A stretch of DNA of 34,376 bases, from NCBI GenBank assembly GCA_003170595.1, contig PMZA01000378.1, positions 7,283-41,658 of the forward strand. The letters are read 5' to 3'. The notes under the pieces are model-generated. The model did no database searches. It was not told the origin of the DNA and worked only from the letters and a program-made list of their open reading frames with translations. The position numbers were made by a program, and so were the translations under genes. The DNA is from Armatimonadota bacterium (GTDB taxonomy: Bacteria > Armatimonadota > Zipacnadia > Zipacnadales > FEN-943). Each line of letters begins with the position of its first letter. Position 1 is the stretch's first letter. Positions 1 through 34,376 of the stretch are shown piece by piece.

Positions 1-99
1 CGACTACTCCCGCGACGCGATGCCTTCCCTGGCTTCGATGAGCTGACGGATTGTAGAAGGGCATCGTTCGGTGATGGCAAAGGCTCGTTGAACAGTAGT

Positions 100-117
100 C
101 GCACCCTTTAGGGTGCG
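100..117. repeat. short GTAG-anchored palindrome CGCACCCT-TT-AGGGTGCG
   Basis: Perfect 8-bp inverted repeat with 2-nt loop, preceded by CAGTAGT; same layout as other GTAG-led palindromes in the window. Confidence 0.6.
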
Positions 118-215
118 GCTGTGGCTGGTGGTGGGCCTTTGTCATGCGCACGTCCACAATCGTCCGCGCAAGAGGAGGGATGAGGAATCGGGGCATGGGG
201 ATCTCCTGCCTGCGG

Positions 216-629
216 TCAGGTTTCGTTCGGCGGCGCGCTCTCGCCGGATGAGGGGCCCTCAAGCTCGACGATCCGCATCTCCAGAATCGCCATCCGCTGG
301 GACAGCTTTATCAGCCGCGCCGTCAGCGTCGACACGATCACCGAGAAGTGCAGCAGCAGCCAGATCACCGTCACGATCGCCGCGACGAAGATCGCCGAGG
401 GCGGATAGACCGTGCCCGTGAGCCGCGCCAGGAGCTTGATCGACCCCGGCCACACCGACAGCACTAGCATGACCAGCCCACCCGCCAGCCACAGCAGCGC
501 GTAGTCCTCGCGCAGGCGGTTGCGGCGGATGAGTTCGATCGTGATGATCAGCATCATCGCGCTCAGGACGATCGCGGTGATCTGGATGTGGAAGGGCATC
601 ACTTGCGCCGAAGGAATCGGGGCGGGCAT
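216..629 (-). CDS. DUF2304-family small membrane protein
   Basis: 137 aa; three hydrophobic segments then a coiled-coil-like tail (LIKLSQRMAILEMRIVELE); directly downstream of a GT2 gene, the usual DUF2304 context. Start could be the internal Met at 599. Confidence 0.75.
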   Translation of the reverse strand: MPAPIPSAQVMPFHIQITAIVLSAMMLIITIELIRRNRLREDYALLWLAGGLVMLVLSVWPGSIKLLARLTGTVYPPSAIFVAAIVTVIWLLLHFSVIVSTLTARLIKLSQRMAILEMRIVELEGPSSGESAPPNET

Positions 630-632
630 GAC

Positions 633-1355
633 TTACGCTTGCCTCCAACGAACCGGCCGCCGCATGGCCGTGACCACCATCCCCAGCGCGACGCGGAACA
701 TGATGAAGACGGCCTTGGGCGTGTTCACCGACGACACCCCGCCCTGCCGCACCCGCATCTTCACGCCCACTTCCTTGATGCGGAAGCCGTGCTTGTTCAG
801 CCACACGATGGCCTCGGGCTCGGGGAAGAAGGTCGGGTAGTGCTGCGAGAGGAAGGCCAGCGTCTTGCGGTTGCAGGCGAGGAAGCCGGAGGTCACGTCG
901 TGGAGCTTGAGGCCCGTGATCGTGTTGGCGAGTCCGGCGAAGAGGTCGATGCCCATACGCCGAAAGAATGTCGGCTTCATGCCGCCCTCCTCATCCGCCA
1001 GGCGCGAGCCGAAGACGAAGTCGGCCTCACCCGCGAGCACCGGCGCGAGAACCTTCGGCGCTTCCGAGGGTGGATGCTGACCATCGCCATCGAGGCGGAC
1101 GAGGTAGTCGACGCCCGCTTCCAGCGCGGCCATGAGACCCGTCTGCACCGCGCCGCCGATGCCGAGATTCACCGGAAGACGGAGAACGTGCGCACCGCTT
1201 GCGCGCGCGACGTCGGAGGTGGCATCCATCGAGCCGTCATCCATGACGAAGACCAGCGCGTCGGGGTAGACCTCTCGCACCTCGGCGAGGACGGCGGCGA
1301 TGCTCTCTTCTTCATTGTAGGCCGGGATGATCACGGCCATCTTGCCTGAAAACAC
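633..1355 (-). CDS. family 2 glycosyltransferase (dolichyl-phosphate mannose synthase-like)
   Basis: MAVIIPAYNEEESIAAVLAEV, VFVMDDGSMDAT, LVRLDGDGQHPP are GT2/GT-A motifs. Real start may be ATG at 1340 rather than GTG at 1355. Confidence 0.9.
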   Translation of the reverse strand: MFSGKMAVIIPAYNEEESIAAVLAEVREVYPDALVFVMDDGSMDATSDVARASGAHVLRLPVNLGIGGAVQTGLMAALEAGVDYLVRLDGDGQHPPSEAPKVLAPVLAGEADFVFGSRLADEEGGMKPTFFRRMGIDLFAGLANTITGLKLHDVTSGFLACNRKTLAFLSQHYPTFFPEPEAIVWLNKHGFRIKEVGVKMRVRQGGVSSVNTPKAVFIMFRVALGMVVTAMRRPVRWRQA

Positions 1356-1360
1356 TATAG
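1341..1360 (+). repeat. solitary iteron-like motif CTTGCCTGAAAACACTATAG
   Basis: 20-nt exact match (opposite strand) to 26804-26823; 17-nt shared core with 3347-3366 except one base. Overlaps the start region of the GT2 gene. Confidence 0.8.
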
Positions 1361-1445
1361 CCCCTCCCCGGACTCTCCCCTGCTAGCCGCCTGCTTCAGA
1401 CTCACCCATCGCCTTCCCGAACGGCACCCCGTGTCGCCCCGGTCT

Positions 1446-1583
1446 GTCATCCTGAGGGAGCGGCGCCCTTTGCCGCGACCGAAGGATCTCCTCCTTTCGC
1501 CTTTCTCCCGGCAGCGCGGTGCGCGCTCCTCCACATGCCAAAAGGAGATCCTTCGTCGGCGCAGACCGCCTCCTCAGGATGAC
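1446..1583. repeat. dispersed palindromic REP/MITE-like element, copy A
   Basis: GTCATCCTGAG...GAAGGATCTCC...GGAGATCCTTCG...CCTCAGGATGAC; inverted ends and internal inverted motif shared with copies B-D. Confidence 0.85.
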
Positions 1584-1633
1584 AACGAAAAGCAAACGCG
1601 TAAAGGCAGACACGCGGACGTTCGCGACCCGCC

Positions 1634-3100
1634 CTAGTCCCCCACCTCGCTCTCCCCCATCGCCTTCTGGAAGGCTTCGCTGTGCCGGCGCGAGATGATC
1701 TTGACCATCTCCTCATTGTAGATCGCGCGATACACCGCGTGGGTTTCCCAGCCGCTCAGGAAGCGATGATTCTCGCCGATGAACTTCTGGATCTCGGTAT
1801 CCACTGCCTTCTGCTCCTCGAGCGGCAACTCCTTCAGCACTCCCTGCGCGGCCTCGCGTTGACGAGCGCGCAGGTCACGATCAGCCGCCTCTCGCGCCGC
1901 GTGCGAATCCTGCATCGTCGCGAGGGACGCCGGTTTGCGCGATACAGGTTCCTTCGCGAGATACGCCGCCGGCGGTCCCCACGATTCACGGATCGATTGC
2001 ACCAGCGCCGCCGCCGGTTCCCTCGCCGATCGGAAGGGCAGGTAGGTTATCTGCGCCCAGATGTCTCGCAGCGGATAGACCTGGATCAGCTCCGCCGCCG
2101 TCTTCATCGTCACGCCCTCGCTGAGCAGCCCTTCGAGAGCGGCTGTCGCCTGGGGTGCGAGAGCGGGACGACGATTCTCCTGCTTGCCGGCGAAGTAGTA
2201 CGTCGCTTTCTCGCTGCCCGATTGCGCCTGACCATACTCGACCTGCGTCAGGAATCCGCGGGCGATGAGTTCCTTGTGCGCGGGCTCGAGCTTGCGCTTG
2301 AGTTGCGACGGATAGTACGCCCGGCACATGCCCAGGTGCTCGAAGGCGAGCTTCTCGAGGGTGATTTGAAACGTCGGGCGATTCGGATACCGCTTCTTGT
2401 CGAGATACCGGTACAGCCGCCGCGCGATGGGGCTGCGCAGCGAGAAGTACAGGTCGGTATCGAGCATCTTGATGTTGCCCGCGCGGAAGCTGGTGAAGAT
2501 GACCTCGTTCCACGTGATGCAACTGAAGGGCACGTTGTCTTCCCTAGCGCCCCTCATCCGACGCTCATCGGCGAGGACGTAGTTGTCGATGATACCGAAG
2601 GCGACCGTCGTGTATCGTCGCGCGGCGTTATCCCAGAAGGCGTTCTCGGCCTTGATGCTCACCGTCTTCAGGCGATCGAGGGCGGCTTCGAGGCGGGTGT
2701 AGCTGCGTCCATCGGGCTTCCATCCCATCCGCGAGATGAGGTCGTATCGTGTTATCGGCACAGTCCTGCTCTCGAAACCCTGCTCCTTCGTGACCTCCAT
2801 CAGCGCGATGTAGACCTCCTCATCCGTCGCCGTGGGGAGGCCGTACTTCTCGGTGCCCGTGACTATCCATCGCCGCGCGACCATCTTGCCTTCGCCGGTG
2901 CGAATCTCGTCGTAGAACTCCAGCGTCGTCACATCATTCGGCGCGAGCTTCGAGAGTACCGCGAAGGGAAACTCCGAGAGATTCATCTCATCCCGGCCAA
3001 GGCGAATCGGCTGGAGCAGCGGATCGCTTTCGGGAGGAGGCTCGGAGATCGCATCCATTTCGTCGATCAGTAGCAGCGAATCATCGTGCATCTGCATCAC
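1634..3100 (-). CDS. RPA-type plasmid replication initiator protein (replication initiator protein A family)
   Basis: 488 aa; RRDEMNLSEFPFAVLS, GLPTATDEEVYIALMEV, TRYDLISRMGWKPDGRSYTRLEAALDRL, SSFTWNEV-like CITWNEVIFTSFRAGNIKMLDTDLYFSL, RRLYRYLDKKRY, KRKLEPAHKELIARGFL match the RPA initiator family as I know it. Start GTG 3100 or ATG 3097/3088. Confidence 0.9.
   Translation of the reverse strand: MMQMHDDSLLLIDEMDAISEPPPESDPLLQPIRLGRDEMNLSEFPFAVLSKLAPNDVTTLEFYDEIRTGEGKMVARRWIVTGTEKYGLPTATDEEVYIALMEVTKEQGFESRTVPITRYDLISRMGWKPDGRSYTRLEAALDRLKTVSIKAENAFWDNAARRYTTVAFGIIDNYVLADERRMRGAREDNVPFSCITWNEVIFTSFRAGNIKMLDTDLYFSLRSPIARRLYRYLDKKRYPNRPTFQITLEKLAFEHLGMCRAYYPSQLKRKLEPAHKELIARGFLTQVEYGQAQSGSEKATYYFAGKQENRRPALAPQATAALEGLLSEGVTMKTAAELIQVYPLRDIWAQITYLPFRSAREPAAALVQSIRESWGPPAAYLAKEPVSRKPASLATMQDSHAAREAADRDLRARQREAAQGVLKELPLEEQKAVDTEIQKFIGENHRFLSGWETHAVYRAIYNEEMVKIISRRHSEAFQKAMGESEVGD
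2744..2763 (-). repeat. iteron-like motif inside the initiator gene (CTGTGCCGATAACACGATAC)
   Basis: 15/20 match to CTTGACCGAAAACACGATAG (25098-25117); includes CCGATAACACGATA. Confidence 0.5.
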
Positions 3101-3139
3101 TCCGGCAGGGGCGGCTACGATGTAAGCTGCGGTGGTTTC

Positions 3140-3174
3140 CTATCGTGCTATCAGACAAGGCCCGGTTTGTCTGA
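3140..3174. promoter_or_regulatory. putative initiator-gene operator: inverted iteron plus half-iteron
   Basis: Reverse complement of 3140-3159 is CTTGTCTGATAGCACGATAG (17/20 to CTTGCCTGAAAACACGATAG); TCAGACAA (3151-3158) and TTGTCTGA (3167-3174) form a perfect 8-bp inverted repeat with 8-nt spacer, 40-75 bp upstream of the rep start. Confidence 0.7.
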
Positions 3175-3181
3175 AGAGTAA

Positions 3182-3205
3182 GAGAATCCAAGGTATAAGA
3201 TTCTC
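3182..3205. repeat. inverted repeat GAGAATC-N10-GATTCTC
   Basis: Perfect 7-bp arms between the operator and the iterons, within a locally AT-richer stretch (3170-3230). Confidence 0.6.
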
Positions 3206-3249
3206 GTAAGGCAGGAAGGTAAGGGTTTCGGGCGCTGAACGCAAGTGCT

Positions 3250-3366
3250 TTTGCCCGAGAACACGATGATCCTGTCCCGGAATCACGTAAGCCCTTGCCC
3301 GGTGACACGATGATTCCTTCCCGAGAGCACATAAGCGGGGGAGGCGCTTGCCTGAAAACACGATTC
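3250..3366 (+). repeat. iteron array / putative oriV
   Basis: 20-mers at 3250 (TTTGCCCGAGAACACGATGA), 3272 (CTGTCCCGGAATCACGTAAG), 3294 (CTTGCCCGGTGACACGATGA), 3316 (CCTTCCCGAGAGCACATAAG) at exact 22-bp pitch; fifth copy 3347 (CTTGCCTGAAAACACGATTC) 31 bp further. Confidence 0.85.
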
Positions 3367-3447
3367 GCGTGAGGGAGACCGTTCGGGGGAGAACTGACGG
3401 GGATAAGACGCCAGGAAATCGGTGCGATGAAAGTGCGGGCGACGCCG

Positions 3448-3891
3448 CTAGGTAATCCCACCAGGTAGCTCCTGTTCGCCAATCAACCGCAGGGCGCGGC
3501 TCACAATCTCGGAGCGCTGGGGCTTCTTGCCCGTGCGCACGAACTCGCTGGTCTGGATCTGATCGATGGTGACGATATCGTCGGCGTAGAGGTAGAAGGT
3601 CGCCTTGATGCGCTGAGGATCGGCAGGCGGCGGTTCAGGCTCAACACGAGGCGCCCTCGGGGCGGAACGAACTGGACGAGTGGCGCCGGCGGCGGTCGCG
3701 CGCGGCGCGGGTGCGTGAACCGGCTCAGGCGCGGGCTCGGGGGCGGGAAGGGCCGGATCGGTGCCGACCTCCTGAGCGTGATCGCTCTGCTGCGCGGAGT
3801 CGCGCTCCTCTTCCCTATCGGTGATCACCCGGTCGAAGAAGTCGCCGTAGGTGCGGCGAGCGGTGTCGGGCGTCAGTTGAGCGCGGCGCAA
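3448..3891 (-). CDS. ribbon-helix-helix DNA-binding protein, likely ParA partner/copy-control protein
   Basis: Pro/Ala-rich middle, C-terminal KATFYLYADDIVTIDQIQTSEFVRTGKKPQRSEIVSRALRLIGEQE resembling an RHH fold (strand, helix, SEIVSRAL helix). TTG start with AGGAGG upstream; starts 7 bp after the ParA stop. Confidence 0.7.
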   Translation of the reverse strand: MRRAQLTPDTARRTYGDFFDRVITDREEERDSAQQSDHAQEVGTDPALPAPEPAPEPVHAPAPRATAAGATRPVRSAPRAPRVEPEPPPADPQRIKATFYLYADDIVTIDQIQTSEFVRTGKKPQRSEIVSRALRLIGEQELPGGIT

Positions 3892-3895
3892 AATG

Positions 3896-4702
3896 TCATG
3901 CCTCCTGAAGTTCTGGTGCAGCGACTTGCTCGAGTTCGGTCGCCAGTTGGCGGTAGGCCTCGGCGACGGGATGGTTCGGGGCGTACTGGATGATGGTCAC
4001 TCCCGCGACGCCGGCCTCGCGCAGGCGGACGGTGCGTCCGACCGCGGCGCCGAAGATGCGGATGTGATCGCCGAGCACCTGCCTCACGCTCTCGACGACT
4101 TCCTGCGCGTGGAGCGTGCGCGGCTCGACCATCGTGAAGAAGAGTCCTGCGACCGCGAGGCTCGGATTCAGCTTCGCCTGGACCTTGTGCACGGTCTTCA
4201 GGAGGAGGCCAAGGCCGCGCATCGGAAGGAACTCGGCCTGCAGAGGGATGAGCACAAAATCGGCGGCGGCGAGGGCAGCGATGGTCAGCATGCCGAGGCT
4301 GGGGAGGCAGTCGATGAGGACGTAGTCGTAGGGCTCCGGGAGCTGGTCGAGGAGTTCGCGGAGGATCGTCTCGCCGCTGAGGGCGGTGAGGAGATCGGGC
4401 TCAGCCGCCGAGAGGGAGATGTTGGACGGGATGAGGTCGCAGCCAATCTGAGTCTCGAGGATGGTGTCTGGGAGGCGCGGCGAAGGCTCATCGCGGAGGG
4501 TCGCCGAAAGCGCGGCGTAGATGCTCGGATCGATCTGATCGGGGTCAAAACCGAGAGAGGTCGTCAAAGAGGCCTGGGGGTCAAAGTCGACGAGCAAAAC
4601 TCGACGGCCTTTCTCGGCGAGGGCGGCGCCCAGAGTCGCGCAGGAAGTAGTCTTTCCCACTCCGCCCTTCTGGTTGGCGAGTACGATGATAGGCATCGGC
4701 AT
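3896..4702 (-). CDS. parA: ParA-family partition ATPase
   Basis: MPMPIIVLANQKGGVGKTTSCATLGAALAEKGRRVLLVDFDPQASLT deviant Walker A; DYVLIDCLPSLGMLTIAAL; IPLQAEFLPMRGL. The ORF track extends to 5134 but the ATG at 4702 begins the conserved N-terminus. Confidence 0.95.
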   Translation of the reverse strand: MPMPIIVLANQKGGVGKTTSCATLGAALAEKGRRVLLVDFDPQASLTTSLGFDPDQIDPSIYAALSATLRDEPSPRLPDTILETQIGCDLIPSNISLSAAEPDLLTALSGETILRELLDQLPEPYDYVLIDCLPSLGMLTIAALAAADFVLIPLQAEFLPMRGLGLLLKTVHKVQAKLNPSLAVAGLFFTMVEPRTLHAQEVVESVRQVLGDHIRIFGAAVGRTVRLREAGVAGVTIIQYAPNHPVAEAYRQLATELEQVAAPELQEA

Positions 4703-4775
4703 GAAGCCTCGGCTGTTGCTGCGATCGAGAACAAGGATAACCACTAAGCAGCTTCCTGTCAAGACGCTCGCCTGT

Positions 4776-4839
4776 CCAGACAGCCAGACAGTAAAACATC
4801 TTGACCGCCAGACGCACGAACGCTCAGACAGCCAGACAG
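4776..4839 (+). repeat. phased octamer repeats, putative partition centromere/parA operator
   Basis: CCAGACAG at 4776, 4784 and 4832, TCAGACAG at 4824, CCAGACGC at 4808, all in one 8-bp register; 15-mer CAGACAGCCAGACAG exactly repeated at 4777 and 4825; inverted CTGTCTGG at 4976. Confidence 0.65.
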
Positions 4840-4902
4840 CGTTGGGACTTCGGTTGCTGGGGAGCGCGGGGTTTATCCAGCGCCGCGGTATTGAGCCAGG
4901 TC

Positions 4903-4937
4903 GCGGCGGGGCGTAAAGCCCCGCCCTACAGCAAGCC
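4903..4937. repeat. GTAG-anchored GC palindrome (GCGGCGGGGCGTAAAGCCCCGCCCTACAGCAAGCC)
   Basis: Near-identical to 32803-32837 and, on the opposite strand, to 8644-8680 and 14793-14824. Confidence 0.85.
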
Positions 4938-4992
4938 ATCCCGACAGCAAAACACGTAGACGTCTGAACAGGATGCTGTCTGGCTGGCTGGA

Positions 4993-7245
4993 CTACCTCC
5001 CGGCCAGGAGTCGCACGCACCAGTCTGCCACATGCCGCCGGGCGTGATCGTAGTCCTCGAGGCTCCATCCGTTCGGCAAGTTGAGCGAGCCGCCGATAGT
5101 GACCTTGCCGTCCTTGGTGGTCACCTTGTCCCACGCCGGAGTCTCTCGCACACTCGAGTTGTACTTGATGCTCGCGAGGATCTCTTTGAGGTCGCTCTCA
5201 GCACGAGACGCAAGCTCCGCCGATCGCCCGCCCTTCTTGCGCGCGGCGACGATGAGATCCCGCAGCAGCGCGATGTATCGATAGTCGTCGATGCCTTCGC
5301 GCATGCCTTCCCAGCCGATCGATGGCCCGCCGACGTGCCCATGCCCCGGCGGATAGTAGGCGACCTCATCGCCGAGCGGTCCGTCCTGGTCGTCGTAGGG
5401 ATCGCCAGCGACGGACTGGTACGCCCAGTTGAAGCAGCCGTCGATGCCCGCCGCTTCCTGGAACCAGCCCGCCACGTACCGGTCGACCACGGGCCGGTAG
5501 AACTCGACGTCGCAGTTGTAGATGAGCACCGTCTTGCCGTCCTTATGCGCCGAGGCGACGACCTCCGGCGGAGGCAGCGAGCCGTTGAAGTTCCACACGT
5601 CGCACAGCGGCCCGGCTACGTGGCGGAAGTAGTCGTCATCGGGACCGTCCTGCTCGGTCACGATGCCCGGCGCGAGCCGGCGAAGGATGTCGAGGAGGAC
5701 GCGATTGCGCTCCCCTGCGTCCGCTCCGCCCCAGGCGGGTTCATCGACCGGCTGGACGATGATCTTCGGCCCCTTCTGCTTCGCGGCGTAGTCCTCGACG
5801 TACTTCCAGATCCCGGCATAGGCCTCGGCGAAGCGCGGCTGATTGATCGGCCCGGCGGCGATATCCTGGGGCGTGTCGGCAAGCTGGAGCAGGGGCGCCG
5901 GGAAGCCGAGGTCGTGGTATAGCTGCATGAAGGTCTCATACCGCCCCTGCCCGGCGGGGAGGAAGTCCACGCGCTTGGCCTCGACATTGTTCTGCGCCGG
6001 GTCCCAGCCGAAGCAGAGGCCGACCGATGTCATGCCGTGGGCGCGCATGTCACGGAGGTGCGCCTCGAGCTTGACGAGGTCCTCGCCTTCCTCGAAGGCC
6101 GTCGGGCCCGTGTAGTAGACGCCCCACAGCTTGTCCTTCACCTCGGGCAGGGCGAAGGGGTAGATGTGGAGGGACACCGGAATCTGCACCGGCGCGCCCG
6201 ACGCGGTGGGGGAGAGGGGCTTCTCGGCGACGGTGACGATCGCCTTGTAGTCACCCGGCTTCGCATCCGGAGGGACATGGACCGTGAGCCAGAATCGCCC
6301 GACCCGCCCGGCCGCGAGGTCGACGCCCTCCTTCGGCTGCGCCTCAAGCAGAACGGGCATCCCCGCGATGTAGCGCGTGTCAGGATAGGTCCAGCGCTTG
6401 TCGAGGGCACGTACGACGCGCACGTCGACGGCGCTCGCGGCGATCTTGGCCTGGCCGCTGACGCGGTCGACATTCCCCGGCCCGGTGAAGTCGGAGATCA
6501 TCGCGGTGAGGCCATGCAAATCGCGTCGTGCCGCAATACAGATCGTCAGCGGCTCATACTCGCCCCGCGCGGCGGCGATGGACGGCTTGGGCGCAGGCTC
6601 ATCCTCGGCCGGCCAGTCGTCGGCGAAGACGTGCTGCATCCACGGCCGCTCGAAGGCGATCATCGCCGGCCCGGTGGGGGAGGGGAGGCCCGTGGGCACG
6701 CGGTCGGGCACATGGGTCACGGCCAGGAAGCTGCCCTCGAGGGTGACCAGGCGGAAGTGGTCGAAGAATAGCTCGACGTCGCCGCGGGGCTTGCTGATGT
6801 AGATGTAGACGCGCTGGAGGTGGGCCAGGTCGAGGTCGTACTTGAGCGAGCGTAGCCAGATCTTGATATGCGTCGTGGCCCCGGGCGCCAGGCTCTCGCC
6901 GCCGAAGACGCGCTTGCCGCTGAGGTCGTCAACGCGCCAGGCGAGCGGCGTGGGTTGGGCGGCGGGAGAGAAGACGTCGAAGGCCAGCGCGCCCGCGGAG
7001 GTCTGGTCGGGGGCGTCGAAGTTGAGGCTGAAGCCGGGCCACGAGTCGGCCTCAGAGCCCGCGAAGACGACGTGGAGGGAATGATCGCCATCGGTTGCGT
7101 GCTCGGCGACGCGCTCGAAAACTTTGAGGCCGGAGCCCTGGGCGAGCTGGGCGACGTCCGACGGGTCCTCGAAGGACAGGGGCAGGCGCGTGGACACCGT
7201 GGCGAGGGAAAGCACCAGCATCGCCGCGTTCGCGGTCGCAAGCAT
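4993..7245 (-). CDS. secreted DUF4091-type glycoside hydrolase-like protein
   Basis: N-terminal signal-like segment; C-terminal NFNGSLPPPEVV...GCFNWAYQSVAGDPYDDQDGPLGDEVAYYPPGHGHVGGPSIGWEGMREGIDDYRYIALL, characteristic of DUF4091 C-termini. Confidence 0.8.
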   Translation of the reverse strand: MLATANAAMLVLSLATVSTRLPLSFEDPSDVAQLAQGSGLKVFERVAEHATDGDHSLHVVFAGSEADSWPGFSLNFDAPDQTSAGALAFDVFSPAAQPTPLAWRVDDLSGKRVFGGESLAPGATTHIKIWLRSLKYDLDLAHLQRVYIYISKPRGDVELFFDHFRLVTLEGSFLAVTHVPDRVPTGLPSPTGPAMIAFERPWMQHVFADDWPAEDEPAPKPSIAAARGEYEPLTICIAARRDLHGLTAMISDFTGPGNVDRVSGQAKIAASAVDVRVVRALDKRWTYPDTRYIAGMPVLLEAQPKEGVDLAAGRVGRFWLTVHVPPDAKPGDYKAIVTVAEKPLSPTASGAPVQIPVSLHIYPFALPEVKDKLWGVYYTGPTAFEEGEDLVKLEAHLRDMRAHGMTSVGLCFGWDPAQNNVEAKRVDFLPAGQGRYETFMQLYHDLGFPAPLLQLADTPQDIAAGPINQPRFAEAYAGIWKYVEDYAAKQKGPKIIVQPVDEPAWGGADAGERNRVLLDILRRLAPGIVTEQDGPDDDYFRHVAGPLCDVWNFNGSLPPPEVVASAHKDGKTVLIYNCDVEFYRPVVDRYVAGWFQEAAGIDGCFNWAYQSVAGDPYDDQDGPLGDEVAYYPPGHGHVGGPSIGWEGMREGIDDYRYIALLRDLIVAARKKGGRSAELASRAESDLKEILASIKYNSSVRETPAWDKVTTKDGKVTIGGSLNLPNGWSLEDYDHARRHVADWCVRLLAGR

Positions 7246-7406
7246 GGCGACACCTCCGCGCAGCCGATTCGCTGGCGCGAAGCAATGCCCTCCACGGAGT
7301 TCCGCCGCAAGACCATCGGCAGCAGAAGTGCACCATCATGGAACGTCGGAAGGTGTAAGATAGTCCAACGGGGGAAGGGAGAGGCTTGCTCGGAGGTGAG
7401 CCCGCG

Positions 7407-8561
7407 GTGCGAAACACGTTGTGGGCTGGCGCAGTTGTGTTGGTCCTTCTCACGTTGGCTGCCGGGTGTGGTGGCGGCGGTGGCGGTAGCACGACGACTG
7501 GCGGCGGCACTTCGGCCTCGGTCGGCACCCTATCGGCCAAGGTCACGACGGCAGGCGTCGCGGTATCGACCCTCCAGGTCTCGGTGGATGGGCAGCCGGT
7601 GACTGCGCCTATCGCAGCCGATGGCAGCTTCACCGTCCCGGGACTTCCTCCCGGCGACCACGTCGTTGATGTCGTCGAGAACGGCGGCATGATGGCCGGT
7701 CGCGCGACCTTCACCATCACCGGTGGCGGCACCGCAACTCTTCCGGTTCCGATCCCCCTGACGGGCTCCGGCCTGATCACGGGCATGGTGACCACGCAGG
7801 CGGGGACAGGCCCCTCGACGCCGATGGCCGGCGTGGAAGTCGACGCACGCGGTGGCCTGACGCCGATGATGGGTGCCGGTGGAAGTACTACCGTGGGGTC
7901 GCCTACCGATCCGACCGCGCCGCTCATCTATCCGCCGCCGCCGCTCCTGACGTACACCGCGATCACTGCCGCCGATGGCACCTACAAGATGACAGGCGTG
8001 GCCTCCGGGCCGTACCTGGTGAGCGTGGTTGTGCCGGGCTTCAAGCCGGCGTATGCGTGGGTCTTCGTGACGGCCGATGCGACCGTGACGGCTGACTTCG
8101 TGCTCGAAGCGGTAGTCACGCCCGGAATTGGCACGGTGTCGGGCACGGTGACGGGATCGAAGACTGACGGCACGACGGCACCGCTGGAGGGCGCCACGGT
8201 GATCATCGCGATGGGGACGGCGTGGATACCTCCCGCTCCTCAGCCGATGCCGATGATGTCGCTGGGCGCGAGCGCGGTGGCGACCCCGATCATGCCTCCG
8301 CCGGACATTGCGGTGAAGGTCTTCCGCACGCTGACGGATGCCAGCGGCCACTATAGCCTCAACGTTCCGGCAGGCGCCGGAAAGGCGATAGCCTGGGCGC
8401 AAGGGTATGTGCCGAACAACCAGGCGATCACAGTGACGGCGGATGCGACGCTGCCGCTGGACTTCCTGCTGAAGGAACTCACGAACGTTCCGCCGATGCC
8501 GCCGCCGGTTCCGCCGGGGCCGCCCGCACCGCCCGGTGGTGGGACGACGAGCAGCGGGTAG
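7407..8561 (+). CDS. lipoprotein with repeated carboxypeptidase-regulatory-like domains
   Basis: Lipobox LTLAAGC; repeats such as ITAADGTYKMTGVASGPYLVSVVVPGFKPAYAWVFVTADATVTADFVLEAV; Pro-rich tail. GTG 7407 has GGAGGTGAG 6 nt upstream (ORF track begins at 7386). Confidence 0.8.
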   Translation: MRNTLWAGAVVLVLLTLAAGCGGGGGGSTTTGGGTSASVGTLSAKVTTAGVAVSTLQVSVDGQPVTAPIAADGSFTVPGLPPGDHVVDVVENGGMMAGRATFTITGGGTATLPVPIPLTGSGLITGMVTTQAGTGPSTPMAGVEVDARGGLTPMMGAGGSTTVGSPTDPTAPLIYPPPPLLTYTAITAADGTYKMTGVASGPYLVSVVVPGFKPAYAWVFVTADATVTADFVLEAVVTPGIGTVSGTVTGSKTDGTTAPLEGATVIIAMGTAWIPPAPQPMPMMSLGASAVATPIMPPPDIAVKVFRTLTDASGHYSLNVPAGAGKAIAWAQGYVPNNQAITVTADATLPLDFLLKELTNVPPMPPPVPPGPPAPPGGGTTSSG

Positions 8562-8592
8562 GGCCTGGCTATATCTGAGACATGCAACGAAC

Positions 8593-8632
8593 GAGCCCGC
8601 GGGCAGGATGCGCCGCGGGCTCTTTTCTTTTC
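8593..8632 (+). terminator. intrinsic terminator
   Basis: GAGCCCGCGG-N10-CCGCGGGCTC followed by TTTTCTTTT, 31 bp after the lipoprotein stop. Confidence 0.9.
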
Positions 8633-8643
8633 GCCGGAGGTCT

Positions 8644-8680
8644 GGCTTGCTGTAGGGCGGGGATTCACTCCCCGCCGCGC
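8644..8680. repeat. GTAG-anchored GC palindrome (GGCTTGCTGTAGGGCGGGGATTCACTCCCCGCCGCGC)
   Basis: Member of the same family as 4903, 14793, 15026 and 32803. Confidence 0.85.
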
Positions 8681-8694
8681 GTCATGCGAGGAAA

Positions 8695-8755
8695 GCGGGC
8701 CGGATTCGAGATGAGCACGCTTCGCGTGCTCCCTCGGATGCGGCCCCTCCGAAAG
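8695..8755. repeat. GGCCGGATTCG hairpin element, copy 1
   Basis: GCGGGCCGGATTCG ... CGGATGCGGCCCCTCCGAAA flanks identical to 27671-27733; inner stem GAGCACGC-TTC-GCGTGCTC. Confidence 0.8.
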
Positions 8756-8775
8756 ACCATCCAGAGGCCCGGCCG

Positions 8776-10059
8776 TCATGTCTTGCGCTGGCGGATCTTC
8801 GCGGCGGGGAAGAGGATGTTGTTGAGGATGAGGCGATAGCCCGGGCTGTTCTTGTGCAGGCGCAGGTCGGTCGGCGGCTCACCGACGGTATGCGCATAGT
8901 CCTCCGGATCGTGGCCGCCGAGGAACGTGAAGGTCCCCTTGCCGTAGTCGCCGTGGATGTACTTCACCTTGTTCTGCCCCGGGAAGTCGCCCAGCACAAT
9001 CACCGTATCGCGCAAAGCCGACCGCCGGAAGGCCGAGGTCTGCCCGAGGTAGTCGAGCACGCGGTCGGTGTGGTCCTGCACGAGCATCGAGCAGATGGGG
9101 TCCTGCTTGGCCGAAAACACGAATAGGTCGAAGGTCTCGCCGCGCGAGGCCGTGCTTGGATTCGGCGGCTGGACGTCGATGTCGGCGATCTCCTCGACGA
9201 GGGGATTCGGAATCGTTTTGAAGTCGCGGAAGGCGAAGGTCGGGCGGAAGTCGAGCTTCTCGTTGGCGTGAGGATCGGTCGGCGTGCCGTCTATCTGAGC
9301 CGGGACGATGTCGATGCCACGCGCCGCGAGGGCCACGTCTAGGCTGTCGCAGGCCGAGCACATGGCGAAGAGGAATCCCCCGCCGGAGACCCACTTCGCG
9401 ATCTCGGTCGCGACCGCGGCCTTCTCCGTCTGCACGCTCGGATAGCCGAGGTCGGACGCGGCCTGCCGCGAGACGAGGACCTGTTGCTGGTACCAGGGCT
9501 CGGCGCCGAAATGGGACCAGAACTTGCCGAACTGGCCGGTGAAATCCTCGTGGTGGAGATGGAGCCAGTCGATGTTCTTAAGGCCGCCGGCGAGAATCTC
9601 GCGATCCCACAGCTTCTGGAAGGGCACCTGCGCGTAGGTGAGGGCGAGGGTTACGGCGTCATCCCACGGGCGCTTGTCGGGTGGGATATAGACGCCGATC
9701 CGCGCCGCGCGGGTGAGGGTGATGCGCTCCATGTTCTCGGCGCGAATCTGAGCGAAGATGGCGCCGGCCTGGGCCTCGGCGATGGGGGAGAAGGCGACCC
9801 CAAGCTCATCCGCCCGCGCGCGGACGTCGGGCTTGTCGGGGAGGAGGAAGGAGCCGCCGCGATAGTTGAGCAGCCAGTCGCACTGGTACCCGCGCGGGGC
9901 GTCGAGGCACCAGTAGGTGAGCCCGTAGGCGCGCAGATGGTCGGTCTGAGCGCGGTCCATCGGGATAAGCAGATATGCGGCCGAAGAGACGGTCGGGAGT
10001 AGCATGAACAGGGCGGCAACAACCAGTGGCAGCCACTGAGAAGCGCGAGTGGTCATCAA
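8776..10059 (-). CDS. secreted protein resembling Bacteroidota proteins labelled 'asparagine synthetase B' (function unknown)
   Basis: AAYLLIPMDRAQTDHLRAYGLTYWCLDAPRGYQCDWLLNYRGGSFLLP and PEDYAHTVGEPPTDLRLHKNSPGYRLILNNILFPAA; no AsnB glutaminase N-terminus or PP-loop seen. Confidence 0.6.
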   Translation of the reverse strand: MMTTRASQWLPLVVAALFMLLPTVSSAAYLLIPMDRAQTDHLRAYGLTYWCLDAPRGYQCDWLLNYRGGSFLLPDKPDVRARADELGVAFSPIAEAQAGAIFAQIRAENMERITLTRAARIGVYIPPDKRPWDDAVTLALTYAQVPFQKLWDREILAGGLKNIDWLHLHHEDFTGQFGKFWSHFGAEPWYQQQVLVSRQAASDLGYPSVQTEKAAVATEIAKWVSGGGFLFAMCSACDSLDVALAARGIDIVPAQIDGTPTDPHANEKLDFRPTFAFRDFKTIPNPLVEEIADIDVQPPNPSTASRGETFDLFVFSAKQDPICSMLVQDHTDRVLDYLGQTSAFRRSALRDTVIVLGDFPGQNKVKYIHGDYGKGTFTFLGGHDPEDYAHTVGEPPTDLRLHKNSPGYRLILNNILFPAAKIRQRKT

Positions 10060-10123
10060 GGGCGATTATACCCCGCGGCGACCGACCACCGCGGCCCCAT
10101 CGCCTCGTCGCCCCCGCGCGTCT

Positions 10124-10275
10124 GTCATCCTTGCGATGCGTAGCATCGCCGAGGCGACGGATTGCGTCGCCGACGAAGGATCTCCTTTTGGCTTGTTGGA
10201 GCGCACAGCGATAGTCAGCCGTCATCGACAAAAGGAGATCCTTCGGTCGGCACAGATCGCCTTCCTCAGGATGAC
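10124..10275. repeat. dispersed palindromic REP/MITE-like element, copy B
   Basis: GTCATCCTTGCGATGC...GACGAAGGATCTCCTTTT...AAAAGGAGATCCTTCGGTCGGC...CCTCAGGATGAC. Confidence 0.85.
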
Positions 10276-10359
10276 AACCTTGGAACTCCCGGACGGTCTG
10301 GACCAGGGGGAGGACGCACACGGCCGCCCGGCCCATCTTTCGTCCTTCCGCCTTTGGTT

Positions 10360-10478
10360 GTCATCCTGAGCCTGAGCTTGTCGAAGGCGAAGGATCCCCG
10401 CACCAACTGCCCGGCCCAATCTACGATGGCGGTCCGGGGGATCCTCCGTCAGGCCCAGGGTGCCTTCCTCAGGATGAC
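10360..10478. repeat. dispersed palindromic REP/MITE-like element, copy C
   Basis: GTCATCCTGAGCCTGAG...GCGAAGGATCCCC...GGGGGATCCTCCG...CCTCAGGATGAC. Confidence 0.8.
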
Positions 10479-10565
10479 ATCCAAAGGCAGAAAGGCAAAG
10501 GCGGAAGTACCGCGCGGCGGGCCCTACAGGGAGCCGGAGCCGCTGTGCTAAAATGGCCTGCGATC

Positions 10566-11402
10566 ATGACTGACGAACACCTGCCCAAGCCGTGGACGCG
10601 CCTGCGCCATGTATTCGTGTACGACGACCCCGACACCGAGGGCCTCAACACGGATGCCCTCGCGCGCTTCCTCGCCGATGCGTTGCCCCAGGCAGAGGTC
10701 CGCGTCCGCAACGACTACCTCACCCACCAGCTTCGCCGCTATGCCGAGGAGGGCGGCGAGGAACTTATCGCCCAGCTTACCGGGCAGTTCACGCGCGCGC
10801 AGGTGGACAATCTCGTGCACCCGGCCGACCGTGGACTACTGCCGCCCGAGGCTCCGGCTGACCTCGGCCTCGGCGAGATCTATCGCGGCCAGGCGCTGCA
10901 GGCGATCCTCGCACTCATGATGCTCGCTGACGAGGATAGCCTCGACCAGCTGCACATCGTGCTGACCTCGATGGTCTTCGGCGACTGGGATGAGCACACC
11001 CGGGACTTCCGAGTGCGAGTGGGATGCCTGGGACAGCCGAGTCTCATATCTACGACTGGCCTCATCGAGGGTCCTGCACGGCCGCGCGACTTCGAGGTCC
11101 TGCGCACGCAGATGGCGGTCATGGGCCTCGACGAGGACATCGCCGACCTCGCGGAGGCCTTCGAGCCGCGCGCTCTCGGCTATGGCGACCGGCGCATCAC
11201 GACCTGCTTGCAGGGCTATGCGCTGATGGCAATCATGTACCGGGCGTATGGCGAGGGCCCGTGCGAGGATCCGACCTGTCGTCTCCACGACGCGGCAACG
11301 CAGGAAGAGCTTATCGAGTGCCAGTGCAGCGAGGATGCGGGCCTCTGCGAACGCCATTCAGCGATGCTTGTCGCCCTCGCCACCGGCGTTGATCCAGTCT
11401 GA
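10566..11402 (+). CDS. uncharacterised protein, possibly DUF6775-like putative metallopeptidase
   Basis: MTDEHLPKPWTRLRHVFVYDDPDTEGL...; C-terminal Cys/His cluster CEDPTCRLHDAATQEELIECQCSEDAGLCERHSAML. Family assignment is from memory only. Confidence 0.45.
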   Translation: MTDEHLPKPWTRLRHVFVYDDPDTEGLNTDALARFLADALPQAEVRVRNDYLTHQLRRYAEEGGEELIAQLTGQFTRAQVDNLVHPADRGLLPPEAPADLGLGEIYRGQALQAILALMMLADEDSLDQLHIVLTSMVFGDWDEHTRDFRVRVGCLGQPSLISTTGLIEGPARPRDFEVLRTQMAVMGLDEDIADLAEAFEPRALGYGDRRITTCLQGYALMAIMYRAYGEGPCEDPTCRLHDAATQEELIECQCSEDAGLCERHSAMLVALATGVDPV

Positions 11403-11498
11403 CGCCGGCGCGCGCAAAGGAAACTTCCCCGAAGTGCTGAAAGAGCGCATGTACCGTGGCGCGGCGGTCATCGTCACGGCCAAGAACCAGGGGGAACG

Positions 11499-14400
11499 AT
11501 GATGAGACGAGGACTGCTAGCTGCTCTTCTATTGGTACTGCTCGGCTGCGCGGTCCAGGCGGCGCAGGCACCTCCGCCATCTCTCGACCAGAGCTTCCGC
11601 ACGCCGCCGGACAGCGCGCGGATGTGGGTTTACTGGTTCTGGCTGAACAGCAACATCACGAAGATCGGCATCACCTCCGACCTCGAGGCCATGAAGCGCG
11701 TCGGCATCGGCGGTGTGCTCATCATGGAAGTCGACCAGGGCGCGCCGGTCGGCCCGGTGCCCTTCGCGAGTCCCAAGTGGCACGAACTCTTCACCTACAT
11801 GATCTCCGAGGCTCATCGCCTCGGCATCGAAGTCAACATGAACGATGACGCCGGCTGGAACGGCAGCGGCGGGCCGTGGATCAAGCCCGAGCAGGCGATG
11901 CAGAAGGTCGTCTCCACCGAGACCGTGGTCCCGGGCGGCGCCCACTTCGACGCCGTCCTCGCCCAGCCGCCGACGGTGGCCGGCTTCTATCGCGACATCG
12001 CCGTCTATGCCTACCCGACGCCGGCGGACTATCACCTGCCGGATTGGCAGCAGAAGTGCGGACTGGACCGCGGTGAATTCGGCTCGCCGGCGACCTACCC
12101 GACGATCCCCGCCGAGCAGACCATCCCGCGCGGGAAGATGATCGACCTGACCGCGAAGATGGCGGCCGACGGCCACCTCACCTGGGACGCGCCCGAGGGG
12201 CAGTGGACGGTCCTGCGCGTGGGCTACACCTGCACCGGCGCGCAGAATGGCCCGTCCCCCGACTCCGGTCGCGGCCTCGAATGCGACAAGCTCAGCCCCG
12301 AGGGCATCGAGGCCCAGTTCAACGGCTTTGTCAGCAAGTTCATCGACGACGCAGGCCCCTACGCCGGGCAGGGCAAGACGTTGGTCCGCACGCACATCGA
12401 TAGCTGGGAGAACGGGTCGCAGAACTGGACGGCCCGCTTCCGTGAGGAGTTTCAGCGCCGCCGCGGCTATGATCCGCTGCCCTACCTGCCCGCGATGACC
12501 GGGCGCGTCGTCGATAGCGTCGAGGTCACCGAGCGCTTCTTGTACGACGTGCGCCAGACGATCTCGGACCTGATCTGCGACAACTACGCCGGCCACCTGC
12601 GCGAGCTTGCGAACAAGCGCGGCGTGGACCTCTCCATCGAAGCCTACGGCGGCACGACGGTGGACGACATGGCCTATGGCGGTCGCGCCGGTGAGCCGAT
12701 GGGCGAGTTCTGGTGGACGGGCTACTACGACAGCACGCTCCAGGAGATGTCCGCGTCGGCGCACGTCTACGGCAAGAACATCTGCGGGGCGGAGTCCTTC
12801 ACCTCGGACAACAACGAGAAGTGGCTAGCCTGGCCCGGGAACATCAAGAGCATGGGCGACCGCGCCTTCTGCGCGGGCATCAACCGCTTCGTCATACACC
12901 GCTACGCGCTGCAGCCGTGGAAGGACCGCAAGCCCGGCATGTCGATGGGGCCGTGGGGTCTCCACTACGAGCGCACCCAGACCTGGTGGGAGCAGTCGAA
13001 GCCGTGGCATGAGTATGTGGCCCGTTGCCAGTACATGCTGAGGCTGGGCCTGCCTGTGGTCGACGTCCTCTGCCTCGAACCTGAGGGCGCCTCGCGCAGC
13101 TACAACCCGCCGCTGGGCTTCAAGCGCGCCGGCTACAAGGCCGATGGCTGCCCGACTGATGCGCTGCTGACGAGGGCAAAGGTGAGGGACGGGCGCATCG
13201 TTTTTCCGGATGGCATGAGCTACCGGATGCTGCTCCTGCCGGGCGCCGAGACGATGACGCCCGCGCTGCTGACGAAGCTCGACGAGATGGCCCGCGAAGG
13301 CGCCACCATCGTCGGCCCGCCGCCCACCAAGGCGCCGGGGCTCACCGACTACCCGCAGTGTGACGCCGAGGTCTCCGACCTGGCCGACAGGCTGTGGGGA
13401 TCGGGCAAGATCGTCCGCGACAAGGACCCCGTGAAGGTCCTCGCGTCGGCCGGAGTCTCGCCTGACTTCACCTCGGACCACGTCCTCGAGTTCATCCACC
13501 GCCGCGTCGGCGATACCGACGTGTACTTCGTCGCCAACAGCTTCAGCCACGCGGTCAACGCGACCTGCGCCTTCCGCGTGGGCGACCGGGCGCCGGAGCT
13601 GTGGAACCCGGAGACCGGGGCGATGGTGCAGCCGGCGGCCTACCAGGTCAGCGGCGGCGTCACGAAGATGCCGCTGCGCTTCGAGGCGGCCCAGTCCGTC
13701 TTCGTCGTCTTCCGCCTGCGGCCGAGTGAGGGCCGCCCGCCCAAGGCCGACCCGATCGTGCGCATCACTCGCGATGGCCAAGACCTCTGGCCCGCGACCG
13801 CCATCCAGGCGCCGATCACCATCCTCAAGGCGACCTGGGGTCCCCCCGGCGATCAGGCACGGACCAAGGACGTCACCGATCAGGTCCGCCGCAAGGTCGA
13901 GGGCGGAGCGTCCTCCTTCGTCGTCGCCGAACTTGCCGCCGAGGGCGATCCGGCCTTCGGCATCGTCAAGACCCTCACCGTCGAGTACGAGGTGAAGGGC
14001 AAGACCCTCACTACCAGCGCCACCGACCCCGAGGTCATCGTGTTCGAGGTTACTGATGAGGCACCGGCAGGGGCGCTGCATATCGAGCGCCGCGCGGATG
14101 GACAGATCGTCGTCCAGGGAGCCGAGCCCGGTCAGTATGCGCTGCGCACGGCGGCCGGCAAGACGTTGGCGTTCAAGGCCTCGGCGACACCCTCCGCGGG
14201 AGTGGTCGGGCCGTGGGACCTGCGCTTCCCGCCGAACTGGGGCGCTCCGCCGCCGGTGAAGCTCGACAACCTGATATCGTGGAGCGACCATCCCGATGCC
14301 GGCGTGAAGTACTTCTCCGGCACCGCGACGTATACCAAGACGATACAGATCCCGAGCACCATGCTCGTCCCCGGGCGGCATCTCCTTCTCGACCTCGGGC

Positions 14401-14762
14401 GAGTTGAGGTCATCGCCCGTGTCGCCCTGAACGGGAAGGACCTCGGCATCGCCTGGCACACACCGTACCGCGTCGACCTCACCTCGGCTGCGCGTCCAGG
14501 GGCCAATGTCCTCGAGGTTCAGGTCACGAACCTGTGGATCAACCGCATGATCGGCGACGAGCAGTTGCCAGACGACAGCGACCGCAACCCGGAGGGCACG
14601 CTGAAGGCGTGGCCGAAGTGGCTGGACGCCGACAAGCCCAGCCCGACGGGGCGCTTCACCTTCGCGGAATGGCGGCTGTGGCATAAGGGCGATGCGTTGC
14701 TGCCCTCCGGCCTCCTGGGGCCGGTGAAGCTGGTCACGGAAGAGATCACGGTCATCAAGTAG
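11499..14762 (+). CDS. GH106-like glycosyl hydrolase (alpha-L-rhamnosidase-like)
   Basis: 1087 aa, signal peptide; FRTPPDSARMWVYWFWLNSNITKIGITSDLEAMKRVGIGGVLIMEVDQG, HRLGIEVNMNDDAGWNGSGGPWIKPEQAMQ; C-terminal jelly-roll with LNGKDLGIAWHTPYRVDLT and NLWINRMIGDEQLPDD. Confidence 0.85.
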   Translation: MMRRGLLAALLLVLLGCAVQAAQAPPPSLDQSFRTPPDSARMWVYWFWLNSNITKIGITSDLEAMKRVGIGGVLIMEVDQGAPVGPVPFASPKWHELFTYMISEAHRLGIEVNMNDDAGWNGSGGPWIKPEQAMQKVVSTETVVPGGAHFDAVLAQPPTVAGFYRDIAVYAYPTPADYHLPDWQQKCGLDRGEFGSPATYPTIPAEQTIPRGKMIDLTAKMAADGHLTWDAPEGQWTVLRVGYTCTGAQNGPSPDSGRGLECDKLSPEGIEAQFNGFVSKFIDDAGPYAGQGKTLVRTHIDSWENGSQNWTARFREEFQRRRGYDPLPYLPAMTGRVVDSVEVTERFLYDVRQTISDLICDNYAGHLRELANKRGVDLSIEAYGGTTVDDMAYGGRAGEPMGEFWWTGYYDSTLQEMSASAHVYGKNICGAESFTSDNNEKWLAWPGNIKSMGDRAFCAGINRFVIHRYALQPWKDRKPGMSMGPWGLHYERTQTWWEQSKPWHEYVARCQYMLRLGLPVVDVLCLEPEGASRSYNPPLGFKRAGYKADGCPTDALLTRAKVRDGRIVFPDGMSYRMLLLPGAETMTPALLTKLDEMAREGATIVGPPPTKAPGLTDYPQCDAEVSDLADRLWGSGKIVRDKDPVKVLASAGVSPDFTSDHVLEFIHRRVGDTDVYFVANSFSHAVNATCAFRVGDRAPELWNPETGAMVQPAAYQVSGGVTKMPLRFEAAQSVFVVFRLRPSEGRPPKADPIVRITRDGQDLWPATAIQAPITILKATWGPPGDQARTKDVTDQVRRKVEGGASSFVVAELAAEGDPAFGIVKTLTVEYEVKGKTLTTSATDPEVIVFEVTDEAPAGALHIERRADGQIVVQGAEPGQYALRTAAGKTLAFKASATPSAGVVGPWDLRFPPNWGAPPPVKLDNLISWSDHPDAGVKYFSGTATYTKTIQIPSTMLVPGRHLLLDLGRVEVIARVALNGKDLGIAWHTPYRVDLTSAARPGANVLEVQVTNLWINRMIGDEQLPDDSDRNPEGTLKAWPKWLDADKPSPTGRFTFAEWRLWHKGDALLPSGLLGPVKLVTEEITVIK

Positions 14763-14792
14763 GGGTGGCCCTTGTCTGGCCTAACCGTTTTT

Positions 14793-14824
14793 GCTTGCTG
14801 TAGGGCGGGGATTCATTCCCCGCC
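14793..14824. repeat. GTAG-anchored GC palindrome (GCTTGCTGTAGGGCGGGGATTCATTCCCCGCC)
   Basis: Near-identical to 8646-8677. Confidence 0.85.
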
Positions 14825-14854
14825 AGCCTTTGCCTTTCGCTCTTGTCTTCGGGT

Positions 14855-15010
14855 GTCATCCTTGCGATGCCGAGCATCGCCAGGATGCAACGGTTTCTGT
14901 TGCTGACGAAGGATCTCATTCTTGTCGGCGGGTACTCGTGCCCAGTCGCCGAGAGCCTGACGAAAAAAGGAGATCCTTCGGTCGGCAGACAACGCCTCCC
15001 TCAGGATGAC
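14855..15010. repeat. dispersed palindromic REP/MITE-like element, copy D
   Basis: GTCATCCTTGCGATGCCGAGCATCGCC...GACGAAGGATCT...AAAAAGGAGATCCTTCGGTCGGC...CCCTCAGGATGAC. Confidence 0.85.
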
Positions 15011-15025
15011 AGGCAGGGGGCGGCC

Positions 15026-15060
15026 GGCTTCCTGTAGGGTGGGGCTTTATGCCCGCCGCC
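15026..15060. repeat. GTAG-anchored GC palindrome, degenerate copy
   Basis: GGCTTCCTGTAGGGTGGGGCTTTATGCCCGCCGCC. Confidence 0.7.
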
Positions 15061-15096
15061 CGGATGGCTTGCACCAACGAGGAAGTAAGGAGCTTC

Positions 15097-17280
15097 ATGC
15101 CCATGAGACCCGTCTTCAACTGCACCGCCCTCATCCTCGCCGTCGCCGTCGCCGTCGGCAGCGCCTACGCCGCGCCCGCCAAGACCGCCCCGGTGTCGGT
15201 CCACTGGGACTCGTGGGGCACCGGCGAGTGGCGTGGCGGCCTCCCGGCGAAGGTCACCCCTGATCTGCTCACCCTCACCTACGTGGTCGGCGCGGAGCCC
15301 GATGTCTGGGCTAACTCGGAACGAGTTTTCAACCCCGCCCTCGATATCAGCCGCTATGGCCGACTGGAGTTCGATGTGAGGATGACCTCGCCGCGCACGA
15401 CCGTCCCACCCCTGGGCCTGAGCATGCTGATGGGCACGCCCGACGGCGCGAATTATCAGCAGGACACGCAGGCTCACCGCCTCATCCCCGGCGAGTGGGT
15501 GCATGAGACCGTCGACCTGTTCATGCTGCCCGAGGACCTCTGCGCGAACATCGGCCGCTTCCAGTTCTTCGTGTGGAATCGCGATTTCCAGAAGGGCGGC
15601 TACCAGGCCGGCGACACGGTGATCTTCGAGATTCGCGACGCCCAGCTAACCGGGACCCGCGCGATGCTCCCGCCCACGGTCTTCAACGGGGAGGCCATGC
15701 AGCGCCTCCTGAAGGTCAGCGACGCCGCCTCGGTCTGGACCGAGCCCGCCGACACCAAGATCCTGCCCGAGCGCGACCTGCCCACCCGTGTCGCGAAGGA
15801 GACGGGCATCGTCCGCCTCGAGGGCGCCGGGAATGAGTACGTCGACTTTCAGCTTGCGATCCACGCCAAGCGCGCGCTCACCGGCGTCAACGTGGCCGTC
15901 AGCATCCCGAAGCTGGATGCGATCCCGATATCGCCGGCCTTGCCCTTCCCGGCCGACCGGGTCTCCATCCGCCCGGAGGGCTTCGTGAAGACGACGGCCT
16001 CCAGCGGTTTCGCCGCCAAGACAGGGCGCTGGCCCGACCCGCTGCTCATGCCCGGCGCGATCGACATCCCAGCGGGCGAGACGAGGGCCTTCTGGGTGCG
16101 CCTCTATGTGCCCACGAAGACGCCCAAAGGCACCTATGAGGGCATGCTCAGCGTCGTTTCAGCCGCCGGCAAGCTCGCGGACGCGAAGGTGTCGGTCAAG
16201 GTCTTCGGCTTCGCCCTGTCGCAGGATACGCATCTCCAGACCGCCTTCCAGTTCAGCTATGAGAAGGGCTGGTCGAAGTTCATGGAGTACTACCCGGACT
16301 GCAACTTCGACCTGTTCAAGAAGTTCTGGCAGAGCATGGCCCAGCATCGCATCGCCCCCATGCACGTCGGCGCCGCCGGCCCGCCCAAGCCAGCCGACGA
16401 TGCATCCCTGGCGGATTTCGGCCGTTACGCCGACCTCGCCGAGGAGCTGAAGTTCAGCCACTACCTGCCCTTCTACTGGGGCCCGAAGGTCGACACCGAG
16501 GAGGACCGCCAGTGGGTGCGCCAGATGACCGATTGGTGGGCGCACAGGGGCGTCCTCGACAAGACCTACGTCTACATGTGCCAGTTCGATGAGGCGTCGG
16601 CCGATCGCTGGCCCGACCTCGCCAAGTACGGCAAGGCCCTCAAGGCCGCCGAGCCGCGCCTCCAGAGGATGATCACCCTCGGCCCGGCGCCGGAACTATA
16701 CGGCGCGGTCGACATCTGGTGCCCCACCACGAGCAACTACAACTTCGACCTCGCCGAGCAGCGCCGCAAGGTGGGCGAGAAGGTCTGGTGGTACAATTGC
16801 GGCACGATCACCCCCGGTCTGGTCATCGACCGCCCCGGCGTCGAACACCGCGCCCTCGTCTGGCTGACGTGGACGCAGAAGGCCGACGGCCTGCTTTACT
16901 GGTGCATCGACTACTGGCAAAAGAACCCCTGGGATGACCCCCAGATGGGCTCGGGCACTTCCGGCAATGGCGACGGCTTTTTCCTGTACCCACGTCGCCC
17001 CAACGATCCGCCCGACCGCCTCTACGAGAGCGTCCGCTGGGAGATCCTCCGCGACTCGATCGACGATTACGAGTACTTCTGGACCCTCCGCTCGCGTCTG
17101 GATGCGGCGAGCCGGAATCCTAAGGTCAAGCCCGAGGCGATTGCACAGGGACGCGCCGCCTTGGGTATGATCGAGAAAGTGGCCGCGGGTCTGCGAGCGT
17201 ATAGCCTCGCGCCCGAGGATTACGCATACGTCCGCCATCAGATCGCCGTTGCGATTGAAGGCCTCCCGAACCCGAAGTAG
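15097..17280 (+). CDS. secreted DUF4091-type glycoside hydrolase-like protein (second copy)
   Basis: Signal peptide MPMRPVFNCTALILAVAVAVGSAYAAP with SD-like AAGGAG upstream; C-terminal WLTWTQKADGLLYWCIDYWQKNPWDDP...SVRWEILRDSIDDYEYFWTLR. Confidence 0.8.
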   Translation: MPMRPVFNCTALILAVAVAVGSAYAAPAKTAPVSVHWDSWGTGEWRGGLPAKVTPDLLTLTYVVGAEPDVWANSERVFNPALDISRYGRLEFDVRMTSPRTTVPPLGLSMLMGTPDGANYQQDTQAHRLIPGEWVHETVDLFMLPEDLCANIGRFQFFVWNRDFQKGGYQAGDTVIFEIRDAQLTGTRAMLPPTVFNGEAMQRLLKVSDAASVWTEPADTKILPERDLPTRVAKETGIVRLEGAGNEYVDFQLAIHAKRALTGVNVAVSIPKLDAIPISPALPFPADRVSIRPEGFVKTTASSGFAAKTGRWPDPLLMPGAIDIPAGETRAFWVRLYVPTKTPKGTYEGMLSVVSAAGKLADAKVSVKVFGFALSQDTHLQTAFQFSYEKGWSKFMEYYPDCNFDLFKKFWQSMAQHRIAPMHVGAAGPPKPADDASLADFGRYADLAEELKFSHYLPFYWGPKVDTEEDRQWVRQMTDWWAHRGVLDKTYVYMCQFDEASADRWPDLAKYGKALKAAEPRLQRMITLGPAPELYGAVDIWCPTTSNYNFDLAEQRRKVGEKVWWYNCGTITPGLVIDRPGVEHRALVWLTWTQKADGLLYWCIDYWQKNPWDDPQMGSGTSGNGDGFFLYPRRPNDPPDRLYESVRWEILRDSIDDYEYFWTLRSRLDAASRNPKVKPEAIAQGRAALGMIEKVAAGLRAYSLAPEDYAYVRHQIAVAIEGLPNPK

Positions 17281-17289
17281 GAATCTCCT

Positions 17290-18621
17290 ATGCCTGAAGG
17301 TCTTGCTCAGCCCATACCGGGCGCCGATCCGCAGCCTCCCGAAGTCGCCGAGGCCATCGAGGAGCCCGTCGATCCCAACGAACGCTACTGGGGGCGCACC
17401 CTTGCCGCGGCGTGGGTCGCCCAGTTGCTGTCGATGGTCGCCTTCTCCTTCGTCATGCCTTTCATCCCCTTCTACATCCGCGATCTCGGCGTGACTGGAG
17501 AGAAGGCCGTGGCCATGTGGGCGGGGATCGCGATCACCGGCTCGGGCCTGACGATGGCCCTCACCGCGCCCATCTGGGGCATCGTGTCCGACCGCTACGG
17601 CCGCAAGGCCATGGTCCAGCGGTCGATGTTCGGCGGTGCCGTGGTCATGGCGTTGATGGGCCTGTCGGGGAACATCTACCAACTCGTCGGCCTGCGCGCC
17701 CTCCAGGGCATGCTCACGGGCACCATGTCGGCCTCGATCGCCCTCGTCTCGAGCATCACCCCGCGCCGCCGCCTCGGCTTCAGCCTCGGGATGATGCAGA
17801 TGGCCGTCTATGCCGGCTCAGCGGTCGGGCCGTGGCTGGGCGGCCTGGCCAGCGACCACTTCGGCTATCGCCTGCCCTTCGCCCTGACTGGCCTCCTGCT
17901 TTTCTTCGCGGGCACCATAGTCCTGTTCCTGGTGCATGAGGACTTCACGCCCGCGCCGCTCACGGAGAAGGGCACGGCCGGCTTGCGCGAGGTCCTGGCG
18001 ATTCCCGGCTTCAAGAATCTCTGCCTCCTGGTCACGCTCACGAGCTTCGGGTTCGTGGTCTTCGTGCCGACCTTCCCGCTGTTCGTCGAGAGGCTGATGC
18101 ACACCAAGACGAACGTCGCGTCGATGACCGGGATGATCGAGAGCATCGCCAGCCTCATGGCGGGGATCTCGGCGGTCACCATCGGGCGCATCGGCGACCG
18201 GATCGGTCATCGCCGCCTGCTGGTTAGCTGCACGACCCTCTCAGGCATCTTCTCGGTCCTGGCTGCCTTCGTGCGGTCGATCCCGGAACTGGTCGGCTTC
18301 CGCGTCGTCTTCGGTTTCGCGGCCGGAGGGACGTCGCCGGTCATGAACGCCATCATTGCCGAGGCGGTGCCGGTCGGCGGCTTCGGTCGCGCGTACGGCC
18401 TGACGACGGCGGCGGGAAGCATCGGCTGGGGGCTAGGCCCGCTCGTTGGTGGGGCGCTGGCGGCTCAGTACGGGCTGCGCATGCCCTTCGTGGCAACCGG
18501 GGTCATGCTCGTGCTGGTATCGCTCTTCGCGGCCCACTACTTCGCTGTTCACCGTCGCCAGGTCCTCGCTCGCGCAGCCCTGCGGGAGGTCGACCTCGCC
18601 GAAGAAGGCCTCGCCGATTGA
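17290..18621 (+). CDS. major facilitator superfamily transporter
   Basis: About 12 hydrophobic segments; GIVSDRYGRKAMVQRSM between TM2 and TM3 (MFS motif A); GRIGDRIGHRRLL in second half. Confidence 0.93.
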   Translation: MPEGLAQPIPGADPQPPEVAEAIEEPVDPNERYWGRTLAAAWVAQLLSMVAFSFVMPFIPFYIRDLGVTGEKAVAMWAGIAITGSGLTMALTAPIWGIVSDRYGRKAMVQRSMFGGAVVMALMGLSGNIYQLVGLRALQGMLTGTMSASIALVSSITPRRRLGFSLGMMQMAVYAGSAVGPWLGGLASDHFGYRLPFALTGLLLFFAGTIVLFLVHEDFTPAPLTEKGTAGLREVLAIPGFKNLCLLVTLTSFGFVVFVPTFPLFVERLMHTKTNVASMTGMIESIASLMAGISAVTIGRIGDRIGHRRLLVSCTTLSGIFSVLAAFVRSIPELVGFRVVFGFAAGGTSPVMNAIIAEAVPVGGFGRAYGLTTAAGSIGWGLGPLVGGALAAQYGLRMPFVATGVMLVLVSLFAAHYFAVHRRQVLARAALREVDLAEEGLAD

Positions 18622-18695
18622 GCCCCTTTCCGACCATCTCGCGGACACCGGGAACCTCGACGTCCGATCCTCGCAGGCCCATCACAGAACTGTAG

Positions 18696-18716
18696 CCGCG
18701 GTCTTCCAGACCGCGG
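18696..18716. repeat. GTAG-led palindrome CCGCGGTCT-TCC-AGACCGCGG
   Basis: Perfect 9-bp inverted repeat preceded by CTGTAG, between MFS and deacetylase genes. Confidence 0.7.
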
Positions 18717-18839
18717 GGGTGGAAGGCTGTGGCCTCTTTGCCCTTCCCCGCGTGCGCTCCTGCGACGGACTTTCGGATTGACCCGTGCGCGCGGCGTGAG
18801 GTAATCTACTGTTGCCCTGCCGGGGGCAAATAGGAGTGA

Positions 18840-19784
18840 GTGCTGAAGTTGAAGGCTTACCTTCCCACGACACCAGAGAATTCGTCGATGCCGCTACGTC
18901 GCGTCCGGGGATCCCTGCTCCCAGCCCTCGCCCTTCTCGCGGTGGTACTGCTCCTCGCCGGTTGTCAGGGCGTGCCCAACCCCAACGCCGACCAGTCCTG
19001 GCTGGGCTCCACATCCGCGGCGGCTCCCTCGCCCTCTTCCTGGTCGGCGAACGTGAGCAGCGCTCTTCCTCTCGCGACCGTGGGCAGCCGCGGCTCTTCC
19101 TTGAAGCACTTCGAGCAGGCCACCTACAACCTCGTCGAGAGCCTGCAGGAGCATGAGGCCGAGCTTGCCTGGCGGCTGGACTACGCCCGCTATGTGCGCT
19201 CCGACCGCTCGCAGGCGTCCAAGCGTCTCGCGCTCACCTTCGACGACGGCCCCCATCCCGGCTACACGATGCGGATCATCGAGCTTCTGCGGAAGCTCAA
19301 CGTGAAGGCCACCTTCTTCCTGGTCGGCCGGCAGGCGCAGATGTACCCCGACCTGGTCAAGGCTCTCGTCGCCGACGGCCACAACCTCGGCAACCATACC
19401 TACCGCCATAGCCACATGACCGATATCTCCAAGCGCGACCAGGAGAGGGAGATCACCACCTGCGGGGAAGTCATCCGCGACATCACCGGCAAGGCACCCC
19501 ACCTCTTCCGCCCGCCGGGGGGGCACTACAACGTCCAGGTCGGCCGCCTCGTCGCCGACCTCGGCTATCGTGTGATCCTCTGGACCGATAACTCCGGGGA
19601 CTACAGCAGCCCCGGCCAGGATGTCATCGAGCGCCGCATCCTCCGCCATACCGAAGACGGCGACATCATCCTCTTCCACGACGGGATCGATCAGACCATC
19701 GAGGTCCTGCCGGAGATCATCAACACCCTCCGCGGCAAGGGCTATCGCTTCGTCACGATCGATGAGATGATCAACTACCACTGA
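18840..19784 (+). CDS. NodB-type polysaccharide deacetylase, lipoprotein
   Basis: KRLALTFDDGPHPGYTMRIIELLRKLNVKATFFLVG, GHNLGNHTYRHSHM, LFRPPGGHYN; lipobox LLLAGC. Start may be 18888. Confidence 0.93.
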   Translation: MLKLKAYLPTTPENSSMPLRRVRGSLLPALALLAVVLLLAGCQGVPNPNADQSWLGSTSAAAPSPSSWSANVSSALPLATVGSRGSSLKHFEQATYNLVESLQEHEAELAWRLDYARYVRSDRSQASKRLALTFDDGPHPGYTMRIIELLRKLNVKATFFLVGRQAQMYPDLVKALVADGHNLGNHTYRHSHMTDISKRDQEREITTCGEVIRDITGKAPHLFRPPGGHYNVQVGRLVADLGYRVILWTDNSGDYSSPGQDVIERRILRHTEDGDIILFHDGIDQTIEVLPEIINTLRGKGYRFVTIDEMINYH

Positions 19785-19829
19785 GCGGATCCTCGTCGCC
19801 GCCCTCTTCTAGGCGACGCGGATCCGCTC
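19783..19829. terminator. hairpin between convergent genes (putative bidirectional terminator)
   Basis: GAGCGGATCC(TC)GTCGCC-loop-GGCGAC(GC)GGATCCGCTC; outer 10 bp and inner 6 bp arms; spans both stop codons. Confidence 0.65.
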
Positions 19830-21008
19830 CCCGCGCTCGCGCAGGAAGGTCGCCGCGTAGACCTTCCCCATGTTCGCAGTGAAGGCTTCGAGGGACACTC
19901 TCCGCTGCGCATGGGCCTTCACCGCATCGCCCAGCCGGCGCGCCAGCTCCGGGTCGTCAGCCAGCCGCAGCATGCCCTCGGCGAGAGCTTGCGGATCCCG
20001 GATCGGCGTCAGAAGCCCGTTGACCCCGTCCTCGATCTCGTCCACCGCCCCCCACACCGCCGTCGTGACGATCGGCTTGCCGCCCGCCATCGCCTCGATG
20101 AGGGACGTGCACAAGACCTCGGCGTGCGACGGGCAGACGAAGATATCCGCCAGGCCGAGCAGGGCCGTCACGTCGGAGCGGTAGCCGAGGAAGATCACGT
20201 GCCCGTCCAGCCCCAGCCTCGTGCATAGCTCACGCGTCGGAGGCAACCGTTTGCCGTCGCCGGCGACGATCAGCCGGGCCGAGGGCATCTTGTCCACCAC
20301 GGCGCGCATGGCGTACATCAGGTCCGCGTGACCCTTCAGCCGCGCCACCCGTGATACCGACAGCAGGATTGGGCTGGCATCGCGCAGGCCGAACTCATCG
20401 ATCATGCCCTCGTCGCGCGTGGATGGGGCGAAGAAGGCGTCAGGCAGCGGGTTCGGGACCACGGCCATGCGCTTGGGATCGAACCCGTAGAAGCGCCGGT
20501 AGGCTTCACCGGCGCTCGCGCTGCTGAGAACGATCGCGTCTGGCACGTGGCGATAGGGGCGGTTGAGCAGCCGACGCGACAGGGTGAGGTGGGGGTCGTG
20601 GTGGGTGACGACGAGGCTCGGGACTGCCCCGGCGGCGCGGGCGCGGGAGGCATGGATGGCCGGCTCGAAGCAGTGAGCGTGGATCCCGTCGTACTCGCCC
20701 CCGCGCAGGGCGTCGATTAGCGTCTTACTGGTCTTCCACCGCCAGCTATGCCGTTTGACGCCTAGCACGCGCACGGTGAAGCCCTCGCTGCGAAGCTCAT
20801 CCCCGACCTCGCCGTCGTCCTGCAGCGCCCAGGCCTCAGCCTCAGCCCCCAGGCGCCTCGCGGCGCGGCAGCAGCCCGCAGTGATGACCGCCACCGAGGA
20901 TGCCCACAGCCAATTGGTCAGCATGACCAGGTGCAGCCCGGCCAGAGGCGCTTCGTTACTCCTTTGAGGCTCCTTCGTGGTCTCCATGGCTTTCCTCGCT
21001 GCCTGCAC
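19809..21008 (-). CDS. family 4 glycosyltransferase
   Basis: GT4 layout: PILLSVSRVARLKGHADLMYAM, GYRSDVTALLGLADIFVCPSHAEVLCTSLIEAMAGGKPIVTTAVWGAVDEI. Confidence 0.9.
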   Translation of the reverse strand: MQAARKAMETTKEPQRSNEAPLAGLHLVMLTNWLWASSVAVITAGCCRAARRLGAEAEAWALQDDGEVGDELRSEGFTVRVLGVKRHSWRWKTSKTLIDALRGGEYDGIHAHCFEPAIHASRARAAGAVPSLVVTHHDPHLTLSRRLLNRPYRHVPDAIVLSSASAGEAYRRFYGFDPKRMAVVPNPLPDAFFAPSTRDEGMIDEFGLRDASPILLSVSRVARLKGHADLMYAMRAVVDKMPSARLIVAGDGKRLPPTRELCTRLGLDGHVIFLGYRSDVTALLGLADIFVCPSHAEVLCTSLIEAMAGGKPIVTTAVWGAVDEIEDGVNGLLTPIRDPQALAEGMLRLADDPELARRLGDAVKAHAQRRVSLEAFTANMGKVYAATFLRERGERIRVA

Positions 21009-21022
21009 ACGACGGGGGAAAG

Positions 21023-22150
21023 CTACCGGTGCTCGCGCATGGCGGCCAGGTAGACCTTCAGAAGATTCTGCTCAAAGATGGCGTCGGTGAAATGGGCCAC
21101 CGCATATTCCCGGCCGGCGGTGCCGATCTTGTTGGCCTCTTCGGGATCAGCCGACATCTGCAGGATCGCCGCGGTCAGGGCGGAGGCGTCGCCGATGGGG
21201 ACCAGCAGGCCGGTCTCGCCGTGGCGGATATGGTCCACCGGGCCCCAGACCTTGCTTGAGATGACCGGTCGCCCGCAGGCCATCGCTTCCTGCACGGCCA
21301 GGCACAGCGTCTCCGCGTGCGAGGGGCACACGAAGATGTCCGTCAGCCGCAGCAGCTTCACCACATCCGAGCGCGACCCCAGCAGTCGCACGTTCCTCGC
21401 GAGGCCAAGCTTCGCCGCGAGATCGCGAAGCTCTTGTTCGATCTTACCCTTGCCGGCCAATAGTAGGAGGGCGTCGGGGTACTGGCGGACGACGACCTTC
21501 ATCGCCTGGATGAGGTCAGCGTGGCCCTTGTTCTTCTGCAGGCGCGCGACCCACAGGAGCACCGGGTAGCGGCCGGGAAGGCCCAGGTCCTGAGCCAGCG
21601 ACTGATCGCGCACGGGCTCCTCGAAGTACTCGTCAGGTATCGGATAAGGCACGACATGCAGGCGGTTGCGAGGGTAGCCGAAGAACTGCTCGTAGGCCTG
21701 CCTGGCGCTGGGCGACGGCGCGATGATGGCGTCCGGGATGTTGCGATAGGGCCAGTTGAACAGCCGCCGTGTCCAGCGAAGCCGGGCGTCGTGATGATTG
21801 ATGATCAGTCCGGGGACCGCCCCTTTCTTTCGCGCCCGACACGCGTGGAGGGCAGGCTCGTAGCAGTGGGCGTGCACCCAGTCCACCTGCTCATCGGCCA
21901 GGGCCTTGGCCAGGAGGCGCGACGTCGTGAGGCTGTGGCTGTGCTTCGAGAGCCCGAGGATGCGCCCCGGGAAACCTTCGCGTGCAAGCTGGTCGAAGAT
22001 CGCCCCACCCGAGCACAGGGCCCACACCTGGACCTCGGCGCCGAGGTTCCGCAGCGCGCGGGCGTAATGGGCAAACAACCGGCTGGCGCCGGCGTCGAGA
22101 CTTGTCGTGATCTTGAGCACGCGCAGACCATCCAACGGTTTCCGATCCAC
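21023..22150 (-). CDS. family 4 glycosyltransferase
   Basis: PVLLWVARLQKNKGHADLIQAM, GSRSDVVKLLRLTDIFVCPSHAETLCLAVQEAMACGRPVISSKVWGPVDHI. Confidence 0.9.
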   Translation of the reverse strand: MDRKPLDGLRVLKITTSLDAGASRLFAHYARALRNLGAEVQVWALCSGGAIFDQLAREGFPGRILGLSKHSHSLTTSRLLAKALADEQVDWVHAHCYEPALHACRARKKGAVPGLIINHHDARLRWTRRLFNWPYRNIPDAIIAPSPSARQAYEQFFGYPRNRLHVVPYPIPDEYFEEPVRDQSLAQDLGLPGRYPVLLWVARLQKNKGHADLIQAMKVVVRQYPDALLLLAGKGKIEQELRDLAAKLGLARNVRLLGSRSDVVKLLRLTDIFVCPSHAETLCLAVQEAMACGRPVISSKVWGPVDHIRHGETGLLVPIGDASALTAAILQMSADPEEANKIGTAGREYAVAHFTDAIFEQNLLKVYLAAMREHR

Positions 22151-22195
22151 TCCGCACCTCTTTGGGACGTTAACACCGGGCGAGGGATACTTGCG

Positions 22196-22218
22196 CCGCC
22201 TTCAGGCGGAAAGGCTAC
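22196..22218. repeat. GTAG-anchored palindrome, reverse orientation (CCGCCT-TC-AGGCGG then GGCTAC)
   Basis: Perfect 6-bp inverted repeat followed by GGCTAC (GTAGCC on minus strand) between two GT4 genes. Confidence 0.5.
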
Positions 22219-22236
22219 CCCTTGAGGGCGCTGAGC

Positions 22237-23373
22237 CTAAGCTCGACGGCGGGCGATGACGCCCAGGTAGATTCGAAGCAGGTTGTCCAGGAAGGTCGCC
22301 CCGGTGAACCGGTCGCGTGCATAGGCCTCGGCGGACCTGCCAAGGCGCTCGGCGAAGTCGCGGTCATCCGCCAGGCGCAGGATCGCCTCGCCCAGGGCCC
22401 GAACGTCGCCGATGGGCACAAGCAGCCCGCTCTCCTCGTGGCGGATCTGATCCTCGGCCCCCCAGACGGTCGTCGATACCACCGGCTTGCCCATCGCCAT
22501 GGCCTCGGAGATGGCCGTGCACAACACCTCTCCGTGCGACGGGCATACGAAAATGTCGAGCAGGGCCAGCAGGGCGGGAACATCGGAGCGGTGGCCCAGG
22601 AAGCGCACGTTCTCACTCAGCCCCAGCTTGTTGGTGAGCTGGTGAAGCTCCTCCTCGAGCTTGCCCCGGCCCACGAGGAGCAGCAGAGCGCGGGGGTATC
22701 GCCCCACGATGCTCGTCATCGCCTGCAGGAGGTCGGCATGGCCCTTGAGGCGGCCGAGGCGCCCCACCCAGGCCATCACCGGATATCGACCGCTCAGGCC
22801 AAGCTCGCCGGCCACAGCCTCGTCGCGCGCGGGGTCGGCGAAGAACACGTCGGGCAGGGGATTCGCCAGCACCGACATGCGCTCGGCCGGGAACCGCAGC
22901 CAGCGTTGATAGGCCCGGGCGCCGCTGGCCGACGGCACGATGATGGCGTCCGGCACATTGCGGTACGGCCAGTTGAACAGCCGCCGCGTCCACCGCAGCC
23001 GCGGGTCGTGGTGGGTGACAATCAGCCCGGGGATCGCGCCCCACTTGCGTGCCCGCGAGGCATGGAGGGCCGGCTCGTAGTTGTGGGCGTGAACCCAGTC
23101 GGGCTTGTGCTCGGCGAGGGCTTTGGCGAGCGCCCGGGAGGTCGAGAAACGGTGGCTGTGCTTGGCCAGCCCCAGGATACGGTTCGGGAAGCCGTCGGCC
23201 GCCAACTCGTCGAGCAGCGGTCCGCCTCCGGAGATGGTCCAGACCTCGACGTTGGCCCCCAGGGTCCGCAAGGCCCGGGCGTAGAGCGCGAACGCGACGC
23301 CGGCCCCGCCGGCCTTGCGGTCCAGGGTAGTTGTTATCGTAACTATACGCAGGCCTTCGAGATTCTGGGCCAT
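22237..23373 (-). CDS. family 4 glycosyltransferase
   Basis: PVMAWVGRLGRLKGHADLLQAM, GHRSDVPALLALLDIFVCPSHGEVLCTAISEAMAMGKPVVSTTVWGAEDQI. Confidence 0.9.
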   Translation of the reverse strand: MAQNLEGLRIVTITTTLDRKAGGAGVAFALYARALRTLGANVEVWTISGGGPLLDELAADGFPNRILGLAKHSHRFSTSRALAKALAEHKPDWVHAHNYEPALHASRARKWGAIPGLIVTHHDPRLRWTRRLFNWPYRNVPDAIIVPSASGARAYQRWLRFPAERMSVLANPLPDVFFADPARDEAVAGELGLSGRYPVMAWVGRLGRLKGHADLLQAMTSIVGRYPRALLLLVGRGKLEEELHQLTNKLGLSENVRFLGHRSDVPALLALLDIFVCPSHGEVLCTAISEAMAMGKPVVSTTVWGAEDQIRHEESGLLVPIGDVRALGEAILRLADDRDFAERLGRSAEAYARDRFTGATFLDNLLRIYLGVIARRRA

Positions 23374-23426
23374 CAGACTCCCTTCCCACGAGGCTGGACT
23401 GCGAGGAAGGCAGCCTCAGCATACGA

Positions 23427-26400
23427 CTAAGGCGCGGGCGCGAGCAAGACCACGTCGCCCGCCGCGGTCGCCGCGAGCAGTCGGCCGCTCGCATCCGTCA
23501 GGAGGGCCGTTACCTGCGCCCCTAGCGCGGCACACAGGACGGGGCTACCAACTCTGTCCAGCAGGTACACCGATCCGTCCATGCAGCCCACCGCGATGCC
23601 TCCCCCGGTGGCCGCCATCGTCCACGGCGCCGAGGGCAGGCGTCGCGACCAACGACGTGCGCCGTCGGGGCCGAAGGCCGTGACTATGCCCTCCTCGGTC
23701 GCGGCCACGACCTCCCTCTTGCCGTCGCCATCGAAATCGACGGCCACCACGCCGCGCATGTGGCGGCTGGGGTAGGGGAAGGACGGGCCGAAGCTCTGGG
23801 CCCACAGCGGCCGCCCGTCCACCGCATAGGCGCGCACGAAGTTCCACGTGCCGTTGGTGTCGACGACGACCTCAGGCGAGCCATCGTGGTCGGTGACGAT
23901 CAGGTCCTGCGAGTTCTGCGTCGCCCATCCGGGCACGTCGGTCATGCCGGAGGGAAGGCCGTTGTAGCTGCCGTCGAGCGCCCAGCTGCTGCCGTCAATG
24001 CGCTGCACGTCGTTGGTGCCGTTGGGCATCTTCGTGGACAGGAGCTTGCGCGCGCCGCCGGGGGTGGTCAGGAGCGCCATCCGCCAGACGTTGCCCCAGA
24101 AGACCGGGAGGCGCTTAAGGAGCTGCCCCTGGGCGTCGACAACCTCGATGGTGCATGCGCTACCGATCATCGCCTGGGTGCCGTCGGCGGTAAGGTGGCC
24201 GGTGAGCAGGCCGCTGATGCCGGGGATCGCGTCCTTGAACCAGTACGTCTTGCCAGTAGCGCGGACGTCGTCGTGCATGACCGACTGGAAGGTCCAGGCG
24301 AGCTTGCCGGCGGGGTCGTAGGCGTAGACCTTGTCGTCCTTGCAGCCGAGGAGGAGCAGGTGTGCCTCGGGCCAGTAGGTCGTCGAGAGGATTTCGGCGG
24401 GGGCCTCGATGGGTGCGCCTGTGGTGCCGTCGGGTGCGATGGGATAGGCCTTGCGATCGGTCACGGCGTAACCGGGGATGAGCCACTTCACCGCGCCGTC
24501 GACGTGCGCTTTGGATACCTGCTTCCATGCCGGAGGCGAGGCGGCTTGCTGTTGCGCCAGGGCGACATCGGGGCGCTTGCCCATCGCGACCGCGGCCTCC
24601 AACGCCGGCCGGAGCGCCGCAAGAAGGCTTTGCGCCGGCTTGACGACCGTGAAGTGATGGCGGCCCTTGCCGAAGTGCATGGGGAGGATGCCGGCCTTGC
24701 CGGCCGCCAACTGAACCATGAGCACGGTCTCGGCGTCGGCCTCGACGTCCATCTCGCCCTTCGCCAGGTCCCAGCAGAGCGTCACCGGCCGCGAGCTTCG
24801 AAGGAGCGGGCCGCCGGCGCTGATCGCCGTCGCATCGGCCGCGTAGAGGATGTCCGGGGTGAGCAGAAGGGCCTCCGCATCACTCTGAACACCGCCCGCC
24901 GACAGGGGCCCAAAGGCCGCGATTGCCGGATCGGGCATGCGGAGGGCGACTGCGTTGTTGCCAAGCTCCGCGCAGTCGAGGTCGCCATCCTTCGGCTTGA
25001 TCCCAACGAGCGAGGCCACGCGCACCGGCTTGCCGGCCTTGAAATCGCCGCGAAGCGAGGTGATGCCAAGCCATCCCTGGGACGAGGTTGCAGCACCCTT
25101 GACCGAAAACACGATAGCGCCAGTCGCTCCATGCGCGGCGAAGGTGATCCTCCCATCGGGAGTCATGGTCGGCTCAGAGGCACACTCGTACTGCACCGAG
25201 ATGTCCGCGTCGGTCATGTCCTGGCGTGGCGTGAAGACGTCGGATACGACCGTCCATCGCCCGGCGGCATGCAGAATCCTCCGCCGCCACGAGCCGAAGA
25301 AGAAGTTGGGGACCTCCGCCTCGATGTGTGCCACCGGGCCGACGGCGTCGTGGCGCAGAAGCTCGGAGGCCATCGGCACCTGCGCCTCGACGAGCCCCGC
25401 CTGCCGCACGACGACCTGGTTGAGATAGCCGTGGAGGAGCAACTTGTCGCCGATACGCAATTCGAGGAGGGACAGGCAATGATAGGGATTCCGCGAGCCG
25501 CCGTAGAAGCCGTCGAGGAGGAGGTAGTCGTCCTTCGGCGTCAGGCCGCTGCGGTAGGAGGCGAACTGATAGCCCTTCGTCTCCGGGAAAGGCACGGCGA
25601 ACTGATCGCGTAGCTCTCGCTCGAGGGGCCGCACGAGGACCTTGCCGACGATCTCGGTCGGCGGCCGCTCGGCCACCGTCGGCCAGAAGGATTGGCCGAT
25701 TCGGAAGACGTTGGGGTCCATGTTCGTCATGTTGCGGTAGTAGGCGAAGCGGCCGTCATGGGTAAGGTAGGCGGCCTTGTTCGCGAAGGAGAGGGAGAGC
25801 TGCTGGAGATTCTCGCAGCCGGGTGTGCCGTCGAGGATGAGGTCGAAGCCGCGGAGGAGTATGTCGAGATTGCCGTTCTGTGCGCCGATGCGATCGCCAC
25901 TGATGATCATGTAGCTGAGCAGCGGCTCGAGGGCGGTCGTGTACCAGAAGAGATGGTCGAACTCGCCCTCGACGTAGAAGGTGCGCGCGAGGGATGAGAA
26001 GGATTGCCGGGCGGCCTCGAGGTTCTTCCGCCACACGGGGTCGGGGTAGTACTTGTCGAAGTAGCGGCTCAGGCAATAGAGGTTGAGGGCGGCGTACTGG
26101 TCGTGGCGCGTCCCGATGGTGCGGGTGAGGTCGCCATAGTAATGCCCCGCGTAGGCCCACTCGGCCTGCCAATGCTTGAGCTGTTCGGAGAAGGCCTGGG
26201 TGATGCGGAGGCGCTGATCGTCGGTGAAGAAGGGGCTCTGCTCGACCAGATTCCAGAGGAGAATCATGTAGTGGCCGTTGTAGTGGTACGGGCCGGAGAG
26301 GGGGTGATTCTTGTCCTCGATGCGCTCGCCGTCGACCTTCCATATGTGCGCGATGGCCTTCTCATCGGGGAAGGCGAGCCAGAGGAATTCGCGGAGGAAT

Positions 26401-27590
26401 CGCTCCTCGCCGGTCATGTAGTAGAGGGCGAGGCGGCGGCTCAGGCAGTTCCAGCCGAAGTAGCTCGACGGGCCATACATCATGCTCGCTTCCCAGGAGG
26501 GGACGGTGTCGGCGTCGTCGGGAATCTTGAGTCCCTCGCCGAGCTTGATCTTCGCCAGCCAGCGGAAGGTGAGCGACTTGCCCTTCGCGGATTCCGAGGC
26601 GAGGCGGGCGAATTCGGCGACGGCGAGGCGCAGGCCGGCGTCGTCGCTGGCGCCGACGAAGATCACGTTGCGGCCGTTGCCGAAGGGATCGTGGAGCGAG
26701 CGGATGACGTAGCCGCCCGGGCCGGGATACTTCTGATCGAGGTAGGTGTAGTGCAGATCGTAGAGCCGGGAGATGAAATCGTTCGTCGTCCGGCAGCCCA
26801 GGACTATAGTGTTTTCAGGCAAGGGGAGAGGGACGTCACGATCGTGGCGGATGGGGAGGGTCGCGCCGGTCAGCCTACGCACCGTCTCGACGATGTCTCT
26901 GGCGGCGGAGTCGAAGCGTCCATCGGCCGGGACGACGACTATCGCGGCGGGCTTGCCCCCGCTGACGATGGACGTCTCGAGGTGCAGGTCGCGCAGCTTC
27001 GTGATCGGCGGTGGGGGAAAGGCGGAGAGGTCGCCGGTCTTCATGCCGGCGATCAGGCTGGCGATGTCCGACAGGGCGATCACCTCGGCGTCATCGACCA
27101 ACGTGTCGCAGAGCGTGTCGGTGTGCGTGTAGAGGAAGACCTCGAAGCCCGTGGAGCCGGCGGGGACGGCCGCGCCGGTCGAGCACTGGGACCACTTCTC
27201 GGCGCCGGCGGAGAGGGGGATCTGGACGAGTTGCTGGCTCGGGAGAAAGCGTAGCTGGAGGAAACCGCCTGCGCCGCGGCCGCCCTGGGCCGCCCTGGCC
27301 CAGACGGAGGCCCTCAGATACTTTGCGTCGGGCGGGAGTGGGCCAACCTGGCTGACGCCGACCTCGGAGGCGGGGTCGTGGTCGGAGATCAGCAGCGACT
27401 GGCGGCCCGTGTGGGTGAGGGTGGAGGCGGAAAGGTGCGTCGAGGGCGAGGCGCCCGCATAGAGGTCCCAGGCGGCGGGGACGCCCTTGTCCGAGAAGGC
27501 GCCCTCGAAGCCGCCGTTGCGCAGGAGATTCGCGGGCTGGGCCGGCGGGGCGGTGAAGGCGCACGTTGCGATCAGGAAGAGGCTGAGCAA
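23427..27590 (-). CDS. large secreted multidomain protein: CBM-like N-terminus, alpha/alpha-toroid (lyase/hydrolase-like) core, C-terminal PQQ/FG-GAP-like beta-propeller
   Basis: 1387 aa with signal peptide; LLRNGGFEGAFSDKGVPAAWDLY (CBM-like), Trp/Tyr-rich helical core, then KDDKVYAYDPAGKLAWTFQS, VAVDFDGDGKREVVAATEEGIVTAFGPDGARRWSRRLP. Confidence 0.7.
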   Translation of the reverse strand: MLSLFLIATCAFTAPPAQPANLLRNGGFEGAFSDKGVPAAWDLYAGASPSTHLSASTLTHTGRQSLLISDHDPASEVGVSQVGPLPPDAKYLRASVWARAAQGGRGAGGFLQLRFLPSQQLVQIPLSAGAEKWSQCSTGAAVPAGSTGFEVFLYTHTDTLCDTLVDDAEVIALSDIASLIAGMKTGDLSAFPPPPITKLRDLHLETSIVSGGKPAAIVVVPADGRFDSAARDIVETVRRLTGATLPIRHDRDVPLPLPENTIVLGCRTTNDFISRLYDLHYTYLDQKYPGPGGYVIRSLHDPFGNGRNVIFVGASDDAGLRLAVAEFARLASESAKGKSLTFRWLAKIKLGEGLKIPDDADTVPSWEASMMYGPSSYFGWNCLSRRLALYYMTGEERFLREFLWLAFPDEKAIAHIWKVDGERIEDKNHPLSGPYHYNGHYMILLWNLVEQSPFFTDDQRLRITQAFSEQLKHWQAEWAYAGHYYGDLTRTIGTRHDQYAALNLYCLSRYFDKYYPDPVWRKNLEAARQSFSSLARTFYVEGEFDHLFWYTTALEPLLSYMIISGDRIGAQNGNLDILLRGFDLILDGTPGCENLQQLSLSFANKAAYLTHDGRFAYYRNMTNMDPNVFRIGQSFWPTVAERPPTEIVGKVLVRPLERELRDQFAVPFPETKGYQFASYRSGLTPKDDYLLLDGFYGGSRNPYHCLSLLELRIGDKLLLHGYLNQVVVRQAGLVEAQVPMASELLRHDAVGPVAHIEAEVPNFFFGSWRRRILHAAGRWTVVSDVFTPRQDMTDADISVQYECASEPTMTPDGRITFAAHGATGAIVFSVKGAATSSQGWLGITSLRGDFKAGKPVRVASLVGIKPKDGDLDCAELGNNAVALRMPDPAIAAFGPLSAGGVQSDAEALLLTPDILYAADATAISAGGPLLRSSRPVTLCWDLAKGEMDVEADAETVLMVQLAAGKAGILPMHFGKGRHHFTVVKPAQSLLAALRPALEAAVAMGKRPDVALAQQQAASPPAWKQVSKAHVDGAVKWLIPGYAVTDRKAYPIAPDGTTGAPIEAPAEILSTTYWPEAHLLLLGCKDDKVYAYDPAGKLAWTFQSVMHDDVRATGKTYWFKDAIPGISGLLTGHLTADGTQAMIGSACTIEVVDAQGQLLKRLPVFWGNVWRMALLTTPGGARKLLSTKMPNGTNDVQRIDGSSWALDGSYNGLPSGMTDVPGWATQNSQDLIVTDHDGSPEVVVDTNGTWNFVRAYAVDGRPLWAQSFGPSFPYPSRHMRGVVAVDFDGDGKREVVAATEEGIVTAFGPDGARRWSRRLPSAPWTMAATGGGIAVGCMDGSVYLLDRVGSPVLCAALGAQVTALLTDASGRLLAATAAGDVVLLAPAP
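25098..25117 (+). repeat. solitary iteron-like motif CTTGACCGAAAACACGATAG
   Basis: 18/20 to CTTGCCTGAAAACACGATAG; inside the 1387-aa CDS. Confidence 0.6.
26804..26823 (-). repeat. solitary iteron-like motif CTTGCCTGAAAACACTATAG
   Basis: Exact 20-nt match to 1341-1360; inside the 1387-aa CDS (codes LPENTIV). Confidence 0.8.
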
Positions 27591-27670
27591 GGGACAGACC
27601 CCCTGAGCGTTCTTCTTCCTCTGAGGGTGGGCGCGTCCTGCAAGGAGGGGAGGACCTGCGCGGGGGTAAG

Positions 27671-27733
27671 GCGGGCCGGATTCGTGAGGACGCGCGAGGG
27701 CGCGTCCTCACGGATGCGGCCCCTCCGAAAAGC
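27671..27733. repeat. GGCCGGATTCG hairpin element, copy 2
   Basis: Same flanks as 8695-8755; inner stem GTGAGGACGCGC-loop-GCGCGTCCTCAC differs in sequence but still pairs. Confidence 0.8.
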
Positions 27734-27754
27734 GCGGGCCCCTGCGGCAGAAGA

Positions 27755-27784
27755 AAGCCCCCGCCTCGAAGGAGACGGGGGCTT
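27755..27784 (-). terminator. intrinsic terminator of the porin-like gene
   Basis: AAGCCCCCGCCTC-GAAG-GAGACGGGGGCTT, with TTTCTTCT following on the minus strand. Confidence 0.75.
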
Positions 27785-27810
27785 GGTGATGCGGGAGAGA
27801 TGGGCAGTAC

Positions 27811-28782
27811 CTACCGGCCCATGAGCCAGGGGTACCAGCGCCACTGCAGTTCGGCGCCCCAGAAGTTGTTGGGGGCGTTGTCGCCGCTCCAGATCTCGTA
27901 GTTGGTCTGGAGGCGCCAGCCGCTCTTGGGCAGCTCGTAGCTGAGGCCAAGAGTGGTGCGCTCCTGCTGGGTGGTTGCGGCGCAGCCACAGGGGGTTACG
28001 ACGCGCAGGTACTCGTAGCGGTCGGAGGTCCAGACGTTGCCGGCGATGTTGTAGCGGATCAAGGCATAGGCGCCGTCATAGTCCTCGCCGTAGACCTTGC
28101 CATGCCTCCCGCCGGTCCAGTATTCGGCCGTGCCCCACCAGGGGCCGTGCTGGTACTGAGCCATGCCCTCGAGGAAGTGAATCCCCGTCACGCCGTTGCC
28201 CCAGTAGCGCGTCAGCTCGAAGGTCCAATCCTTGTAGGGGGCCTTGGCGCCGAGCATGAAGTCCTTGTTGTTGTCCTTGTCGGCGGCATCGAGACCGGCG
28301 CCATCAAAGAGGCCGGCGCCGAAATAACCACCCTTGACCCAGGGGTTCGTCCACTGCGTCCACAAGCCCTTGTCGTAGGTTGAACCCACGAACTTGGTGA
28401 CGACCAGGGAGCGGTTCATGGTGAAGATCCACGAGGCACTCGTGCGAGACTCCCAACCAGCTGGTATGTGGATCTGCCCGAGTTCCATGCGCTGGAGGGC
28501 CTTGTCCTCAGGAGTGAGGCACAGGTAGGCGTCCAGGGTGGCGGTGTCGCCTCGGCCGAGGTGGGCCAGGTAGACGAAGCGCCAGTCTCCGTAGTGAAGC
28601 AGGACGCCCGGCCGGACCATCTCGATGGTGTTCTGCGCGGCCGTGGCGGGCTGCTTGACGTAGGAGCCCGAGGGACGGTTGGTGGTCCACAGCTTGAAGT
28701 AGCCGTAGGGTATGGCTTCGAACTCGTTGGCTGCCGGTACACTCGACCCGAGCAGCAGCACCCCTAAGAGAGCTAAAGGCAC
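27811..28782 (-). CDS. putative outer-membrane beta-barrel/porin-like protein
   Basis: Signal peptide; alternating amphipathic aromatic-rich strands (WRFVYLAHLGRGD, WTFELTRYWGNG, WRLQTNYEIWSGD) and C-terminal AELQWRWYPWLMGR. Confidence 0.6.
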   Translation of the reverse strand: MPLALLGVLLLGSSVPAANEFEAIPYGYFKLWTTNRPSGSYVKQPATAAQNTIEMVRPGVLLHYGDWRFVYLAHLGRGDTATLDAYLCLTPEDKALQRMELGQIHIPAGWESRTSASWIFTMNRSLVVTKFVGSTYDKGLWTQWTNPWVKGGYFGAGLFDGAGLDAADKDNNKDFMLGAKAPYKDWTFELTRYWGNGVTGIHFLEGMAQYQHGPWWGTAEYWTGGRHGKVYGEDYDGAYALIRYNIAGNVWTSDRYEYLRVVTPCGCAATTQQERTTLGLSYELPKSGWRLQTNYEIWSGDNAPNNFWGAELQWRWYPWLMGR

Positions 28783-28842
28783 GACGAATCCCTCCGCAGT
28801 TTCCTGTGGTTGGGTCTGCGACCGCCCGGCCGAGACGCGCGA

Positions 28843-28872
28843 CGAGCCCGGAGTTCTCCTACCCCGGGCTCG
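28843..28872. terminator. GC-rich hairpin CGAGCCCGG-N12-CCGGGCTCG
   Basis: Perfect 9-bp arms downstream of cysC on the minus strand; no strong T-tract. Confidence 0.45.
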
Positions 28873-28942
28873 CCGAACAGAATGTTAACCTATTCTTAAT
28901 CTCCTGCCAAGCGCGAGGCGAAACAAACTTCGCCCGCTCCGT

Positions 28943-29578
28943 TCAGACGTATCCGAGGCCGCGCAGCCGGTTCTCAACCTGCGCCTGCTCGTCGTCGGTG
29001 TAGGCCTCCGAGGCGTCGCAGGCTGAGCCGCCGGTGGGCTTGAGGTAGCCCAGTTCCTCGAGCTTGCAGAGGACCGCGGCGGCGCACTCATCGACGCTCA
29101 TCTGATCCGTGCGGACGTGGACCTCGGGATTTGCCGGCGCCTCATAGGGCATGTGCACGCCCGCGAGGTCGTTGATCTTGCCCGCGTCGGCCTTCGCATA
29201 GACGCCCTTGGGATCGCGTTGGCGGCAGACTTCCAGCGGCGCATCCACGTAGACCTCGACGAACTTCTCGCACCAGCCGCGCGCGCGGTCGCGGTAGTAC
29301 TGCAGCGGTGCGACGGCAGCGATGAGCACGTTGACGCCGTACTTGCTGAGCAGTTGGCCCATCCACGCGAGGCGCTTGGTGTTCTCGTCGCGGGCCTCGG
29401 GGGTGAAGCCGAGGTTGGGCGATAGGTTGGCGCGGACGACATCGGCGTCGAGGTTCTCGACGTCGAGGCCCATCTCGGCGAGACGCTGCTCGACGGCGGT
29501 GGCGAGGGTCGATTTGCCTGTGCCGGCGATGCCTGTAAACCAGATCACGAAACCCTTCTCTTTCTGCGCCATCATCAT
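28943..29578 (-). CDS. cysC: adenylylsulfate kinase
   Basis: FVIWFTGIAGTGKSTLATAVEQRLAEMGLDVENLDADVVRANLSPNLGFTPEARDENTKRLAW. The ORF track start (29650) would overlap the AbrB gene; a Met cluster at 29572-29578 is the likely start. Confidence 0.88.
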   Translation of the reverse strand: MMMAQKEKGFVIWFTGIAGTGKSTLATAVEQRLAEMGLDVENLDADVVRANLSPNLGFTPEARDENTKRLAWMGQLLSKYGVNVLIAAVAPLQYYRDRARGWCEKFVEVYVDAPLEVCRQRDPKGVYAKADAGKINDLAGVHMPYEAPANPEVHVRTDQMSVDECAAAVLCKLEELGYLKPTGGSACDASEAYTDDEQAQVENRLRGLGYV

Positions 29579-29618
29579 CACCGTTTCCCTTGGTGTGGCA
29601 AGCCACATGGGCGTTGCG

Positions 29619-29834
29619 TTAGTCGTAGTCTTCTTCCTCGCGGAGGTCATCCAGGTCGATCTCGACGCCCTTCAAGAACCCGCGCAGGTCTTCGATGGGC
29701 ACCTCCGGCACCAGGTAGATCATGCTACCCGTGTCTAGGAAAATGAGCTTATCACCCGGCTTCCAGCCGTGCCGCTCGCGGATCTCGCGCGGGATTGTGA
29801 TCCGGAAGTCTGAGTTCACCGTGACGGTAGCCAT
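29619..29834 (-). CDS. AbrB/SpoVT/MazE-type DNA-binding protein
   Basis: MATVTVNSDFRITIPREIRERHGWKPGDKLIFLDTGSMIYLVP is a swapped-hairpin AbrB N-terminus. Confidence 0.88.
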   Translation of the reverse strand: MATVTVNSDFRITIPREIRERHGWKPGDKLIFLDTGSMIYLVPEVPIEDLRGFLKGVEIDLDDLREEEDYD

Positions 29835-29855
29835 GTCGGGCCTCCACACCTGCGC

Positions 29856-31247
29856 TCATTCTATCAGCGATCGGCCTTCGAAGTGCCTCGGCGCTTCGAT
29901 GCCGAGGAGGTTCAGGATCGTTGGCGCGACGTCGACGGCCTTCGCCTCGCCCAGCGCGCTAGTCCCCTGCTGACCGGCTTCGTGCACCGCGAGGATGCCG
30001 AAGTAGTCGTGAACCGCGTCGTCCGGCCCTATCTCGGTGTCGAAGCTGTAGAGGCCGTCGTGGCCGACATCCTGCCCGGCCCGCCAGTAGAGGTCGTCGA
30101 AGTAGACGAGGAGGTCGGGGGCGTCGGCCACGTGCTCGCCCGTGTAGATGTCCTCGGGACGGAGGGCGCGGGTGTTCATGCGGCGGCCGGTGTGGTCGGT
30201 CGCGGCTTCGAGGCGCTCGATGAGATCCTGCCGCACGCCCTTGTAGCGGCGCTGGAGGATCAGGCCCTCGGGCTCGCGGCCCTCGACGTTCATGAACACG
30301 CGCGCGTAGTAGCCGCCCCACGCCCAGGCGATCGTGTGGCGCCAGTCGATCAGATCGGGCTTGATATCGCGCACACGATCGGGCTTCTCCTTGAGCTGAA
30401 GAAAGCCCTCCTCGCGGAGCCAGTCGTTGATGTGGAAGTTGCCGTCCATGCGCTTCGTGCCGTGGTCGCTCATGAGGACGACGGAGGTGTCGTCGCCCGC
30501 GAGGGAGAGAAGCTCGCCCAACTGCTCGTCGAGATGGCGATAGTAATCGATGAGGCAGGTCTCGAACTTGTTGCCAGGTTCGTACTTGATGTGCGTGGGG
30601 TCGGCGTACTTCCAGAAGCCGTGATGGAGGCGGTCGGGGCCCATCTCGACGTACATGAAGAGGTCCCAGGCTTCGCGGCTGAGCATCTCTCGCGCGACCG
30701 CGAAGTGGCCGTCGGTCATGCGGTAGATGTCGGAGAGGAGGCGGTTCTTGTCCTCGGTGCGGAAGCCGTCGATGTCGAGCATATAGCCGCCGCTGAGGCT
30801 CTGAACATCGTCGCGGAGGGAGGCCGGATAGGTGAACTCGCTGTCGGTGTTGGGCGTGAGGAAGTCCGCCACCAGCGCGCCGTTGAGGGGACGCGGCGGA
30901 TAGGTCTGCGGCACGTTGAGGATGCAGCAGCGCTTGCCGTGGCGGCTGGCGATGTCCCACACGCGATCGACGTGGACGGCGTCGGCCGTGGCGATCCACT
31001 TGCCGTCATAGGTGCCCTTGCGCAGGTTGCGGAAGCCGAAGAAGCCGAGGCCGCCGGGGTTGACCGAGGAGAACATGCTCGTCCAGGCGGGAACGGTGAT
31101 GGGCGGGTCGGTGCTGCGAAGCGGGCCGAAGGTCGAGCGGTCGAGGAGGGCCGAGGTGTTGGGCATGACGGCCCGCAAGTCGTCGAAGATGAGCTTCGGC
31201 GGCACGCTGTCCCAACCGATAAGCATGACCCGCTTCTTGTCGCTCAT
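29856..31247 (-). CDS. alkaline-phosphatase-superfamily hydrolase (type I phosphodiesterase/nucleotide pyrophosphatase-like)
   Basis: KKRVMLIGWDSVPPKLI...NTSALLDRSTFGPLRSTDPPITVPAWTSMFSSVNPG; VVLMSDHGTKRMDGNFHINDWL. ATG 31247 rather than ORF-track start 31472. Confidence 0.88.
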   Translation of the reverse strand: MSDKKRVMLIGWDSVPPKLIFDDLRAVMPNTSALLDRSTFGPLRSTDPPITVPAWTSMFSSVNPGGLGFFGFRNLRKGTYDGKWIATADAVHVDRVWDIASRHGKRCCILNVPQTYPPRPLNGALVADFLTPNTDSEFTYPASLRDDVQSLSGGYMLDIDGFRTEDKNRLLSDIYRMTDGHFAVAREMLSREAWDLFMYVEMGPDRLHHGFWKYADPTHIKYEPGNKFETCLIDYYRHLDEQLGELLSLAGDDTSVVLMSDHGTKRMDGNFHINDWLREEGFLQLKEKPDRVRDIKPDLIDWRHTIAWAWGGYYARVFMNVEGREPEGLILQRRYKGVRQDLIERLEAATDHTGRRMNTRALRPEDIYTGEHVADAPDLLVYFDDLYWRAGQDVGHDGLYSFDTEIGPDDAVHDYFGILAVHEAGQQGTSALGEAKAVDVAPTILNLLGIEAPRHFEGRSLIE

Positions 31248-31267
31248 GTCACTGAGCCCCCAGGCTC

Positions 31268-32029
31268 CTAATCCGCCACCAGGCCCCAACGTCGGGCGAG
31301 CTTGCGCTCCACCGGGCCGAAGATGAGTTGATTGACCAGCAGGCCGAGAACGAGGATGACGATGATCGCCGCCACGACCTGGGACATGTCGCCGAGGTCG
31401 CGGCCCAGCGTCAACACGCGCCCTAGCCCGCGCTCCGAGTAAAGCAATTCGCCCGCCATCAGCGATCGCCACGCGAAAGACCAGCCGAGCTTAAGCCCCG
31501 TGACGATCACCGGCAAGGCGGCGGGGAAGACGACGGACCACTGAAGCCGAAGCCCGCGCGAGCCGAGGGTGCGTCCGGCCTTCACCAGGATGGGGGAGAC
31601 GTTGCGGATGCCATCATTCACCGCGGTGGTGATGCAGAAAGCCGCGCCCATGACGAGGACGAAGATGATCGCCTTTTCGCTCAGCCCGAACCACAACAGG
31701 GCGAGGGGCAACCAGCAGATGCTCGGCAAGGCCTGCAGGGCCTGCGACATGGAGCCGATCGTATCGGAGAGCATGTCGGATCGTGCGATGGCCAGGCCGA
31801 GCGGTATGCCCAGCGCGACGGCGATGCCGTAGCCGATGACCATGCGCGTGAGGCTGGCCCCGATGGCGATCGGGAACTCGAGCGAGCGGAAGCCGTCGGC
31901 GAGGGTCGTCGCCACGGACCTTGGCGACGGCACCAGCAGCGGCGGCCAGACGTGCAGGCTGACGACCGCCTGCCACGCGCCCAGTAGGATGGCGAGAAAG
32001 ATCAGTTTCCTAACCAGTCCACGCACCAT
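31268..32029 (-). CDS. ABC transporter permease, sulfonate/nitrate/taurine type
   Basis: SMSQALQALPSICWLPLALLWFGLSEKAIIFVLVMGAAFCI is the SsuC/TauC/NrtB-type EAA loop region. Confidence 0.88.
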   Translation of the reverse strand: MVRGLVRKLIFLAILLGAWQAVVSLHVWPPLLVPSPRSVATTLADGFRSLEFPIAIGASLTRMVIGYGIAVALGIPLGLAIARSDMLSDTIGSMSQALQALPSICWLPLALLWFGLSEKAIIFVLVMGAAFCITTAVNDGIRNVSPILVKAGRTLGSRGLRLQWSVVFPAALPVIVTGLKLGWSFAWRSLMAGELLYSERGLGRVLTLGRDLGDMSQVVAAIIVILVLGLLVNQLIFGPVERKLARRWGLVAD

Positions 32030-32783
32030 CGAAGGCCTCTTGCTCCACTTTCAGAATCTCGTCCTTGAGATGATCCAGCACCACATGCGCGACCGCCGTA
32101 AGCGCGGGATCGCTCACCGAACGCGGGCGCGGCAGCGTCACTTCGATATGATCCTTGATGCGCCCCGGCCGCGCAGTCATGAGCAGGACGCGGTCGGCCA
32201 GGCAGGCAGCCTCGCGGACGTTGTGCGTGACGAAGAGGACCGTCTTGCCGGTCTCCGCCCAGATGCGCTGGAGTTCCTGGTGCATGATGTCGCGGGTCTG
32301 GGCGTCGAGGGCGGCGAAAGGCTCGTCCATCAATAGCACGGGCGGGTCGAGGGCTAAGGCTCGCGCGAGGGCCGCACGCTGCTTCATGCCGCCGGAAAGC
32401 TGATGCGGATAGAAGGCGGCGAACTTGCGCAGGCGCACGAGTTCGAGCGTGTGCAGAGCCGTTTCGTGACGCTCGGCTTTCGCGATGCCCTGAGTCTTGA
32501 GGCCGAACTCGACATTGCCCTGCACGGTCAGCCACGGGAAGAGGGCCGCTTCCTGGAAGATGAGCACTGGCTTGCCGCCGCCGTTGTTGACGATGATCTC
32601 GCCGCGGTCGGGTTCCTGCAGGCCGGCGATGAGTTCGAGGAGCGTCGATTTCCCGCAGCCAGAGGGGCCGACGATGCACACGAATTCGCCCTCGCCGACC
32701 TCGAGGTCAATGCCCTCGAGGGCCGTGACCAGGCCGTGCGTGCCGTTGTATTGACGCCAGACGTCGCGGACCGCGATCTTCAT
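32010..32783 (-). CDS. ABC transporter ATPase, sulfonate/nitrate/taurine type
   Basis: IVGPSGCGKSTLLELIAGL (Walker A), LSGGMKQRAALARALALDPPVLLMDEPFAALD (signature and Walker B). Confidence 0.93.
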   Translation of the reverse strand: MKIAVRDVWRQYNGTHGLVTALEGIDLEVGEGEFVCIVGPSGCGKSTLLELIAGLQEPDRGEIIVNNGGGKPVLIFQEAALFPWLTVQGNVEFGLKTQGIAKAERHETALHTLELVRLRKFAAFYPHQLSGGMKQRAALARALALDPPVLLMDEPFAALDAQTRDIMHQELQRIWAETGKTVLFVTHNVREAACLADRVLLMTARPGRIKDHIEVTLPRPRSVSDPALTAVAHVVLDHLKDEILKVEQEAFDGAWTG

Positions 32784-32802
32784 GTTGGCACCATCGAAAA
32801 GC

Positions 32803-32837
32803 GCGGCGGGGCATAAAGCCCCGCCCTACAGCAAGCC
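32803..32837. repeat. GTAG-anchored GC palindrome (GCGGCGGGGCATAAAGCCCCGCCCTACAGCAAGCC)
   Basis: One-base difference from 4903-4937. Confidence 0.85.
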
Positions 32838-32846
32838 AAGCAAAGC

Positions 32847-34376
32847 TCAGAGGCCCGTGGCCGTTGTGAGAAGGAAGTCGTGGTCGGTTGTGCCGAGGTC
32901 AAAGGGGCGGCCGGGTGAGAGCGTGATCTGCGAGACGGCGCCGGTGTCGAGATCGATGGCGGTCAGCTTGCTCGCCTTGAGCGGGAAGTTGATCGTCACC
33001 GATAGAGGCACGGGCTTGTGCATGCGCGTCCAGCCATCGCCCGCGCTGGGCGTGATCTGCGCCGGACCGGCGAGGTTGCGCACATAGCAGACGAAGCTCG
33101 CCGCGTTGTCGGAGAGCAGGTACTGCGCCTCGCAGCCGTCGGGGACCGCGACCTCGGGCTTCAGGCGCGCCACGGCCTCGGCGTCGGTGACCTTCAGCCG
33201 CGTCGGGTAGGACAAGTTATCGAAGGTGAAGTCGAAGTCGATGCCGCGGCGGAAGCAGGCGTCAGCGATCTTGCCCATCGCGGTGCACATCGCGCGCCCC
33301 TCGGTCGTCGCGAAGAACCCGTCGTCGGTGAGCGGGTGGGCGACGCTGATGCCGACCCTGGGCTTCGCGCGGCGAAGATGGACGAGGTCGAGGCCGCTCA
33401 TGACCTTCTGCGCGAGGCGGAACTCCTTGATCGGCTCATCGCAGGTGTCCCAGAAGAAGCAGCCGGGCGTGCCGGCGCAAAGCTGGGCCCAAATATCGTC
33501 GCGTCCGCCGAGGTGACGGGCGGCGGGAGTGGCTTTGAACCACTCGTCGCCGTAGGACTCGCCGGAAAAAGCGGGCTTGCCGAGGCGGGCGTAGCGGGCG
33601 GTGAGGGCGACGACGGTGCCGTAGTCGAGGTCGGGGGAAGTGTTGCCGGCGGGATAGGTGTGATAGGTGTAGAAGTCGATGCTGGTGCGGGTCGACCAGG
33701 GCAGCGGGTCGGCGCTGATCAGGCCGCCGCCGAGGTGGCTGACGCAGATCGGGGTCGTGGGGTCGAGGTCGCGGATCAGGCGGATCTGGTCCTCGGTCCA
33801 CCGGAAGAATCCGTTGGGCTGCTCGTTCTCGATCTCGTAGGCGAAGATGTCGGGGTTGCCGCGCAGGCGTGGAAGGAGGTCGGTGAGGTAGTCGCGCTGG
33901 CAGGCGAGGCAGTCCGGATCGCTGAGGGCGTCGTAGGCCTGAGTGAGCATTCGCTTGTCGACGAGGAAGCGGCGGCGGTAGGCGGGGAGGGCCTTCAACT
34001 CGTCGGCGGTGTACTGGGGGAGGACGCACCTGGTCATCACGTCGGCGTTGAAGTAGGACGCGTAGTCGGCGTACCAGGACTCGTGGAGGGTGACGAGGAA
34101 GCGGATGCCATACGGGCGGGCGACCTCCATGTAATGCTCCCACTCGCGGAGGAGATGGAGGTTGGCCTTGCCGATGGCGTCCATGGGCTCGGTGCCGATC
34201 TTGGTGTGATCGCGGAGCATGATGCGCAGGGCGTTGACGCCGTTGTCGCGGAGGTAGGCGAAGTGGGCGCGAAGCTGATCGTCGGTGGCTTCGACGATGG
34301 AGTAGCCGACGTTCTCCATGCGGACGCCGTCCCTGATCTTGTGGACCCAGTTGCCGTAGAGGCCACCGAGCGGGAG
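32847..34376 (-). CDS. GH5/cellulase-family-like glycoside hydrolase, 5' end beyond window
   Basis: NGVNALRIMLRDH, FAYEIENEQPNG (acid/base region), FSGESYGDEW. The frame is open from Met 34319 to the window edge, giving LPLGGLYGNWVHKIRDGVRMENVGYS, so the CDS is truncated here. Confidence 0.7.
   Translation of the reverse strand, partial: LPLGGLYGNWVHKIRDGVRMENVGYSIVEATDDQLRAHFAYLRDNGVNALRIMLRDHTKIGTEPMDAIGKANLHLLREWEHYMEVARPYGIRFLVTLHESWYADYASYFNADVMTRCVLPQYTADELKALPAYRRRFLVDKRMLTQAYDALSDPDCLACQRDYLTDLLPRLRGNPDIFAYEIENEQPNGFFRWTEDQIRLIRDLDPTTPICVSHLGGGLISADPLPWSTRTSIDFYTYHTYPAGNTSPDLDYGTVVALTARYARLGKPAFSGESYGDEWFKATPAARHLGGRDDIWAQLCAGTPGCFFWDTCDEPIKEFRLAQKVMSGLDLVHLRRAKPRVGISVAHPLTDDGFFATTEGRAMCTAMGKIADACFRRGIDFDFTFDNLSYPTRLKVTDAEAVARLKPEVAVPDGCEAQYLLSDNAASFVCYVRNLAGPAQITPSAGDGWTRMHKPVPLSVTINFPLKASKLTAIDLDTGAVSQITLSPGRPFDLGTTDHDFLLTTATGL

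Follow-up and report, generated by a model that had tools for sequence, protein, structure and literature searches.

Phased repeats beside an RPA-type initiator gene form a probable iteron origin in an Armatimonadota genome

A group of phased direct repeats lies next to a replication initiator gene in the DNA presented here, raising the question of whether these repeats are the origin of an iteron-controlled replicon or serve another role. The window, the whole stretch of 34,376 nucleotides that was analysed, covers bases 7283-41658 of a 42,713-base contig (C44) from a 6.45-Mb metagenome-assembled genome of 553 contigs (G000) of an uncultured Armatimonadota bacterium. The initial annotation had proposed that the array is the oriV of an iteron-controlled replicon, and this is supported at the sequence level by the RPA family of the initiator, by the repeats of a sister genus and by a PWM built across the family. 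We consider it very likely that the array at 3250-3364 is where Rep binds within the oriV of an RPA-type iteron replicon.

The four copies previously described as beginning at 3250, 3272, 3294 and 3316 were recovered as 18-20-mers in 22-bp steps, and the offset fifth copy that had been placed at 3347 was also found, 31 bp beyond copy 4. All five lie on the minus strand, and the unit in the reading direction of rep is ATCGTGTTxTCGGGCAAG. Copies 1 (3250-3267, ATCGTGTTCTCGGGCAAA), 3 (3294-3311, ATCGTGTCACCGGGCAAG) and 5 (3347-3364, ATCGTGTTTTCAGGCAAG, the strongest in the array) match this unit at 15-17 of 18 positions, and copies 2 (3272-3289, TACGTGATTCCGGGACAG) and 4 (3316-3333, TATGTGCTCTCGGGAAGG) are degenerate with 11-12 of 18 matching. 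The four-copy tandem score of 71 at period 22 was the best in the whole window and was reached by none of 1000 dinucleotide shuffles of 3101-3447 (mean 48.6, maximum 63). The suggestion that the array doubles as 44-bp dimers also held, as 3251-3292 and 3295-3336 share 76% identity across 42 nt and this two-copy score (32/42) exceeded all 1000 dinucleotide shuffles. An automatic repeat counter (16-mers with >=12 matches) did not raise the window above its own shuffles and also missed the sister-genus locus L066; the window array was judged by the period-specific statistics and by the cross-family PWM.

These phased direct repeats adjoin rep (1634-3100, minus strand), which encodes a protein of 488 aa assigned to replication initiator protein A (RPA, PF10134) by Pfam, structural model and orthologue. 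The Pfam match spans residues 36-253 with 70 bits (cut-off 27, E 2.8e-19); similarity to TrfA (E 0.0012) and Rep3 was also detected, both below the Pfam cut-offs. The AlphaFold model, built from a 40-sequence alignment (pLDDT 84.5), has two winged-helix-like domains in tandem and a helical C-terminal part. Searching the PDB with the Rep sequence gave no match, and the only convincing PDB matches of the model were crystal structures of domains 2-3, the two central domains, of RctB from Vibrio cholerae (E 2.5e-8 to 1.2e-7, 12-14% identity). Together the RPA match and the tandem winged-helix model bear out the earlier assignment of an initiator to 1634-3100.

Relatives of Rep were sought in genome contigs, where a single-sequence scan found no relative and an alignment-based scan found 208. 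We compared 89 RPA loci from Armatimonadota, Planctomycetota, Deltaproteobacteria, Bdellovibrionales and other groups, and at 52 of them, complete circular plasmids included, a repeat array just upstream of rep exceeded all 20 shuffles. Of 221 spacings of 15-70 bp, 159 (72%) were multiples of ~11.15 bp as against 23% expected, the commonest being 22-23 (89), 32-34 (41) and 43-46 bp (21), and 22/23-, 33- and 44-bp phasing is the rule in the array-bearing loci. The cross-family PWM was built from 51 RPA loci, mostly of other phyla, with the window and the sister genus left out, and its consensus in the rep direction is roughly ATCGTGxTTCGAACTAAG. In a scan of all window positions with this PWM, 3142 (+) came first, 3345 (-) second and 3248 (-) fourth, which is an independent, sequence-based prediction of the window array.

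The initial annotation would have been refuted by close homologues of rep that lack such repeats, and the closest homologue, 60% identical and from another genus of the same family (G002, contig C67, L056/L066; also labelled L005/L066), carries them in the same intergenic region. The repeats there are ATCGTGTTTTCGGTCAAC-type. Direct copies of the same 18-mer lie at 5456, 5522 and 5544, spaced by 66 and 22 bp, and two more, at 5373 and 5646, are inverted. The repeats are thus conserved together with the initiator, in the sister genus and at the 52 of 89 loci. At all 18 Zipacnadia-type RPA loci (41-56% identity) no array could be detected within 700 bp upstream of rep, which counts against the origin reading and makes the association of array and initiator common, not universal. 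Some loci of this type (L068-L085, L100), such as L079 and L080, have isolated or near-palindromic sites, for example CTTGTGTCGGCACACGAT, which might act as lone operators while the origin lies at another place.

The top-scoring PWM site of the window, ATCGTGCTATCAGACAAG at 3142-3159 on the plus strand, is a single inverted iteron ~42 bp upstream of the rep start and a sixth copy that the initial annotation did not contain. An inverted copy stands at the equivalent place in the sister genus (L066 5646-5663, rep start 5712), ~50 bp before rep. From its sequence and position the inverted iteron at 3142-3159 is probably the autoregulatory operator of rep. Between the array and rep, the segment at 3141-3230 has 42-46% GC as against ~65% across the window and is a candidate unwinding element. 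No DnaA box with 0-1 mismatch was found at 3000-3600, a second point against the origin reading, and GC skew was uninformative at the scale of the window. If the locus works like the iteron plasmids that have been studied, Rep monomers would occupy the iterons along the same side of the helix, as the 22-bp and 31-bp steps would allow, and the A+T-richer segment at 3141-3230 would open for loading of the host replisome. Rep bound to the inverted copy would probably repress rep.

A partition module, also absent from the initial annotation, lies on the side of the array away from rep, where two minus-strand genes 4 bp apart form one operon. The gene at 3896-4705 is parA, encoding a Walker-type partition ATPase (AAA_31; Pfam E 1.4e-53) that is 67% identical in the sister genus. 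The gene at 3448-3891 encodes a small protein of 147 aa that had no match in Pfam or NCBIfam and whose C-terminal 50 residues are nearly identical to the sister-genus protein. Its model has a disordered middle and a C-terminal part with a KATFYLY strand followed by helix-helix (pLDDT 72-81 locally, mean only 61), and this low-confidence fold is consistent with a ribbon-helix-helix (RHH) domain. Sequence pattern and model suggest that the product is probably a ParG-like centromere-binding protein. Upstream of parA, plus-strand AGACAG/ACAG boxes at 4762-4839 are a candidate parS/parH-type centromere and operator; the 4 ACAG boxes all keep a single 8-bp phase (0 of 2000 shuffles), as do 6 of 6 AGAC. 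In the sister genus 13 of 13 ACAG boxes share one 8-bp phase over 212 bp (0 of 2000 shuffles). A second, inverted group of CCAGACAG boxes (CTGTCTGGCTGGCTGGAC) lies at 4974-4993 on the minus strand and is 94% complementary to 4774-4791. We also observed an imperfect inverted repeat with 20-nt arms (75%) at 4868-4921, between the two CCAGACAG box groups. With respect to the ParFGH type (type Ib), a ParA without N-terminal extension and phased boxes were found and an RHH domain is only suggested. Together, these two proteins and the phased boxes resemble a ParG/parH-like partition module, and with the boxes at 4762-4839 and 4974-4993 the proteins would make up the partition system of the replicon.

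The position of the array between the partition operon and rep could also mean that it is a centromere (parS) bound by a partition protein, as has been claimed for the direct repeats beside parAB on Deinococcus chromosome II and megaplasmid. In Deinococcus radiodurans, ParB binds iterons that lie upstream of parAB, and such repeats next to parAB have been reported in both origin and partition roles, with ori-like and parS-like functions (PMC7671480). Here the motif tracks Rep, and on pPL17-1 and pEP7_04 the arrays lie beside rep with parA elsewhere on the plasmid. The separate boxes upstream of parA, strictly 8-bp-phased here and in the sister genus, suit an RHH protein better, which argues that the 22-bp array belongs to Rep and not to the partition protein. 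We therefore regard a parS role of the array as very improbable.

We then considered the kind of DNA molecule on which this probable Rep-binding array resides. End comparison of the 42.7 kb contig showed no overlap, which also weighs against the origin reading, and an integrated or decayed replicon is possible and compatible with such ends. The array could then be a mere operator for rep or the partition operon in a chromosomally integrated, non-replicating remnant; the contig is not circular, the genes surrounding the array are ordinary metabolic and cell-surface genes, and the Zipacnadia rep genes suggest that rep can be retained when no array is beside it. Against this, Rep, the RHH-like protein and ParA are all intact, with 51-67% conservation between the genera, and five phased direct copies with a single inverted copy are, in iteron systems, the layout of an origin and not of an operator. 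A remnant of this kind is accordingly improbable in our judgement, and the oriV of an iteron replicon, which would be a plasmid-like, extrachromosomal molecule, is the reading we retain. A chromosomal origin as the main reading was rejected on the ground of a separate, full DnaA gene on another contig of the source genome, so the RPA Rep would not be the sole chromosomal initiator. Viral contigs gave no matches, making a phage origin unlikely.

The source genome has two further RPA genes, on contigs C422 (L054, rep 2532-4082) and C324 (L055, rep 139-1209). The C422 gene has its own, different array of AATACCGTTAxTCCGCTCC in steps of 23 and 33, with parA nearby, and two or three RPA replicons, each with its own iterons, could coexist in the source cell. 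Other repeats were seen in the window. The stretches at 1440-1600 and 10160-10400, both intergenic, are similar (translations CHPEE..., DEGSPFG, LRMTT) and seem to be copies of a repeat element dispersed in the source genome, and the ORF at 18840-19784 contains a tandemly duplicated 27-bp unit near its start (19034-19088, TRF score 75).

The PWM scan also returned four full-strength single iterons outside the array interval, up to ~23 kb away, which the initial annotation did not include. The first (ATAGTGTTTTCAGGCAAG, 1341-1358, minus strand) lies directly before the ATG (ATGGCCGTG...) of a glycosyltransferase-2 gene downstream of rep, the second (TTCGTGTTTTCGGCCAAG, 9106-9123, minus strand) inside the ORF at 8776-10059, and the third (ATCGTGTTTTCGGTCAAG, 25098-25115, minus strand) inside the ORF at 23427-27590, where the fourth (ATAGTGTTTTCAGGCAAG, 26806-26823, plus strand) is antisense. 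The cross-family PWM placed them (1339, 9104, 25096 and 26806) at ranks 3, 5, 6 and 7, with the first unrelated site scoring far lower than they did, at 10.8. A second PWM, trained on the window origin only with the family matrix as prior, scored the four sites at 21.3-22.8. The 18-mer ATCGTGTTTTCGGGCAAG with <=2 mismatches occurs 10 times in the genome, six times on C44 (two in the array). In the sister genus, matches with <=3 mismatches fell on C67 (the array and 597-614), on C979 (five) and at only three places elsewhere in ~4.4 Mb. Two window genes have orthologues on C979 (53% and 55%), and so this contig may belong to the same replicon as C67. The site at the glycosyltransferase gene start is kept between the genera (window 1341 and C67:597-614), and that at 26806, in the large gene, stands at the same codons in both (C979:31272), a correspondence that a conserved peptide may explain.

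Several single sites (on C44, on C979 and at window 3142) have a longer form, CTAT[CAT]GTG..., where the array has TCATCGTG or GAATCGTG; the two kinds of iteron may form slightly different classes. An iteron-like site, ATCGTGTTTTGAGGCAAG, was seen on contig C303 of the source genome (L166, 5441-5458) just past a Mrp-type ATPase gene, and C303 could be part of the same replicon as C44. Eight complete or largely covered Planctomycetota RPA plasmids scanned with their own motifs had essentially no dispersed iterons except on pISOP01, the hits being one weak match on pSINAC01 and, on pISOP01, a pair and a match next to rep; dispersed iterons are therefore not a general RPA trait. The pair on this Isosphaera plasmid (L180) consists of two identical iteron-like copies, TTCGATCGTCCGGGGAGGAA, at 11602 and 11774, 172 bp apart and far from rep.

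The dispersed single iterons hint at an additional level of control over copy number or genes. Spread over tens of kb, before the gene downstream of rep and between and within genes, such replicon-specific iterons might titrate Rep or bridge it off the origin and possibly repress neighbouring genes, which would be a copy control like that of Vibrio chromosome II in a different phylum and with a structurally RctB-like initiator. We put this forward tentatively, as a possibility somewhat short of an even chance, with Rep binding at the dispersed sites presumed from their sequence. The sites might instead be codon coincidences, for example GTG TTT TCG for Val-Phe-Ser, an explanation that concerns the dispersed control only. 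Two of the four are in frame as [IF]VFS[VA]K, a site at C303:4674 is the P-loop of an Mrp-type gene, the 26806 site and its counterpart share the conserved peptide ENTI, and the counting 18-mer was picked after the first PWM scan, with both matrices independent of it. However, synonymous-codon shuffling of the window gave a mean of 0.118 matches and never more than 2 in 1500 runs as against 4 observed outside the array, and the other 6.41 Mb of the genome hold 4 matches as against 4 in the 42 kb of C44. Furthermore, the best score of the origin-only PWM in 2 Mb of random sequence was 16.5, and the sister-genus sites C979:21328, 27445, 27637 and 30336 appear intergenic. We consider codon coincidence rather unlikely.

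The origin itself is ordinary for the RPA family, and what is added is the family-wide motif and phasing, the inverted copy as a putative operator, the candidate centromere with its 8-bp phasing, and the dispersed iterons. With a predicted motif and a rule of phasing for the recognition sites of RPA initiators from several phyla, origins would become findable in metagenome contigs, and the motif supplies Rep-DNA pairs for testing. If Rep does bind the dispersed iterons, initiator titration by external iterons would not be special to Vibrio. None of the open-access papers that were searched mentions Armatimonadetes, plasmid and iteron together, and the maintenance of extra replicons in Armatimonadota thus appears little described.

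The closest known systems are the RPA plasmids of Planctomycetota (Isosphaeraceae and Gemmataceae), among them pPALBO1, pOJF2_1, pSINAC01, pPL62-1, pPL17-1 and pEP7_04, whose initiators are homologous to the window Rep (30-38% identity); several such plasmids have been described (PMC5352709). Like the window, they have a phased array of the family motif just upstream of rep in the same orientation, and ParA is often encoded close by, together with a similarly sized small protein; two complete circular ones have ParA with a 148-154-aa hypothetical protein. They differ in the letters of the iterons (CGATTAACCGGACATA, ACCGTCCTTCAGGGCAGG) and in the placement of the par genes. The iteron plasmids RK2, R6K and F (TrfA, pi and RepE) share a winged-helix initiator and an operator near rep, and iterons of this type are 17-22 bp long with helical phasing (PMC4980987); the window differs in its sub-cut-off TrfA and Rep3 scores and in having no recognisable DnaA box. 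The ParF-ParG-parH system of TP228 (type Ib) shares a ParA without N-terminal extension followed by a small RHH-like protein, and short, repeated boxes upstream of parA. The small protein of the window is longer than ParG, its RHH assignment comes from a low-confidence model and sequence pattern, and the window boxes are ACAG/AGACAG. In TP228, parH is upstream of parFG and the RHH protein ParG binds repeats upstream of parF (PMC5389482). For V. cholerae chromosome II (RctB/ori2), five iterons in a 74-kb span ~40 kb from the origin inhibit replication and titration has been proposed (PMC3937223), and RctB domains 2-3 are themselves similar to pi and RepE (PMC6090056). The window Rep, only 12-14% identical to RctB, is likened by fold to domains 2-3 only and is not classed as an RctB-type chromid initiator, and the external sites of the window are closer and single. 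The features that our reading of the window would share with chromosome II are iterons, autoregulation and extra iterons outside the origin.
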